A stretch of 52,358 nucleotides of DNA from a virus. Made by a program: the position numbers and the translations under genes. Below, piece by piece: positions 1-52,358 of the stretch. The notes beneath the pieces were generated by a model. That model did not search any database. It was not told the DNA's origin and saw only the letters and a list, made by a program, of their open reading frames with translations. How positions within the stretch are numbered: the stretch's first letter is position 1; each line of letters opens with the position of its first letter. The DNA lies in the IMG/VR virus record IMGVR_UViG_3300043419_001551, positions 1 through 52,358 of that record; one strand, written 5' to 3'.

Positions 1-176
1 ACGTCCCTAGACGGCCTGTGACGTCCCTAGACGGCCTGTGACGTCCCTAGACGGCCTGTGACGTCCCTAGACGGCCTGTGACGTCCCTAGACGGCCTGTG
101 ACGTCCCTAGACGGCCTGTGACGTCCCTAGACGGCCTGTGACGTCCCTAGACGGCCTGTGACGTCCCTAGACGGCC
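1..176. repeat. Left terminal array of a 20-bp tandem repeat
   Basis: Eight exact copies of acgtccctagacggcctgtg are followed by 16 bases of a ninth, which breaks off into unique DNA at 177, two bases before the first gene's stop codon. The same unit in the same orientation fills the other end of the window. The copies are identical, so the true copy number cannot be known from an assembly. Unit junctions create the palindrome GACGTC. The array follows a leftward unit with no terminator in between. Confidence 0.97.
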
Positions 177-178
177 GC

Positions 179-496
179 TTACCGTCGCCCCTGGCCGTCG
201 AGCCGCCATCCCTCTTTCGTTTCGAGCCGCGTCAACCGACCTTCGAGCGCAGCGACCGCCGCGAGGACCGACGACGCCGCTTCGACGGCCTTTTCGGCCG
301 CGGCGTGCGCCTCTATAGAGGAATTTCGGTATACGCGCGCGTGAGAGACAAAAATTTTCTCCAAGGCCCACGCGCCCGCGAGGGCGAGAAGGCCGATGGC
401 GACGGGGACCGAAGGGTCGATGATGAGTCGAAGACCGACACCGACCGACAAGGCTTCGATGACGGAGACGTCGAGGGGGGTTTGGGGGATTCGCAT
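179..496 (-). CDS. Small membrane protein with C-terminal coiled coil, holin-like
   Basis: 105 residues. A hydrophobic stretch at about residues 27-48 (PVAIGLLALAGAWALEKIF) is followed by an Ala/Glu-rich helix with heptad character at about 62-95 and a charged tail. This plan is seen in phage holins and small phage membrane proteins, but nothing identifies the family. The ATG directly follows the TAG of the gene upstream, so the two are translationally coupled. It is the last gene of the leftward left-end unit and stops two bases from the repeat array. The lysis role is inference only. Confidence 0.7.
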   Translation of the reverse strand: MRIPQTPLDVSVIEALSVGVGLRLIIDPSVPVAIGLLALAGAWALEKIFVSHARVYRNSSIEAHAAAEKAVEAASSVLAAVAALEGRLTRLETKEGWRLDGQGRR

Positions 497-757
497 CTAC
501 TGCGGACCTTTCCCGAGCAGGTATGCCCGAGCCATCTCCGTCCGCAGGGCCGCGCTCGCCGCCGTTCGGTTGAGCGGACCGTGCAGGACCTCGACGTTCT
601 GAATCTCGCGGCCGGAGGTCGACGCCGAAAGGACCGCGTATCCGCCCTTCGTCTTGACCATGCTCAGCCACCGGATGGTCGGGACCTCGCCCGGTTCGGT
701 GCTGCCCGGCGGAACCGTGGTGACGCCTACGGACTCGGACTTCTTCGGTCGTGCCAT
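497..757 (-). CDS. Hypothetical protein, 86 aa
   Basis: Begins MARPKKSESVG. I chose this ATG because a strong AAGGAGCT ribosome site lies just upstream, and longer in-frame starts would run into the preceding gene. The N-terminus is basic and Pro/Ser-rich. The C-terminal half (TIRWLSMVKTKGGYAVLSA and onward) looks like a small folded beta-alpha domain. No family is recognised. It sits four bases after the upstream stop and abuts the membrane protein gene. Confidence 0.72.
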   Translation of the reverse strand: MARPKKSESVGVTTVPPGSTEPGEVPTIRWLSMVKTKGGYAVLSASTSGREIQNVEVLHGPLNRTAASAALRTEMARAYLLGKGPQ

Positions 758-761
758 CGTG

Positions 762-1214
762 TCAGCTCCTTCGTTTCGTGGTTGCGTGCAACCGGACTCT
801 GTTCGCCGGGGACGGGTCCGCACGGTACGTCTCACGCGCGACCTTGTACTCTTTTCCGTCGAGGTGAACGAGGTCGTCGACCACGGTGTCTTCCAGCTCG
901 ACAACCTCGTGAGGAACCTCGACGTCCACTGATAGAGCGCAGGTCATCATGTCTCGGTTCGCGCGGTTCTTGTCACGGTATACCTCGCGCCGGTCGTTCG
1001 TCGACCAAGTCACCTCAGACTCGCCCCGGAAGTCTGCGCCGTAGTACCGGTCGTTGAACTGGGCGAGCCACTCCTTGTGCTCCGGTGTCAGCGTCGAGAC
1101 GTAGTCCTGGTCGATTCTCCAAGCCACCGACCTCGGGAACGTGGCCGGGGCGAGGGCTGCACTTCCACCACGCTTGCGGTTCGTGGCCCCGGCCTTTCGT
1201 CCTCGAATCCCCAC
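762..1214 (-). CDS. Hypothetical protein, 150 aa
   Basis: GTG start adjoining the stop of the winged-helix gene. The N-terminus is basic (MGIRGRKAGATNRKRGG). The middle is Trp/Tyr-rich with many charged residues, and there is an acidic VELEDTVVDDLVHLDGKEY segment near residue 110. There is no membrane segment or signal peptide. Its place between a candidate regulator and two small proteins suggests an early accessory role, but no function can be assigned. Confidence 0.72.
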   Translation of the reverse strand: MGIRGRKAGATNRKRGGSAALAPATFPRSVAWRIDQDYVSTLTPEHKEWLAQFNDRYYGADFRGESEVTWSTNDRREVYRDKNRANRDMMTCALSVDVEVPHEVVELEDTVVDDLVHLDGKEYKVARETYRADPSPANRVRLHATTKRRS

Positions 1215-1721
1215 CTACGCCTCGGTCGTCGGCCGGTAGACGAACGCCGGACGTCCGCGCTTTCCGGTCGGTGGGGCTTTCGCCTGCACGACACGCCCCG
1301 CCTCGACGAGCCGTTCGAGGCTACGCACGCACGTCACCTTGACGTAGCCGGTGGCCGCGACGACCTCGACGAGGCTCTCTGCGCCCGCGTGAAGGGCCTT
1401 CAGCACGCTTAGGTCCGTCTCGTGCCTCTTGGTCTCGCCGAACGCCCCGCCCTTCGTCCTGTCGGGGGCTTGGCACGTCTTGCGCCACGACCCGTCCAGG
1501 TTCTTTTTCCACCAGTGAGGCCGCGCAGCGGACGAACCGTCGTCCTCGTCTGAGGACGACCCGACCGGACGCTCTTCGTCCGGAGGGGTTGTCAAGGAAG
1601 CCTGAAGGTCGGGGAGTTCCTCCACCTTCTCCTCCTTCACGACCTCCGCCGCTGTGACCGGCCCGAACGTCGCCGCGAGGATGCTTTGAACGATGTCGAC
1701 CGCCTCGTTGTTTTCCGCCAT
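1215..1721 (-). CDS. Winged-helix DNA-binding protein, candidate regulator
   Basis: 168 residues with an excellent ribosome site (AGGAAGGAGTC before ATG). The first 75 residues are acidic and low-complexity. The C-terminal half has a helix-turn-helix pattern (SVLKALHAGAESLVEVVAATG, then VRSLERLVEAGRVVQ) followed by a GKRGRPAFVYR wing, as in MarR- and Rrf2-like winged helices. It is the first gene of the leftward unit and lies beside a control region with repeated ACTTGGTAC-like motifs, so it may control the divergent promoters. That regulatory link is inference. Confidence 0.75.
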   Translation of the reverse strand: MAENNEAVDIVQSILAATFGPVTAAEVVKEEKVEELPDLQASLTTPPDEERPVGSSSDEDDGSSAARPHWWKKNLDGSWRKTCQAPDRTKGGAFGETKRHETDLSVLKALHAGAESLVEVVAATGYVKVTCVRSLERLVEAGRVVQAKAPPTGKRGRPAFVYRPTTEA

Positions 1722-1800
1722 GACTCCTTCCTATCCGACCTCAATGTTTTTGTCTACCGCCTTCCGCCCGACGCCTTTCCGCCCGGTTCCGGTCGTCTTT

Positions 1801-1818
1801 GTACCAAGTCGGCTTGGT
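1801..1818. promoter_or_regulatory. Palindromic operator candidate ACCAAG-N4-CTTGGT
   Basis: A perfect 6+6 inverted repeat with a 4-bp spacer occupies 1803-1818. Its left side is one of three exact copies of the 9-mer GTACCAAGT in this control region (1801-1809 forward, 2052-2060 reverse, 2128-2136 forward). It lies about 85 bp upstream of the leftward regulator start, a position that suits autoregulation. Confidence 0.5.
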
Positions 1819-1850
1819 CTTCCGGCTGAGGTCCCTATGCTAAGGAGAAA

Positions 1851-1895
1851 ATGCTTGTGCTTCATGACCGTAATGTACTTTATCATATACTTTAA
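1851..1895 (+). CDS. Possible 14-codon leader peptide
   Basis: ATG preceded at ideal spacing by TAAGGAGAAA, encoding MLVLHDRNVLYHIL and then TAA. It is far shorter than a normal gene, but the ribosome site is one of the best in the control region. It could be a translated leader ahead of the primase transcript, or chance. There is no supporting homology. Confidence 0.28.
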   Translation: MLVLHDRNVLYHIL

Positions 1896-2030
1896 TAGGT
1901 CATGGTGTACATATATACCACTTTTTGCTAGAAGGTGGACTGGGTGTGGACGGCTTTGGATCAGTCTTAAATACTGCTTTGCGGAAAGCCTAATCCAGAC
2001 GGCAAATCGCGATTTTTCGAGGCTGGTTTT

Positions 2031-2060
2031 ACTTGGTTTCAATAAGGTGTAACTTGGTAC
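2031..2060. promoter_or_regulatory. Two ACTTGGT direct repeats, 21 bp apart
   Basis: ACTTGGT at 2031-2037 and again within ACTTGGTAC at 2052-2060. The start-to-start distance of 21 bp is two helical turns, so a protein could bind both on one face. A related GTACCAAGT lies at 2128-2136. They sit between the AT-rich core and the primase gene. Confidence 0.45.
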
Positions 2061-2243
2061 AAACGAAGACCTCAAGTGCTGTGCCTCAAAAAGTACTTTA
2101 TACCAGATGAGCCAAGCTGGAGGCAGCGTACCAAGTCGCGGGTCTAGACTTCCATCATTTAGCACACGACCTCGGATGCCTTGCTGGATGCTTGACTGTT
2201 TATTTTCTTGACTCCTTCCTTTTCGGTGTGGGAGCCTGCGGTC

Positions 2244-3278
2244 ATGACGAAGACACCCCCATCCGCCTTCGACCTTACCCTTTTCTCCTCCATCTTCCGC
2301 CTGGAGGGCGTGCCGAAGAAGGCGTCGTGGGCGGACCTCGTCGCGGCCTTCGGCACGCACCTTCGCGCCCCGGACAAGACCGAGGTCCCCGGCTTCGGTC
2401 CTTACGTCCTGCAAGACCGGGCGTGCGACCGGCCGAGGCATCCGAAGACGGCACACCGCTGTGACGCCTGCGTGGACGCGGTCAGCCTCGCCGTGTTTGA
2501 CGTGGACTGTGGCACCTATGCCGAGGTCGAGAAGTGCGACCGCTTGCTCGAAGGCTACGCGAGGCTCTGGTACTCCTCGCACTCCTACCGACCGGAGGCG
2601 GCAAAGCCATCCCTTCGTCTCATCGTCCCGCTGGCCTCGCCCGTGCCGGCCGAGCGGTGGGCTTCCTGGCGGTCGAACTTCATCCAGGCCTTCCACGTCC
2701 CCGCGGACCCGAAGAAGTGCGGCGGTCTCTCGCACTTCTACTACGCGCCGAGCTGTCCACCTTCAGTCGAGCCCGTGGCCGTGCAGCACGAAGGCCCGTA
2801 CTTCGACCCCGAACACATCCCGTCCGTGGCCTACCGACGTACCGGCGTTGCCCTCGTCGAGCGACGGCCCGTCGACCCGTCCGCCCCGGACGAGGACCGG
2901 CTCCAGCACATCCGGGGGCGTCTAAGTCAGACCGTCTCGGGCCTGAAGCGGTCCGGCAAGCCCGACGCGACCGAACGCCGCGCGGCCCTAGAGGCACTTC
3001 TCGCGGGCCGACCGCTAGCCGAGAAGGGCTCCCGTAATCAGACGACCACCCGCGTCGTGTTCGACCTCGTGCGTAGGTTCGAGGACCTGACGCTGGGCGA
3101 GTGTCTTGCGGTCGTCGGCCCGTCCCTCGAAGCCATGCAGTCCGCCGGCAGCAGCCTGACCGAGGAGCACGTCACCCGGATGTACGAGACCGCCCGCTTC
3201 AAGCTGGAAGCCCAGCGAGAGGCCGACGCCCGAATCGAGGCGTTACTGCGCGAGCGGCTGGGCCTTCCGCCGCTCTAG
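2244..3278 (+). CDS. AEP-type (PrimPol-like) DNA primase
   Basis: 344 residues from the ATG at 2244; an upstream TTG at 2208 is possible. It shows the archaeo-eukaryotic primase core: FDVD at 85-88 supplies the first metal-binding aspartates, SSHSYRPEAAKPSLRLIVPL at 111-130 the basic strand, and GLSHFYYAPS near 151-160 the later motif. The C-terminal 140 residues are helical and charged. A replicative SF3 helicase gene follows within 100 bp, the usual pairing for phage and plasmid initiation modules. It probably makes primers for the phage polymerase, perhaps at an origin nearby. Confidence 0.82.
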   Translation: MTKTPPSAFDLTLFSSIFRLEGVPKKASWADLVAAFGTHLRAPDKTEVPGFGPYVLQDRACDRPRHPKTAHRCDACVDAVSLAVFDVDCGTYAEVEKCDRLLEGYARLWYSSHSYRPEAAKPSLRLIVPLASPVPAERWASWRSNFIQAFHVPADPKKCGGLSHFYYAPSCPPSVEPVAVQHEGPYFDPEHIPSVAYRRTGVALVERRPVDPSAPDEDRLQHIRGRLSQTVSGLKRSGKPDATERRAALEALLAGRPLAEKGSRNQTTTRVVFDLVRRFEDLTLGECLAVVGPSLEAMQSAGSSLTEEHVTRMYETARFKLEAQREADARIEALLRERLGLPPL

Positions 3279-3360
3279 CCACAGTCCATAGACATCAAGT
3301 TTGACGACCTTGACGAAGCCATCCTGCGTAGGGCAGGGTGGCCGTCCTCCCGAGGGGTTC

Positions 3361-4755
3361 ATGAGCACACCGTCCGGCACCGTTTCCGACGTCGAAGAAG
3401 CCCAGTTCCTACAAGCGGTGGGGGAGTTCGCCTACTCGGTACCCCATGAGAAGTACATCTACCGGAACCTCGGCAAGTGGCAGGACGGCACGCCCGTCAC
3501 CGAGAGGGGCATCCGGCAGTTCCTCCTTGCCCGCCACTACCCGCCGGACGTGGTGGACATGGTCATCGGCAAGGGCTTGTACCACCGTGCGCTCTCGCTC
3601 GAAATCCTCCCGAACGAGCCGCCGGTCGTTCGCACCCCCTCGGGCCAGTGCGTCATCAATCTCTGGTCCCCGCCGCGCTACACACCGGCCAACACCGCCG
3701 GACCCATGCCGCGCATCGAGACCTTGCTCCGGTGGCTGACGTTCTGCCCGATCAACGACCCGACCGAGGAGCAGCTCGAAGGCTTCCGGTGGGTGCTGCA
3801 CTGGATGGCCCGCAAGATTCAGAACCCCGCGCTGCTGGCCATGGTGGCCCCTATCTTCGGCACCGAGCCCGGAGCGGGCAAAGGCACCCTCTACAACATC
3901 ATCGCCCTGATGCTGGGCGAGGATAACTGCGAGATCGTCGACCGCTCGCAGCTCGAAAGCAAGTACACGCCTTGGGCCAAGGCGCTCTTCGTCTTCGGCG
4001 ACGAGATCAAGAGCCACGACAACCAGAAGGACGTTGAGGAGCGGCTGAAGTTGCTCATCGCCTCACCGAAGATGATGGTCGAGGTCAAAAACGTCAACGC
4101 CATGACGCTTCCGAATAGGAAGGCATGGATGTTCGCCTCGAACGACAAGATCAGCCCCATACGCATCGAGCCCAACGACCGCCGGTACAGTTACTTCAAG
4201 AACCACACGCCGGTCACCAAGGCGTATCGAGCGCTCCTCCGGTCCTGCTACCTGCCGGACGGCACGGGCTTTGAGCCGTCGTTCATCGAGGAGGTCCGGT
4301 CTTTCTGGCGGATGCTGCTGGACTTGGAGGTCGAGCTCCCCTTCGCCTCGGACCCGTTCCGAAACGAGTCCCGTCAGGCCCTCGTCTCGTCGAGCCATTC
4401 CGCCCACGACGTCTTCACCCAGAGGCTCGAAGAGGACGGCATCGACGCGCTCATCGACGATCTGCTCGACTCCCCGAAGGGTCTCAAGTTCCGCGGCGAC
4501 CAGAACCGGAAGGAATGGGATTTCGGAGACAAGGGCATCGCCAAGGCCGTGGTGTACGAGGCGTACAGGGTTCACTGCGAGGCGGAAGGTCGCCACGCCA
4601 TGTCCGCCAATCGCTTCGGACCGGTGCTTCGGTCCATCGACGGCGTGGTCGAAGGGCGGCACTGGGCACCGAGCGGAAAGAACGTACGGGTTTGGGTCCT
4701 TCCGAGACTCGTCGCCAAGCGAGGGGTCGACGACGGGCAGTGGGACGCAGCTTGA
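3361..4755 (+). CDS. SF3-type replicative helicase / primase partner
   Basis: 464 residues from ATG 3361, chosen for the GAGGGGTT ribosome site; a TTG at 3301 would add 20 residues. Walker A is GTEPGAGKGT at 167-176, Walker B ALFVFGDE at 208-215, and the motif C sensor MFASND at 257-262, followed by an arginine-finger candidate in PNDRRYSYF. This is the D5/DUF5906-type helicase found with AEP primases. The N-terminal 130 residues are a separate helical domain. Its role is hexameric unwinding at the fork or origin. Confidence 0.88.
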   Translation: MSTPSGTVSDVEEAQFLQAVGEFAYSVPHEKYIYRNLGKWQDGTPVTERGIRQFLLARHYPPDVVDMVIGKGLYHRALSLEILPNEPPVVRTPSGQCVINLWSPPRYTPANTAGPMPRIETLLRWLTFCPINDPTEEQLEGFRWVLHWMARKIQNPALLAMVAPIFGTEPGAGKGTLYNIIALMLGEDNCEIVDRSQLESKYTPWAKALFVFGDEIKSHDNQKDVEERLKLLIASPKMMVEVKNVNAMTLPNRKAWMFASNDKISPIRIEPNDRRYSYFKNHTPVTKAYRALLRSCYLPDGTGFEPSFIEEVRSFWRMLLDLEVELPFASDPFRNESRQALVSSSHSAHDVFTQRLEEDGIDALIDDLLDSPKGLKFRGDQNRKEWDFGDKGIAKAVVYEAYRVHCEAEGRHAMSANRFGPVLRSIDGVVEGRHWAPSGKNVRVWVLPRLVAKRGVDDGQWDAA

Positions 4756-4763
4756 ACGAGGGC

Positions 4764-4793
4764 TTGACGAATAAAGGACACTCGACGTACTAT
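4764..4793 (+). promoter_or_regulatory. Sigma70-like promoter candidate
   Basis: TTGACG at 4764-4769 and TACTAT at 4788-4793 are separated by 18 bp in the 100-bp gap after the helicase gene. The -10 box is part of CGTACTATCC (4786-4795), which is repeated about 50 bp downstream, just before the next ribosome site. It would drive the gene at 4856 and the nuclease/helicase genes after it. Confidence 0.5.
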
Positions 4794-4855
4794 CCGCCTC
4801 GTTCCGCTCGGTACAGGGCCGAAACGGACATCACCCGTACTATCCCGAGGGAATC

Positions 4856-5176
4856 ATGATCAAGCACCACGACCCCGAGTTCGAGACCGTCATCGACAAC
4901 GCCCCGCCCCGCTTCGGCCGCATCCGGTGGTTCCTCGTCCGCCGCCTGCTCGCCGCTCTGAACCTCGTCGAGGGGCGCTTTCAGCGTCTTCGCGAGTGGG
5001 CGCTTCAGGAAGCCGTGGAGTCCAGCCCCGACTTCGACACCTTCGAGGCGTGGGTCACCGAGCACTACGCCGCTCGTGGCCGGAAGGTCACGGTCGACGT
5101 CATCAAGGCCGTGGTCCCGCCGGTCGTCCCGACCCCGCCGCCGACGCAAGCCAACCCCTCGACGTGGGTTGACTAG
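4856..5176 (+). CDS. Hypothetical protein, 106 aa
   Basis: ATG after CCGAGGGAATC. The sequence is charged and helical up to about residue 75 (FGRIRWFLVRRLLAALNLVEGRFQRLREWAL), then ends in a Pro-rich tail (VVPPVVPTPPPTQANPSTW). There is no recognisable domain. It stops one base before the nuclease ATG, so the two are probably co-translated. Confidence 0.72.
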   Translation: MIKHHDPEFETVIDNAPPRFGRIRWFLVRRLLAALNLVEGRFQRLREWALQEAVESSPDFDTFEAWVTEHYAARGRKVTVDVIKAVVPPVVPTPPPTQANPSTWVD

Positions 5177-5177
5177 C

Positions 5178-6638
5178 ATGACCCTCCGCTCCGTCTCCGC
5201 CACTCAGATCAAGCAGCACCGCTCGTGCGCCCTTCAGTGGTACCTCCAGCGCATCGAGGGCTGGACGATGCCTCAGTCCCCGAGCCAAGCACTCGGCGAG
5301 GCCATTCACCTTCAGGTCGAGAACTATCTCTTGTCCGCCGCCGAGCCGACTCTTGGCTCGGTGCGCGTGGCGATAGAGAAAGGTTTGGTCCCGCCGATTG
5401 GCGGTGCGTACCTCGTCGAGGAGCCGAAGGACTACGCCATGCGTATCTTGGCGGCGGACGTGCCGGTCAAGGGACGCATCGACCTTCTCATCCCGCCGGC
5501 ATCGGGCGAGTCGCTGGTGAAGGTCGTTGACTGGAAGTCGGCCAGCTCCTTCCGGTACGTTCCCGAGCCGGACGTCCTGACGCGCGACGTTCAAGGCGTG
5601 CTGTACCTTCGCTACGCCTTCGAGAACTATCCGTATGCGACCGAGGGCCAGTTCCGCCACGTGTACCTGCTGACCAAGGGAACCGGCTCGAAGAAGGTCG
5701 ACGCCGAGGTGGTCGACCGTCCGTTCGTGGACGCCCAGTGGGCGCACATCGAGCAGACCGTCGAGGAGATGAAGGCCACCGCGACCCGTCCCCTGCCAGT
5801 CGTTGCCCAGACACAGGCCAACCTTTCACACTGTTCGGCATACGGGGGGTGCAGCTTCCGAGACCGCTGCCCCGCCGCTTCTAAAGGTCTCGTCGCGTCA
5901 ATGATAGAAGCCGAGTCGCAGACCTCGGCGTCAGGAGAGGGAATCACCATGTCCACGCTTGCAGAGAAACTGAAGGCCCGAAAGGCCGCGACGCAGTCGT
6001 CGCCCGTTGTAGCCACACCGCCCGAGGTGGCGACACCTGCCGTCGTCCCCGAGGTCGTCGCACCGGTCGTCGAGCCGGTCGTCGCCACCGTTATCCCGCC
6101 CGACGCTCCGGGTGGGGACAAGGTCCCCGAGAAGGCGGAGGGTATCATGGCCACGCTCGCGAAGCGTCGGTCGTCGAAGACCCAGCCCGTCGCGGTCGAG
6201 GCTCCGGCCCCGACCCCAATCGCCGAGCCGGTCGTCGTCGAGGCTCCGGTCGTCGTCGAGGCTCCGGTCGTCGTCGAGGCTCCGGTCGTCGTCGATCCGG
6301 TCATGACTTCCGCTCCCGCACCGACGCTCTCGCTCTTCGTGGACTGCTATCCGGAGCGTGCGCCGTTCGAGAACCTCCACGCACTCGAAGACGAGATTGC
6401 CGAGCGAACCCCGTCGCTGCTGGAGCACCTGCGGAAGACCTCGCCGAAGGACGTTCCCGAAGGCACCGTGGACCTCGGCGAGGTACTCTTCGGCCGCGGT
6501 TACTCCACGCTCTCGGCCTCGTTCGCTCTGAAGCCCATTACCGGTGCGTGGACCGTGTCCACACTCGGTCCGGCCTCTAGCAAGGTGCTGGAGGTTCTGC
6601 TCCCCAAGGCCGCGCTTGTCGTTCGAGGCCGGAGGTAG
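5178..6638 (+). CDS. Cas4/RecB-like PD-(D/E)XK nuclease with Fe-S cysteines
   Basis: 486 residues. The nuclease core is visible: GRIDLL (Asp102), VDWKS (Asp118, Lys120) and a QxxxY helix at 139-143. Four cysteines placed as in the iron-sulfur nucleases Cas4 and AddB are present: Cys17 near the N-terminus, then C219, C225 and C231. Known relatives resect DNA ends during recombination. After residue 255 comes a low-complexity Val/Pro/Ala linker with VVEAP repeats and a C-terminal domain I do not recognise (about 375-486). Two in-frame ATGs inside the linker have good ribosome sites (5949 and 6147). Confidence 0.87.
   Translation: MTLRSVSATQIKQHRSCALQWYLQRIEGWTMPQSPSQALGEAIHLQVENYLLSAAEPTLGSVRVAIEKGLVPPIGGAYLVEEPKDYAMRILAADVPVKGRIDLLIPPASGESLVKVVDWKSASSFRYVPEPDVLTRDVQGVLYLRYAFENYPYATEGQFRHVYLLTKGTGSKKVDAEVVDRPFVDAQWAHIEQTVEEMKATATRPLPVVAQTQANLSHCSAYGGCSFRDRCPAASKGLVASMIEAESQTSASGEGITMSTLAEKLKARKAATQSSPVVATPPEVATPAVVPEVVAPVVEPVVATVIPPDAPGGDKVPEKAEGIMATLAKRRSSKTQPVAVEAPAPTPIAEPVVVEAPVVVEAPVVVEAPVVVDPVMTSAPAPTLSLFVDCYPERAPFENLHALEDEIAERTPSLLEHLRKTSPKDVPEGTVDLGEVLFGRGYSTLSASFALKPITGAWTVSTLGPASSKVLEVLLPKAALVVRGRR
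6230..6298 (+). repeat. 18-bp tandem repeat inside the nuclease gene
   Basis: Nearly four copies of ggtcgtcgtcgaggctcc encode repeated VVVEAP hexapeptides in the linker. The 18-bp period keeps frame, so copy number can vary without breaking the protein. It is typical of a flexible spacer. Confidence 0.9.
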
Positions 6639-6640
6639 TC

Positions 6641-6850
6641 ATGCGTTCCATCGAGTTCGTGCTGTGCGGCCGGAAGTTCAAGATGGCGAGGGATGGAGAT
6701 GTCCGACGAGTCTTCGACGCGAACAGGACCGAGTGGTCCGACGAAGAACTCACTATCCTTGGTGGCGAGGTTGAAGCAACGACGACCCTCGCCTACGCCC
6801 AGCGCGACCTCGAACGTTTCACCGACTATCCCCTATCCCACGAGCGGTAG
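6641..6850 (+). CDS. Hypothetical protein, 69 aa; possible N-terminal part of the helicase
   Basis: Starts MRSIEFVLCGRKFKMARDGDV two bases after the nuclease stop. In 6641-6850 this frame looks like real protein, whereas the overlapping helicase frame there is Ser/Thr/Pro-rich shadow. Its TAG at 6848 is followed at once, in the helicase frame, by protein-like sequence (SALVERVRAAAKTLG) that has no start codon of its own before 6963. It is either a small separate gene or the front end of the helicase joined by a frameshift. Confidence 0.62.
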   Translation: MRSIEFVLCGRKFKMARDGDVRRVFDANRTEWSDEELTILGGEVEATTTLAYAQRDLERFTDYPLSHER

Positions 6851-6962
6851 CGCTCTCGTCGAGAGGGTTCGAGCGGCGGCGAAGACTCTGGGTCTGAACA
6901 TTCCCGAGTCCTCGTCGCCACCCGTTCCCGTCCCCGCCCTTCCGCCTCCGCGGGAGGCGAAC

Positions 6963-8639
6963 ATGGGCGGGTTCGCGGTTCGGCCTTCCGTTGAGCTGGA
7001 CCGCGTCGTCGGCCTGCCCCGCCGGCAGGCGAGCGTCTCCGACAAGGAGACCGAAGCCCTGCACGAGGACCTGTGCCTTCCGAACGGGACTCGAAGGCTC
7101 CGGCCTATCCAGGCGCTGGCCCTCACCGAAGCTCGCCGGTCGAACGGTCTCTTCGGCCCCATCGGCGTGGGTGCGGGCAAGAGCGATATCGCCCTTCTCC
7201 TGCCCGTGGTCATGAAGGCCAAGGTCGCGGTGCTACTCGTGCCGGCGAACCTGCGGGAGAAGGTCTTCCAGCAAGACTACCCGCTCCTCGTGCAGCACTA
7301 CCGGATGCCGAGGCTCGCGAACGCGAAGGTCCTTGCGCTTGGCGCAGAGTGCGTGCTTCACGTCCACAGCTACAACGAGCTGTCGAGCGCGAACAAGCAC
7401 GACCTCCTCGAACAGATACAGCCCGACCTCATCATCTGCGACGAGGCCCACGCCCTTCGTCACCCGTCCGCAGCCCGTACCCGTAGATTTCTGAACTACT
7501 TCCGCGCCCATCGGGACACGCGCCTTTGCGTGCTCTCGGGGACCATGACGAGCAAGTCCATCAAGGACTACGCGCATCTGGCTTGGCTGTCGCTCAAGGA
7601 CAACGCCCCCATCCCGACGAAGTGGGCCGTCCTCGAAGAGTGGGCGGCGGCTCTGGACTCGGGACCGGTGCAAGCCCCGCCGGGCGCGCTCGTCAAGCTG
7701 TGCCGCGATGGCGAGGCCGTTCGAGAGGGGTTTCAGCGTCGCGTCGTCGAGACCCCGGGCGTCATCGCCACGACCGACAACGCGCTCGGCAACGGTCTCG
7801 TCTTCTCGGAGCGCCCGCTCAAGGCCCCACCCGAGGTGCGAGAGGCGCTCAAGACCATGCGCGAGACGTGGACGACACCGGACGAGGGCGAGGCGTTCGA
7901 CGACATCTTGACCCTGCACCGGTACGCGAGGCAGCTTGCCGCAGGGTTCTACTACAAGTGGGTGTGGCCGAAAGGTGAACCGCTACAGGTACGCACGTCA
8001 TGGCTCGACGCCCGCAAGGCGTGGAACCGCGAGGTCGCGAACTTCTTGACCTACCGGGCCAAGCCGGGCATCGACTCGCCGCTCCTGCTCGCAAAGGCGT
8101 GTGCCGACGGTCGGGTGTCGTCCATGAACTACGAGCGGTGGGCGGCGCTTCGAGACACGGCCAAGCCAGAGGTCGAGGCCGTGTGGCTCGACGACTACCT
8201 TGTGGACGATGCCGTGGCGTGGGGGAAAGAGGCCGTAGGCATCGTGTGGTACGAGCACGCCGCCCTCGGGGTTCGCATCGCCGAGAAGGGCGGGTTCCCG
8301 CTTTTCGGGCCGGGAGCGGACGGCATCCTGAAGGAGCGAGGAACAAGAACCATCGTCGCCTCCATCAAGGCCCACGGCACCGGCAAGAACCTCCAGTGCT
8401 ACAGCCGAAACTTGGTGACGACCGCGCCCACGTCGGGTACGGTTTGGGAGCAGCTACTAGGCAGAACCCATCGACCTGGGCAGCAGGCCGACGAGGTCAC
8501 GATAGACGTCTACCGCCACACGCTAGAGATGCGTGGGGCCATGACGAAAGCACTGAGGGACGCGAACTACCAAGAGAGCACGACCGGCAACCGGCAGAAG
8601 CTGCTGGCGGCAACCTACACCTTCCGAGACGAGAACTGA
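6963..8639 (+). CDS. SF2 (SNF2/DEAH-type) DNA helicase
   Basis: 558 residues from ATG 6963, which has GGGAGGCG upstream. Motif I is GPIGVGAGKS (65-74), motif II DEAH (160-163), motif III LSGT (191-194), and motif VI GRTHRPGQ (500-507). The THRPGQ form is typical of SNF2-like ATPases, which translocate on or remodel DNA. The frame stays open upstream to 6693, and residues encoded at 6849-6962 look protein-like, so the true N-terminus may lie further upstream (see the 6641 gene). It lies between the nuclease and the dNTP genes. Confidence 0.87.
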   Translation: MGGFAVRPSVELDRVVGLPRRQASVSDKETEALHEDLCLPNGTRRLRPIQALALTEARRSNGLFGPIGVGAGKSDIALLLPVVMKAKVAVLLVPANLREKVFQQDYPLLVQHYRMPRLANAKVLALGAECVLHVHSYNELSSANKHDLLEQIQPDLIICDEAHALRHPSAARTRRFLNYFRAHRDTRLCVLSGTMTSKSIKDYAHLAWLSLKDNAPIPTKWAVLEEWAAALDSGPVQAPPGALVKLCRDGEAVREGFQRRVVETPGVIATTDNALGNGLVFSERPLKAPPEVREALKTMRETWTTPDEGEAFDDILTLHRYARQLAAGFYYKWVWPKGEPLQVRTSWLDARKAWNREVANFLTYRAKPGIDSPLLLAKACADGRVSSMNYERWAALRDTAKPEVEAVWLDDYLVDDAVAWGKEAVGIVWYEHAALGVRIAEKGGFPLFGPGADGILKERGTRTIVASIKAHGTGKNLQCYSRNLVTTAPTSGTVWEQLLGRTHRPGQQADEVTIDVYRHTLEMRGAMTKALRDANYQESTTGNRQKLLAATYTFRDEN

Positions 8640-8641
8640 CC

Positions 8642-10291
8642 ATGACGACCTCGATGTCCCCGTTCGCCAAGAGCATCTACCTTGCGAAGTACGCAGCCCG
8701 TGACGAGGCCGGCGAGCTGGTCGAGACCGACTGGTCCGAGACCGCCCGCCGCGTCGTCCCGACCGTACTCGCGGCCCTCGGCTACGGCCCCGAGTCCGAC
8801 GAGGTTCGCGATCTCACGAGGCTCGTCGAAGACCGCAAGTTCGTTCCCGGTGGCAGGTACCTCTACGCGACCGGCAAGGACTATCACCAGACGAACAACT
8901 GCCTTCTGCTTCGGGCGGACGACAGTCGCGAAGGCTGGGCCGACCTGTTCCATAAGGCGGCGATGTCCTTGCAGACCGGCGCAGGCATCGGCGTGGACTA
9001 CTCGGCCGTGAGGGCCAAGGGCGCGCGTATCAAGCGCACGGGCGGCATCGCCTCGGGTCCCATCGAGTTGATGAAGGCCGTGAACGAACTGGGCCGCAGC
9101 GTCATGCAGGGCGGCAACCGCCGGTCGGCCATCTGGGCCGGTCTCAAGTGGAGCCATCCCGACGTCTTCGACTTCATCCACCTGAAGGACTGGCCGCAGT
9201 ACATCCGAGAGGCGAAGGAGAAGGACTTCAACGCTGTCGCGCCGATGGACATGACGAACATCAGCGTCCTTCTCGACGACGAGTTCTTCGCTGCGTACCA
9301 CGACGCGGGTCACGAGAAGCACGACCTTGCGAAGAAGGTCATGGTGGTCACGACCAAGCAGATGTTCATCACAGGTGAACCCGGATTCAGCGTAAATCTA
9401 GGAGAAAACGTTAACTCTACACTTAGAAACGCGTGTTGCGAGGTAGTGTCGGAAGACGACTCCGACGTGTGCAACCTCGGAAGCATCAATCTCGCTCGTG
9501 TGACGAGCCTTGAAGAGATGCGTCAGGTCACCCGCCTCGGCACCCTGTTCCTCCTCGCGGGTACGAAGTACTCGGACGTACCGTACAGCAAGGTCGCCGA
9601 GACCCGTGCGAAGAACCGCCGCCTCGGCCTCGGTCTCATGGGCCTGCACGAGTTCCTCGCGGTGCGGGGCCTGAAGTACGAGCCTTCCAAGTGGCTGGGC
9701 GAGTACCTCGTCGAGTACGCGAATAGCGGCGAGTACGCGAAGAAGTACGCGATTCAGCACGAACTCTCGGTCCCAATCGCGACTCGCGCCATCGCCCCGA
9801 CCGGAACCATCGCCATCGTGGCCGAGACGACCACGGGCATCGAGCCCATCTTCTGCGTGGCCTACAAGCGGCGCTACCTCGACGCCGGCAAGGTCTGGAA
9901 GTTCCAGTACGTCATCGACCCCACGGCTCGGAAGCTCGTCGAGCAGGGTGTCGATCCCGATGCCATCGAAGACGCCTACACCTTGTCGCTGGACATGGAG
10001 CGGCGGGTGAAGTTCCAGGCTTGGCTTCAGACCTTCGTGGACATGAGCATCTCGTCCACGATCAACATGCCCGCCTGGGGTACGCCCGCGAACGATGAGT
10101 CCATGCTGGCCGAGTACGAGCGCATTCTCATCCAGTACCTCCCGAAGATTCGCGGCATCACCGTCTACCCGGACGGCGCTCGCGGTGGTCAGCCTCTTTC
10201 CCCAGTCGCGTACTCGGTCGCTGCCGGTAACGAAGGCGTCGTCTTCGAGGAGTCGGACGAGCGTTGCCTCGGAGGCGTCTGTGGGGCCTAA
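8642..10291 (+). CDS. nrdJ: Adenosylcobalamin-dependent (class II) ribonucleotide reductase
   Basis: 549 residues. It has the redox cysteine in NNCLLL (Cys87), the N-x-C-x-E radical site (Asn263, Cys265, Glu267) and the partner cysteine in DVCNLGSIN (Cys277). The C-terminal CLGGVCGA supplies the shuttle cysteine pair. There is no small-subunit (NrdB) or activase (NrdG) gene in the window, which fits a class II enzyme using vitamin B12 and needing no oxygen. It reduces ribonucleotides for phage DNA synthesis. The ATG lies two bases after the helicase stop, and the next gene overlaps its last 11 bp. Confidence 0.92.
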   Translation: MTTSMSPFAKSIYLAKYAARDEAGELVETDWSETARRVVPTVLAALGYGPESDEVRDLTRLVEDRKFVPGGRYLYATGKDYHQTNNCLLLRADDSREGWADLFHKAAMSLQTGAGIGVDYSAVRAKGARIKRTGGIASGPIELMKAVNELGRSVMQGGNRRSAIWAGLKWSHPDVFDFIHLKDWPQYIREAKEKDFNAVAPMDMTNISVLLDDEFFAAYHDAGHEKHDLAKKVMVVTTKQMFITGEPGFSVNLGENVNSTLRNACCEVVSEDDSDVCNLGSINLARVTSLEEMRQVTRLGTLFLLAGTKYSDVPYSKVAETRAKNRRLGLGLMGLHEFLAVRGLKYEPSKWLGEYLVEYANSGEYAKKYAIQHELSVPIATRAIAPTGTIAIVAETTTGIEPIFCVAYKRRYLDAGKVWKFQYVIDPTARKLVEQGVDPDAIEDAYTLSLDMERRVKFQAWLQTFVDMSISSTINMPAWGTPANDESMLAEYERILIQYLPKIRGITVYPDGARGGQPLSPVAYSVAAGNEGVVFEESDERCLGGVCGA

Positions 10292-10958
10292 TGAACCTAA
10301 CGACAAGGACGCCGCTCTCGACCGGCTGAAGCATCGACCGACCGAGAAGGAAACGGACGCCGGCCTCGTCGGCCGTCCGACACCGGCCTTCGTCGGCGAA
10401 GCCAAGGCGTTCTCCATGCCTCCGCCGCCCACGAACTCGTCGAAGACGACCGTCGAGGAGATGGGCAAGATTCGGCGAATGCTCAAGGACCTGAGCGACG
10501 CTCAGATTTTTCGCATCCGACACGAGGATAGGCCGGACGTCGAGACCTTGTTCGTCGAGCTGCTCGAAGAGTACGGCTTCACGGTCACAAAGCGACTCCG
10601 TAAGGAATTGGACGAACTCGCCAAGCAACTTGCGACCATCGGGTGGCACTACAAGACTCGATTCAAGAGGATGCGGCCGCAGGAGTGGCTCAAGCACAAG
10701 CGGTTCAAGACCATCCTTCCGCCTTCCAAGACCGCGAACTCGCCGTCCTACCCGTCGAACCACGCCCTTATCGGGGCGTTCTTGGCAAAGTATCTCGGTG
10801 AGAAGTTCCCGAGAGCAAAGCCCACGCTCGACGAGTTCGGCCGGCAGGTCGGCTGGAACCGGGTTCGGGCCGGATGGCACTGGCCTTCGGACTACGCCAT
10901 GGGGCGGCAACTTGCCGAGCACCTGTGGAAGCACTTTGACGAGAAGGGGATCAAGTGA
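10281..10958 (+). CDS. Soluble PAP2/acid-phosphatase-like protein
   Basis: 225 residues from GTG 10281, preceded by GGAGG and overlapping the RNR end. The three PAP2 motifs are present: K-x6-RP (Lys115 to Pro123), PSNH (148-151) and R-x5-H-x3-D (Arg184, His190, Asp194). I see no membrane helices, unlike most PAP2 lipid phosphatases. It lies between RNR and ThyX with overlaps on both sides, so it may dephosphorylate nucleotides (inference). The first 60 residues are charged and low-complexity. Confidence 0.75.
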   Translation: MGPNEPNDKDAALDRLKHRPTEKETDAGLVGRPTPAFVGEAKAFSMPPPPTNSSKTTVEEMGKIRRMLKDLSDAQIFRIRHEDRPDVETLFVELLEEYGFTVTKRLRKELDELAKQLATIGWHYKTRFKRMRPQEWLKHKRFKTILPPSKTANSPSYPSNHALIGAFLAKYLGEKFPRAKPTLDEFGRQVGWNRVRAGWHWPSDYAMGRQLAEHLWKHFDEKGIK

Positions 10959-11650
10959 GCGCACGAATCGTCGCCACCACTCAGCCCGCCCCGTGGCTCG
11001 TCGAGCGAGGCGTGAAGACCGCCGAGCACCTCATCATCTACACGGCCCGCGTATCCAACCCCGACAACCAGGACAACGTCGAGACCGGCGCGGGTCTGTT
11101 GAAGTACTGCATCCGTAAGGGTCACTGGTCCGTCTTTGAGACCGCCAGCATGACCGTCGAAATCGAGACGACCCGCGCCATCGCGGCCCAAATCCTGCGG
11201 CATCGGTCGTTCACGTTCCAAGAGTTCTCGCAGCGATACGCGAGGACGACCGATAAGGCAGCGACGACCAAGGCTCGAATGCAGGACGCGAAAAACCGGC
11301 AGTCCTCGCTTCCGTGCGAGTCCGAAGAGACGGTTTGGTGGTGGGAGCAGGAACAGCGTCGAGCGTTCCATGCGGCGGAAGAAGCCTACGCCGCGGCCCT
11401 TTCCCGAGGCATCGCCAAGGAGGTGGCCCGTATGGTCCTTCCGATGGCCACGCCGACTCGCTTGTACATGACCGGCTCGGTGCGGTCTTGGATTCACTAC
11501 CTCAAGGCCCGTCTCGACCCTGCGACTCAGCTTGAGCACAGGCTCGTGGCTGAGCAGATAGCCAACATCTTCGACGACGAATTCCCTGTCGTTGCGGCAG
11601 CTTGCGGTGTGTGGAAAAAAGTCGTTGACCTGTACGACGAGGAAGCCTAA
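10955..11650 (+). CDS. thyX: FAD-dependent thymidylate synthase ThyX
   Basis: 231 residues. The diagnostic RHR-x7-S motif is intact (Arg82, His83, Arg84, Ser92) and continues into QRYA. It makes dTMP from dUMP using methylenetetrahydrofolate and reduced FAD. The GTG start overlaps the upstream TGA (GTGA), so it is coupled to the phosphatase gene. The length is normal for the family. Confidence 0.93.
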   Translation: MSARIVATTQPAPWLVERGVKTAEHLIIYTARVSNPDNQDNVETGAGLLKYCIRKGHWSVFETASMTVEIETTRAIAAQILRHRSFTFQEFSQRYARTTDKAATTKARMQDAKNRQSSLPCESEETVWWWEQEQRRAFHAAEEAYAAALSRGIAKEVARMVLPMATPTRLYMTGSVRSWIHYLKARLDPATQLEHRLVAEQIANIFDDEFPVVAAACGVWKKVVDLYDEEA

Positions 11651-11710
11651 AAGGCCGTCAGCGGTCGGGACGTCCCCGACCCGGTGGGCCGAAAGGCCGG
11701 TGAGGTTACA

Positions 11711-12163
11711 ATGGCGATTTGGGATGGCATTGAGAACGTGGTCGCTTCACAGAAGCTCCCCTTTCTGAACGTCGGTTCGTACCGCGTGTCCCTCGTGAAG
11801 GCCGAGGAGGGCATGGGCGGTCTGACCAAGGAACCCTACTTCCGCGCGACGTACCGCGTGGTCGAGGCGAAGGGCGAGGGCGCGACGAGCGTCGGCACGG
11901 TTGCGTGCGTCGTGTTCAAGCGCGACAAGTACGGCTACTTCCTCAAGGACATCAAGAACCTCTGTGCCGCCATCCTCGCGGTTCCGGCGCACGAGGTCAC
12001 GGGCGAGCTGATCACCGGCATCGTTGACACGGACGAGGCCATCGGCGTCGAGTTCCAGGTCGACGTGACGTCGGAAGCCAAGAAGAACGGTCTCGGCAAC
12101 GTCACCAAGCACCGCTTCTTCGCGGTGGCCGACGGCGGCGCGAACGCCCCGGCTCCGTTCTAG
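11711..12163 (+). CDS. Single-strand DNA-binding-like protein (DUF669-type), 150 aa
   Basis: Begins MAIWDGIENVVASQKLPFLNVG; TGAGGT precedes the ATG. The pattern of short beta strands (GSYRVSLVKAEE, YFRATYRVVEAKG, TVACVVFKR) and the later GVEFQVDVTSEAKKNGLGNVTKHRFF resemble phage DUF669 and other OB-fold-like proteins found next to replication genes. It lacks the acidic C-terminal tail of bacterial SSB. SSB function is inferred from fold pattern and position, ahead of DNA polymerase. Confidence 0.62.
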   Translation: MAIWDGIENVVASQKLPFLNVGSYRVSLVKAEEGMGGLTKEPYFRATYRVVEAKGEGATSVGTVACVVFKRDKYGYFLKDIKNLCAAILAVPAHEVTGELITGIVDTDEAIGVEFQVDVTSEAKKNGLGNVTKHRFFAVADGGANAPAPF

Positions 12164-12190
12164 TTCCACAAGGTTCCAGACCGTTCCAAA
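12163..12190. repeat. Three GTTCCA repeats at exact 10-bp spacing
   Basis: GTTCCA occurs at 12163-12168, 12173-12178 and 12183-12188, directly after the SSB-like stop codon. A 10-bp period puts all three on the same DNA face, as in iterons or cooperative operators. They open a 170-bp non-coding, structure-rich region ahead of the polymerase. Confidence 0.6.
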
Positions 12191-12211
12191 CGAGGTCGAG
12201 GGGCCTCGTCA

Positions 12212-12302
12212 CGAAAAGCCGACCGCTTGCCACAGTCCGACCTTGGATTCCCCTCTCCAAGCGACCGGTCCCTGCCTGTGGTGAGCGGTCGGCCTCTTTT
12301 CG
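12212..12302 (+). ncRNA. Long imperfect stem-loop, candidate structured RNA
   Basis: The arm 12212-12235 pairs with 12276-12302 to form 24 bp, interrupted only by a 3-nt bulge at 12293-12295. The outer segment is CGAAAAG with CTTTTCG. Two of the 17 inner pairs are G-U wobbles on the plus-strand RNA but would be A-C mismatches on the other strand, which favours a plus-strand RNA. The 40-nt loop contains an inner 5-bp stem, CTTGG (12242-12246) with CCAAG (12257-12261). It could be a non-coding RNA, attenuator or cis-regulatory leader. No known RNA family is recognised. Confidence 0.6.
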
Positions 12303-12321
12303 TCGTCCTGCGGGGGACGAC
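12302..12321 (+). promoter_or_regulatory. GC-rich hairpin before the polymerase operon
   Basis: GTCGTCC (12302-12308) pairs with GGACGAC (12315-12321) around a 6-nt loop. It starts where the longer stem ends and lies 11 bases before the next ATG, next to its ribosome site. It has no U-run, so it looks more like a translational control hairpin than a terminator. Confidence 0.45.
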
Positions 12322-12332
12322 CGAGGGTGACC

Positions 12333-12434
12333 ATGATTTCAAAGATTTGGCGAGCGCTCTTTCCCAAGGCGCTGACCGAAGAGCAGAAGCGGTTCGCGGT
12401 GCTGCTGGCTGTGTCATGTGAGCGTGTGCGATGA
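12333..12434 (+). CDS. 33-aa peptide gene coupled to DNA polymerase
   Basis: ATG after CGAGGGTGACC. It encodes MISKIWRALFPKALTEEQKR and 13 more residues, with an amphipathic N-terminal helix. Its TGA overlaps the polymerase ATG (ATGA), so its translation would couple to polymerase synthesis. It is either a leader peptide or a small protein; no family is recognised. Confidence 0.5.
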   Translation: MISKIWRALFPKALTEEQKRFAVLLAVSCERVR

Positions 12435-15301
12435 GAGTCGTCGCCTTCGACACCGAGACTCATCTCATCCAGCCCGGTCTTCTCACGCCGAAGCTCGTGT
12501 GCGTGTCGGTAGCTGATGAAAACGGCGTATGGCTGCACGACCGGCGCTACGGCACCGACTACGTCGAGATGCTGCTCGGTGACCCCGATGTCGCGCTCGT
12601 CGGCCACAACGTCGCCTATGACCTCGGGGTTCTATGCGCTCGTCGTCCCGAGCTGATTCCTCTCGTTTTCCAAGCCTACGAGCAGGGCCGCATCTGGGAT
12701 ACCAAGGTCCGTCAGGAGCTCCTCGACATCGCCTCCGGTCGTAGCCAGCGCAACGGTGCGACCTTCGCACTCCGCAACGGCGAGTGGGTCAAGGCAGGCT
12801 ACTCGCTCGCCGGTCTTGCCGGTCACTACCTCGGGAAGGACCGCTTCGCCGAGAAGACCGATGAGAACGCCTGGCGGATGCGCTACCACGAGCTGGAAGA
12901 CGTGCCGCTCGACCAGTGGCCCGTCGAGGCGACGGCCTACGCCAAGGAAGACGCCGAGGACACGCTCGCCATCTTCCTGAAGCAGGGCGGCGTGGACGGG
13001 GCAGTACCCACCGAGCAGGAACAGGTCCGAGCGGCGTGGGCGCTGCACCTCATGAGCGTGTGGGGCGTGCGAACCGACGCGACCTCGGTGGCGGACCTCG
13101 AACAGCGACTCCTCACCGAACAGGCCCGTCTTCGCAAGCGAGTCATTCAGGCCGGCATCCTCGTTCCCAAGCGCGTCCCCGAAGACGAGGCCGAGTTCCA
13201 TGAAGAGGTCACGAAGCGTCGGAAGGCCACGAAGAAGGACCTTCAGCCCGCGCTCGACGGCTCGACGCCGGAGATTGAGTACGAGGACGGTGTTCCGTAT
13301 GTCGTCACGCGGACCACGGTCCCGATGCGCTGGGCGAAAGACAGCAAGAAAATCGAGGCGTACACCCAGCGTTACCTGACCCGTCGAGGCATGGACGTCG
13401 AGCTGACGGCGACGGGTCGCGTGAGCACAGCCAAGGACACGCTCAAGCAGACCGGCTCGCTGCTTCTCGACCTCGTGGCCGATGGCGGCGGCGTGGACAA
13501 AGTGCTCGGCACCTACGTTCCGGTGCTGAAGGACGGCACGCAGCGGCCCATCAACGCGCGGTTCAACGTCCTCGTGAACTCGGGCCGGACGAGCTGCGTC
13601 TCGGGCGACACGCTCGTTCGCACGAGCACTGGCTACAAGCCGATGCTGGCCGTTCAGATTGGCGATCTCGTTTGGACGCACAAGAACCGCTTCCGTCCCG
13701 TGACGCGGTTCCTGCACCAAGGCATCAGGGACGTTGTGGAACTGACGTTTAGCAACGGGAATGTTTTGGTTTGCACAACAGACCATAGGCTGCTAGGCTC
13801 CGATGGACGGTGGGTTACCGTCGAGGAGCTTGTCAATGAGCATCAGCAAGAAGTGGGTTGCGGACCCAGAGAATCAGGCCAAGGCTACAAAGCTGTATCG
13901 CGAAACGTCGAAGACGATGCAGGAAATTGCGGCCGAGCTTCAGACGACGCTACACAACGTCGGGGCGGTTCTAGATCAGTACATCCCGCCGCAGGAAAGG
14001 CAGCGGCTTGCGTCAGTTCGGTATCATCTGTCGAAGGTCGGCAGCAAGAATCCGATGAAGGGCAAGACTCGCGAGCAGCATCACAACTGGCTCGGAGCGG
14101 TGGACGACGGCTACGGTTATCTGACCATCCTACACGAGGGGAAGAGGCAGTTCGTGCATCGGATTGTGATGGCTCAGGCACTGGGGTTGGCGGAACTGCC
14201 CGAGGACCTTGCGGTGCATCACATCGATGGGGACAAGAAGAACAACAGTCTGGACAATCTGGCCTTGGTCACGAAGCGCGGACATCGGATGATTCACACG
14301 CTTCAGAAGACAACAACCGAGGAGTTGTTCTTGAAGCGTGCCACCATCGGGGAAGCCATGAAGTATTTGACCTCACAGTCTTAGACGACGAGAGTTACGA
14401 GGCCATGGGACTGTTTTCCCATAATTGCTCTCTTCCCAACCTCCAGAACCTCCCCTCGGGTCGAAAGGTCGGCGGGACTCGGGAGTGCTTCGTCCCCCGC
14501 GACGGCTACGTCTTCGTGTCGGTGGACTACGACACGCTGGAGCTCCGCGCTCTCGCTCAGGTCTGCCTGACGTTGTTCGGCAAGAGCGAGATGGCGGCTA
14601 GCATCAACAACGACCGCGACCTCCACTCGCAGGTCGGCGCGACGATGCTCGGCATGACCTACGAGGACGTCGAGAAGGGGAAGAAGGTCAAGGGTTCTCC
14701 AGCCAAGACCGCCCGAGATGCCGCCAAGGTCTTCAATTTCGGCGCTCCCGGTGGTCTCGGTGCCGCGTCCCTAGTCGACTACGCCCGTGCTGGCTACGGG
14801 GTTACCATCAACGAGCAGCAGGCCCGGGAGATGAAGGCCCAGTGGCTCAAGGCGTGGCCGGAGATGGTGACCTACTTCGAGTGGGTCAATCATGCCGTAG
14901 GCTTGGGCGAGGCGGTCCTGCGGCACCCTATCACCGGCTTCGTTCGCGGGGATGTGGGCTACACGGACGGCTGTAACCACCTGTTCCAGCACCTCGCCGC
15001 CCAAGGGGCCAAGAGGGCGCTCTTTCAGGCGGCACTCGAAGCCTACGCCGACCCGACCTCGGCCTTCTACGGGTCGCGTCCGGTGGTCTTCGTTCACGAC
15101 GAGATCATCGCCGAGGTGCCAAAGGACCGTGCCGCCGCCGCTTCAGCCCGTTTGGCGCAGATTATGTGCGCGAAGATGGCCGAAATCATCCCCGACGTGA
15201 AGATCACTGCCTCGCCCACGCTCATGCACTACTGGACGAAGGACGCCGTTGAAACCTACGACGCGAACGGAACGCTGATTCCGTGGGAGAAGACCCGATG
15301 A
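12431..15301 (+). CDS. polA: Family A DNA polymerase, interrupted by an intein
   Basis: 956 codons, about 679 after removal of the intein. The 3'-5' exonuclease domain has D7/E9 (FDTET), N60/D64 (GHNVAYDLGV) and a YAKEDAED motif. The polymerase domain has motif A DYDTLELR (from Asp699), motif B at 762-771 (R-x3-K-x2-NFG) and motif C VHDE (888-891). The intein sits between Ser388 and Cys666, immediately before SLPNLQNLP. That segment is the conserved family A sequence preceding motif A, a typical intein site in an essential active-site region. The TGA overlaps the clamp ATG. Confidence 0.93.
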   Translation: MRVVAFDTETHLIQPGLLTPKLVCVSVADENGVWLHDRRYGTDYVEMLLGDPDVALVGHNVAYDLGVLCARRPELIPLVFQAYEQGRIWDTKVRQELLDIASGRSQRNGATFALRNGEWVKAGYSLAGLAGHYLGKDRFAEKTDENAWRMRYHELEDVPLDQWPVEATAYAKEDAEDTLAIFLKQGGVDGAVPTEQEQVRAAWALHLMSVWGVRTDATSVADLEQRLLTEQARLRKRVIQAGILVPKRVPEDEAEFHEEVTKRRKATKKDLQPALDGSTPEIEYEDGVPYVVTRTTVPMRWAKDSKKIEAYTQRYLTRRGMDVELTATGRVSTAKDTLKQTGSLLLDLVADGGGVDKVLGTYVPVLKDGTQRPINARFNVLVNSGRTSCVSGDTLVRTSTGYKPMLAVQIGDLVWTHKNRFRPVTRFLHQGIRDVVELTFSNGNVLVCTTDHRLLGSDGRWVTVEELVNEHQQEVGCGPRESGQGYKAVSRNVEDDAGNCGRASDDATQRRGGSRSVHPAAGKAAACVSSVSSVEGRQQESDEGQDSRAASQLARSGGRRLRLSDHPTRGEEAVRASDCDGSGTGVGGTARGPCGASHRWGQEEQQSGQSGLGHEARTSDDSHASEDNNRGVVLEACHHRGSHEVFDLTVLDDESYEAMGLFSHNCSLPNLQNLPSGRKVGGTRECFVPRDGYVFVSVDYDTLELRALAQVCLTLFGKSEMAASINNDRDLHSQVGATMLGMTYEDVEKGKKVKGSPAKTARDAAKVFNFGAPGGLGAASLVDYARAGYGVTINEQQAREMKAQWLKAWPEMVTYFEWVNHAVGLGEAVLRHPITGFVRGDVGYTDGCNHLFQHLAAQGAKRALFQAALEAYADPTSAFYGSRPVVFVHDEIIAEVPKDRAAAASARLAQIMCAKMAEIIPDVKITASPTLMHYWTKDAVETYDANGTLIPWEKTR
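13595..14425 (+). other. Intein within DNA polymerase (277 aa)
   Basis: Block A starts at Cys389 (CVSGDTLVRTSTGYKPM) and block B is VLVCTTDHRLL. C-terminal block F is HEVFDLTVLDDESYEAMG and block G ends FSHN before Cys+1. All residues needed for standard class 1 splicing are present: Cys1, the block B Thr and His, the penultimate His, the terminal Asn and the Cys nucleophile. Between blocks B and F the polymerase frame is low-complexity (Ser/Gly/Gln/Arg/Ala) and matches no endonuclease type. The same DNA in the +1 frame encodes an HNH endonuclease. No LAGLIDADG or HNH motif exists in the intein frame. Confidence 0.9.
13836..14384 (+). CDS. HNH homing endonuclease, nested out of frame inside the intein
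   Basis: 182 residues in the +1 frame relative to the polymerase. It has its own GAGGAG ribosome site 8 bases before ATG. The N-terminal part has a helix-turn-helix pattern (TMQEIAAELQTTLHNVGAVL). The HNH domain runs from GYGYLTILH (about 94) through VHRIVM (His108) to HHIDGDKKNNSLDNL (128-142) and RGHRMIH. It probably cuts intein-less polymerase genes to spread the element. Its last codons overlap the DNA for intein block F. The DNA here is less GC-rich than the flanking exteins, which fits transfer. Confidence 0.87.
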   Translation: MSISKKWVADPENQAKATKLYRETSKTMQEIAAELQTTLHNVGAVLDQYIPPQERQRLASVRYHLSKVGSKNPMKGKTREQHHNWLGAVDDGYGYLTILHEGKRQFVHRIVMAQALGLAELPEDLAVHHIDGDKKNNSLDNLALVTKRGHRMIHTLQKTTTEELFLKRATIGEAMKYLTSQS

Positions 15302-16392
15302 AGATCATCGTGAAGAAGACCGACCTTGCCGCCATCCTGCACCGTGCCACGACCGTGACCGAGACGAAGGCTACCATGCCCATCCTCTCGGCGGTCCTGC
15401 TGGAGGACATCGGCGACGGCATGACCGTCCGGGCCTACGACCTCGAGGTCGGGTACTTCGGCTTCGTCACCGGCGAGGTGTCGAAGCCCGGTAAGGTTGC
15501 CGTGAACGCGAAGACTTTGGGCGAGGTCGTCAAGGGCTTGCCCGAGGCCACGGTCACCTTGTCGGCTGAGAAGAACCGGCTCGTCGTGACCTCGGGCGGC
15601 AGCGAGTACCGGCTGTCGACCTTGTCCGCCGAGGAGTACCCCGCGCTGCCCGAGAAGTCGGACGGCATCGACTTTCGGCTAAAGGCCCGCGACTTCGCCT
15701 CGGTCCTCGGTCGGGTCGGCTACGCTCAGTCCACCGACGAGACGCGCTACTCGCTTAACGGCACGCTGCTCGAAGGTGCGGACGGCGTTCTCGGGACCAC
15801 GGCGACGGACGGTCACCGGCTCGTCCACTCGGGCCTGCGGTGCGGTGCTCCCGACTTCAAGGGCGTCATCGTCAGCCGCAAGACCACCCGCCTCCTGCGG
15901 TCCATCCTCGACACGCTCGGCGAGACCGAGGTGTCGGTGACCGTGAGCGAGAACGCCATCGCGCTCGACACGGAGCACGAGCGGGTCGTCGCTCGGCTCA
16001 TCGACGGCGCGTACCCCGACTACGTTGGCATCTACCCCGAGACCGAAGCCAAGAGCACGCTCGACGTGAAGGAGCTGTCGTCGGTGCTCGGTCGTCTCAA
16101 GGTCGTCTCCGACTCGACGAAGTGGACCGTGGGCGGCGGCGTGGTCAAGTTCCGAGCCTTCGACCCCGACCTCGGGGAGGTCGAGGATTGGATGCACCAC
16201 GGCAACGACGCCAAAGACGTGACCTTCGGTGTGAACGGGGCCTACATTCGCGAGGCCGTGTCGGTCGTGACCGGCGGGTCGGTGGACGTGTTCTTCCCTG
16301 CCGACGACCTCACGCCGGTCGTCCTGCGGTACCCGGGGCTGTCCGATGGGCTGGAGGACTACGCCATCGTCATGCCCATGCGGGTGAAGTGA
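15298..16392 (+). CDS. dnaN: Sliding clamp, DNA polymerase III beta-like
   Basis: 364 residues, normal for a three-domain bacterial beta clamp. It shows the DnaN signatures MPILSAVLLED near the N-terminus, GTTATDGHRLVHS in the middle, VVARLIDGAYPDY, and the C-terminal YAIVMPMRVK that closes the protein-binding pocket. The start at 15298 overlaps the polymerase stop (ATGA). It is the processivity factor for the adjacent family A polymerase. The window holds no clamp loader, so host loader use is likely. A second clamp-like gene lies at 51039. Confidence 0.93.
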   Translation: MKIIVKKTDLAAILHRATTVTETKATMPILSAVLLEDIGDGMTVRAYDLEVGYFGFVTGEVSKPGKVAVNAKTLGEVVKGLPEATVTLSAEKNRLVVTSGGSEYRLSTLSAEEYPALPEKSDGIDFRLKARDFASVLGRVGYAQSTDETRYSLNGTLLEGADGVLGTTATDGHRLVHSGLRCGAPDFKGVIVSRKTTRLLRSILDTLGETEVSVTVSENAIALDTEHERVVARLIDGAYPDYVGIYPETEAKSTLDVKELSSVLGRLKVVSDSTKWTVGGGVVKFRAFDPDLGEVEDWMHHGNDAKDVTFGVNGAYIREAVSVVTGGSVDVFFPADDLTPVVLRYPGLSDGLEDYAIVMPMRVK

Positions 16393-16928
16393 TGACTCAC
16401 CTCGTCTCTCTCGACCCCGGACTCCGGGGCTGCGGCGTGGCTTGGTGGCACGCGAACGGGAGCCTCGCCCACGTCGCCTACCTTCGCAATCCCGTGAAGA
16501 AGGGCGACGGTCCCGCCGCGTGGATGGGGTACGACTCGGTCGTGCTCTATGACAATCGGCCCGACTACTTCATCTCCGAGGTCCCGCAGGTCTACCGAGC
16601 CGGGGCGTCGAAAGGCGACCCGGACGACCTCATCCAGCTCGCGGGTGTGGTCGGGGTCTTCGCCCAGGCTTTCCGAGCGACGACGCACCTCGGCGTCAAG
16701 CCGAGGGAGTGGAAGGGCCAAGTCCCCAAGGACGTCCACCACGCCCGCCTCATGAAGACCCTGACCCCCGAGGAGCTGGCGATGGTGGAAGCGGCAGCAC
16801 CCCCGTCCCTCCGTCACAATGTGCTGGACGCGGTCGGGATAGGGCGGTATTGGTTCGACTCGCTTCGTAGAGAAGCGACCGTGGTCGAAAAACCGGCAAG
16901 AATACCGAGGAGGAGATTCACGCGATGA
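16392..16928 (+). CDS. RuvC-like Holliday junction resolvase
   Basis: 178 residues with an RNase H fold signature: SLDPGLRGCG (Asp8), FISEVPQV (Glu63) and NVLDAVGIG (Asp146) give the acidic catalytic residues in RuvC order. It is about the size of RuvC and ends in a basic tail (RIPRRRFTR). It probably resolves recombination or branched replication intermediates before packaging. The ATG overlaps the clamp TGA. Confidence 0.82.
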   Translation: MTHLVSLDPGLRGCGVAWWHANGSLAHVAYLRNPVKKGDGPAAWMGYDSVVLYDNRPDYFISEVPQVYRAGASKGDPDDLIQLAGVVGVFAQAFRATTHLGVKPREWKGQVPKDVHHARLMKTLTPEELAMVEAAAPPSLRHNVLDAVGIGRYWFDSLRREATVVEKPARIPRRRFTR

Positions 16929-17290
16929 CCCCCGAGAAACACGACCCGTGGGCGCTGCTGCGCGAGGCGAAACGACTTATCGCCGCAAACCGCTTGATGC
17001 TTGGTCACTACTCTGGGGTCCGAGAAATCGGCAGCCTAGAGGACCGCATCGACGCCGCGCTCGCGGAGCGGCAGGACTCCGCTACGGACGTTGTGGAGTG
17101 GGAGGTGTGCGGCAGCGGCTTCAGCATCTACATCGCGAGCATGGATGACGACACGACCCTCGATGCCATTCGCCTCAATAGCGGGGATTGGCGTTGGTCG
17201 GCCGAGGTGGACCGCCGGAAGTGTGGCACCTGCGCCACCGAGGCCGAGGCCAAGTCCGCCGCCATCGCGGCGGCGAGGGGGATGCGATGA
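16925..17290 (+). CDS. Hypothetical protein, 121 aa
   Basis: Start supported by AGGAGGAG and an ATGA overlap with the resolvase stop. The N-terminal helix (EAKRLIAANRLML) is followed by an acidic region and a beta-rich C-terminal half (WEVCGSGFSIYIASMDDDTTL) ending in an Ala-rich helix. Two cysteines (CGTC) are present. First of six small ATGA-linked genes; no family recognised. Confidence 0.72.
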   Translation: MTPEKHDPWALLREAKRLIAANRLMLGHYSGVREIGSLEDRIDAALAERQDSATDVVEWEVCGSGFSIYIASMDDDTTLDAIRLNSGDWRWSAEVDRRKCGTCATEAEAKSAAIAAARGMR

Positions 17291-17445
17291 TCTTTTCTGT
17301 CGAAGAAATGTTGGCTCCTGGTTTTGGTGTGGCGCGCCTTGAGAAAGTCGTCGAGGCGTTGGGTGCACGGGTTGCAGAGCTTGAGAAGAAGCTCGCACAA
17401 TCCGAACACGGTACTCGTCGCGACTTCTGCCCGAGGTGCAAGTGA
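17287..17445 (+). CDS. Hypothetical coiled-coil protein, 52 aa
   Basis: The ATG overlaps the upstream TGA. The sequence has a heptad-like helix (ARLEKVVEALGARVAELEKK) and ends DFCPRCK, a lone CxxC that could be half of a zinc site. No function can be assigned. Confidence 0.6.
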   Translation: MIFSVEEMLAPGFGVARLEKVVEALGARVAELEKKLAQSEHGTRRDFCPRCK

Positions 17446-17966
17446 TGACCCGTGACTACATGGCAATCGAACGCGCCCGCGAGGCAGGCCAACAGCCCGA
17501 TTACGAGGACACGAAGGACTGCGGCTGTCGGGAGTGCTTCTTGGAAAACGAGGTCGAGCGGCTCCGTGTCGAACGGGACCGTGCTATTGATGACTGTGAA
17601 ATACTTGTTCGTGAAGTCCACGCTTTGGGTGCTGGGGCAGTCATGAAGTCGCTCTTCAATGACCGGCAGCCGGTAGCTCCGGCGGGTTCGACTCCCTCCC
17701 CAGCGCCCATCTCCGATTACCGAAAAAGCTACGCCGTCATGTTTCGACGTGAGGAGCGCGAGAAGCTGGAGGCTCTGGCGAAGGCAGAGCGGCTGACTGC
17801 CGAGGTCGAACAGTTGACTGCTGAGTTGTGCCGCATGAAGTCGAGACCCTGCGAGACAGAGTTCTCGCACCTTGATGTAATGTGGCAACAACTTGTCCGA
17901 GAGCGCGACAAAGCCGTGTTTGAAGTCCAAAGGCTACGCGCCCTTCCCGTCCACGAGAACAAGTGA
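17445..17966 (+). CDS. Hypothetical coiled-coil protein, 173 aa
   Basis: ATG 17445 overlaps the upstream TGA. It has a Cys cluster early (DCGCRECFLE) and then two long charged helical segments (ENEVERLRVERDRAIDD; then EEREKLEALAKAERLTAEVE) separated by a Pro/Ser linker. It is probably an elongated oligomeric protein. No catalytic motif is seen. Confidence 0.68.
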   Translation: MTRDYMAIERAREAGQQPDYEDTKDCGCRECFLENEVERLRVERDRAIDDCEILVREVHALGAGAVMKSLFNDRQPVAPAGSTPSPAPISDYRKSYAVMFRREEREKLEALAKAERLTAEVEQLTAELCRMKSRPCETEFSHLDVMWQQLVRERDKAVFEVQRLRALPVHENK

Positions 17967-18166
17967 TGTTTACCATCGGCAACGATGAATTGGAACAGGC
18001 TCCTGTGCTGCGCGACGAGCCGTTCCCCTGTTACCGCTGCGGCGATTTGCACCCCATCATCGACTCGCAGCCACCGGGAGCGTTGCAGGCGGTTCGCTGT
18101 GGCGACGGAACGTTCCTGGTAGGCATCAAGTGGCGGCGATTTACACCGCCAAGAGACAAGCCATGA
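17966..18166 (+). CDS. Small CxxC protein, 66 aa
   Basis: Begins MFTIGNDELEQAP; a GTG three bases earlier is an alternative start. It carries CYRCGD and then RCGDGTFLVGIKW, a zinc-ribbon-like pattern with three cysteines. Stop and start codons overlap with both neighbours. No family can be named. Confidence 0.65.
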   Translation: MFTIGNDELEQAPVLRDEPFPCYRCGDLHPIIDSQPPGALQAVRCGDGTFLVGIKWRRFTPPRDKP

Positions 18167-18408
18167 TCACCTGGAAGCGCAAGGGACCGAAGGGCTGCTA
18201 CCGCACTGTTCGCGAGGGGCGTATCGTCCTTCTTGAGAAGGCAAAGGCTCCCTACGACCAGCTTTGGCTCATGCACGAACCGGACGGAGCCGGTGGTCTC
18301 TCGACGAGTGTCGTCTTCGGCAAGACTTCCGAGCAGGCCCAGCGAGGTGCTACGGCTCTGCTCCTGCGACAGAAGCCGGGAACAGCCAAGCTCCTGAGCG
18401 TTACATGA
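18163..18408 (+). CDS. Hypothetical protein, 81 aa
   Basis: MITWKRKGPKGCYRTVREGR, with the ATG inside the upstream stop (ATGA). The basic N-terminus and short beta strands suggest a compact fold. Unknown function; part of the small-gene cassette between the resolvase and the serine recombinase. Confidence 0.68.
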   Translation: MITWKRKGPKGCYRTVREGRIVLLEKAKAPYDQLWLMHEPDGAGGLSTSVVFGKTSEQAQRGATALLLRQKPGTAKLLSVT

Positions 18409-18605
18409 AGTTCATCGTCGAGCTGATCAACAACGGTCGGGGTTCTGTGACAGGGAGTCTCGTCGATACGGACGATGACGGCTACACGCTGTACGAGGTC
18501 ACGGTCATGACCGACAGCACGAAGGACTCCCAGACCCGCGTTCTGCGCGACCTCGCGAGGCACCTGAACTGGTTCGTCGACCTGTCGGAAGGTGGGACGA
18601 AGTAG
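18405..18605 (+). CDS. Hypothetical protein, 66 aa
   Basis: MKFIVELINNGRGSVTGSLV with alternating beta strands and an acidic SLVDTDDDGYTLYEV turn, then a short helix (RVLRDLARHLNWFVDL). Last gene of the ATGA-linked cassette; a strong terminator follows 21 bases later. Confidence 0.7.
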   Translation: MKFIVELINNGRGSVTGSLVDTDDDGYTLYEVTVMTDSTKDSQTRVLRDLARHLNWFVDLSEGGTK

Positions 18606-18626
18606 CGAACCGTGTGAAACCTAACG

Positions 18627-18665
18627 CACCCGCCCACCTGTCGGTGAGCGGGTGTTCTTTTTTCT
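18627..18665 (+). terminator. Rho-independent terminator after the small-gene cassette
   Basis: CACCCGC (18627-18633) pairs with GCGGGTG (18648-18654), with an additional inner ACC/GGT pairing and a TGTC loop, followed by a T-rich tract from 18655 (ttctttttttctt). It is the clearest terminator in the rightward block and separates the replication genes from the recombinase. Confidence 0.85.
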
Positions 18666-18742
18666 TGACCCCTCTGTGACAGTCCGGCATAGTCCCCCTC
18701 GTCGCAGGTCGTAGGGGCCGACGACGCACCACCGAGGGTTCC

Positions 18743-19453
18743 GTGTCAAAGTCCAAGTCCAAGTCCAAGAAGCCCGTCGCCGACGCTACCAAGGCCGTCG
18801 CGTACATCCGCGTGTCCACCGACGAGCAACACCTCGGCCCCGAGGCTCAACTTGCCGCCATCGAACTTTGGGCGAGCCGGCAAGGTGTCACGGTCGTTGC
18901 CGTTCACCGCGACCTCGGTGTGTCCGGTGCGACGCCCTTGGCGGACTGCTCGGGACTCATGGCCGCGCTCGAAGACCTCCGTGTGCATGCCGCCGGTCTA
19001 CTCGTTGTCGCCAAGCGAGACCGTCTTGCCCGCGACGTCATGAAGTCCGCGATGGCCGAGGCTCGTGCCGAGGCACTCGGTGCTCGCATCGTGAGCACGG
19101 CCGGCGAGGGCGACGGTACCGACCCTGCCGCCAAGCTCATGCGAACCATCATCGACGCCTTTGCCGAGTACGAGCGGCTCATCATCGGTGCGCGCACGAA
19201 GGCTGCGCTTGCGGTCAAGAAGACCAAGGCCGAGCGCATCGGCGGCATTCCCTACGGCTTCTCGGACGTGGACGGTAAGCTGGTCCCGAACGAAGACGAG
19301 CAGCGGGTCATCAACCACGCCAAATATCTTTCTTCACAAGGACAGTCCATGCGTGGTATCTGCGCCACGTTCTGCATCGAAGGAGTCGTCTTCCGCAACT
19401 TCTCATGGAACAGTCCCGCTCACGCCGACCGTTTGATCAAGGCGGTTCTGTAA
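18743..19453 (+). CDS. Small serine recombinase (resolvase/invertase family)
   Basis: 236 residues from GTG. After a Lys/Ser-rich start (MSKSKSKSKK) comes the catalytic domain with the nucleophile Ser25 in YIRVSTDEQ, GVSGAT, the conserved arginines in KRDRLARD, and an EYERLIIGARTKAAL helix. The C-terminal HTH-like region is short, ending FSWNSPAHADRLIKAVL. It is too short for a large phage integrase. It could invert a segment, resolve multimers or integrate; no crossover site was identified. The terminator upstream suggests its own promoter. Confidence 0.85.
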   Translation: MSKSKSKSKKPVADATKAVAYIRVSTDEQHLGPEAQLAAIELWASRQGVTVVAVHRDLGVSGATPLADCSGLMAALEDLRVHAAGLLVVAKRDRLARDVMKSAMAEARAEALGARIVSTAGEGDGTDPAAKLMRTIIDAFAEYERLIIGARTKAALAVKKTKAERIGGIPYGFSDVDGKLVPNEDEQRVINHAKYLSSQGQSMRGICATFCIEGVVFRNFSWNSPAHADRLIKAVL

Positions 19454-19474
19454 CACTCACCCTAGGAGGTCACC

Positions 19475-19771
19475 GTGTTCGTCTCTTTTGCCACCGACTC
19501 AGGTATTCGTTTCGACGCTCACTTCTACGACGTCAAGGCCGACAAAATCGAGACCCGCTCGGTCACCGGCTGGGTGACAGGCGACGACGGTCTCAGCCAG
19601 GCCACAGTGCTGGTCCCCGATAGCGGCATTCAGGTTCGTGTGGGTGCGTTCCAAAACTTCCTCGCCGTGGTTCCGAAGGGACAGGAGGAGGCGCATCAGC
19701 CCCTCATCGACGCGAAGATCGCCGAGCTGAAGAAGGCGAGCGCGGAGTCGAAGCCTGTGGCAGAGGCGTAG
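19475..19771 (+). CDS. Hypothetical protein, 98 aa
   Basis: GTG start with a near-perfect ribosome site (CTAGGAGGTCACC). It is mostly beta-strand (FVSFATDSGIRFDAHFYDV, then VTGWVTGDDG), with a Lys/Ala/Glu-rich tail. The strong ribosome site suggests high expression. No family is recognised. Confidence 0.72.
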   Translation: MFVSFATDSGIRFDAHFYDVKADKIETRSVTGWVTGDDGLSQATVLVPDSGIQVRVGAFQNFLAVVPKGQEEAHQPLIDAKIAELKKASAESKPVAEA

Positions 19772-19772
19772 T

Positions 19773-20096
19773 ATGGGCATCCGTGGACCGAAAGCCGACC
19801 ATGGTGATCGACTGCGATGGAAGTGTTCGGACTTTGACTGCTCGCACACGGTCGGTTGCCGCGACAAGGTTATGTACGCCGACAACGGCAACGTCCAAAT
19901 CCACGGGGAGGTCTCGTGGAACGAGAACGACCGGAAGTGGGATTGGTGCGTGCGGGTCGACCACTACGGCTCGTCGGATATGACGCAGGCACAGGTCGAG
20001 GCGATGGCCGCTCGTCACGCTCGTCGCATGGCGGGTCAGGTCGGGATGTTGTTTCGCGGACCGAAGGTGATGGCTCTTGTTGATCCAGAGGATTGA
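19773..20096 (+). CDS. Hypothetical protein, 107 aa
   Basis: Starts one base after the upstream stop. Three cysteines near the N-terminus (WKCSDFDCSHTVGCRDK) could bind a metal. This is followed by a beta-rich, Trp-containing core and a basic Met/Arg-rich helix (VEAMAARHARRMAGQ). Function unknown. Confidence 0.7.
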   Translation: MGIRGPKADHGDRLRWKCSDFDCSHTVGCRDKVMYADNGNVQIHGEVSWNENDRKWDWCVRVDHYGSSDMTQAQVEAMAARHARRMAGQVGMLFRGPKVMALVDPED

Positions 20097-20100
20097 GCCG

Positions 20101-20247
20101 GTGACGCCCATCGACTGTCGGCTCTTCGACCGGCGAAGGGACGAACGAGGCCGCGAGCCGCGTGAGCAGCCGAAGGACACATTCACAAGGGCGTTGCAGG
20201 ACGCCCAGGAGCAGGAAGATGGACGACCGCACTTTGGCGGAACGTAG
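20101..20247 (+). CDS. Possible small protein, 48 aa
   Basis: GTG start four bases after the upstream stop; encodes MTPIDCRLFDRRRDERGREP and 28 more residues, strongly charged and probably disordered. It overlaps the next gene by 29 bp, which counts slightly against it. It does fill an otherwise empty 120-bp gap. Confidence 0.45.
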   Translation: MTPIDCRLFDRRRDERGREPREQPKDTFTRALQDAQEQEDGRPHFGGT

Positions 20248-20425
20248 ATTCGACGAGCTGGTCGCTGAGCGTCGAGCGCAGGGCCGGAAGACCTATGGCA
20301 AAGGGCTCGACCACGACGACAACTACTGCTGGAAAATGATGGCCTTGGAAGAGGCTCTCGACATGGGCCAGTACCTCATGGCCCACATCGTCCGGCTGGA
20401 AGCCGAAATCGCGGGGCGAACGTGA
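20219..20425 (+). CDS. Hypothetical protein, 68 aa
   Basis: MDDRTLAERRFDELVAERRA, with AGGAGCAGGA upstream of ATG. Mostly helical, ending in an amphipathic helix (MALEEALDMGQYLMAHIVRLEAEIA) that could mediate dimerisation. Unknown function. The next GTG overlaps its stop. Confidence 0.68.
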   Translation: MDDRTLAERRFDELVAERRAQGRKTYGKGLDHDDNYCWKMMALEEALDMGQYLMAHIVRLEAEIAGRT

Positions 20426-20661
20426 TCTTTGAGTACGACATCGAGAACGAGGACGGCACCGTCTTCGACACGCTGGAGTGTGAGGCGCGGTTCTACGGAG
20501 CCAAGGGCGAGAAGCCCGAGGTCGACCGGCTCGTCGTCAAGCGAGGCAAGCGCGTCCTCACCGACACGGAGATCAACTTCTACTACGGCCTCGGCACCTA
20601 CGAGGCCATCAAGCAGTACGCCCTCGACAACGTCAACAAAACGCTGGAAGGTGAGCCGTGA
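20422..20661 (+). CDS. Hypothetical protein, 79 aa
   Basis: GTG start overlapping the previous TGA. Acidic and beta-rich at first (FEYDIENEDGTVFDTLECEA), with a basic middle (VKRGKRVLTDTEIN) and a C-terminal helix. No recognised domain. Confidence 0.68.
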   Translation: MIFEYDIENEDGTVFDTLECEARFYGAKGEKPEVDRLVVKRGKRVLTDTEINFYYGLGTYEAIKQYALDNVNKTLEGEP

Positions 20662-20846
20662 CCGACAAGGATCTGAAGAGCTACGACACCCTGCTCAAGA
20701 GCACCGTGGGCGTCCGGTGGACGAACGAAGATGTGCAGCGCCTCGTGGACGAGGTCAGGCGGCTGCGTGACATTCTTGAGGTCGAACGTCCGGTAGCGCT
20801 GCGGGACCACTGGGTCGGAATGCCCCGCTTCATCGGGGGTCACTAG
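20658..20846 (+). CDS. Hypothetical protein, 62 aa
   Basis: GTG start overlapping the previous TGA. A single charged helix dominates (NEDVQRLVDEVRRLRDILEVE). It ends directly before the thymidine kinase ATG, so translation is coupled. Confidence 0.66.
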   Translation: MTDKDLKSYDTLLKSTVGVRWTNEDVQRLVDEVRRLRDILEVERPVALRDHWVGMPRFIGGH

Positions 20847-21389
20847 ATGGCGACAATCGAGGTGTTCACGGGGCCGATGTTCGCCGGCAAGACCACGGGC
20901 TTGCTCGACCGAGTTCACTGCTTCCGAGGGGCTGGTGTACCGACCTTGCTCGTGAAGCACGCCTCGGACAAGAGGTACGACAGCGGTCAGTCGGTCACAA
21001 CGCATTCGGGCATCGCGCTCGCTTGCGAGTCGGCCAGCGACGTCACGGACATCGCCATCCTGACGCAGAACAATCCCGACGTGAAAGTCGTCGCCATCGA
21101 CGAGGTCCAGTTCTTCGGCGGCGACGTAGCCGGATGGGCCGTTCTCGCCCGGTCGGTCGGCATCTCGGTCATCGTCGCGGGGCTGGACCGTGAGTCGAGT
21201 GGCAAGACCTTCGGTCCGATGGGGGAGCTACTCGCCCAGGCGGACGTGGTTCACAAGCTGAAGACCGACTGCAAGTGCGGCCTTCTCGCACATCAGACCC
21301 GACGTAAGCCCGACGCCCCCGAGGGCATGGTCGGCGGCGCAGAACGGTACGAGTCGGTGTGCTGGGAGTGCTACTACCGGCGCGGTTAG
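20847..21389 (+). CDS. tdk: Thymidine kinase, TK1 type
   Basis: 180 residues. P-loop GPMFAGKTT (9-17), the TK1 Walker B DEVQFF (85-90), and a zinc site formed by DCKCG and CWEC near the C-terminus. It phosphorylates thymidine for the salvage route, complementing ThyX. It is the last gene of the rightward block. Its stop codon overlaps that of the convergent endolysin gene, leaving no room for a terminator between them. Confidence 0.92.
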   Translation: MATIEVFTGPMFAGKTTGLLDRVHCFRGAGVPTLLVKHASDKRYDSGQSVTTHSGIALACESASDVTDIAILTQNNPDVKVVAIDEVQFFGGDVAGWAVLARSVGISVIVAGLDRESSGKTFGPMGELLAQADVVHKLKTDCKCGLLAHQTRRKPDAPEGMVGGAERYESVCWECYYRRG

Positions 21390-21925
21390 GCTATCCGAGC
21401 GTCGGCGGGATTGTACGGCTCGTAGGTCGTCTTCCCGCCGACGACGAACATGGACAGCTTCTCGTTTCGCTGAGCCTTGGTCTTCGGGTGCAGGTAGCCG
21501 ACGTGGACCCACGTCCGCTCAAAGATGACCTGGTCGAGCTTCACGCCGCTCGCGATGATGTCGTTCATCAGCTTCTTACAACCGTGAGCCGGGTGGAGGT
21601 CGGCGGCGAGACCGAACGAGTGGGCGCTCGTCTTCGACCCGCCGACCGCGTCGTTCACCGGGTCGCTACGATAGCCGGAATTGATACGGAGCGGTCCGAC
21701 CTTGGCCCGGATGGGTTCGAGGACGTTGACGCACAGGCTCTTGAGGTTCGCGAGCACCTCGGGCGACGGGTCGTTGTCCAACCCCTTCGACTTCGCGGTG
21801 TTGGACGCCAGCAGCTCGGACAGGCGGAAGTGGGGCGAGAGCTGGACGTCGGGACACTTGCCGTCCCCGCCGCAGCGAACGCAAGCCTTGTTCTTGCCCC
21901 AGCACTTCGGACAGTCCATTTCCAT
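21386..21925 (-). CDS. Endolysin, M15 family D,D-peptidase with N-terminal zinc ribbon
   Basis: 179 residues from the ATG at 21925, with GGAG at good spacing. The M15/VanY-like site is intact: SAHSFGLAAD (His102, Asp109) and WVHVG (His141) for zinc, which would cut peptide cross-links in the wall. The first 25 residues hold five cysteines (CPKCWGKNKACVRCGG), unusual for an endolysin and suggesting a zinc-ribbon or disulfide module. There is no signal peptide, so a holin is needed; the adjacent gene is the candidate. Confidence 0.85.
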   Translation of the reverse strand: MEMDCPKCWGKNKACVRCGGDGKCPDVQLSPHFRLSELLASNTAKSKGLDNDPSPEVLANLKSLCVNVLEPIRAKVGPLRINSGYRSDPVNDAVGGSKTSAHSFGLAADLHPAHGCKKLMNDIIASGVKLDQVIFERTWVHVGYLHPKTKAQRNEKLSMFVVGGKTTYEPYNPADARIA

Positions 21926-21930
21926 GTTGG

Positions 21931-22203
21931 CTACTCCGCGCACCGCTTAGGGTCCTGACTGCAAATCCACAGCGCCAGACGACGGTCGGTACGTTGAATG
22001 GCGTCGAGCACACGAGCCATGGACTCCCGCTGCTGCACCCGGTCGAGCTCCAGACCGACGACCCGCTGCTCCAGTGCGTCGAACCGGCTGTTCGTGTTCG
22101 CCCACATGGCCCCGAGGCCGGTCAACCCCATCACCGCGCTCAAGAGTATCGGCCACCACTGTCGAAGGGCGTCCATGGGCGGGTGGTTGGAGGGCGTCGT
22201 CAT
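21931..22203 (-). CDS. Holin-like membrane protein, 90 aa
   Basis: From ATG 22203 (MTTPSNHPPMDALRQWWPI); a GTG at 22242 is an alternative. One hydrophobic segment (WPILLSAVMGLTGLGAMW) is followed by a coiled-coil-like cytoplasmic helix (FDALEQRVVGLELDRVQQRE). The gene lies five bases before the endolysin, the usual place for a holin. Spanin-type roles cannot be excluded. Confidence 0.68.
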   Translation of the reverse strand: MTTPSNHPPMDALRQWWPILLSAVMGLTGLGAMWANTNSRFDALEQRVVGLELDRVQQRESMARVLDAIQRTDRRLALWICSQDPKRCAE

Positions 22204-22230
22204 GGTGTCGGTCTCGTGCCGGAGGGCGTA

Positions 22231-22255
22231 TAAAATCGGCACACTCGGGGTGCCG
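22231..22255 (-). terminator. Weak hairpin with AT-rich tail after the ejection-protein gene
   Basis: On the minus strand CGGCAC (22255-22250) pairs with GTGCCG (22242-22237), followed by ATTTTAT. A second inverted repeat, AACCCCT with AGGGGTT, spans 22257-22279. Together they may reduce read-through from the structural genes into the lysis pair. Confidence 0.35.
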
Positions 22256-22293
22256 TAACCCCTTGGAACTACAGGGGTTTCATGGGTTCTTGT

Positions 22294-24822
22294 TTAAGGG
22301 GCTGCCATCGCATCACGCACACGGGCGTCCTCTCGAATGGCCTGAAGCATCGAAGACACAAGGCCTGTCTTCTCGGCCAGCTTTCGCCACTTCTCAGAGC
22401 CTTCAAAGCCCTGACGCAGCACCTCGTCAAACCGCTTCAGCAGCACATTGGCGGCGGCAGCGTCTCGGTATTCCTTGCCCATCTCGACCGTGGACAGGAA
22501 CTCGCGAGCGTTGGCCGGGTCGGTCAGCTTGTTGGCGAGCACGCCGCGCAGCCAGCCGCCCGAAACCTTGAGCGTATTCGGGTTGAAGCGAGCACCTTCG
22601 GACGCAAGCAGACCGAGCGTCGCGGCCACGGGGCCGACGTTCGCGAGCGGGCGTTCGGCCTTTTCGCCAGGGATACGAACTCCCGGCTCCAAGCCCTCGA
22701 CGACACGCCTGCCCTGCTGCAAGGCCAGTTCGACCTGTCGCTGCTCCTCGGGCGTGGCCGGAACGAAGTCACGAACGCCCTGCGGTCCTGCGGCCTCCAG
22801 CCCCGCAGCAGCCTTTCGCTGCGCCTCGGTCGCTGCCGAAGGAACCGCTCGACGTTCTGCGGCGACGTCCTCGGCCTGCCGACGCTCCAGCTTGGCACGC
22901 TCGACGGCCAGTTCGCGCTCAAGTTCCGGCGAGATGGCGGTGCCACGAGCCTCAGCAAGTCGCTTTTCTAGGTCGGCAATCTTGGCGACCTGCTGCTCGT
23001 AGGCTGGCGTCACACCACGACCAACGGGAAGACGAGTGTCCGCCGCCACGAAACGGCCCACAGGGCGCTCTGTCTCAAACACCAACGAGTAGGGGATAGC
23101 GAGGTCGTTGTCCGAAAGCTGAAGACCGAAGCGCTTAGCCAAAGCTGCGTGCTGCTCCGGTGTGAGTTGCGAAACCTGCGCCCTCTGTGCCTCGGCCTGA
23201 GCCATCTCCCTGTAGTTTGGAGCGGAAGCCACACGGGCCTCGGCACGCTTCAACAGGTCGGACTGCTTGCCTTCGACTCCGGCAAGTGCCTTCTGGACTT
23301 CACGGCGAACGTAGCCTTCGGGGTCCGCCTGGTACTCGCGAATGACCGCAAACGCAGGCTCCGTCCACTTTTCTCGCGTCTCTTTCAGACCGGCGAGCAT
23401 GTCAATCCACTCAGGCGGAAGCGGCCGACGTTCGGCCACCGTCGAGGCCAGCACCTCGTCAGCCCGGTCGATATCCAAGAGTCGACCAAAGACCTCGCCG
23501 TGCTTCTGTGCAATACGCGCCCGCACCGAAGCCTCGATGTCACCCTTCTCGGCCTCCAGCTTACGAAGGTCGGAAGCCAGCTTCGCGTCTTCGCGTCCGC
23601 CGAGGGCCTCAAGCTGCGCGGCTCGGGCTTCGGTCTTGTTGGCAAGCTTGACGGCCTTGAACAGGTCGTTGTTGGCTCGCTTCTCTCTAACCGCGACCTC
23701 CTTGGCTGCAAGCTCCGGCAACTTGCCCTGCTCCTGCTCGATTTGCCGCTGAAGCTGCATCCGCTCCTTGACAGAGACCTGGTCTCCTTTGCGTGCAAGG
23801 CTTTCGCGAAGGTCTTCAATCTTGCGTTCGACCCCCATCCTGTCCTTCGTCGCTTGAATGCTTGCCGACTCAACCTCACGAGCCTGCGCCATTTCGGCCG
23901 AGGTCAGCGCCTCGCGAGCCGCAGCTACGGGCGCACGAACTTCCTTTTCCAGCACCTGCGTCTCAGCCCGAGCCGCACGTCCTGCGAGGGGCTTGCGAAG
24001 GGTCTGGAACGTCTTGCCAAGACCGGCTGCTGTAACGCCGCCAGCGCCGAGTAGTGTGGTCAGGGCCTGCGTAGTCCTGTCCGCTGGAGTTTCGGCCGTC
24101 AGAGTCGACACGGCCGGAAGACCAACGAGCGCAGCCGTAGGTGCAGCCTGAATTGCGCGGCCAGCGGCCCGCACAGGCATCGACAAACCCTTCACGAGGA
24201 CGTTGCTGTCCTTGACCGCTTCTGCGGTCTTGCCAGCTAGACCTGCGCCACCAAGTTCAAAGCCGCGAGCCACAGCCGGTACCGCAGCACCAACGCCCGC
24301 CGCCGCAAGAGCCTCACCCGGAGTCGCTCCGGCCTCGCGGGCCTGCGCGTAGGACACGGGCGCTTGACCGGCCTGCTCCAGCAGATATCGACCGGCCTTC
24401 TGAAGACCAGACAATGCCACGGGTGCCGCTTCCGTCACGACGGGAGCAGCAACGCGCAGGACGCCCTCGCCGAGTTTTCCGGCCAAACGTCCGACGCCAA
24501 GAAGAGAAGCAAACTGCCCGGCACCGTACTGAATGGGTTGTGCTTCCTTTGTCTTGGCGAATCGTTGTTCGACCTCCTGACGACTCTCCTCATAGGTCTT
24601 GGGGCTGAACGCAGACTCAATGCCCGCCACAGCCGCCTTTCCGCCAGGCGTCCAATCAATCAAGCCGCGACCAAGACCGGACAAAGTACCGAGGTCTTCG
24701 TCAGGGGTAGCAGGAGAGGGCGCAGCAGGCGCAGCGTCAGGTAGTGCGTCAAACTCGTCATTCAGTGACTTGGCCGCAAGAGCATCGGGCAGCGCGTCGA
24801 ACTCGTCGTTCAAGGTCGCCAT
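22294..24822 (-). CDS. Large Ala-rich internal virion (ejection) protein
   Basis: 842 residues from ATG 24822 (a GTG lies three bases earlier). The N-terminus duplicates LNDEFDALPDA. Residues 100-300 are Ala/Gly-rich with amphipathic or weakly hydrophobic helices. The middle, about 330-700, is long charged coiled coil (QLQRQIEQEQGKLPELAAKE and similar). There is no enzymatic motif. Size, composition and position downstream of tail-tube genes fit podovirus pilot proteins that are ejected with the DNA. The assignment is by analogy. Confidence 0.7.
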   Translation of the reverse strand: MATLNDEFDALPDALAAKSLNDEFDALPDAAPAAPSPATPDEDLGTLSGLGRGLIDWTPGGKAAVAGIESAFSPKTYEESRQEVEQRFAKTKEAQPIQYGAGQFASLLGVGRLAGKLGEGVLRVAAPVVTEAAPVALSGLQKAGRYLLEQAGQAPVSYAQAREAGATPGEALAAAGVGAAVPAVARGFELGGAGLAGKTAEAVKDSNVLVKGLSMPVRAAGRAIQAAPTAALVGLPAVSTLTAETPADRTTQALTTLLGAGGVTAAGLGKTFQTLRKPLAGRAARAETQVLEKEVRAPVAAAREALTSAEMAQAREVESASIQATKDRMGVERKIEDLRESLARKGDQVSVKERMQLQRQIEQEQGKLPELAAKEVAVREKRANNDLFKAVKLANKTEARAAQLEALGGREDAKLASDLRKLEAEKGDIEASVRARIAQKHGEVFGRLLDIDRADEVLASTVAERRPLPPEWIDMLAGLKETREKWTEPAFAVIREYQADPEGYVRREVQKALAGVEGKQSDLLKRAEARVASAPNYREMAQAEAQRAQVSQLTPEQHAALAKRFGLQLSDNDLAIPYSLVFETERPVGRFVAADTRLPVGRGVTPAYEQQVAKIADLEKRLAEARGTAISPELERELAVERAKLERRQAEDVAAERRAVPSAATEAQRKAAAGLEAAGPQGVRDFVPATPEEQRQVELALQQGRRVVEGLEPGVRIPGEKAERPLANVGPVAATLGLLASEGARFNPNTLKVSGGWLRGVLANKLTDPANAREFLSTVEMGKEYRDAAAANVLLKRFDEVLRQGFEGSEKWRKLAEKTGLVSSMLQAIREDARVRDAMAAP

Positions 24823-26396
24823 CACGAAACCTCTTCAAAGTCGGGATTGGCAAGCCACTTGGCCTTGACGGCAGCAGGAACCGTCTTGGTCTTGCCGTCT
24901 GACTTGCGTCGAATTTGGATAGTCGTAGGTGCTGGCGAGGGAGCAGGACCCGCCGTCGTAGGAGACGTCATTCCCGCCGCCTTCTGAAGCGTAGGATTCG
25001 GACGGAAGACAGGGTCTTCTGAGGTCAAGCCGCCCGTATTCCGAAGCAGGCTGAGCACTTCCATCTGGTCGATGGCCGCGTTACCTGTACCTGCACCGAA
25101 AGGTGCTTGAGTACGACGAAGAGCGTCCTGTGTGATCTGCTTCAACGTCTCAACGGCCAGCGGTGCCTTGCGCGGGTCAGCATACCAGTTCAGACCAAAC
25201 TGGTTCTCAAAGGACGCAAGCTCCTGTCCAACGGCAGCAAGACCAGTCTTGAGCTTTTGGTAGCTTTGCTTGAGACCTTCCTGTCCCTGCAACGCACGAA
25301 GCTCTGGCGTTGAGACGAGCGACTGTCCGATGAGCGGAATCTTCGACGCAGCTTTGGCTCCGAGCGAAAGCTGTCCCGTCCCGAGAGCAGACAAAGCTGC
25401 GTCGGCCTCCTTAAGCGACGAGACGATTTCTTGAAACGGCTTCGTTTGCGCGTTGAGGTCCTTGAGTCGGTTCGTCAGAGCCTCCGGCTTGATGCCCCGC
25501 TCTTCAGCAGCAGGCTTGGCAGCGCGTTCAGCAGCCAACGCAGCAGCCGCTCGGGCTATCGCCTCTGTGGCGCGGTTATGTGTGATTCGCTCTTCAAGGG
25601 TACCTTCTTTGACCTCAGCGCCTCTGAGCGCGACCTCGGGCTTGACTCCTTCGGTCTTGGCCCGAGCCCTGTCCAAAGCAATCTGCTCCTCCAGGCGAAC
25701 GAACTGCGGGAAGTTGGCCTTGCGCGTCATGCCATAGAGCTTGGTTAGGGAATCCGTCTGCTCAGGGAACCGAGAGATGAGGTAGTCGACCTGCGCCTTG
25801 TTGTTCGCGACTTCCTGAGCGTCGGTGATCTCCTTTTCCTGACGCTTCGCCCTCAGAGCCTCGATCTGCTTCATGCGCTCGCCGAGGGTGTCGGCGGCAC
25901 CGGAACGGAGGTTCTGACCGGAGATAACGCTCCCCGAGCCTTCGAGCGCACGAACAAGGGCCTGACCCATCGACAGCCGACCCAGCTCGTCGTCGCCACC
26001 GGAACCGGCATCGACCGGAGGAGGCTTCACGGTCGAGGACGTGCCGGCGGGAGGAGCGGGTTGAGTCGAGGTCGTCGGGGCGATGACTCCGGTCGTCGGA
26101 GCCGGGACGTCGGCACGGGCAGGGGCGGAAGCGATGGGGATGGGCTGTGCTTCGAAAGCTTCCTTGACGCGCAAATGCTCAGGAAGGTCCATACCCCGCT
26201 TGGCGTAAGCCGACCGTGCGCGACGAAGGTCTTCCGCCTCCCAAGTGGCGCGACCGAGCGCGGCAAGCGGTCCCTTGGAAGGCAGAGTGGCTTCGCGAAA
26301 CTCGTCCGGCGTAACGCCTGCCAGCTTGGCGTCCGCCTCTTCGGCCGCATCTATGTCGGCAAAATACTTCTGAAGCTCACTCGCGTTGGTCGCCAT
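24822..26396 (-). CDS. Candidate internal virion/ejection protein, 524 aa
   Basis: Begins MATNASELQKYFADIDAAEE. A Pro/Thr/Ala-rich linker at about 90-135 separates an N-terminal helical domain from long charged helices (about 170-330). The C-terminus, IQIRRKSDGKTKTVPAAVKAKWL, looks like a small module. Its stop overlaps the next start, so it is made together with the 842-aa protein. No enzymatic motif is seen. Confidence 0.68.
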   Translation of the reverse strand: MATNASELQKYFADIDAAEEADAKLAGVTPDEFREATLPSKGPLAALGRATWEAEDLRRARSAYAKRGMDLPEHLRVKEAFEAQPIPIASAPARADVPAPTTGVIAPTTSTQPAPPAGTSSTVKPPPVDAGSGGDDELGRLSMGQALVRALEGSGSVISGQNLRSGAADTLGERMKQIEALRAKRQEKEITDAQEVANNKAQVDYLISRFPEQTDSLTKLYGMTRKANFPQFVRLEEQIALDRARAKTEGVKPEVALRGAEVKEGTLEERITHNRATEAIARAAAALAAERAAKPAAEERGIKPEALTNRLKDLNAQTKPFQEIVSSLKEADAALSALGTGQLSLGAKAASKIPLIGQSLVSTPELRALQGQEGLKQSYQKLKTGLAAVGQELASFENQFGLNWYADPRKAPLAVETLKQITQDALRRTQAPFGAGTGNAAIDQMEVLSLLRNTGGLTSEDPVFRPNPTLQKAAGMTSPTTAGPAPSPAPTTIQIRRKSDGKTKTVPAAVKAKWLANPDFEEVS

Positions 26397-26398
26397 GA

Positions 26399-27229
26399 CT
26401 ACACCCCTTCCTTCTTCTTCTGTTCCCGCGACCAGATATCCGTACCCGCCGTAATGAACGGCGTACCGAAGGTCGTGCCGATAGCCGCGACCTGCTTACC
26501 GGGCTGCGTGGCGAGGTCGTACAACGGCATTGCCGTTCCGGTCTTCATGCCCGCCTTGCTCTGGGCCACGTTCAACTGTGCCTGACCCCGGATACGCCGC
26601 ATCTCGTCTGCGGCCTGCGCCCTTCGCTCGGCTTCGCCGTAAGCTTGCTGGCGGACGTTCGTGCCGAGATTGCCCTGCGCCTGCATGGCTTGGAACGCTC
26701 GACGCTGAGCTTGAGCGGCGACGTCGAGGCCCTGCTGACCGGCGCGGTTGGCCGCTTGCGAGGCGGTCTGGAACGCGGCCACCCGCTCGGCCCCGCCGCC
26801 CGAGATGCCTCGACGAGCGAAGGCTTCCTGAGTCGCGGCCCGCTGGCTCGCTGCCGTAGCGGCGGTCTCGGCCTGAATCTGCCGGATGGCCGCTTCTTCC
26901 TCGGGCGTGTAGCCCTTCTCGGAGACCTGCTGAAGCTGGCGAAGGGCATTACGCTGAGCGGCGACCGCTTCCGGCGAGATGTTCTCGGCGTTCAGACCTT
27001 CCAAGGCACTCGGTCCACCCAGCTCGCGCTCGATGATGCCGTAAGCCTCGGGACCGTACTTATCGACGGCGTCTTGAATCGCGGCACGCGCCTTGTCGGC
27101 CTCGCCCGCGTTCATGTACATGCCGACAAGCTGCGCGACACCGGCGATTGCGGCACCACCGATTATCAAAGGAAGGGCAGCACCTCCTGTGGCGGCGGTT
27201 CCGGCTGCTGCTGCGGTAAGCGGGTCCAT
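26399..27229 (-). CDS. Candidate internal virion protein with N-terminal hydrophobic segment, 276 aa
   Basis: Residues 5-38 are Ala/Gly-rich and hydrophobic (AAAAGTAATGGAALPLIIGG onward), then come long Ala/Gln/Arg-rich helices through about residue 230. This pattern is common in small podovirus ejection proteins that insert in the host membrane. It sits two bases from the next gene in a tight structural operon. Confidence 0.68.
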   Translation of the reverse strand: MDPLTAAAAGTAATGGAALPLIIGGAAIAGVAQLVGMYMNAGEADKARAAIQDAVDKYGPEAYGIIERELGGPSALEGLNAENISPEAVAAQRNALRQLQQVSEKGYTPEEEAAIRQIQAETAATAASQRAATQEAFARRGISGGGAERVAAFQTASQAANRAGQQGLDVAAQAQRRAFQAMQAQGNLGTNVRQQAYGEAERRAQAADEMRRIRGQAQLNVAQSKAGMKTGTAMPLYDLATQPGKQVAAIGTTFGTPFITAGTDIWSREQKKKEGV

Positions 27230-27245
27230 GAGTGTGTCCTAGCTT

Positions 27246-28151
27246 TCAGCCCACAAGTCCGGGGGCCTTCTTGTCCGTGTACTGTTCGGGCGGAACCTGC
27301 TCGTCGAACATTGTGCGAAGCTGCTCGTCGGTGTAGTTCTGCTTGTACCACGGGGATAGGGTGTTGACCCACGAGGCGTAGGCTTCTTCCTTGGACCGCT
27401 GCGTGTACGAACCTTCCGGCATCTGTTCCTTGAACATCTGCTGGAGTTCAGCCTCAGTCTTGTTCTCCTTGTACCAAGGAGACAGGCGGTCGGCCCATGC
27501 CTTGTACGCATCCGCCTCGTTCTTGGCCTTTGCTGCTTGAGCCTGCTCCTGCGCCATGCGTGACTGCTCGGCACGCCATTGACCCTGCTGACCTTCCAAA
27601 GCCGACCGAAGAGCACCGAGCCGCTGCTGCTCGCCCTTGGCCGCACGCTGGGTCTCGCCGCCGCCGAGAAGCTGGTCGAAGGCACCGACGTTCTCGCCCA
27701 TATCGCCGGACTGAGCGGCGGGGTTGAGAGCGGCAAACTGAGCCGAGGTCTGAGCGATTTGAGCGGCGTAAGGGTCTTTGGCGGAAGGGCCTGCGGCTTG
27801 ACGCTGCATCATCTGACCTGCGGTCGGTGCGGGACCGAAACGCTCCGGTCTCGCCATACCCACACCGCTCGGTGCGGTCGGTATCTTCGGGGCCGTAGCC
27901 GCGCCCACGGCCTTCTGAGCCTGCGCCTGGACCGCCGGAGCGTTCCCGCCGAAGTACTGACCGAAGCTCACGAAGCCCGTACCGCCGCCCTGAGTGGCTT
28001 TCGGGGCCGAAGGTCCGCCGGCAGAACCGCCGCCCATAGGCGCGGGACCACCGGTCGGCTCAGCGGGGGCCGTCGAGTATCCGACCCGCTGCTCGGGGGT
28101 CTTACCCTTCTGCTGCTTCTCAAAGAAGCTCGACAGTGTTCCGTTGGCCAC
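27246..28151 (-). CDS. Virion-associated protein with C-terminal tandem repeat, 301 aa
   Basis: GTG start after AGGAGG. The first 150 residues are Gly/Pro/Ala-rich and disordered in appearance. The C-terminal 95 residues hold two copies of a roughly 35-residue repeat with the pattern W-x3-LSPWYK-x-N-x-T-x4-L-x2-MF-x-EQ-x-P. Probably a minor structural or tail protein; no family is recognised. Confidence 0.68.
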   Translation of the reverse strand: MANGTLSSFFEKQQKGKTPEQRVGYSTAPAEPTGGPAPMGGGSAGGPSAPKATQGGGTGFVSFGQYFGGNAPAVQAQAQKAVGAATAPKIPTAPSGVGMARPERFGPAPTAGQMMQRQAAGPSAKDPYAAQIAQTSAQFAALNPAAQSGDMGENVGAFDQLLGGGETQRAAKGEQQRLGALRSALEGQQGQWRAEQSRMAQEQAQAAKAKNEADAYKAWADRLSPWYKENKTEAELQQMFKEQMPEGSYTQRSKEEAYASWVNTLSPWYKQNYTDEQLRTMFDEQVPPEQYTDKKAPGLVG

Positions 28152-28162
28152 AGTGCCTCCTA

Positions 28163-28576
28163 TTACAAAGGCCTTTGAATAGGGCGGAAAAACGCCTGAA
28201 GGATTCGACGGTTACAGGGCTGGTTGCCCTGCCAGTTGAACCAAGCCGCGACGTGTCCGGGTTTCTTCAGCGAAAGGGCCTCGGCCGCTTCATTGGTCTG
28301 AGAATACGTTGCCTGCCACACATTTTCCAGCGCGGGGTCAATGCTGTACACCCAGTACCACCCGACCGGCGCATTGCCCTCGCCGAACGCAGCAGCAAAA
28401 TCTTCCGGTGCCGCCTTCTGACCGTCGATGAGCGTCTTCATTTCAGCGAGGGTAGGGACAAGGATGCCTTCCGGCAGATCGTTCCAACTGCACGGGGACA
28501 TGACGTTCTGTTCCCAGGCGTAACCCGTAACGTTATCGAGCACTCGTCCGCCACCAATGTCTTCAAAGCGTGCCAT
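28163..28576 (-). CDS. DUF1566/Lcl-like (C-type-lectin-fold) protein, 137 aa
   Basis: The pattern RVLDNVTGYAWEQNV, then LVPTLAEMKTLIDG, then a WYWVYSID segment follows the usual DUF1566 order (DN-x-TGL-x-W, LPT-x-x-EL, Trp-rich strand), although sequence agreement is moderate. Such domains occur in surface or host-binding proteins. Between structural genes, it could be a virion surface or receptor-binding component. Confidence 0.55.
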   Translation of the reverse strand: MARFEDIGGGRVLDNVTGYAWEQNVMSPCSWNDLPEGILVPTLAEMKTLIDGQKAAPEDFAAAFGEGNAPVGWYWVYSIDPALENVWQATYSQTNEAAEALSLKKPGHVAAWFNWQGNQPCNRRILQAFFRPIQRPL

Positions 28577-28593
28577 TTTGAACCTCTCCTAGG

Positions 28594-28602
28594 GCTTGTT
28601 TA
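28594..28602 (-). promoter_or_regulatory. Late leader motif, TAAACAAGC variant
   Basis: On the minus strand TAAACAAGC lies four bases before GGAGAGG and the ATG of the 137-aa gene. Its TAA is also the stop codon of the preceding gene. One of five similarly placed copies. Confidence 0.42.
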
Positions 28603-29004
28603 TTGAGCAGTCACAAGCAGGGTCACTTCGTATTCATGGTCCGCAGTCAGGTCCGACATCGCCGTGATTCGGATGGTCACACCGTCGCGCACCCAAGCTA
28701 TCCGAGGGGCGAGAGCGGGTGCTCGGTCAGTGGCGTCGTAGCACTGAAGCACGAAGACCCCGTCCGGCGTGCCGGGGAGCTCTCGCATGTTCACCGACAG
28801 CGGGAACGAGTTGCTCCGCACTCGCACCGTGCGCTTGAGCGAGGCGAAGTTTGACCACGTCAACCGCTGCGCGAGCGCGTTTCGGGTCGCGGTTACGAAG
28901 GGGTTGAGCGCGTACATGAGCTGGTCGACGACGGGTTTGACCTCTTCCGGAACGTCTCGGAAGTCGTCGGTCCGGATGCGGGTGAGCGGCGGAAGACGGG
29001 CCAT
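28600..29004 (-). CDS. Tail or head-tail structural protein, 134 aa
   Basis: MARLPPLTRIRTDDFRDVPEEVKPVVDQLMYALNP resembles small proteins encoded after tail-tubular genes in podophages. A helical N-terminus is followed by a beta-rich C-terminal half (RTVRVRSNSFPLSVNMRELP, then VTIRITAMSDL). Its start overlaps the stop of the 872-aa gene. The structural role comes from context. Confidence 0.68.
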   Translation of the reverse strand: MARLPPLTRIRTDDFRDVPEEVKPVVDQLMYALNPFVTATRNALAQRLTWSNFASLKRTVRVRSNSFPLSVNMRELPGTPDGVFVLQCYDATDRAPALAPRIAWVRDGVTIRITAMSDLTADHEYEVTLLVTAQ

Positions 29005-31622
29005 TAGCGCACCGTCCCCGTCCGCTCGCTCGTGCCTTCGTACACGATGCTATAACCGTTCATCGCCCAGTAGCCGCCGAGCGTCACCACGGTCAGCTCC
29101 AGCGTGTAGTAGGTCGCTCTCTGGACCTCCTGCGGAATCAGCTTGCGGAACTGGAGCGGAAGAACGGCAGTGCCGATGGTCGTGGCCGTCGAGAACGTGT
29201 CCGTCGTCAGCCACAGGTTGTTGATGGACCCGCCAGCGGGAACGATGTCTGTCTTGACGACGAGTTGGGGCGTAACGGCCTTGCCAGCAGGCTTTCGGAT
29301 GTCTCGGAAATGAGCGTGAATCTCACGCGCCTGTTTCGTGGCGTAAGGTGCTCCGAGCGTCGTCGAGGCCCACTGCACGGTGGACAGGATGGGAAGGTTG
29401 CTTTCGTCCTCGTAATCAGCTGTGGACGACGTGTTGCGGTCCTTGACGAGACGCGGACTGTTCGTCAGACCGTAGTAGGCCGTGTCCGTGAACGGGTCGA
29501 CCCGCCCGCAGAGACGAGGTGCAAGGTAGGTCCACGTCGTCCAGGCTTGCGACTCTAATCCAAAAACGTAGGCTTTGGCCTCGTAACCCGTGATGCCGAG
29601 CGACGGTAAAAACAGCGCGAAGACCTTCTCGCTCTCGTAGGCCACGCCGAACGCGCCCGTAGCCGTGATGTCCCGGTACGGCGATGCCCAATAGGGCTTG
29701 AGCGTCGAGTCGATGACCTTTGAGATCATCTGAATCCCGCCGTCCGTCACGGCCATGACACCGTCGTCCGACAGCAGCATGACCGTCGAGCCGATGGCGA
29801 CCGCCGAGTCCGGGGCAAGAATCTGCACCGTGTCGTCGATGAGCGAGACCTGAAACGGGAAGTCGCCGTAGATGGCGTAGGTGCCTTCGTCCTTGAACAC
29901 GAGGAGCCGGTCGCGCTGCGGGACGATGCGGCGGATGGCCTTGCCGCCCGTTCCCACCGGGATGAAGTTCGCAGCCGACACAGCCTCCGGCTCCCCGGGC
30001 AGGGAGTAATAGACGTAGTTCACGCCGCGTTCGTTGTCGGACGTCACGCCTGCCAACAGGTCAGGCGTCCAGACCGATTCGCCGTAGTACCGGATGACGC
30101 GGTTGATGCCGCTCAGCATGTTGACGTAGGTCGATGACGTCTTGAACGACGTGGGCGTGACCGGCCCTTTCACGAACACGTCCGTCGTTATCACGTTCGG
30201 CTGGCTAATCCGATACAGACGAACGTAGTCGCCGACCTTGAGATTGTGCGGCGCTGTGGTCGTCACCGTGTAGTTGCCGGACGTTCCCGAAACGGAAGCT
30301 GTAGACAGGAGAACGTCGTAGTTGACCGAGAACGACGTGTTGGTCGTCGAGTCGACCGTGGGGCGCTGGAACCGAATCTTGAAGTTCAGCAGTGAGTTCC
30401 CAAAGACGACCGGCTCCAAGTACGCGCGGATGGCAAACTCGGGGTGATTGATTGCCCAGGTATTGACGACGTCTTGAAGCTGGTTCAGTGTCAGCGAGAT
30501 GTTCTCTTCTGGGGTACCGCTTGACCAGACAACGAACTCGCGATTGGCATAGTTCAGCGTTGCGGCTCCGGTGAACACCACACCGTCGATGGTGACCGTG
30601 TCACCGATACGAATACCCGTAGCGGGCAGATTCGGAGTTCCGCCGCCCTCAACGCCAATGAGCTGAGCCGTGAGCGTGTGGGGCTGATTCGTGTTGGCGT
30701 ACCACTCGCGCTCTGACCACGTTGCGATGTCCTGGGCAAACGGAGGCGCGTCGTTGGGCGTGCCACCTTGCGTCGGGTTCGTGTAGAGCGGGGCCGACTG
30801 AACGGCGAACTCCTGCCGGGCCGTGTCAGGAAGGACGAGAACACTGCTCAAACCGTAAACGGTCGTGTCTATGACGGTCTCGTTCACGAGATACAGCTCG
30901 TCGGTCGTGAGCGCCTCCGTGTCGGCCATGACCGAACGATAGACTCGGACGAAGGTTCCTTTGATGATGTTCCCAGCAGCATCAGTAGGAGCGGTGAGCA
31001 GCGAGACAAACACTTTCACTGAAGCCTGTCCGGTAAAGACGTTCTCGGTGGTCACGCGAACTGACGGAGGTCCGAGGTGAACGGCGTCGTGTGAATCGAC
31101 GTACCCGAACAGCACGCGATAGGCGACCGCCTTCCCCGGATCGAGGAAACCAACAATGGTTGGAGGCGGCGAGATGGGGTCAAGTACCACGCCGGCAAAC
31201 GGTGTTAGCGGCTCCGCAATGCCGCTCAGCCTCGGGACCGTCGAGGTTGCCGACTCCAAGGCCATGACGCCCTTGTCGGTCGCCATGAAGAACGTGCTCG
31301 CGGCGATAGCCGTCTTCAGCCGGAAGTCGGGGTTCGCGGGTGCGTAGGTGCCGGTCAGGGCGCTCGCCGCACCCGAAACGCGGACCTTGTTCGTGGATGT
31401 GTGCGCCACGACCTTGTCGTCGAAGAACGAGACCTGCTTGATCTCGGCACCGACCGTTGCGCCAAAAGCGTCCGCCTCCTGCCCGCGCCTCGGCTCAAGG
31501 ACGTCGGGATAACGGATGGTCACGTTGTCGGCCACGACCAACGCGCCTTCAGACCCCGCTCCAAGGTTGTTGGGCGAGGTCTGAAGACCGCGGAAGCTGA
31601 GCGAGTTCTCAATCGACGCCAT
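29004..31622 (-). CDS. Large tail-tubular-like (tail nozzle/hub) protein, 872 aa
   Basis: Beta-rich throughout, starting MASIENSLSFRGLQTSPNNL and continuing with VVADNVTIRYPDVLEPRRG, the typical N-terminus of the large tail-tubular (B-type) protein of short-tailed phages. KVVAHTSTNKV and FMATDKGVMALES resemble beta-propeller blades. It follows directly on a smaller A-type partner. It would form the distal tail tube that docks fibres and lets DNA exit. No membrane segment. Confidence 0.78.
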   Translation of the reverse strand: MASIENSLSFRGLQTSPNNLGAGSEGALVVADNVTIRYPDVLEPRRGQEADAFGATVGAEIKQVSFFDDKVVAHTSTNKVRVSGAASALTGTYAPANPDFRLKTAIAASTFFMATDKGVMALESATSTVPRLSGIAEPLTPFAGVVLDPISPPPTIVGFLDPGKAVAYRVLFGYVDSHDAVHLGPPSVRVTTENVFTGQASVKVFVSLLTAPTDAAGNIIKGTFVRVYRSVMADTEALTTDELYLVNETVIDTTVYGLSSVLVLPDTARQEFAVQSAPLYTNPTQGGTPNDAPPFAQDIATWSEREWYANTNQPHTLTAQLIGVEGGGTPNLPATGIRIGDTVTIDGVVFTGAATLNYANREFVVWSSGTPEENISLTLNQLQDVVNTWAINHPEFAIRAYLEPVVFGNSLLNFKIRFQRPTVDSTTNTSFSVNYDVLLSTASVSGTSGNYTVTTTAPHNLKVGDYVRLYRISQPNVITTDVFVKGPVTPTSFKTSSTYVNMLSGINRVIRYYGESVWTPDLLAGVTSDNERGVNYVYYSLPGEPEAVSAANFIPVGTGGKAIRRIVPQRDRLLVFKDEGTYAIYGDFPFQVSLIDDTVQILAPDSAVAIGSTVMLLSDDGVMAVTDGGIQMISKVIDSTLKPYWASPYRDITATGAFGVAYESEKVFALFLPSLGITGYEAKAYVFGLESQAWTTWTYLAPRLCGRVDPFTDTAYYGLTNSPRLVKDRNTSSTADYEDESNLPILSTVQWASTTLGAPYATKQAREIHAHFRDIRKPAGKAVTPQLVVKTDIVPAGGSINNLWLTTDTFSTATTIGTAVLPLQFRKLIPQEVQRATYYTLELTVVTLGGYWAMNGYSIVYEGTSERTGTVR

Positions 31623-31646
31623 GAAGGTAGCCTTCCGTTCCGAGGG

Positions 31647-32354
31647 CTACCGCATGTAATACGGACGCCGTCGATAGGTCCACCCGGGACCCTGGTAGTT
31701 GATGACCACCCGCGCCGAGCCCTCGCCACGCGGCGAGATGAGCTGGATGCACGTCACACGGGTCCGCTCGGCGGCTGCGGCAGCGGCCTCGGCTCGCGAG
31801 TCCCCGAGCGCGTCGAGGCACCGATATACCGCTCGCTGGATGAGCAGCGGACACAGGTCCATCGGAATGCCGGGGACCTGCGTTGGCGTCGAGTACGACA
31901 GCGTGTCTGGCCGGCGGTAATAGAGCAGCCGGATCTGAGCGCCGACCGGCGAGTTCACGGGGATGAGGTGAATCTTGTTCCCTCGGAACATGTACCCCTG
32001 AGTCGCGCCGGTCGCCACGAACTGCGACTCGTACTCCGGCTCGATGCGGGGCAGGGAGATCCAAGAATTCACGCTCTGAATCTGGATATCCCGAATCTTG
32101 AGACCCACCGCCCGGTAGTCCGTCGCGATGTCCAAGTCGATGGTCGTCGTCTCGGGAGTCCACGGGGCTGTGGCGTCGACCAGGTACTCCTCGGTCGTCG
32201 CCATGAGCATGGGAACGATGTACTCACGAATCTCGTCGTTGAGGAACGCGACGATGTCGTCGTTCGTCAACGTGGACGACGACGCGGGGATGAGCGCACG
32301 CCGACGCACCTCGGTCACGAGGTTCGATACCGAGTAGTCGGTCGGCTGCGCCAT
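31647..32354 (-). CDS. Head-to-tail adaptor / tail-tubular A-like protein, 235 aa
   Basis: Has the adaptor pattern LVTEVRRRALIPASSSTLTN, then DDIVAFLNDEI, then LYYRRPDTLSYSTPTQVPGI and PMDLCPLLIQRAVYRCLDALG. It also carries an Ala-rich helix, and its order just upstream of the large tubular protein matches podophage gene order. It likely forms the dodecameric ring under the portal. Confidence 0.78.
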   Translation of the reverse strand: MAQPTDYSVSNLVTEVRRRALIPASSSTLTNDDIVAFLNDEIREYIVPMLMATTEEYLVDATAPWTPETTTIDLDIATDYRAVGLKIRDIQIQSVNSWISLPRIEPEYESQFVATGATQGYMFRGNKIHLIPVNSPVGAQIRLLYYRRPDTLSYSTPTQVPGIPMDLCPLLIQRAVYRCLDALGDSRAEAAAAAAERTRVTCIQLISPRGEGSARVVINYQGPGWTYRRRPYYMR

Positions 32355-32357
32355 GTT

Positions 32358-32732
32358 CTACTTCCCCAGCTTCGCGAGGAGCATCTCAAGCAGCTCGGGA
32401 GTAATCTTGGTTTCGCCGCCCTTGCCGTGCATCGCACCCTTCATCATCTCGCCATCGGGCATCTCGTGCTCATCCATTTCGCCCTCGACCATCTTCACGG
32501 CCTCGGGTTCCATGCCCTCGTGCTTCTTCATCATCTCGGGCGGCATCATGCCTTCGCCCTCGGACATCTCGTCCTCGGACTCGCCCATCTCCGGCTCGAC
32601 CTTGGTGGACTTGATCTCAATGGCAACGGCCGGCTTGCCATAGTTCTTCTTGAGCATCTCGCCGATGCCCTCGCGCCCGTAGCCCTTGACGGCTCCGAGC
32701 ACCTTCTTCTTGACGTCCAGCGGGTTCATCAT
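32358..32732 (-). CDS. Acidic Met/Glu-rich protein, 124 aa
   Basis: Starts MMNPLDVKKKVLGAVKGYGR with GAGGAG upstream. Residues 45-95 are dominated by Glu, Met and Lys (EDEMSEGEGMMPPEMMKKHE), probably disordered. The C-terminus forms a short helix (ELLEMLLAKLG). No family known; perhaps a head-assembly accessory. Confidence 0.66.
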   Translation of the reverse strand: MMNPLDVKKKVLGAVKGYGREGIGEMLKKNYGKPAVAIEIKSTKVEPEMGESEDEMSEGEGMMPPEMMKKHEGMEPEAVKMVEGEMDEHEMPDGEMMKGAMHGKGGETKITPELLEMLLAKLGK

Positions 32733-32749
32733 TGAAAACTCCTCGTCGG

Positions 32750-32758
32750 TCTTGTTTT
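32750..32758 (-). promoter_or_regulatory. Late leader motif AAAACAAGA
   Basis: On the minus strand AAAACAAGA is followed after five bases by GAGGAG and then ATG of the Met/Glu-rich gene. It matches the leaders at 38878 and 41879 in both sequence and spacing. Confidence 0.45.
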
Positions 32759-32762
32759 GTCG

Positions 32763-32966
32763 CTACTTCTTCGCGGCCTTGATGGCGGCTACCGCGATCT
32801 TCATCTTGTCGAGGTTCAGCGCCAAAGCGTTCACCACGACCTGCGCCTTCGCCACGTTGGCCGAAGGGGCCTCGGCGGTACGGGCGTGCTGATTGAGGGC
32901 TGAAGCGATGGCCGAGAAGATGGGGACGATGGCCCCGACGATAGCGAGAACGTGTTCAAGATTCAT
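32763..32966 (-). CDS. Small membrane protein, 67 aa
   Basis: From ATG 32966 with AAGGAAGAAG upstream: MNLEHVLAIVGAIVPIFSAI is a transmembrane segment, followed by a soluble Ala-rich amphipathic part ending KIAVAAIKAAKK. It overlaps the end of the next membrane protein gene upstream. Holin- or tail-associated roles are both possible. Confidence 0.62.
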   Translation of the reverse strand: MNLEHVLAIVGAIVPIFSAIASALNQHARTAEAPSANVAKAQVVVNALALNLDKMKIAVAAIKAAKK

Positions 32967-33456
32967 GGTCTTCTTCCTTCTGTTCGAGGACGCTGATGCG
33001 TGCCTCGTGGACTGTAGCACGCTCTTCGGTCGCTGACAGACGCTCGCCCTGAGCCTTGACCTGTTCCTCGACGAGTTTGTGCTTCGTCGAACAGTCCGGC
33101 TTCTTGGAATCGGCCTGCGCTTTCTTGGTCTTGTGGTCAAGCCATGCGGGAAAGAGCTTAAGCGCAAGACCCGATGCCAGAACCATGCCCACGAGGACGA
33201 GGGTCAGGGGTGAAAGGACACCGTCCTTCGGCATCAGCCCCGAGACATCGGGCATCATCGGCTCGGCGTGACCCATCGTCGCGGTGCCTTGTTCCAGCCT
33301 TGCTTCACTCTTCATCGTGGCTTCCTTTCCGTGCGGACATCCGTTCCGTCCCTCGTAGTCGTTTTCGAGTGCGTGTCCGTGCTCATCGACCAGCGTCATC
33401 GGCACCGTGTACCGACACCTGCCCTCCTTGAGAACGAAGGGCTTGGGACACGTCAC
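32956..33456 (-). CDS. Cys-containing membrane protein with coiled coil, possible dual start, 166 aa
   Basis: GTG 33456 overlaps the previous TGA. The N-terminal 48 residues have three cysteines (TCPKPFVLKEGRCRYTV; NGCPHG). A transmembrane helix follows (LSPLTLVLVGMVLASGLALK), then a coiled coil (EEQVKAQGERLSATEERA). An internal in-frame ATG at 33315 has a better ribosome site (GGAAAGGAAG) and would give a 119-aa form without the Cys region. Topology hints at a lysis or envelope role; unproven. Confidence 0.58.
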   Translation of the reverse strand: MTCPKPFVLKEGRCRYTVPMTLVDEHGHALENDYEGRNGCPHGKEATMKSEARLEQGTATMGHAEPMMPDVSGLMPKDGVLSPLTLVLVGMVLASGLALKLFPAWLDHKTKKAQADSKKPDCSTKHKLVEEQVKAQGERLSATEERATVHEARISVLEQKEEDHES

Positions 33457-33644
33457 GGAGACTCGCCGCCGCCCGTGCGCCACAGACGACGATATGCCGC
33501 CTTCTTGGCCGACTTCACCTTCTCGGGAAGACCCTTGATGTCCTTGGTCTCCTTGGACCACCTTGCCGCAGTTCCCGGCTCGACGTCCCCGCGCTCCTCG
33601 GCTGCGTACATAAAACGCTGCTGGCTCTTGCTCTTGTAAGGCAC
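33453..33644 (-). CDS. Small conserved-type phage protein, 63 aa
   Basis: GTG start after AGAAAGGGGAC. MPYKSKSQQRFMYAAEERGD is a sequence style I know from many phage structural cassettes, with a basic second half (LPEKVKSAKKAAYRRLWR). Function unknown. Its stop overlaps the next GTG. Confidence 0.7.
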   Translation of the reverse strand: MPYKSKSQQRFMYAAEERGDVEPGTAARWSKETKDIKGLPEKVKSAKKAAYRRLWRTGGGESP

Positions 33645-33646
33645 GG

Positions 33647-33967
33647 TCAGTCCCCTTTCTTGAGTCGCTTGAGCGCCGCCATCTTGGCCTTCGCCCAGTT
33701 CACGCCGGCAGCCCCGCCCCAGAGCTTGATGGCGATGGCACGTGCGGAAGGGCCACCGTCCGGCGGGTCGGACTCGGGTTGTCCGAGGTGCCGTGCGAAC
33801 GCGGCCATGCGGCCCACGGTCTCACGGGACACCTCGGACCCGTTCGACAGGTCGCGAGCGCGGGCCACTCCGACAGGAGTCCCGCCTCGGCCCCACTTGC
33901 GTCGAAGCTCCAGACCGTGGGCCGCTGCCGCTGCCGCCGAGGCGGGAGGCTTGAATCCGCTGCCCAT
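33647..33967 (-). CDS. Conserved-type phage head-region protein, 106 aa
   Basis: From ATG 33967. Contains AAHGLELRRKWGRGGTPVGVARARDLSNG, then SARAIAIKLWGGAAGVNWAK, a pair of segments typical of small proteins encoded near phage head genes. The C-terminus is Lys-rich. No enzymatic activity is evident. Confidence 0.72.
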   Translation of the reverse strand: MGSGFKPPASAAAAAAHGLELRRKWGRGGTPVGVARARDLSNGSEVSRETVGRMAAFARHLGQPESDPPDGGPSARAIAIKLWGGAAGVNWAKAKMAALKRLKKGD

Positions 33968-33969
33968 GG

Positions 33970-34359
33970 CTAGTTCAGCAACTCGGGTTCGACGGCGACC
34001 GGCTCGGCGACCGGTAGGACCGGCGACATCGGCATTTCGATGACCGGCGACTCCGGAACGAAAGACGGCTCCGGAGTCACGAGGACATCGACCGCACCCG
34101 CAAACTCGGGGAGAGCCTTGAGCCACTCGTAACTAGCCGCGATGATGTTCGCGCCCACGAGGTGCGCGGTCTCGGCCGTGTACTCGCGCTGCTTGACCGG
34201 GTGCTTCATGTCGGCGCGGGCCACGCCGTTCGCGTACCAGTTCACCCAGATGAGCGAGTCGGACTTGAACGCGCGGACGAACTCGACCTTGACGTAGCTC
34301 TCGGGGAAGTTCTCGCCGACGAGCGTGTCCTTGGCGAGCAGTGCAATCTGAAGGGCCAT
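33970..34359 (-). CDS. Structural protein with Pro/Val tail, 129 aa
   Basis: Residues 1-90 appear folded (ESYVKVEFVRAFKSDSLIWV; THETAAHL-like helix), and the last 40 are Pro/Val/Glu-rich. A GC hairpin and GAAAGGAAA precede the ATG, a leader shared with the scaffold and capsid genes. That suggests strong late expression. Confidence 0.66.
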   Translation of the reverse strand: MALQIALLAKDTLVGENFPESYVKVEFVRAFKSDSLIWVNWYANGVARADMKHPVKQREYTAETAHLVGANIIAASYEWLKALPEFAGAVDVLVTPEPSFVPESPVIEMPMSPVLPVAEPVAVEPELLN

Positions 34360-34399
34360 GGGTTTCCTTTCGGGCGACCTCGGTCGCCGGTAGTGGGCG

Positions 34400-37099
34400 C
34401 TATGCGCCGATGCGGATGATTCGCGAGCCGGAGCCCGTGTTCGTGTGAGCGCCTTGAATAGTCATCTTGCCGTCCACCGTGGCGACGTGAAGCGTGGTGC
34501 CGTTCGCCTGGGCGAGACCACCGGCTCCGAGCGAGGCGGCGTTGTTGCACTTCAGCGTGCCGTTCGTCAACGTCGACCCATTGGAATAACTGTTTGCCAC
34601 GCCGAGCGTCAGTTTTCCGGTTCCGGACTTGGCGAGCGACCCGCCTGCGCTAGTCAAGACTGATGAGAAGGTAACGTCCTGCCCGTTCGTGTCGATTTTG
34701 AACGACTGTCCGGCTGCTGTCGAGAAGCGGAACGAGTAGTCGAACTGGTTGACCGATGAGTACTGAAGCGTGCCGCCCGTAAAAGCGATGGCTCCGGTCA
34801 GACCGAGCGGACCCGAGATGGAAACACCGAGACCTGTCGTAATTTCAGCCGAACCCGCGTTCAGCGTGCCGCTAGCCAGCGTCACGCCCGAAGAGAAGGT
34901 GCTCGACCCGGTCAGGGTCAACGCGCCGCCCAGCAGGCTGAGCGAACTGGCTCCGACGAGCGCCGTTGCGAAGGTCGTGGCCGTTCCGGCCGAGATACGC
35001 CACTGCTGCCCACCCGCCGTCGAGAAACGGCCGGAGTAGTCTACGTTCCCGTCGAGGTACGACAGAGTGCCGCCGGTCATCAGCAGCGTGTTCGCAGCGG
35101 TCAGCGACTTGTTGCCGAGCGGACCTCCGGTAGCGGGAAGCTCCTGCGCCGAGGCGACGGACGTCGTACCGAAGGCCATGGTCGTGTTGCCGGTATAGGT
35201 GTGACGAACGTCCGCACGAACGATGCCCGTGTCCCCCGAGTGTCCGCCGTAGGTCACCGAACCCGTACCGCTGAAGACGTTCGACAACGAGGCGAAGGGG
35301 GTGAAGTCCGACCCGGCCGACGCGCCGAAGATGACGCTGTTGTTGGCGGGCGTGAACGGTGCGTTGATGAGACCGTTGTTCGTGGCTCGGATGTAGGTCG
35401 GACCGGTGAGTTGGATGCCACCGAACGTGCTCGTGCCGGTGTTGTTGACGATCAATGCACCGTTGTTGGGCGCGTTTGACGACCCAGTGCCCGAGACGGT
35501 CAGCGTCCGAAGGGTGTAGGTCGCGGCCGCGCCAAGCGACAGCGTGGCTCCGCTCGTGACCGAGATTGCCGCCGTACTCGACGCCGAACCCAGTGCCGTG
35601 GCGGAGTTGGCGTTGAGAGTACCGGCGGAGACGGTAATCGTCTTGCTGATCTGGTTGTCGCCCGATAGTGTGAGCGTTCCAGTTCCGAGTTTGGTTAGTA
35701 GGAACTTGCCTGTACTGAACTCCTTGAACGGGACCGTGATGTTGAGCGTATTGCCGCTGGCAACATCGTACTGAAGCGTAACATCAAAAGCGTTATCATT
35801 GCTAATCCACGGACCCAAGCCGCCAATAGTGAACGTCGTGCCGGTTGAACCGTAGTGTCGAAAGAGCGCCGTAAACGCGGCGTTGTAGGCGTAGTGCCCC
35901 CAATAGGTTACGGTTGTTTGGATATTTGACGCACCACTGTATGTTCTCGTATGCGTCGTAGCTCCGCTGTTTACCGATTGTGCTGTGATATTTGATGCTG
36001 ATGCAGGATAGGCAGACGCAGACGCGAATATCACGGTGGGCGTCGTGTTTCCCGTAGCGTTGTCGCTAAACGTCTCAAAATCGCCTGTGAATCCAGGCGT
36101 GTTCATATTGCCATTAAATGTCACGCCGCCGTTATTGAAAATGCGTAGCGTTCCCGCGCCCGATACTGCCTGAATGGTCGACTGAGATAGCGCAGTTCCG
36201 CCGAGGTAGTTCAGCGAACCGCTGCTGATCGTGATGCTGGAGGCAGTATTGACTTGATTGGGCGTCCCTAAGATACCGGATGCGAGGTAGACGTTCGCAC
36301 CGGCAATCGTCAGAGCACCACTGTATGTGTTTCCGGTTGCGCCGGTTAGGAAGAACGCTCCTGCGCCTGTCGTCATGCTCAGTGCCGCAGATCCGGTGAA
36401 GGAACCCGACAGCGTCGTCGTCACTACGGTATTAACACTGGTCGTGCCGCTGATGGTCGTCGTCCCCGAGAACGTCAACGCACCCGTGTTCGTCGCATCA
36501 CCCAGCGTCATCGTTCCGTTGAGCGTGAGCGCGTTGGCGAGGCTGTACCCGGTCGTTGAGGAGCTCGACAGCTTCCCGCCGGTCATGGTCACCGTGCCGG
36601 TGCCGAGGGCCGAGGCGTTGCCAATCTCCACCGTACCGGCGGCGATGGACATGCCCGCTGAGAAGACGTTGACAGCGGTCAAGCGAAGGATTGAAGATCC
36701 CCGCTTTTCCCAGTTGACTGTTCCCTGAATCGGGCATGTAATAACCAAACGCCCGTTTGCTGTTACGTTTACATACGCTCCTGTACCTACAAAACCAATA
36801 CGGCCTGTGCCAGCTGCGTTGATTGTTTGTGTTCCTGCTAGATTTTGATATGTTATTCCTTTAAACCAAGCATTAACCGCTGTATCTACGGTAAGTATTC
36901 CCGGTGTTGTGTTTTGGCTTGTGTCTGGCGAACCAAAAGCCAACTCGTGTTGATTGGCGCTTGAGTATGCGGCTGTGGTTGTGGTTATGTCTCCAAGAAC
37001 TGCTGATGTGACGTTAATCAACAGCGGAGTTGAAACGTTTGCGGTAAGCGGCCCAAAGCCAAGAGTGGCTGCGTTTCTGTCCATGTAAAAGAAAGCCAT
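34400..37099 (-). CDS. Autotransporter-like (PATR) beta-solenoid protein, candidate adhesin or tail fibre
   Basis: 899 residues, almost entirely Thr/Ser/Gly/Ala/Asn repeats of the passenger-associated transport type: many copies of a G-x-x-TL-(T/S)-G-x-(N/S)-T-(Y/F)-SGG-like turn, for example GTGTLTLSGDNQ and TGATGNTYSGALTIAGANV. These build a right-handed beta helix. There is no signal peptide and no autotransporter barrel, so it is not a working autotransporter. In a late operon beside fibres it is best read as a virion adhesin. The DNA at 35700-37050 is AT-richer than its neighbours. Confidence 0.72.
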   Translation of the reverse strand: MAFFYMDRNAATLGFGPLTANVSTPLLINVTSAVLGDITTTTAAYSSANQHELAFGSPDTSQNTTPGILTVDTAVNAWFKGITYQNLAGTQTINAAGTGRIGFVGTGAYVNVTANGRLVITCPIQGTVNWEKRGSSILRLTAVNVFSAGMSIAAGTVEIGNASALGTGTVTMTGGKLSSSSTTGYSLANALTLNGTMTLGDATNTGALTFSGTTTISGTTSVNTVVTTTLSGSFTGSAALSMTTGAGAFFLTGATGNTYSGALTIAGANVYLASGILGTPNQVNTASSITISSGSLNYLGGTALSQSTIQAVSGAGTLRIFNNGGVTFNGNMNTPGFTGDFETFSDNATGNTTPTVIFASASAYPASASNITAQSVNSGATTHTRTYSGASNIQTTVTYWGHYAYNAAFTALFRHYGSTGTTFTIGGLGPWISNDNAFDVTLQYDVASGNTLNITVPFKEFSTGKFLLTKLGTGTLTLSGDNQISKTITVSAGTLNANSATALGSASSTAAISVTSGATLSLGAAATYTLRTLTVSGTGSSNAPNNGALIVNNTGTSTFGGIQLTGPTYIRATNNGLINAPFTPANNSVIFGASAGSDFTPFASLSNVFSGTGSVTYGGHSGDTGIVRADVRHTYTGNTTMAFGTTSVASAQELPATGGPLGNKSLTAANTLLMTGGTLSYLDGNVDYSGRFSTAGGQQWRISAGTATTFATALVGASSLSLLGGALTLTGSSTFSSGVTLASGTLNAGSAEITTGLGVSISGPLGLTGAIAFTGGTLQYSSVNQFDYSFRFSTAAGQSFKIDTNGQDVTFSSVLTSAGGSLAKSGTGKLTLGVANSYSNGSTLTNGTLKCNNAASLGAGGLAQANGTTLHVATVDGKMTIQGAHTNTGSGSRIIRIGA

Positions 37100-37123
37100 C
37101 TCTCATCTCCTCTTGACGGACGG

Positions 37124-37438
37124 CTAGGCCGACACGGTGACATACAGGATGCTGTACTGAGTGCCGCTCATGGTGCTGACGTCCTTCTCGGGGGCGCTCA
37201 CGGAATACCCACTCGGGTGCGAACCACCGACCCAAGCCGCCGTTCCGATGGGGGTGGCAAGGTTCGATATCGAACCCGTGGTTCGTATGACTGCGTACTT
37301 GCCCGTGGTCGGGAACAGGGAAGGGTTCAACTGAAAGAACACAGACTGACCCCCGGCGTCGAACGACCCTTCCGTGATGAAGTAGTCGACAACTTGAATG
37401 CCATTCAGGGCGTACCGCTGAATCCGGAGCAGAGGCAT
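37124..37438 (-). CDS. Hypothetical virion protein, 104 aa
   Basis: AAGGAGACACG precedes ATG. All-beta in appearance (MPLLRIQRYALNGIQVVDYF; QYSILYVTVSA) with no charged tail. Between two fibre-like genes, it may be a small fibre-associated or decoration protein. Confidence 0.65.
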   Translation of the reverse strand: MPLLRIQRYALNGIQVVDYFITEGSFDAGGQSVFFQLNPSLFPTTGKYAVIRTTGSISNLATPIGTAAWVGGSHPSGYSVSAPEKDVSTMSGTQYSILYVTVSA

Positions 37439-37447
37439 CGTGTCTCC

Positions 37448-38860
37448 TTACGCGAGCGTCATGAAGAACGTCCAGAACGGCGTATCGATAGTAAGATCCG
37501 CTGGCGGGGTCTCGACCGACAGCACGTCACCGGCAGCGAACGTGCGATCCGTGAGCGTCGCCGTGATGTTGGTCGAGAAGCTCGACGTCCCGAAAGTGAT
37601 GGTTCCAAGCGTCGTCGCGTTCTTTCGCACCGTGCAGATGAAATTGCCGGTCGGGGCCGAAAGCTGCCCGCCCTGGTGACCCGTCGTAGCCAGAATGAAC
37701 GGACGCACAGCCTCGAAGTTCACGACCTTGGTGGACACAAAAGGCGTGCCTGGAATCTCGCACGGCAGGTCGTAGGGGGTGCCGCTCGACGCCGCGAGAG
37801 CCGCAGTCACAAAAGCCGTGGTCGCGAGAGCCGTCGAGCTATTGCCTGCGCTCTGCGTCACGCCCGTCGTTCCGGTGGGCAGCGATGGCGTACCCGAGAA
37901 CGTAGGCGAAGCGAGGGGCGCGTAGGTCGACGCTGCGGTGGCCGTCGTCAAGTAGCCGCCGATACTCGCACCTGCCGGAATCGTGACCGTGCCAGTGAAC
38001 GTCGGCGAGGCGAGCGGAGCGGCTCCCGTGACGTCAGCGACCGGAATCGCTGCCGACGCGGTGAAGGCCGACGTCCCGTTGCCCTTGACGTAGCCGGTCA
38101 GGCTCGTGGCACCCGTGCCGCCGTTCGCGACCGGAAGCGTTCCCGTAACCTCATTGCTATTAAGGTTTACTGGAACGACAATGGTCGTGTGAACGTGTGA
38201 GGGCTGCACACCGCCGAAGTAAAACGTCGCAGTGCGGTTGTTCGCCGAGGCGCGAGCGTCAATCTCGATGTAAAGTCGGTCGGTTGCGCTGATGGTGTTC
38301 GATCCGATAACGACGCTGACAGCGTACTGCGCGGCGACCGTAGGATCGTAGATGTAGACATCGTCAGAAGTAAAAAGAATCGTTGGAGCGTTCGTTCCGT
38401 CGTAGACGCCGACCTTGATGCGGAACTGAACCTGCGTCGCTCCCGCGCCCGTTGAAGCCTTCGCCCACAGATTGAAATCCCACAGACCTGCGGGGATGGA
38501 GGTCAAGCCTAGCGCATCGGTGCTCAGAAAGCCCTGCACGATGGCCCACGAGCCGTCGGAGGGAAGCTCACCTGTCGGGGGCGCAAGGCGCGTCTGCGCC
38601 GTCGCCGTGAAGGTCTTCGAGGTCTGCGCGGGGGCGAAGTAAGCCGTAGCGCCGCCCGCGCCGCCGGGGACGTTGCCCGTTGGAGATGCCGCCGACGTGG
38701 CGCTGTTCAAGTAGAAGATGGCGCCGCCGCCACCCGAGCCGCCGCTGGAGCCGGGGAACCATTCTCCCGCCTCGCTCCAAGTCAAAACCTGACCCGTAAC
38801 TGAACCGGCAAGCTCTGACGCCTTGCCATTACCACCGGAGAGAAGGACGGGCTTGGACAT
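37448..38860 (-). CDS. Tail fibre protein, 470 aa
   Basis: Begins with a short MSKPVLLSGGNGKASELAG module and a Gly-rich hinge. After about residue 240 there are repeated collar-like units: GTLPVANGGTGATSL, then two APLASPTFTGT/SGT segments and STALATTAFVTAAL, all typical of phage side-tail and tail-fibre shafts. The C-terminal 110 residues are a beta domain probably at the tip. The ATG has GAGGAG and the TAAACAAGA leader. Confidence 0.82.
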   Translation of the reverse strand: MSKPVLLSGGNGKASELAGSVTGQVLTWSEAGEWFPGSSGGSGGGGAIFYLNSATSAASPTGNVPGGAGGATAYFAPAQTSKTFTATAQTRLAPPTGELPSDGSWAIVQGFLSTDALGLTSIPAGLWDFNLWAKASTGAGATQVQFRIKVGVYDGTNAPTILFTSDDVYIYDPTVAAQYAVSVVIGSNTISATDRLYIEIDARASANNRTATFYFGGVQPSHVHTTIVVPVNLNSNEVTGTLPVANGGTGATSLTGYVKGNGTSAFTASAAIPVADVTGAAPLASPTFTGTVTIPAGASIGGYLTTATAASTYAPLASPTFSGTPSLPTGTTGVTQSAGNSSTALATTAFVTAALAASSGTPYDLPCEIPGTPFVSTKVVNFEAVRPFILATTGHQGGQLSAPTGNFICTVRKNATTLGTITFGTSSFSTNITATLTDRTFAAGDVLSVETPPADLTIDTPFWTFFMTLA

Positions 38861-38877
38861 GGAAACTCCTCGACAGT

Positions 38878-38886
38878 CTTGTTTAC
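38878..38886 (-). promoter_or_regulatory. Late leader motif TAAACAAGA before the tail fibre gene
   Basis: On the minus strand TAAACAAGA lies five bases before GAGGAG. A hairpin lies just upstream, so the motif falls at the 5' end of a new transcript or a processed leader. Confidence 0.48.
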
Positions 38887-38891
38887 GCGAA

Positions 38892-38919
38892 CGCCCTCCG
38901 ACCGTAAGGCCGAAGGGCG
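38892..38919 (-). terminator. Intercistronic hairpin
   Basis: CGCCCT (38892-38897) pairs with AGGGCG (38914-38919), with additional inner CGG pairing. It lies between the 223-aa gene and the fibre gene and has no clear U-run on the minus strand. It may be an attenuator or RNA-stability hairpin rather than a full terminator. Confidence 0.45.
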
Positions 38920-38945
38920 TCGCTTTGGTTCACCAGCCGGTCGAA

Positions 38946-39617
38946 CTAGGCCAGCTCGCCGAAGGTCTTGAGGACGATGACAATCTTGTCAGCGGCCACG
39001 TCGGAAACGTACCCGACCTGCGTGGCGAAGTCGCCGCTCGACAGGCTGGAGTACGGAACCACCGCACCCAGCGCACCGACGAACATCGGGTCACCCACCG
39101 ACGAACCGGCGAGGTCGCTGACCGCGATCTCAGCGTCGAGCTGAACGGTGACGGCAAGACCGTCGATGCTCTTGATGACGCCGATGGCGTTCGAGGTGAG
39201 ATCCGCGTCCTTGTCGGCGCGAGCCAGCGGCGCGTTGGTCCCCGCGCCGAGGCACACGACCTGACCGGCCGCAAGGTTCGTCGTCGCCGCAACCGTGAAC
39301 GTCTGAAGCGAGACACCCGAGGCGATGACCGCGACCTGCGCGTCAACGTAGCCCGCCGTCGCGAGCGCCGTGTCGCCGCCGCCGGCCGGGGTGGCCGTAA
39401 CCGCGAACGAGGTCGCGGCCGAAGCGGCCGAACCGATGTTCAGCGACCCGCCGTCGATGAGGCCGACGCCCGCGCTCAGGGACGCGCCCGTGATGGCCGA
39501 GTCCGAGCTGATGGGCAGGGTGACGTCGAACTGCGTCCCGCCGTCGTTGAGCTGGAGGCCAGCAACTTCCTTGACCTTGCCCGAACCCGCGCTGAACACA
39601 CTCTTGATGCTAGCCAT
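38946..39617 (-). CDS. Decoration or minor structural protein, 223 aa
   Basis: Ala/Gly/Ser/Val-rich beta protein. The order FTVAATTNLAAGQVVCLG, then AIGVIKSIDGLAVTVQLD and GDPMFVGALGAVVPYSSL resembles DUF2190-type capsid decoration or fibre-attachment domains. An N-terminal segment (MASIKSVFSAGSGKVKEVAG) may anchor it. The role is by analogy. Confidence 0.66.
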   Translation of the reverse strand: MASIKSVFSAGSGKVKEVAGLQLNDGGTQFDVTLPISSDSAITGASLSAGVGLIDGGSLNIGSAASAATSFAVTATPAGGGDTALATAGYVDAQVAVIASGVSLQTFTVAATTNLAAGQVVCLGAGTNAPLARADKDADLTSNAIGVIKSIDGLAVTVQLDAEIAVSDLAGSSVGDPMFVGALGAVVPYSSLSSGDFATQVGYVSDVAADKIVIVLKTFGELA

Positions 39618-39626
39618 TGCTGCCTC

Positions 39627-40016
39627 CTACTGCCCCGAGGAAATCTCGGTGGTAATGACTCCGGTCTCGGAGTCGAACGTGAATTCGGTCTGGATGCCCG
39701 TTCGCTCGCGCACACGGGACGTCCACTCGTTGTGTCTTGTTTCCGCCTTCGACAGCCGCTCCGCGCACTCAGCGACCGCTTTTTCGATGGCGAGAATCCG
39801 GTTCTCGGGGTCGATGCGTGCGAGCAGAACCAAACGCTCCAGACGCAAGCGAGCGGCCCTCTCGTTCGACGCCTCGCCCTCCAGTGCCGCCGACAATAGC
39901 TGCCGATGCTCGTCTTCGAGCAGCTTCACGACGGGCGGAGGCTGCGGCAGGTCCTCTTTCGACACCTTCGGCTTCAAGGCATCCTTAGCAATCTTCGGTT
40001 TGTAGCTACGCGCCAT
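39627..40016 (-). CDS. Hypothetical helical protein, 129 aa
   Basis: Basic N-terminus (MARSYKPKIAKDALKPKVSK), a Pro stretch, then a long charged helix (EHRQLLSAALEGEASNERAA to SKAETRHNEWTSRV) and a short C-terminal beta segment. It could be a small chaperone or trimerisation factor for the fibre genes around it (inference). Start overlaps the upstream stop. Confidence 0.65.
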   Translation of the reverse strand: MARSYKPKIAKDALKPKVSKEDLPQPPPVVKLLEDEHRQLLSAALEGEASNERAARLRLERLVLLARIDPENRILAIEKAVAECAERLSKAETRHNEWTSRVRERTGIQTEFTFDSETGVITTEISSGQ

Positions 40017-40497
40017 CGGTAATCACGATGAGACCCGGCTGAAGGAACAGCTTGGTCGTGGAGAAGGCCGCTCCGATGCGCTGAACCGCGTACCCCGAGG
40101 TCGTCGGAGGCGCGGTCGTGATGCCTCCCGCGTTGCCAACGAAGTACGAGGCACCCGCCGTCAGCCCGGTGGTCGTGAACAGGGTCTCGGTCTGCACTTT
40201 GTTTGTGGCCGGATCGAGAAGAAAACCGACGAACGATGGCATGCTCATGCCGTCCGAGGCTCTGCACGCGACGAGACCACCGCTCGCGCCGATGCCCACG
40301 GGCGTACCCACCGCGAGCGTCGAGGGTGTTCCGCCGAAGGTTGTCGTTCCGTCGCCACCGCCGCCGCCCGTACCGACAAACGTCTTGATCTGGTCCGTCG
40401 AGGCTTTGCGAAGAACGCCACCCTGCGAGACGACCACATCCTCGTCACCGGTCAGCGGACGTGCGCGGGGATAGATTTCGATGCGCGGAAAAGCCAT
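40006..40497 (-). CDS. Tail-fibre-related protein, 163 aa
   Basis: Its first 40 residues (MAFPRIEIYPRARPLTGDED, then VVVSQGGVLRKASTDQI) match in layout the N-terminus of the next spike gene (MAAFPYINIPSDAALPLSGS, then ENVLVAQDGILHKTSVQSI). It probably uses the same virion attachment site. The remainder is Gly-rich and beta-stranded. Confidence 0.68.
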   Translation of the reverse strand: MAFPRIEIYPRARPLTGDEDVVVSQGGVLRKASTDQIKTFVGTGGGGGDGTTTFGGTPSTLAVGTPVGIGASGGLVACRASDGMSMPSFVGFLLDPATNKVQTETLFTTTGLTAGASYFVGNAGGITTAPPTTSGYAVQRIGAAFSTTKLFLQPGLIVITDGA

Positions 40498-40506
40498 GAA
40501 GAACCT

Positions 40507-41598
40507 CTAGACGATGGTCATGCCCACACGAGTTACGGTGTTGATGGTGCTGTTGACCGGGAACGCAAGGTTGCCGGACAGCAGCGTCAAGGTGCTGCCA
40601 TTCGACAGCCCCGTGATGGCGTACTCTCCCGCTCCGGACAGCGGCTTCGTGAGAATCGTCTGCCAGATAAGGGCCGCGGGGCCGAGGGTGTTGGCCAAGT
40701 ACGCGCACGCGGACGAGGAAGCGTTGGCCGTCAGAGCGCTGTTCGACACGCTCACTGGAAGTGCGGCCGTCGACAGAGCGAGATTGACGCGCAGTGCCGC
40801 GCCGGTCGTCGAAATGTCGACCAGCACTCGGTCGAGAAGACCGACCGCGTTGTTCTCAAACGACACACCGTTGCCCGTGCCGGAAACAGAAGCAAATACC
40901 CGCGTTGAGTCGAGCCGTGCGTCGCCTCGCGCAAAGCGAACGACGTCGGCGGAAGCCAAGATTTGCTTCGTGACGACGCAGTTCCTCAAGTACACCGCGG
41001 GCTTGCCTGTGTTCGAGGCGTCGCACAGAACCGCGTTCTGGCCGGCAACGGTCGTCGTGATGTAGGCGTTGACCACGTCCACGCTGAACAGACCCGTACC
41101 CGTGATCTTGAGCGCGGGCTGCGCGATGGTGCTCTGGATGAACACGCCGGACAGCGCCACGGTGTCCTGGTACTTCTGCGTAGCCGAGGCACAGTCCACG
41201 GTCACAGGACCGAGGCGCGTCATGCGGTCATCGGCCGACACGTTCGCGCCCACGATGGTCGTGCGGGCGCGGGTGATGGACAGCGGCGTAGAGTACTCGC
41301 CCGGGGCTACGTTGATGCGAACGTAGCTCGTCGTCGGGTACTCGGCCGAGGCTGCCGCAAGAGCGGCAGAGATTGAGGCCAGCGGTGCCGAAAGAGACCC
41401 GGTTCCCGTGGCGTCAGACCCGTTGGTTGAAACGAACAGCTCGCCCGCAATCTCGACCGGCGTATCGACCGCAAGGTCGGCGATGCTCTGGACCGACGTC
41501 TTGTGGAGAATGCCGTCCTGCGCCACAAGCACGTTCTCGCTCCCGCTCAACGGAAGCGCAGCGTCAGACGGGATGTTGATGTACGGGAAAGCGGCCAC
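40507..41598 (-). CDS. Tailspike-like beta-helix protein, 363 aa
   Basis: GTG start after AGGAGG. After the shared attachment domain comes LFVSTNGSDATGTGSLSAPL, the DUF1565/pectate-lyase-like start of a right-handed beta helix, then repeated rungs (YVRINVAPGEYSTPLSITRA; ITGTGLFSVDVVNAYITTTV). It is a candidate receptor-binding or polysaccharide-degrading spike, but no catalytic residues can be identified. Confidence 0.72.
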   Translation of the reverse strand: MAAFPYINIPSDAALPLSGSENVLVAQDGILHKTSVQSIADLAVDTPVEIAGELFVSTNGSDATGTGSLSAPLASISAALAAASAEYPTTSYVRINVAPGEYSTPLSITRARTTIVGANVSADDRMTRLGPVTVDCASATQKYQDTVALSGVFIQSTIAQPALKITGTGLFSVDVVNAYITTTVAGQNAVLCDASNTGKPAVYLRNCVVTKQILASADVVRFARGDARLDSTRVFASVSGTGNGVSFENNAVGLLDRVLVDISTTGAALRVNLALSTAALPVSVSNSALTANASSSACAYLANTLGPAALIWQTILTKPLSGAGEYAITGLSNGSTLTLLSGNLAFPVNSTINTVTRVGMTIV

Positions 41599-41606
41599 GG
41601 TGCCTC

Positions 41607-41861
41607 CTACCAGAGCGCCAAAACGTCAGTGGCCGTCGTACCCGCCGCCCAGACCTTGCGGGCCTGCACCATGAGAATGCCGGTCGGGATGTTCTTGAAC
41701 GTCACGCGGTCGCCGTTCAGCGTCGTGACTTCGACGTGCTTTCCCGAGCCGCCGACGCCGACGTACAGCATACGCGAGAAGTTCGGCAGGTCGGCGGCGT
41801 CGTTCGGGACCACCGCAGCGGCGGACAGAGCCGGATCGTTCGGAAGGACGTAACGAGCCAT
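41607..41861 (-). CDS. Spike-base-like protein, 84 aa
   Basis: From ATG 41861. DAADLPNFSRMLYVGVGGSG, then VEVTTLNGDRVTFKNIPTGI, and the ending VWAAGTTATDVLALW match the pattern of small spike-base proteins known from gene transfer agents and many phages. It lies directly ahead of the spike gene. Leader motif and GAGAGG upstream. Confidence 0.75.
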   Translation of the reverse strand: MARYVLPNDPALSAAAVVPNDAADLPNFSRMLYVGVGGSGKHVEVTTLNGDRVTFKNIPTGILMVQARKVWAAGTTATDVLALW

Positions 41862-41878
41862 GAGGCACCTCTCGTCTA

Positions 41879-41887
41879 TCTTGTTTA
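41879..41887 (-). promoter_or_regulatory. Late leader motif TAAACAAGA before the spike-base gene
   Basis: On the minus strand TAAACAAGA, then five bases, then GAGAGG and the ATG. It sits downstream of the capsid-gene terminator, which suggests that transcription restarts here. Confidence 0.5.
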
Positions 41888-41897
41888 TGGTCATCGT

Positions 41898-41933
41898 CAA
41901 ACGAAACGACCCACCTCCCTTGCGGAAGGTGGG
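41898..41933 (-). terminator. Terminator after the major capsid gene
   Basis: CCCACCT...AGGTGGG hairpin (41910-41933) with a loop around TTGCGG, followed on the minus strand by TCGTTTCGTTTG. It lies just past the capsid stop codon and would limit transcription of the tail fibre region relative to capsid. Confidence 0.68.
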
Positions 41934-41956
41934 CCGAGTCGCTGACCTTGGTCGGA

Positions 41957-43210
41957 CTAGTGCGTGATGCCCGTCAGGACGACGCCCTGGCCGGGCTTGT
42001 GGACGAACACCGCGAGGTCGCAGTAGTTCTGAAGCTCGACCGCGTTCTTGCCCTCGACGAGGCGGAAGAACTTGTCCTGCATCCCCGGAATCTCGAACGT
42101 GGGCTTGCTGGAACCGACGAACAGTGCGTCCTTCGGGTCCATGATGAGAGCCTGACCGCCCTTGATGAACGGGTGGCAGACCACGCTCAGCTTGCCGTTG
42201 ATGTGGTCGTAGCTCAGCTCCTTCGAGCCGTTCTCGGCCTTCGCACCCGAGTACGAGGAGTCGAACATACGCAGGCCCATGTTCTCCGCGTTCAGGTCCG
42301 CAAAAGTCTTGGTACCGACGAGGACGATGGCGTCCGTCATCAGACCCTTGTCGACGGCGAGCGAAGCGGCCTCGACGACCTTGGCCGAGCTAATCTCGCC
42401 GATGTTCTGAGCCACGTTACCCTGAAGCAGAGAATAGAGCTGACGGTCGTCGATGTTGAACAGCGACCCCGAGGTGGTCGAGTACTGCTTGAAGAGGCCG
42501 GCCATCTCGTTGTACGAGCTCACGCCCGTGCGCGCGCCCTTCGGGAAAATGTCGCAGCCGTCGATGATGTCGCTCGCCGAACCGGCAATGACCGTGAACT
42601 TCAGCTTCCGCTCGGACGAAGTGACCTCGACCAGCTTGGCCGTGACGTCCTGATCCGTGTTGCCGTCCCAGAAGTTGAACAGCGCGCCTTCAAGAACGAC
42701 CCAGATGCCGGTCGCCCACGACGCCTCGCTCAGCACAACGGTCACGTTGCTGCCCGAGACCGCCGGCGTGCCGTCGATCTGGCCGAGACCGACCTGTCCG
42801 TGCAGGGTCGACAGCTCAAGGCGCGTGAACATGCTGTTCGCCATGTCCTCGACGAGCCAGCTCGACGCCTTCTTGAACGCGCGAGCGCCGGCCGTGGACG
42901 CCTGCGAGAGCGCCTTGTAGGAGAGCTGACCACGAAGGTTCAGCTCGCTACCCTTGACCTGCGCCTCGCGCATCAGCGCGTTGATGGCGTCGTTGAGGTT
43001 GTTCACGTCGCCGGAAGAACCCAGGTAGGTGACCCCTTGCGACTGGAGAAGCACCGTAGGCACAGCGTAGAACGCACCGTTCTGCTTGTCGGCCGGAACG
43101 TACTGAATCTTTTGCTGGAGAATGGCGTTCTGCGGGATCAAGTCGTTCAGATCGGGAGCGTACTGGGTCTTGAAAAGGCCGTTCAGGGTATCGACGGTGT
43201 TGGCGGACAT
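41957..43210 (-). CDS. Major capsid protein
   Basis: 417 residues. MSANTVDTLNGLFKTQYAPD LNDL-type N-terminal arm, a central beta/alpha core and a C-terminal KNAVELQNYCDLAVFVHKPG strand suit an HK97-fold capsid protein. It follows a scaffold gene and has its own long leader and hairpin plus GAAAGGCAAGG ribosome site. It is flanked by terminators on both sides, as expected for the most abundant virion protein. The assignment rests mainly on size, fold pattern and gene order. Confidence 0.83.
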   Translation of the reverse strand: MSANTVDTLNGLFKTQYAPDLNDLIPQNAILQQKIQYVPADKQNGAFYAVPTVLLQSQGVTYLGSSGDVNNLNDAINALMREAQVKGSELNLRGQLSYKALSQASTAGARAFKKASSWLVEDMANSMFTRLELSTLHGQVGLGQIDGTPAVSGSNVTVVLSEASWATGIWVVLEGALFNFWDGNTDQDVTAKLVEVTSSERKLKFTVIAGSASDIIDGCDIFPKGARTGVSSYNEMAGLFKQYSTTSGSLFNIDDRQLYSLLQGNVAQNIGEISSAKVVEAASLAVDKGLMTDAIVLVGTKTFADLNAENMGLRMFDSSYSGAKAENGSKELSYDHINGKLSVVCHPFIKGGQALIMDPKDALFVGSSKPTFEIPGMQDKFFRLVEGKNAVELQNYCDLAVFVHKPGQGVVLTGITH

Positions 43211-43230
43211 GGTGTTCCTTGCCTTTCAGG

Positions 43231-43247
43231 GCCTCGCTCTGCGAGGC
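43231..43247 (-). promoter_or_regulatory. Hairpin leader of the capsid gene
   Basis: GCCTCGC and GCGAGGC form a 7-bp stem with a 3-nt loop; four bases later on the minus strand comes GAAAGGCAAGG and the capsid ATG. The same arrangement with a different stem sequence precedes the scaffold gene and the gene at 33970. Confidence 0.5.
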
Positions 43248-43420
43248 GGAGGGGGTTGTCAGACGTTGAACTTGCAGTCTTGCGTTCAGTCCCTCGTCGC
43301 CCCCCGCGGATGGCTTGCGCGTCCGTATGCGGTCGACACCGAGAACCTATGGAAAGACGGTTGGATGGCGTGAGCGTCCTTGGCCTTTCATCCTTTCTTG
43401 TTTCCGCGCCAAAAAGAAAT
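43248..43420. other. Capsid gene leader region without a gene
   Basis: No credible coding sequence lies here in either direction. It contains one AAACAAGA motif (43396-43404) close to the terminator, but no convincing -35/-10 boxes. It forms a long untranslated leader, or holds the capsid promoter. Confidence 0.5.
43396..43404 (-). promoter_or_regulatory. Late leader motif GAAACAAGA after the terminator
   Basis: On the minus strand GAAACAAGA lies directly downstream of the hairpin/T-run at 43421-43454 and is followed by AAGGATGAAAGG. Placement after a terminator matches the copies at 38878 and 41879, but here the gene start is about 190 bases away. Confidence 0.38.
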
Positions 43421-43455
43421 AGGGGTCGATACGGACTGTCCGTATCGGCCCCTAA
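43410..43455 (-). terminator. Strong terminator between scaffold and capsid genes
   Basis: AGGGGTCGATACGGA (43421-43435) pairs with TCCGTATCGGCCCCT around CTG, a 15-bp stem with one wobble. On the minus strand it is followed by TATTTCTTTTT. The stem is the longest perfect intergenic inverted repeat I see in the late block. It immediately follows the tRNA-like element. Confidence 0.85.
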
Positions 43456-43458
43456 ATT

Positions 43459-43518
43459 TGGCTTTCGAGGCGGGACTCGAACCCGCGACCCAAGGCTCTC
43501 CCGCTGAGCTACCCGACT
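43459..43518 (-). pseudogene. tRNA-like element lacking the anticodon arm
   Basis: 60 nt. On the minus strand there is a D arm (GCTC AGCGGGA GAGC), a perfect T arm (GCGGG TTCGAGT CCCGC), an acceptor 3' half CTCGAAA, discriminator G and encoded CCA. Only 8 nt separate the D and T arms, where about 23 are normal, so the anticodon arm is absent. The 5' acceptor half (AGTCGGG) pairs at only five of seven positions. It cannot decode. It may be a decayed tRNA, a tRNA mimic with another role, or a recombination scar. Confidence 0.7.
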
Positions 43519-43528
43519 GCCAACCTTG

Positions 43529-44536
43529 CTATTCCATGCCGTACAGGTGCTTCATCCGCCACTCGGCCGGTGTCATCGGCTTGCGAGGAGCCTCGGTCGT
43601 GGGCTTGCGAGCGGGAGGCGGAGGCGTCGAGGGCGCAGCCGAAGGTCCACGAGTCGCTGCCAGCTTGGCCCGAATGGCTTCGGTCACGACATCGTCGCCC
43701 AAGTACCGGAGAAGCTGTTCGCCCTTGAGGCCCTGCACCTGACGACGGTGAATGGTCTCCAGCCGCTTGTTCGCCTCGCTCGCCATCTGCGAAGGCGTCA
43801 ACTCGACACCGTAATCGAGCGCAGACTCAGCAATCTCGGCCATCATCGGCACGAGCACCGTGCGCGAAAAGCCCTTGTCGTACCCGAGCGTTTCGACCGC
43901 TTGGATGAACTCCTGTTCGGTCTTCTCGAACACCTGCTGCTCGTAAGCCTGCTGCTTGGCGCTCTCGGCAGCGGTCTTCTGCTCCTCGAACTGACGCTCG
44001 TAGTCGGCCAGTTTCTTCTGCATCTCGGCCTTCTCGCGCTCGGCCTCGGGAAGCATGGCCTCCTGGTATCGCTCCAAGATACGCTTCTCGGCCCACTCGT
44101 CGAGGTCAAGGCCCGCGATCTCTTTCAACGCCTTGGCCGGATCGTTCTTGAGCTGGCTCAGCGCCGCCTCGATCTGCTTGCGCTGGTTCGCCACCTCGGC
44201 GAACCGCTTGTCGACTGCGTGGGACTTTTGGAGGCGTACGCGAATGTCGTCGTCGCTCAGCTCCTCCTCGATGTCCTGCCCATCGACCTTCAGCGCGTAC
44301 CGCCGCTTCTCGGCAGCGGTCGGAGCAGCGGGAGCCTTCGGCGCGGGAGCCTTCTGTTCGCCGCTCTTGCTGCCGAGCGTGGGCTTCATCGCGGCCTCTG
44401 AAGCCGCCGAGTCGTAGCCCGAGGACCTTCCTCCGGTCGACGAAGCGCCCGAGGTTTCGAGGGCTTGACCCTCGCCGCCTTCGGTCGCCGCATCGCCCGT
44501 GGGGGTGGATTCGGTCGTTCCGGTCTGGTTTTCCAT
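43529..44536 (-). CDS. Scaffolding protein, 335 aa
   Basis: Acidic, Gly/Ser/Pro-rich N-terminus, then long charged coiled coil (about 150-210, for example EREKAEMQKKLADYERQFEE) and a C-terminal basic helical segment (AEWRMKHLYGME). It lies between portal and capsid genes, where podophage scaffolds are encoded. It should guide capsid assembly and then leave. No protease is fused to it. Confidence 0.8.
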   Translation of the reverse strand: MENQTGTTESTPTGDAATEGGEGQALETSGASSTGGRSSGYDSAASEAAMKPTLGSKSGEQKAPAPKAPAAPTAAEKRRYALKVDGQDIEEELSDDDIRVRLQKSHAVDKRFAEVANQRKQIEAALSQLKNDPAKALKEIAGLDLDEWAEKRILERYQEAMLPEAEREKAEMQKKLADYERQFEEQKTAAESAKQQAYEQQVFEKTEQEFIQAVETLGYDKGFSRTVLVPMMAEIAESALDYGVELTPSQMASEANKRLETIHRRQVQGLKGEQLLRYLGDDVVTEAIRAKLAATRGPSAAPSTPPPPARKPTTEAPRKPMTPAEWRMKHLYGME

Positions 44537-44551
44537 GCGCCTTGCCTTTCG

Positions 44552-44568
44552 GTCACCTCTCGGGTGAC
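44552..44568 (-). promoter_or_regulatory. Hairpin leader of the scaffold gene
   Basis: GTCACC (44552-44557) and GGTGAC (44563-44568) form a stem; on the minus strand GAAAGGCAAGG follows at once and then the ATG. The stem sequence differs from the capsid leader, but the GAAAGGCAAGG downstream is the same. Confidence 0.5.
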
Positions 44569-44569
44569 G

Positions 44570-46657
44570 TTATCGCGGCGGAACTACCCCGCCGCCCGTA
44601 TTCGGATTCCATTCCTGTCCCGTGGCCGGATTGGTCGGCATCGAAGGAAGTCCAGCCTCGGCCGCGCCCATCGGTCCTGTAGCGGCCATCGTAGGCGTGG
44701 GCGGGGGACCTGCTTCAGGACCACCCGGCATTGGAGCACCCTCCGGTCCCATCGGTCCGGGCGGTGGACCCATCGGCTCGGGAGGCACCGGACGACCGCA
44801 CAGCATCAGGAACCGCTGTCGGTACATCGGGTCCATCTCGACCATCTCCAGAGGAACCCCGTAGAACTGGCTGTAATGCTCGTGCATGTGCTCGCGGTAG
44901 GCACGCAGGACGTTCGGGTCACGACGCGCTGCCGGCGAGGCCACCGCCGCCGTGTGTTCCTTGCCGTGGAGCGGGTGGTCGTCGGACAGGAGCACGACAG
45001 GCGTTTCGCCCCGCACCATGTCCTGATTTTCCTTAAGGATGTTGACCAGTTCCTCCTGTGTCCCCTTGACGATGGGTTCGAGGCGTCCGGTCTCCAGTAC
45101 TTCCAGCACTTCCTGCGGCGTCTTGATGACCGACATCTGCACGAGCTGCATGGCAAGCTCGAACCGACCCGCTGCCGTCTGGCTGACGGGATTGCCGAGT
45201 TCGACGACCACCTGGTCGACGCTCTGAATCGAGTCCTTCGTCACCTCGGTCTCGCGGATGAGGTCCATGCGCGACTTGCCGACGAGGCCGATCTTGAGCG
45301 GCAGTGCCGCTCGTGACCGAATGATGCGGAGGATGGACGTTCCGGCGTTCACGAGCGCGTTGAGATAGTTGCGCTGGAGAACTGACGCCTGCTGAATGGC
45401 TTGGGACTGAAGAAGAGCCAGTGCCGCGCCGGACTCCTTACCCGTCTGCATCTGTCCACGAACCACGTTGTTGAGGCCCATGAGCAGCTCCTCGTGGACC
45501 TTGAGGTCTTCGAGGTACTTGAAGGCTTCCGGCGGACTCTTGGTCAACTGAAGCGGCTGCGGAGGCTGGCTACCGGGGCGGTAGTAGATGATTCGCATCC
45601 CGCCACCCAAATCATCCGGCTGAACGGGCGAACCCTCCTCGACTGCGAGGCTTTGGGTGCCGAAGGTCGTGATGTTCGTCGTGATGGACGAGTTGATGCT
45701 GTCCATGACCTCCTGAATGCCGAGAATCTCGAAGTACGGCGTGTATCCGTAGGGCGTTCCCTGAAGTTCGGCGCAAGTAATGCGCTGAAGCGGAATCGCG
45801 CCGTAGGGAAGGATGGTGTCTTCGAGCACGTCGCCGCTCGACACGAACTTGACCATCCGACCCATCGGCAAGGACGCCGAGGGCTTGTGGTAGAAGTAGT
45901 ACAGCGGCACATCGTCGGTCGCGACCTTCAGAGCGTAGCCGGCGTCACCACGAACCGGCAATTCCGGCGGAACGTCGTGAATTTCCTTGGCCTTGGCCGG
46001 ATATTGCGCCGAAAGGTCCCACTTGTTCTTGAACAGACGGACGATGACCCACTGGCACTCGCTGAAATCGTTCTTGTACGGGTCGCGAATGACGTCCCAC
46101 GGAGCCGGATTCGTGAACTGGATGTCGCCGGTCTTGATGACGTTGCCGGGGTTCTCGGGATCGACCGAGTACTCCTCACCCATCGCCGTGTCCCACTCCT
46201 CGTGGATGAATCCCTCCGAAAGAGCGATGGCGGACTCGACGGCCTTGGTGGCGTAGCTTGAAAACTGCCGGTTGTGCCAGTAGTGCTCCAGAATCGCCCT
46301 CGCAGCCTCGACCTGACGCACGGCGTCGTAGTCCATGGTCGAGGCCCGAGGGTTCCACACGAACTGCGGGGCCACGATGAGGTTGAGTAGGGTCTGAACG
46401 AGGGACCGGGAGTGGTTGATGCGGATTTCCGCCAACTCTCCCTGAATGCCACCGCGAGCAACGTGGCCGGTGGCGTGAAAGCCCATCGGATCGTAGCCGT
46501 AGTAGTAGCGCCAAGCGTGCGCCATGCGACCGTCGACCGCCTGCACGCCGGTATCGTACCGATACTGCTGCACCTTCTCGACGAGCTTCGGTCCCAACTC
46601 CTCGGGGGGCTCGGTCGCGAAGTACTTGGTGTCGTTGTCCCAAAGATTCTGCGGCAT
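44570..46657 (-). CDS. Portal protein, 695 aa
   Basis: The size suits the large portals of podophages. Central segment ITCAELQGTPYGYTPYFEIL GIQEVMDS-like and GLNNVVRGQMQTGKESGAAL form the typical portal clip/stem pattern (G-x-S/T-G-x-A-L). The C-terminal 70 residues are Pro/Gly/Met-rich (PEPMGPPPGPMGPEGAPMPG) and may reach into the capsid. It sits between large terminase and scaffold, as in P22-like gene order. It is the dodecameric DNA channel and packaging nucleator. Confidence 0.88.
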   Translation of the reverse strand: MPQNLWDNDTKYFATEPPEELGPKLVEKVQQYRYDTGVQAVDGRMAHAWRYYYGYDPMGFHATGHVARGGIQGELAEIRINHSRSLVQTLLNLIVAPQFVWNPRASTMDYDAVRQVEAARAILEHYWHNRQFSSYATKAVESAIALSEGFIHEEWDTAMGEEYSVDPENPGNVIKTGDIQFTNPAPWDVIRDPYKNDFSECQWVIVRLFKNKWDLSAQYPAKAKEIHDVPPELPVRGDAGYALKVATDDVPLYYFYHKPSASLPMGRMVKFVSSGDVLEDTILPYGAIPLQRITCAELQGTPYGYTPYFEILGIQEVMDSINSSITTNITTFGTQSLAVEEGSPVQPDDLGGGMRIIYYRPGSQPPQPLQLTKSPPEAFKYLEDLKVHEELLMGLNNVVRGQMQTGKESGAALALLQSQAIQQASVLQRNYLNALVNAGTSILRIIRSRAALPLKIGLVGKSRMDLIRETEVTKDSIQSVDQVVVELGNPVSQTAAGRFELAMQLVQMSVIKTPQEVLEVLETGRLEPIVKGTQEELVNILKENQDMVRGETPVVLLSDDHPLHGKEHTAAVASPAARRDPNVLRAYREHMHEHYSQFYGVPLEMVEMDPMYRQRFLMLCGRPVPPEPMGPPPGPMGPEGAPMPGGPEAGPPPTPTMAATGPMGAAEAGLPSMPTNPATGQEWNPNTGGGVVPPR

Positions 46658-46703
46658 GTTCGCCCCGTATCACGGTTAAAGCGTTCGAGGTACTGGTTTT
46701 TGG

Positions 46704-48224
46704 CTAGTACCTTGAGGACGGACCTCGGGTTCGGCGGGTCCGTGCGAGTCTACGCGAAAAAGGCGTGTCGGCCATGAGTCCGAGGCCCACCGGACTCGCT
46801 GTCGGACGGGGCGAGTGCCACGTCGACTGCGTCGTGATGGCTCCGTACCCTTCGGGATAGGGGTTATGATGTCTGTTCACGCCCCGACAGAGGTATTTCA
46901 GCGCGGCCACGAGGTCGAAGTGACCGTCCGGGCTCTTTGTGCCAGCACGGGCGAAGTCCGTGGCCTTGTTGTTCCAGATAGCGTTCTTCATCTGCCGGAT
47001 GAGGTGGACGCACCTCGGGTCGATCTCCAGCTCGCGGCTCTGAATCATGTTCCGCACGAGGTTGATGGCCCCGAGCGAGTCCTGTTTCTCGCTGGCGCGA
47101 AATTGGATGCGGTGAAGCTGCCACAAATCCGCGATGAGTCGGGGGTCCACGTCGCTGACACGGGCGTAAGGCTCCTGTCCGGCCCACGCTGCCCGCTCCT
47201 TTCGTGCGATTTCAGCGGCGATGTCGCTCGTGCTCGGCCGGTGCATGAGCGATTCGTCCTCGATGACGAGGCGGGCGCGTCGAAAATCCCAATACCCGTA
47301 GAGGATCGCGGTCCGGTCTTGGAATCCGGGGTCCATGGCGACGTAGGCGTCGAAATACGGGGGCCGTGTCGAGGATTTCACTACCTGTGCTTGTGCCTCG
47401 GACGTAAATTCCGGCAGAACCGCCGAGGCGGCATCCGTCACAAACTCGCAAAAATACTCCCTGAGTGCGGTCGTCGTGGTCGGTGACGCGGTTCCGGCCA
47501 CGATGGCGTCCACGAGCGCGTCCGGCTCACCGGCTTCCTTGAGGAACTCGGCTTTGACCTCGGGCGCAACCCTCGGATTGTCGAGCAGCGTGAACTTCAC
47601 CGTCGCATTTCGACCGGCCAAGTCCTCGTAGATAGCCACCGAGTCGTGTCCGGGGCTTCGAGACGGGGTCGTGGCGAGCAGCACCCGTCCGCCGGTCGTC
47701 AGCGTCATGGGCATGACGACTGAGGAGACGACGTAGGCCAAGTCGTCCATCGTCCCGCACTCGTCGAGAATCACAAGGTCGGCTGCACCGCCTCGAAGGT
47801 TCTCAGCGTGCTCGCCGTTCACACCCTTGAACCGGATGGTGCTCCCGTTCTTGAAGCTGTAGACCTTCTGCTGCCTGTCATAGTCGGGGCGCAGCGCGGT
47901 CGGACAGTCCGGCAGGAGGTGTCCGTCCACGATGTCGGTCACAATGTCGGCAGCGTCCTTGCCGGTCGGTGCCAGATAGAGGATGCGACTCAGTGGCTTC
48001 TTAAGTGCCGACTCGAACGCTTCGAGAACCAAGGTAAAGCTCTTGCCCAAGCGACGCGAACAGAGGAGGAAGAACTTGCGTTCCTTGGTGGCCGAGAGAG
48101 AAGCCTTGATACTTCGCTGAGTCGCATCCAACTTGTAGGTCAGGTTACCACGGCTCCAGAGAGCGGTCGCGGCTCGCTTGGCGAGTTCACGCTGGATGTC
48201 CTCGTGGCTGAACGGCGATGTCAT
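46704..48224 (-). CDS. terL: Terminase large subunit
   Basis: 506 residues. ATPase: Walker A CSRRLGKS (55-62), Walker B LVILDEC (150-156), with the coupling segment VLLATTPS after it. The nuclease domain has AMDPG, SDVDPRLI and GHFDLVAALKYL as candidate metal-binding acids. It cuts and pumps concatemeric DNA into the prohead with the small subunit. The C-terminus is basic and Arg-rich (FSRRLARTRRTRG). The ATG overlaps the stop of a 35-aa gene. Confidence 0.92.
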   Translation of the reverse strand: MTSPFSHEDIQRELAKRAATALWSRGNLTYKLDATQRSIKASLSATKERKFFLLCSRRLGKSFTLVLEAFESALKKPLSRILYLAPTGKDAADIVTDIVDGHLLPDCPTALRPDYDRQQKVYSFKNGSTIRFKGVNGEHAENLRGGAADLVILDECGTMDDLAYVVSSVVMPMTLTTGGRVLLATTPSRSPGHDSVAIYEDLAGRNATVKFTLLDNPRVAPEVKAEFLKEAGEPDALVDAIVAGTASPTTTTALREYFCEFVTDAASAVLPEFTSEAQAQVVKSSTRPPYFDAYVAMDPGFQDRTAILYGYWDFRRARLVIEDESLMHRPSTSDIAAEIARKERAAWAGQEPYARVSDVDPRLIADLWQLHRIQFRASEKQDSLGAINLVRNMIQSRELEIDPRCVHLIRQMKNAIWNNKATDFARAGTKSPDGHFDLVAALKYLCRGVNRHHNPYPEGYGAITTQSTWHSPRPTASPVGLGLMADTPFSRRLARTRRTRGPSSRY

Positions 48225-48328
48225 TCCTCACCATCTCCGGGCCATACAGCCGCAACCATCGCGCAGATGCAGACGCACGCCACGATTTTCATGAACGACA
48301 CGAAGGTCTGTGGGTCCATCTCGCGCAT
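48221..48328 (-). CDS. 35-aa single-span membrane peptide
   Basis: MREMDPQTFVSFMKIVACVC and ICAMVAAVWPGDGEE: one hydrophobic helix with three cysteines. The stop overlaps the large terminase ATG and the start lies four bases after the HExxH gene, so it is stitched into the operon. Function unknown; overlooked easily because of size. Confidence 0.52.
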   Translation of the reverse strand: MREMDPQTFVSFMKIVACVCICAMVAAVWPGDGEE

Positions 48329-48332
48329 CGCG

Positions 48333-48869
48333 TCACCGTAGCACGTTCGACCGTAAGGCACGCGGTGTGTTGTCGAACTTTCCGAGCAGTCCTGCCTCTC
48401 GGGCCGTCTCCTGGCAAGCACCCACGAACTTCCACCAGTCCTTGCCGCCAAACCGCAGGGTGTCGAGGATGACGTGGTCCCGCCAGTTGATGCCGTACTC
48501 GACGTTCCGCTCGTAGAACTCTTGCATCGACAGGCCGAGGTGCTCGACTACGGCCATCTCCCACCCGAAGAACGTGAACTCCTTCGCCGCATCCGGCCGC
48601 TTGGTCGTGGCGACGAGGTGTCCGGCCTCGTGCAAGAGGTGCGGCCACGGGGTCTCGTCCGTCCCGACGATCTCAAACTTGTCCCAGACGCAACCGAGGT
48701 GGCTCGTGAACGGGGCCTCGCTCCACGAGGCGGGCCGCTCGTCCAAGAGCGTGCGCCACGCCTCCGCCGCGTCGTGCTCGATGACCCGCACACCAAACTC
48801 GGTGGCGAGGTAGGCGATGAGGCGACGACGGTCTCGAAGAGCGCGAGCGGTGGCGGGTGCGGAGGTCAC
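48333..48869 (-). CDS. HExxH putative metalloprotein, 178 aa
   Basis: GTG start. LLHEAGHLVATTKRPDAAKE carries an HEAGH zinc-binding motif, with Glu residues downstream (FTFFGWEMAVVEHLG) that could give the third ligand. The rest is Trp-rich and acidic. This looks like a small gluzincin-type fold rather than an ImmA repressor protease. Located between the terminase genes; it could process a virion protein or act in the host. No substrate is evident. Confidence 0.7.
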   Translation of the reverse strand: MTSAPATARALRDRRRLIAYLATEFGVRVIEHDAAEAWRTLLDERPASWSEAPFTSHLGCVWDKFEIVGTDETPWPHLLHEAGHLVATTKRPDAAKEFTFFGWEMAVVEHLGLSMQEFYERNVEYGINWRDHVILDTLRFGGKDWWKFVGACQETAREAGLLGKFDNTPRALRSNVLR

Positions 48870-48998
48870 AAGCCGCTGTGTAGTCCTTCAAGCAGCAAAG
48901 GGTCAAGAATAAAGCATACTTGGTTTGGAGGGGAAAATTTCGGTGGGGGCTAGTGCTAGCGCGGGGAGGGCGGAAAGGGTCGGCCCCCCCCCCTACCC
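48870..48998. promoter_or_regulatory. Gap between small terminase and HExxH genes
   Basis: 129 bp without a gene. It holds a run of nine C at 48984-48992, an AT-richer patch at 48905-48945, an ACTTGGTTT match at 48918-48926 to the left control region motif, and on the minus strand TTGACC that may be a -35 box. Promoter function is uncertain. Confidence 0.4.
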
Positions 48999-49619
48999 CT
49001 ACCCCTTGCGGTCGATATCGCTGCGGTCCACTACATCTTGCGTCACGTCTAGGCCCGCCTGCCCCGATACAGGGGGACGGGGGACGACTATCCGCCGTCG
49101 CCTGGCAGGGGCAGGGGCAGGGAGAGGGGCAACGGGGGTTGTTGTCACAGGGGCGTTCCCCTGTGCGACGGGTTCACGGGGTCGGAGGGGTGCTTCCAGG
49201 GCCTCTGGCGGGGCATCGGGCAGGAATTCCAGGCCGGGAGACAGTGAACCGGCCGGTAGCACCACGACGGGCCGCACGGCCGACGGTGCGAGAGTCTGGG
49301 CTAGGCGCTCGAGCTCCGCGTCTGCAAGCTGAGAGAGTGCGTCGCTCGAGCCGGCATCGACCTGGAGAGAGAGAGTCGTTTCGACCGCGCGGCCGAAGCC
49401 GCGGTCCAGGAGGATGCCTGCCGCTGTGGTCCGGTCGCGATAGGCGGCGTCAGGGTTTAGGGCCATTTCGACCAGGGCGTCGATAAGCGCTTGCCCGCCG
49501 TTCGTCGCGTCACGCACCATTTGAGCGATGGATCTCGTTTTCGTATAGGACGCATTCGAGCTGGGGACAGTCCAGGCTGTGGCGGGCGGTCGAAGCGGCA
49601 TGGGCTTTTTGTACCCCAT
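48999..49619 (-). CDS. Candidate terminase small subunit, 206 aa
   Basis: MVRDATNGGQALIDALVEMA, then RDRTTAAGILLDRGFGRAVE, is the pattern of phage small-terminase-like proteins, which bind packaging sites. After residue 100 the protein turns Pro/Ala-rich and ends basic (ARRRRIVVPR). It is the first gene of the leftward late block. Its ATG lies only 11 bp from the nearest control palindrome, so it is probably tightly regulated. Confidence 0.68.
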   Translation of the reverse strand: MGYKKPMPLRPPATAWTVPSSNASYTKTRSIAQMVRDATNGGQALIDALVEMALNPDAAYRDRTTAAGILLDRGFGRAVETTLSLQVDAGSSDALSQLADAELERLAQTLAPSAVRPVVVLPAGSLSPGLEFLPDAPPEALEAPLRPREPVAQGNAPVTTTPVAPLPAPAPARRRRIVVPRPPVSGQAGLDVTQDVVDRSDIDRKG

Positions 49620-49629
49620 CCTGTCTCGC

Positions 49630-49675
49630 GTGACAACTTGTCACTGAATGTCATTCAGTTTGACAATCTGTCAAA
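49630..49675. promoter_or_regulatory. Three abutting palindromes, operator cluster
   Basis: GTGACAA-C-TTGTCAC (49630-49644), CTGAAT-GTC-ATTCAG (49644-49658) and TTTGACA-ATC-TGTCAAA (49659-49675) follow one another with no gap. The first and third share TGACAA-TTGTCA-like arms. TTGACA appears in both directions in the third and may be a -35 box. They lie between the divergent late and right-end units and near the small terminase start, a clear repressor-controlled divergent promoter layout. Confidence 0.72.
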
Positions 49676-49791
49676 ACGACATTTTCGGACAAGCACCCCT
49701 AAACTTTTTTCGTTGACGTGCCGACACTGTCTGTGAGACACAGTCACCACGCCGGACGACGTAGGGTCGGACGGCTGAAACGAGGGACCCA

Positions 49792-50064
49792 ATGATTCGC
49801 ACTGCTCTCCGCATCCACGTCTCCATCGCCAAGGCTGACGGCTCGTTCGACTTCGTCGTTTTGCACCCGTCGCTTGTCGCCACGTCGGCCAAGCAGGCCG
49901 AGCAGCTCGCCTTGCAGGCCGAGGGCGGCTTGCTTCGTCGCGGGCAGTCGCGTCAAGGTGTTGATGGCAACGGCACGACGGTCTGGGAGGTGTCGCTCTC
50001 ACACAACCTCGAAGCAGCCCGCTACTGGGGCGCGAAGGCGGTTCTCGCCCGCACTGGTCTCTAA
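49792..50064 (+). CDS. Hypothetical protein, 90 aa
   Basis: ATG after ACGAGGGACCCA. Beta strand start (RTALRIHVSIAKADGSFDFV), an Ala/Gln helix (SAKQAEQLALQAEGGLLRRG) and a final VWEVSLSHNLEAARYWGAK. Compact alpha/beta in appearance. First gene of the rightward right-end unit; no family recognised. Confidence 0.68.
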   Translation: MIRTALRIHVSIAKADGSFDFVVLHPSLVATSAKQAEQLALQAEGGLLRRGQSRQGVDGNGTTVWEVSLSHNLEAARYWGAKAVLARTGL

Positions 50065-50131
50065 AACACCGAACCGGGGGCGCTTGCGGCCCCCATTCAC
50101 CCCGAACGGCGTAGGGCCGGACGGGATCAAC

Positions 50132-50152
50132 GCAAGGGGCCGCGCAAGCGGC
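50132..50152 (+). promoter_or_regulatory. Hairpin with GCAA tetraloop in a right-end leader
   Basis: GGCCGC-GCAA-GCGGCC forms a 6-bp stem with a GNRA-type loop, about 20 bases before the ATG at 50171. A CGTAGGG-CGGACGG-like segment lies upstream (50109-50123) and recurs before the gene at 49792. Confidence 0.42.
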
Positions 50153-50170
50153 CGAAGAGGGAGCAACATT

Positions 50171-50392
50171 ATGGACCGCCAGCCCGTAACCATCCGCCTG
50201 AGGGCCGACGAAGCCGCCGTTTACGATTCGCGCGACGATCAGGCCGGCGCGGAACTTCGCGCAAATATCGACGCCCGCGCAGTCGAAATCATCGACGCTG
50301 GAAACGTGTCCAGCGTCGCCGTCTACCATCCGGACGGATTCACCGCGTGGTATTACGAAGCCCCGACCCCCGCTTGCGGATGGTATCGATAA
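50171..50392 (+). CDS. Hypothetical protein, 73 aa
   Basis: MDRQPVTIRLRADEAAVYDS with AGAGGGAGC upstream. Acidic alpha/beta protein with a Trp/Tyr-rich C-terminus (VYHPDGFTAWYYEAPTPACG). Its TAA overlaps the next ATG. Unknown function. Confidence 0.68.
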   Translation: MDRQPVTIRLRADEAAVYDSRDDQAGAELRANIDARAVEIIDAGNVSSVAVYHPDGFTAWYYEAPTPACGWYR

Positions 50393-50505
50393 TGGGCACC
50401 CTGGACGGCCTTATCGGAAACGCCTTTCTTTTCGGACCCGGGCTCGCGCTCATGCTCGGCATCCGATACCTCTCGCGCCGCGGCTTTTTCGGCCCGCATC
50501 AGTAA
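50392..50505 (+). CDS. 37-aa membrane peptide
   Basis: MGTLDGLIGNAFLFGPGLAL, then MLGIRYLSRRGFFGPHQ: a short hydrophobic helix followed by a basic end. Start overlaps the previous stop (TAATG). No family; very small. Confidence 0.5.
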   Translation: MGTLDGLIGNAFLFGPGLALMLGIRYLSRRGFFGPHQ

Positions 50506-50516
50506 CCGTTCCACCC

Positions 50517-50541
50517 GTCCGGCGGCATGTTGCCACCGGAC
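50517..50541 (+). promoter_or_regulatory. Conserved hairpin, copy 1
   Basis: Inverted repeat of GTCCGG and CCGGAC with an inner GGCA/TGCC stem, a single-base C/A internal loop and TGT at the tip. It is closely matched by the copy at 50980, including the ACCACA that follows. Confidence 0.55.
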
Positions 50542-50581
50542 CACACGCAAGCGGCCGCAAGCGGCCGGAAAGAAGAGCCCC

Positions 50582-50911
50582 ATGGACGTCTTTGCATTGC
50601 GCCTGATTCGCGAACGGAACGCCGCCAGTGGAGGACACTGGTTCGATGCTGACACGCTCCGCTTTTTCCGGTCGCGGCTTCCGACCGGATGCGTGGGCCG
50701 CGTCGACAACACGGCGTGGTTCGTGACGTCGGAAGCGGGGCCTTTCGGCCGCGGGTCGCGGGCCTACACGGTGCGCCGCGCGAACGTGGCCACCGGACAC
50801 GTCGACACGGAAGGCACGTTCCGCGGCTACGCGACACGTTCGGCCGCAGTCACGGCCGCTAGGCAGTGTGTCCGGGCCGCGTCGGTCGCGTGGACGGCGG
50901 CAAATCAATAA
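50582..50911 (+). CDS. Hypothetical protein, 109 aa
   Basis: MDVFALRLIRERNAASGGHW, with GAAAGAAGAG upstream. Arg/Ala/Thr-rich, mixed alpha/beta (ADTLRFFRSRLPTGCVGRVD; YATRSAAVTAARQCVRAASV). No recognisable domain. The leader holds two hairpins. Confidence 0.68.
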   Translation: MDVFALRLIRERNAASGGHWFDADTLRFFRSRLPTGCVGRVDNTAWFVTSEAGPFGRGSRAYTVRRANVATGHVDTEGTFRGYATRSAAVTAARQCVRAASVAWTAANQ

Positions 50912-50925
50912 CCAGGGCGAAACGG

Positions 50926-50945
50926 CCGGACCGGAAACGGTCCGG
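50926..50945 (+). promoter_or_regulatory. GAAA-tetraloop hairpin downstream of the 109-aa gene
   Basis: CCGGACCG-GAAA-CGGTCCGG, a perfect 8-bp stem with a GNRA loop, followed by a second stem (TAGGCG/CGCCTA, 50952-50968). No U-run, so probably RNA stability or processing rather than termination. Confidence 0.5.
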
Positions 50946-50979
50946 ACCGTCTAGGCGTTACGCGCCTACTGAAGAGCCT

Positions 50980-51004
50980 GTCCGGCGGCATGGTGCCATC
51001 GGAC
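50980..51004 (+). promoter_or_regulatory. Conserved hairpin, copy 2
   Basis: Same layout as 50517-50541. The outer stem changes from G-C to a G-U pair (TCGGAC instead of CCGGAC), which keeps the fold on the plus-strand RNA. It lies 35 bases before the clamp-like gene, followed by TGCGGC-ATGA-GCCGCA, another hairpin. Confidence 0.55.
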
Positions 51005-51038
51005 CACATGTGCGGCATGAGCCGCAGGAGTCCTTCCC

Positions 51039-51887
51039 GTGGCAAAAACAAAACCTGTTACCGTGCCGCCGCACATGAATGCCGCTATCTGGAAAGCCTT
51101 TTCGGCCATCGTTTCGTCGGACGTGACGCGCCGGACTATTTGTCACGTCCATGTGCGTGACGTGCGCACGATCGAAGCGACCGACGGGCATTGCGCCGTC
51201 CAAGTCACGTTCCCCGCGGACCTTGAACTTGCGCCGGGACTGTACGACGCAAGGCAGACACTCGCCCGCGTCAAGGCCGGTGTTGCGCCTGAGCTGGCGG
51301 CGCCTTTCATTCACGAATCATGGACGTTTCCGAATATCGATGCCGTCATGCCTTCCAAGTGTGAAGGCTTTTCGGAACGCTCTGATGTCGGTTTTGATCC
51401 GGTGTTGGTCGGCCGCGTTATGAATGCCGTTGACGACATCTTGCAAGCTGTTGGTGTGAAACACGCGGGTATCACATGGGATACATCGGACGACTTGTCG
51501 CCCGCACTTGTGTACGGTGAAGCCGCGGGCGTCAAGGTCCGCTGCGCTATCATGCCGATGCGCGTCAATGAACCTCGAAAGCGGCCGCAAAAGGACACAT
51601 TCGAGACGGATGCAGCCGTCTTCGGACTGAAAGCGGACCTACAGACCGCGACGAAACGCGCCGCCTATTTGGACAGTGTCGTTTCCGACCTTCGCGCCGA
51701 AATTGTGCGACTCACTGAGGACTTGAACGAAGCGCGCGAAGCGGCCGATACCGATGCCGCGGATGCGATGCGCGCACGTGAGACGGTCGACGAATTGCGC
51801 GCGGAGATAAACGCTCTTCGTCACTTGCGCCCGAAAGGCGATACCGTGGCGCCCATCCTTCTCTCTTCTCCGATTGTGAGGGCCTAA
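51039..51887 (+). CDS. Second beta-clamp-like protein with C-terminal coiled coil
   Basis: 282 residues from GTG. VRTIEATDGHCAVQVTFPAD has the DnaN ATDGHR-like motif, and VKVRCAIMPMRVN at about 171-184 is the typical beta-clamp C-terminal strand. The clamp-like part is only about 185 residues, roughly half of DnaN. It is followed by a coiled coil (VSDLRAEIVRLTEDLNEARE) and a short tail. The main clamp gene is 15298-16392. It may be an alternative clamp, a DNA-binding accessory or a decoy; none is proven. Confidence 0.7.
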   Translation: MAKTKPVTVPPHMNAAIWKAFSAIVSSDVTRRTICHVHVRDVRTIEATDGHCAVQVTFPADLELAPGLYDARQTLARVKAGVAPELAAPFIHESWTFPNIDAVMPSKCEGFSERSDVGFDPVLVGRVMNAVDDILQAVGVKHAGITWDTSDDLSPALVYGEAAGVKVRCAIMPMRVNEPRKRPQKDTFETDAAVFGLKADLQTATKRAAYLDSVVSDLRAEIVRLTEDLNEAREAADTDAADAMRARETVDELRAEINALRHLRPKGDTVAPILLSSPIVRA

Positions 51888-51889
51888 CC

Positions 51890-52072
51890 GTGGCCGAATC
51901 GAAAAATATCTCAATTCGATGTCCGCTTGAGCTTGTCCGAGCCGTTGAAGCTCTACTCGAAAAGCGGCGCGCGGAAAACCCCTACCAGCTCCCATCCATC
52001 GGTGACGTGTACCGTGAACTGCTAGCCCGCGGCTTGGACGCACTCGCTAAGGAAACGGTCGGCCGGAAGTAG
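51890..52072 (+). CDS. Ribbon-helix-helix DNA-binding protein, 60 aa
   Basis: GTG start directly after the clamp-like gene. ESKNISIRCPLELVRAVEAL fits the beta strand and first helix of CopG/Arc-type RHH proteins, and SIGDVYRELLARGLDALA the second helix. Such proteins bind tandem or palindromic sites as dimers. It sits 80 bp from the right repeat array and in the same transcription unit as the region flanked by palindromes, so either could be its target. Confidence 0.77.
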   Translation: MAESKNISIRCPLELVRAVEALLEKRRAENPYQLPSIGDVYRELLARGLDALAKETVGRK

Positions 52073-52092
52073 CTCGCACAATCCACAATAGC

Positions 52093-52138
52093 ACCGGAGC
52101 CCCGTAGCCTATCCAGGCCGCGGGGCTCCGGTCGTTTC
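52093..52138 (+). terminator. Terminator at the end of the right-end unit
   Basis: ACCGGAGCCCCG (52093-52104) pairs exactly with CGGGGCTCCGGT (52121-52132), a 12-bp stem with a 16-nt loop, followed by CGTTTCTCC. The U-run is short, but the stem is strong and lies after the last gene, just ahead of the repeats. Confidence 0.78.
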
Positions 52139-52151
52139 TCCGGTCCGATAA

Positions 52152-52358
52152 TCGTCCCTAGACGGCCTGTGACGTCCGACGACGCTCTAGAACGTCCCTA
52201 GACGGCCTGTGACGTCCCTAGACGGCCTGTGACGTCCCTAGACGGCCTGTGACGTCCCTAGACGGCCTGTGACGTCCCTAGACGGCCTGTGACGTCCCTA
52301 GACGGCCTGTGACGTCCCTAGACGGCCTGTGACGTCCCTAGACGGCCTGTGACGTCCC
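52152..52358. repeat. Right terminal array of the 20-bp tandem repeat
   Basis: Eight exact copies of acgtccctagacggcctgtg start at 52192 and the window ends seven bases into a ninth. Two leading units in exact 20-bp register precede them: 52152-52171 differs at one base, and 52172-52191 is degenerate (shares acgtcc, then diverges). The degeneration at the inner edge and perfect copies at the end are typical of an actively homogenised array. Copy number is not reliable in an assembly. Confidence 0.96.

Follow-up and report, generated by a model that had tools for sequence, protein, structure and literature searches.

A polA intein of environmental viruses with an HNH nuclease gene in an overlapping reading frame

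Can the splicing domain of an intein and a homing-type nuclease be encoded in two different reading frames of the same DNA, and if so, is such an arrangement maintained? The question was raised by the DNA polymerase gene of a 52,358-base virus record, here called the window (the whole stretch of DNA that was analyzed), for which an earlier note had proposed an intein overlapped by an out-of-frame HNH endonuclease gene.

Layout of the polA locus and its two predicted products

The polA open reading frame (ORF) of the window runs from 12431 to 15301 (956 codons) without interruption and includes a predicted intein of 277 residues, with the junctions GRTS↓CVSGDT...GLFSHN↓CSLPNLQN (arrows mark the insertion points; Table 1). 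The note had described a polymerase frame that stays open through blocks A–G with all class-1 splicing residues, and an HNH gene whose stop codon lies inside the DNA for block F; both descriptions were borne out by direct inspection of the locus.

Table 1. Coordinates of the features of the polA locus in the window.
Feature	Position	Strand	Evidence
N-extein: family A DNA polymerase, 3'-5' exonuclease domain and start of polymerase	12431..13594	+	Pfam DNA_pol_A_exo1 6.7e-12; ORF shared with intein
Predicted intein, polymerase frame, Cys1–Asn277, then Cys+1	13595..14425	+	Intein_splicing/Hint_2, intein_Nterm, invariant residues in 33 relatives, predicted Hint fold
N-terminal splicing region, residues 1–87, block A at start	13595..13855	+	AF2 pLDDT 94–98 (residues 1–80); alignment
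Block B, T61..H64	~13775–13786	+	Alignment
GAGGAG, putative Shine–Dalgarno site of HNH gene	13823..13828	+	7 nt 5' of ATG 13836
HNH nuclease gene, 549 bp, 182 aa, +1 frame relative to polA	13836..14384	+	HNH_3 6e-14; AF2 mean pLDDT 89; conserved in 34 loci
Intein linker, polymerase frame, residues 88–240, predicted disordered, shadow of HNH gene	13856..14314	+	AF2 pLDDT mostly 31–53; HNH codon periodicity
C-terminal splicing region, residues 241–277, blocks F and G	14315..14425	+	AF2 pLDDT 84–97 (ten-residue blocks); D259, H276, N277 invariant
HNH stop TAG, built from block F codons TTA-GAC (Leu-Asp)	14382..14384	+	Sequence
C-extein: polymerase domain, starts CSLPNLQN	14426..15301	+	Pfam DNA_pol_A 5.7e-25; intein-less L021 joins GRTS-CSEPNLQN

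In the polymerase frame, Pfam searches returned Intein_splicing (2e-6, under its curated cut-off) and Hint_2, and the NCBIfam model intein_Nterm exceeded its cut-off (29.6 vs. 24.5 bits). These searches found no endonuclease domain inside the window intein, in agreement with the earlier description of a linker without an in-frame endonuclease. Residues C1, H64, D259, H276 and N277 are invariant among 33 intein sequences, T61 is at least 90% conserved, and the +1 residue is Ser or Cys in 33/33 complete inteins. An AlphaFold (AF2) model built with 33 sequences had high pLDDT scores in both terminal parts, including 93–97 for residues 251–277, and low scores throughout the linker. The top Foldseek matches of this model were the DnaB and DnaE mini-inteins (E ≈5e-7 to 1e-5). 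A Hint fold is thereby predicted with confidence, its two halves joined by a disordered linker. By its residues, host motif, empty allele (see below) and fold, the element qualifies as a class-1 Hint intein, with protein splicing itself being inferred.

The +1 frame matched Pfam HNH_3 with 51.9 bits against a cut-off of 24.8, confirming that an HNH protein is encoded there behind a GAGGAG site. HNH_3 was found in that frame only, so the window does not have the endonuclease in the frame of the splicing domain, as canonical inteins do. H128, N137, N141 and H154, the catalytic residues, are invariant across the 34 loci described below, and AF2 predicted a well-ordered structure for the HNH protein alone (Table 1). 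The best match of this model among PDB structures was I-HmuI, a weak to modest one (E 0.027, probability 0.99); a sequence-profile search of the PDB with the HNH protein gave no match at 0.01.

Starts of the HNH genes were enriched in Shine–Dalgarno sites: a match of at least 4 nt was counted in 25/33 relatives, compared with 187/1325 (14%) of the control starts, taken from the remaining start codons of the +1 frame in these polA genes. The remaining eight HNH starts lack a 4-nt match, one of them in a contig-edge fragment. At the other end of the gene, 31/33 relatives have the HNH stop no more than 50 nt from the 3' end of the intein, where blocks F and G are encoded. The HNH frame is open for ≈39 nt 5' of its ATG (13797 to 14384), which provides a short zone in which ribosomes could shift frame. 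In that case, +1 ribosomal frameshifting might be the only source of the HNH, which would be fused to the N-terminal part of the intein, with a later return to the original frame, and the element would be a recoded in-frame intein. We consider this improbable. The start codon lies at the conserved N-terminus of the HNH protein and is accompanied by the Shine–Dalgarno enrichment; moreover, the HNH terminates at its own stop, which makes a subsequent frame return impossible. No conserved slippery site was seen, albeit by inspection only and without a dedicated search.

Recurrence of the layout and selection on the overlap

Related loci were collected by HNH protein searches of IMG/VR and GTDB contigs, to which loci found with an intein profile were added. 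There were 34 distinct loci, the window included, in which the same layout was observed at the same polA site, with the HNH always in the +1 frame. The polymerase frame is free of stops across the whole HNH gene (140–195 codons) in all 34, within a long ORF, whereas in HNH relatives outside the family every substantial match has at least four stops in that frame, and most have 15–33, when a few very short or truncated HNH matches are set aside. The stop-free and stop-rich groups are sharply separate, with no intermediate class. It should be kept in mind that the 34 loci, though gathered by similarity, were sorted by the absence of stops. The host frame of each of the 33 complete members encodes an intein of 258–299 residues that starts with C, ends with HN and is followed by Ser or Cys. 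It is inserted in a family A DNA polymerase at GRxS↓(S/C)..PNLQ, with a shift of no more than about one codon in either direction. Two further loci were considered as frame variants and rejected: the HNH of L080 is of the intron type, at SxP↓N, and L063 turned out to be a different, rearranged locus.

Nearly all carriers of this polA clade are environmental virus contigs. Among genome contigs there was a single match, a contig from a Salinibacterium MAG (L125) with the same layout, and we found no cultured isolate of the polA intein clade. When polA was compared by blastn with 50,697 phage records, nothing matched, and tblastn with the HNH against phage records gave only distant ones, the best full-length match being ≈40% identical; those that were inspected were intron-borne.

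The note had named two outcomes that would refute it: a sequencing error that, once corrected, joins the two frames, or relatives in which the HNH lies in frame with the intein. A sequencing error can be ruled out, given that 34 loci share the layout with the HNH in the same +1 frame, as do nine more overprinted HNH contigs found independently of the HNH, through the intein end. In-frame HNH inteins are indeed present at the same site, as would be expected if the window were an ordinary one shifted by an assembly or sequencing error. However, none belongs to the window's clade, and the nine that exist represent a different lineage. With the avoidance of T described below also against it, this explanation, already refuted for the family, can practically be dismissed for the window. 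Distinct environmental phage sequences with the layout number more than 40, and it is therefore a real, long-lived way by which a selfish element separates splicing and mobility.

To measure the avoidance of stops, synonymous codons were exchanged between sites encoding the same amino acid, keeping the protein and its codon usage. Shuffled versions of the window HNH gene had a mean of 7.2 polymerase-frame stops, and none of 2000 was stop-free, compared with zero stops observed; summed over the 34 loci, 225 stops were expected and none observed. The avoidance can be traced to the wobble position: T before AA, AG or GA occurs in 0/545 of the family codons that permit a final T vs. 482/693 in related control HNHs. 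In other contexts, T is present in 992/1907 family codons and 952/1394 control codons, showing that the avoidance is local. What the note had put forward as a constraint, that the linker must remain free of stop codons, has thus become a measured quantity.

The divergence was too high for a proper two-frame dN/dS analysis, and for this reason codon-position counts were used together with stop avoidance. Within the overlap, substitutions per codon position of the HNH frame were 0.26/0.19/0.48 in pairs with at least 60% HNH identity; the N-terminal splicing region gave 0.33/0.28/0.55 in the polymerase frame. The slow positions in the overlap, a comparison that the note had proposed, are those of the HNH frame. 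The overlap therefore changes in the manner of an HNH gene, with the linker protein as a by-product. Selection would keep the HNH protein, while splicing would require of the shadow frame only that it be stop-free and soluble. The opposite has to be considered, since one locus (L165) has lost most of its HNH: the HNH might be a dying gene, with only the open polymerase frame under selection. The invariant catalytic residues and the substitution pattern of the HNH frame are against this, and we regard it as very improbable. With more than 40 distinct sequences, the family is a natural data set on how long overlapping genes are maintained, and it suggests a rule for such overlaps, whereby one frame preserves a protein and the other need only avoid stops and remain soluble.

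Inferred mobility and the link to group I introns

An empty site was observed in locus L021, where the flanks are cleanly joined as GRTS-CSEPNLQN in a PolA 88% identical to that of the window (84% DNA identity). HNH identity was greater than polymerase-domain identity in 143/150 pairs, and HNH divergence correlated with that of the splicing blocks (rho 0.73) more closely than with that of the polymerase (rho 0.33). Going by these sequence comparisons, the patterns of identity and correlation agree with the intein and its HNH moving horizontally as one unit. In L165, an internal deletion has removed most of the N-terminal part of the HNH, leaving the polymerase frame and the splicing residues intact, a stage of decay expected of a homing cycle.

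The conserved splicing residues also bear on whether the insertion is spliced at all. Unspliced out-of-frame HNH insertions do exist, namely the ShiLan element (PMC11855218), and the HNH in the window could likewise sit in a tolerated loop whose resemblance to a Hint domain is of no consequence. Nevertheless, the class-1 splicing residues are all conserved in 33/33 inteins, a Hint fold is predicted, the insertion interrupts a core polymerase motif, and the splicing residues persist in L165 despite the loss of the HNH, leaving this possibility with very little support.

Most likely, and we hold this with high confidence, the element is a mobile intein in which splicing and the homing nuclease are encoded in overlapping frames, and not as one fused polypeptide. 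The layout in the window is confirmed: it exists, is conserved and is under selection. That the intein splices, that the HNH is translated internally and acts as a nuclease, and that the element homes are inferences, albeit well-founded ones. Translation of the polymerase frame would yield a PolA precursor, from which the Hint domain (residues 1–87 and 241–277, with the ≈150-residue disordered linker) would excise itself to leave intact PolA. Ribosomes entering the same mRNA internally at 13836, by way of the HNH gene's own Shine–Dalgarno site, would produce a free-standing HNH nuclease. This nuclease may nick or cut polA alleles that lack the intein, within or close to the conserved GRxSS..PNLQ motif, after which repair would copy the intein and its nested HNH gene into the cut alleles. 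The role of the HNH as a homing endonuclease, including cleavage of the empty allele, is inferred from indirect evidence only: a target motif shared with I-PfoP3I-type introns, patchy presence, and an HNH that is more alike between loci than the host gene. In such an arrangement, mobility could be lost, kept or swapped without affecting splicing, and the nuclease could be made without the precursor protein.

The nearest HNHs outside the family sit in group I introns of polA, in Pf-WMP3, Dor1, PS3, PhAPEC7 and many environmental contigs (the introns of Dor1 and the environmental cases were assigned by sequence only). Most of these insertions are at SxP↓NLQ, in the same polA motif and 2–5 codons 3' of where the intein is inserted. 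Phage DNA polymerase genes are known to harbor group I introns with HNH genes, such as those of I-HmuI in SPO1 and I-PfoP3I in Pf-WMP3 (PMC3428280). Splicing and nicking were demonstrated experimentally for the Pf-WMP3 intron, and I-PfoP3I recognizes positions -3 to +11 around the intron site, cutting 4 nt upstream (PMC3428280). Like the window HNH, these intron HNHs, which are related to it (33–40% identity for Pf-WMP3 and Dor1), are translated by themselves from within a spliced element; unlike the intein, group I introns use RNA splicing and do not keep the host frame open.

The proximity of these introns allows for the element itself to be a group I intron whose polymerase frame is open by chance. 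This is hardly conceivable, as a complete intein is present and the intron-type relatives mostly carry many stops in that frame (15–33). The window locus also had no match to Rfam RF00028, but this is a weak test, since the known intron of Pf-WMP3 was likewise missed. In an HNH tree, the intron-type HNHs were split from the intein HNHs by a branch with 100/99 support, except for four long-branch sequences whose placement is unsure. On the tree, a single switch of vehicle would be enough, but the midpoint rooting, the only one used, does not resolve the direction of exchange between introns and inteins. Related HNHs occur in group I introns at the same motif, and thus a single lineage of nucleases is carried by two splicing vehicles that are unrelated to each other. 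As for the origin of the overprinted intein, we infer that an HNH gene of the lineage that also occurs in polA group I introns may have settled out of frame in a mini-intein with the same target. The shared target makes the acquisition of endonucleases by introns and inteins directly testable.

Published precedent and other occupants of the site

The note had called the overprinted layout unfamiliar. The layout is real, but it is not a singleton, belonging instead to a widespread family, and a relative has been published. The closest published case is that of the ShiLan domain and the Pacc40 insertion in mycobacteriophage methylases, where an HNH lies out of frame but no intein is present (Arsenault, Gosselin and Gogarten 2025, PMC11855218). 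Like the window element, ShiLan is a mobile insertion in a phage gene that is stop-free in the host frame and has its HNH in another frame; unlike it, ShiLan has no intein splicing domain and no recognized ribosome site, and the insertion is thought to be retained in the protein (PMC11855218). The window thus shares the out-of-frame HNH in a stop-free insertion but not the absence of a splicing domain, having a full Hint intein in a polymerase gene, Shine–Dalgarno sites in the family, and a +1 HNH that ends inside block F. For overlapping reading frames, the ShiLan paper cites a preprint from the same group on actinobacteriophage inteins of "non-canonical architecture" (PMC11855218). The scope of this 2025 preprint by Gosselin is actinobacteriophages, whereas the polA clade of the window was found only in environmental contigs. 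Judging by its title and by how it is cited, the preprint may already describe inteins with out-of-frame nucleases.

Canonical bifunctional inteins share with the window a Hint domain, a homing-type nuclease between blocks B and F, a conserved site and patchy presence. They differ in that the window nuclease is a separate protein in an overlapping frame, and the in-frame linker encodes nothing recognizable. The "fractured genes" of Dassa et al. (2009) are said to comprise split inteins with free-standing endonucleases, partly Vsr-like (DUF559-type). There, too, the nuclease is apart from the splicing domain, but the host gene is split, whereas in the window it is one unbroken ORF containing the overlap. 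The splicing and homing halves of a mobile intein have here been separated without splitting the gene. The element is a variant form of mobile intein, with an unexpected link to the group I introns that share its target.

The site was also scanned with a DNA pattern joining the intein end to the polA motif, which does not depend on an HNH. This gave 43 contigs with 36 distinct inteins, 19 of them with an overprinted HNH (one decayed) and nine with an in-frame HNH. The latter nine belong to another intein and HNH lineage, with an HNH similarity of 32–38 bits and 4–14 stops in the +1 frame. Two inteins (L145/L147 and L152) had a DUF559 (Vsr-like) nuclease in the +1 frame, with a Pfam match above the cut-off. 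Judged by reading their sequences, the remaining six comprise mini-inteins, inteins in which a LAGLIDADG-like region lies in frame, and a single partial contig. HNH and DUF559 are both found in the +1 frame at this site, and overprinting therefore holds for two unrelated nucleases there.

We lean slightly towards a broader reading, in which overprinting recurs as an architecture among mobile inteins: the +1 slot at the polA site is filled by HNH or DUF559/Vsr-like nucleases, with antisense nucleases elsewhere, and one nuclease lineage has switched between RNA- and protein-splicing vehicles. The nuclease would be swappable, or exchangeable with a group I intron that has the same target, because it is independent of the splicing frame. 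For annotators, inteins with an unexplained linker may conceal nucleases in another frame or strand.

Outside this clade, the intein of Gordonia phage Barsten (L169), which would be within the scope of the actinobacteriophage intein preprint, contains an antisense LAGLIDADG-like ORF.

Nucleases overprinted on other inteins

At the same polA site, the GRxS/(S/C)..PNLQ motif of family A DNA polymerase, the +1 frame of the intein encodes a DUF559/Vsr-like nuclease in place of the HNH nuclease in two distinct cases (L145/L147 and L152), with Pfam matches at 36.2 and 22.9 bits against a cut-off of 20.6. Nuclease ORFs were also found antisense to the splicing frame. Two inteins, at loci L122 and L123, carry an MTES_1575/DUF559-type ORF in this orientation, and an antisense ORF also lies in an intein (L169) in gp15 of Gordonia phage Barsten (NC_055856), a cultured actinobacteriophage. 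The Barsten ORF resembles LAGLIDADG nucleases by phmmer (I-MsoI, 6e-4), over a short stretch only, and had no match in a Pfam search.

Features in the window and at other loci
Feature	Position	Strand	Remarks
Ribonucleotide reductase, B12-dependent type	window 8000-10291		upstream of polA; Pfam
DNA polymerase processivity factor	window 15307-16392		directly after polA; PHROG 947, 1e-66
Intein with +1-frame DUF559/Vsr-like nuclease	L145:8698-9762	+	Pfam
Intein with +1-frame DUF559/Vsr-like nuclease	L147		Pfam
Intein with +1-frame DUF559/Vsr-like nuclease	L152:2154-3098	+	Pfam
MTES_1575/DUF559-type nuclease ORF	L122:4079-4816	-	inside intein 4007-4930 (+)
MTES_1575/DUF559-type nuclease ORF	L123:2927-3658	-	inside intein 2870-3775 (+)
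Antisense ORF	L169:1603-2190	antisense	196 aa, LAGLIDADG-like
Intein end	L165: about 10756
Group I intron core	L068:2233-2525		Rfam match; downstream of L068 HNH
abiF RNA	L082:4786-4822		Rfam match

Variants and carriers of the polA-site inteins

The intein at L165 is a decayed member, in which most of the HNH has been deleted and the intein frame (155 aa) and splicing residues are still intact. Inteins of another lineage, with the HNH in frame, occupy the polA site at L126, L140, L142, L149, L150, L151, L156, L160, L161, L162 and L167, and mostly end in G[IV][CA]VHN. The insertion point shifts between subgroups among three neighbouring codon boundaries of the GRxSS motif, as seen when L057, L058, L060, L071, L076, L078 and L079 are set against L002, L003 and L112. 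The sole member from outside the virus collection, L125, belongs to a Salinibacterium MAG; its contig, 108 kb long, is possibly phage.

Further inserts and neighbouring genes

The polA gene of L026 contains a second intein of 333 aa at a different site (NNFYN/C...GN/TPDQG, slashes marking its boundaries). The polA ORFs of L036 (1627 codons) and L052 (2149 codons) are also very long, which suggests that these genes hold further inserts. Portal and terminase genes are located on the minus strand of the window.
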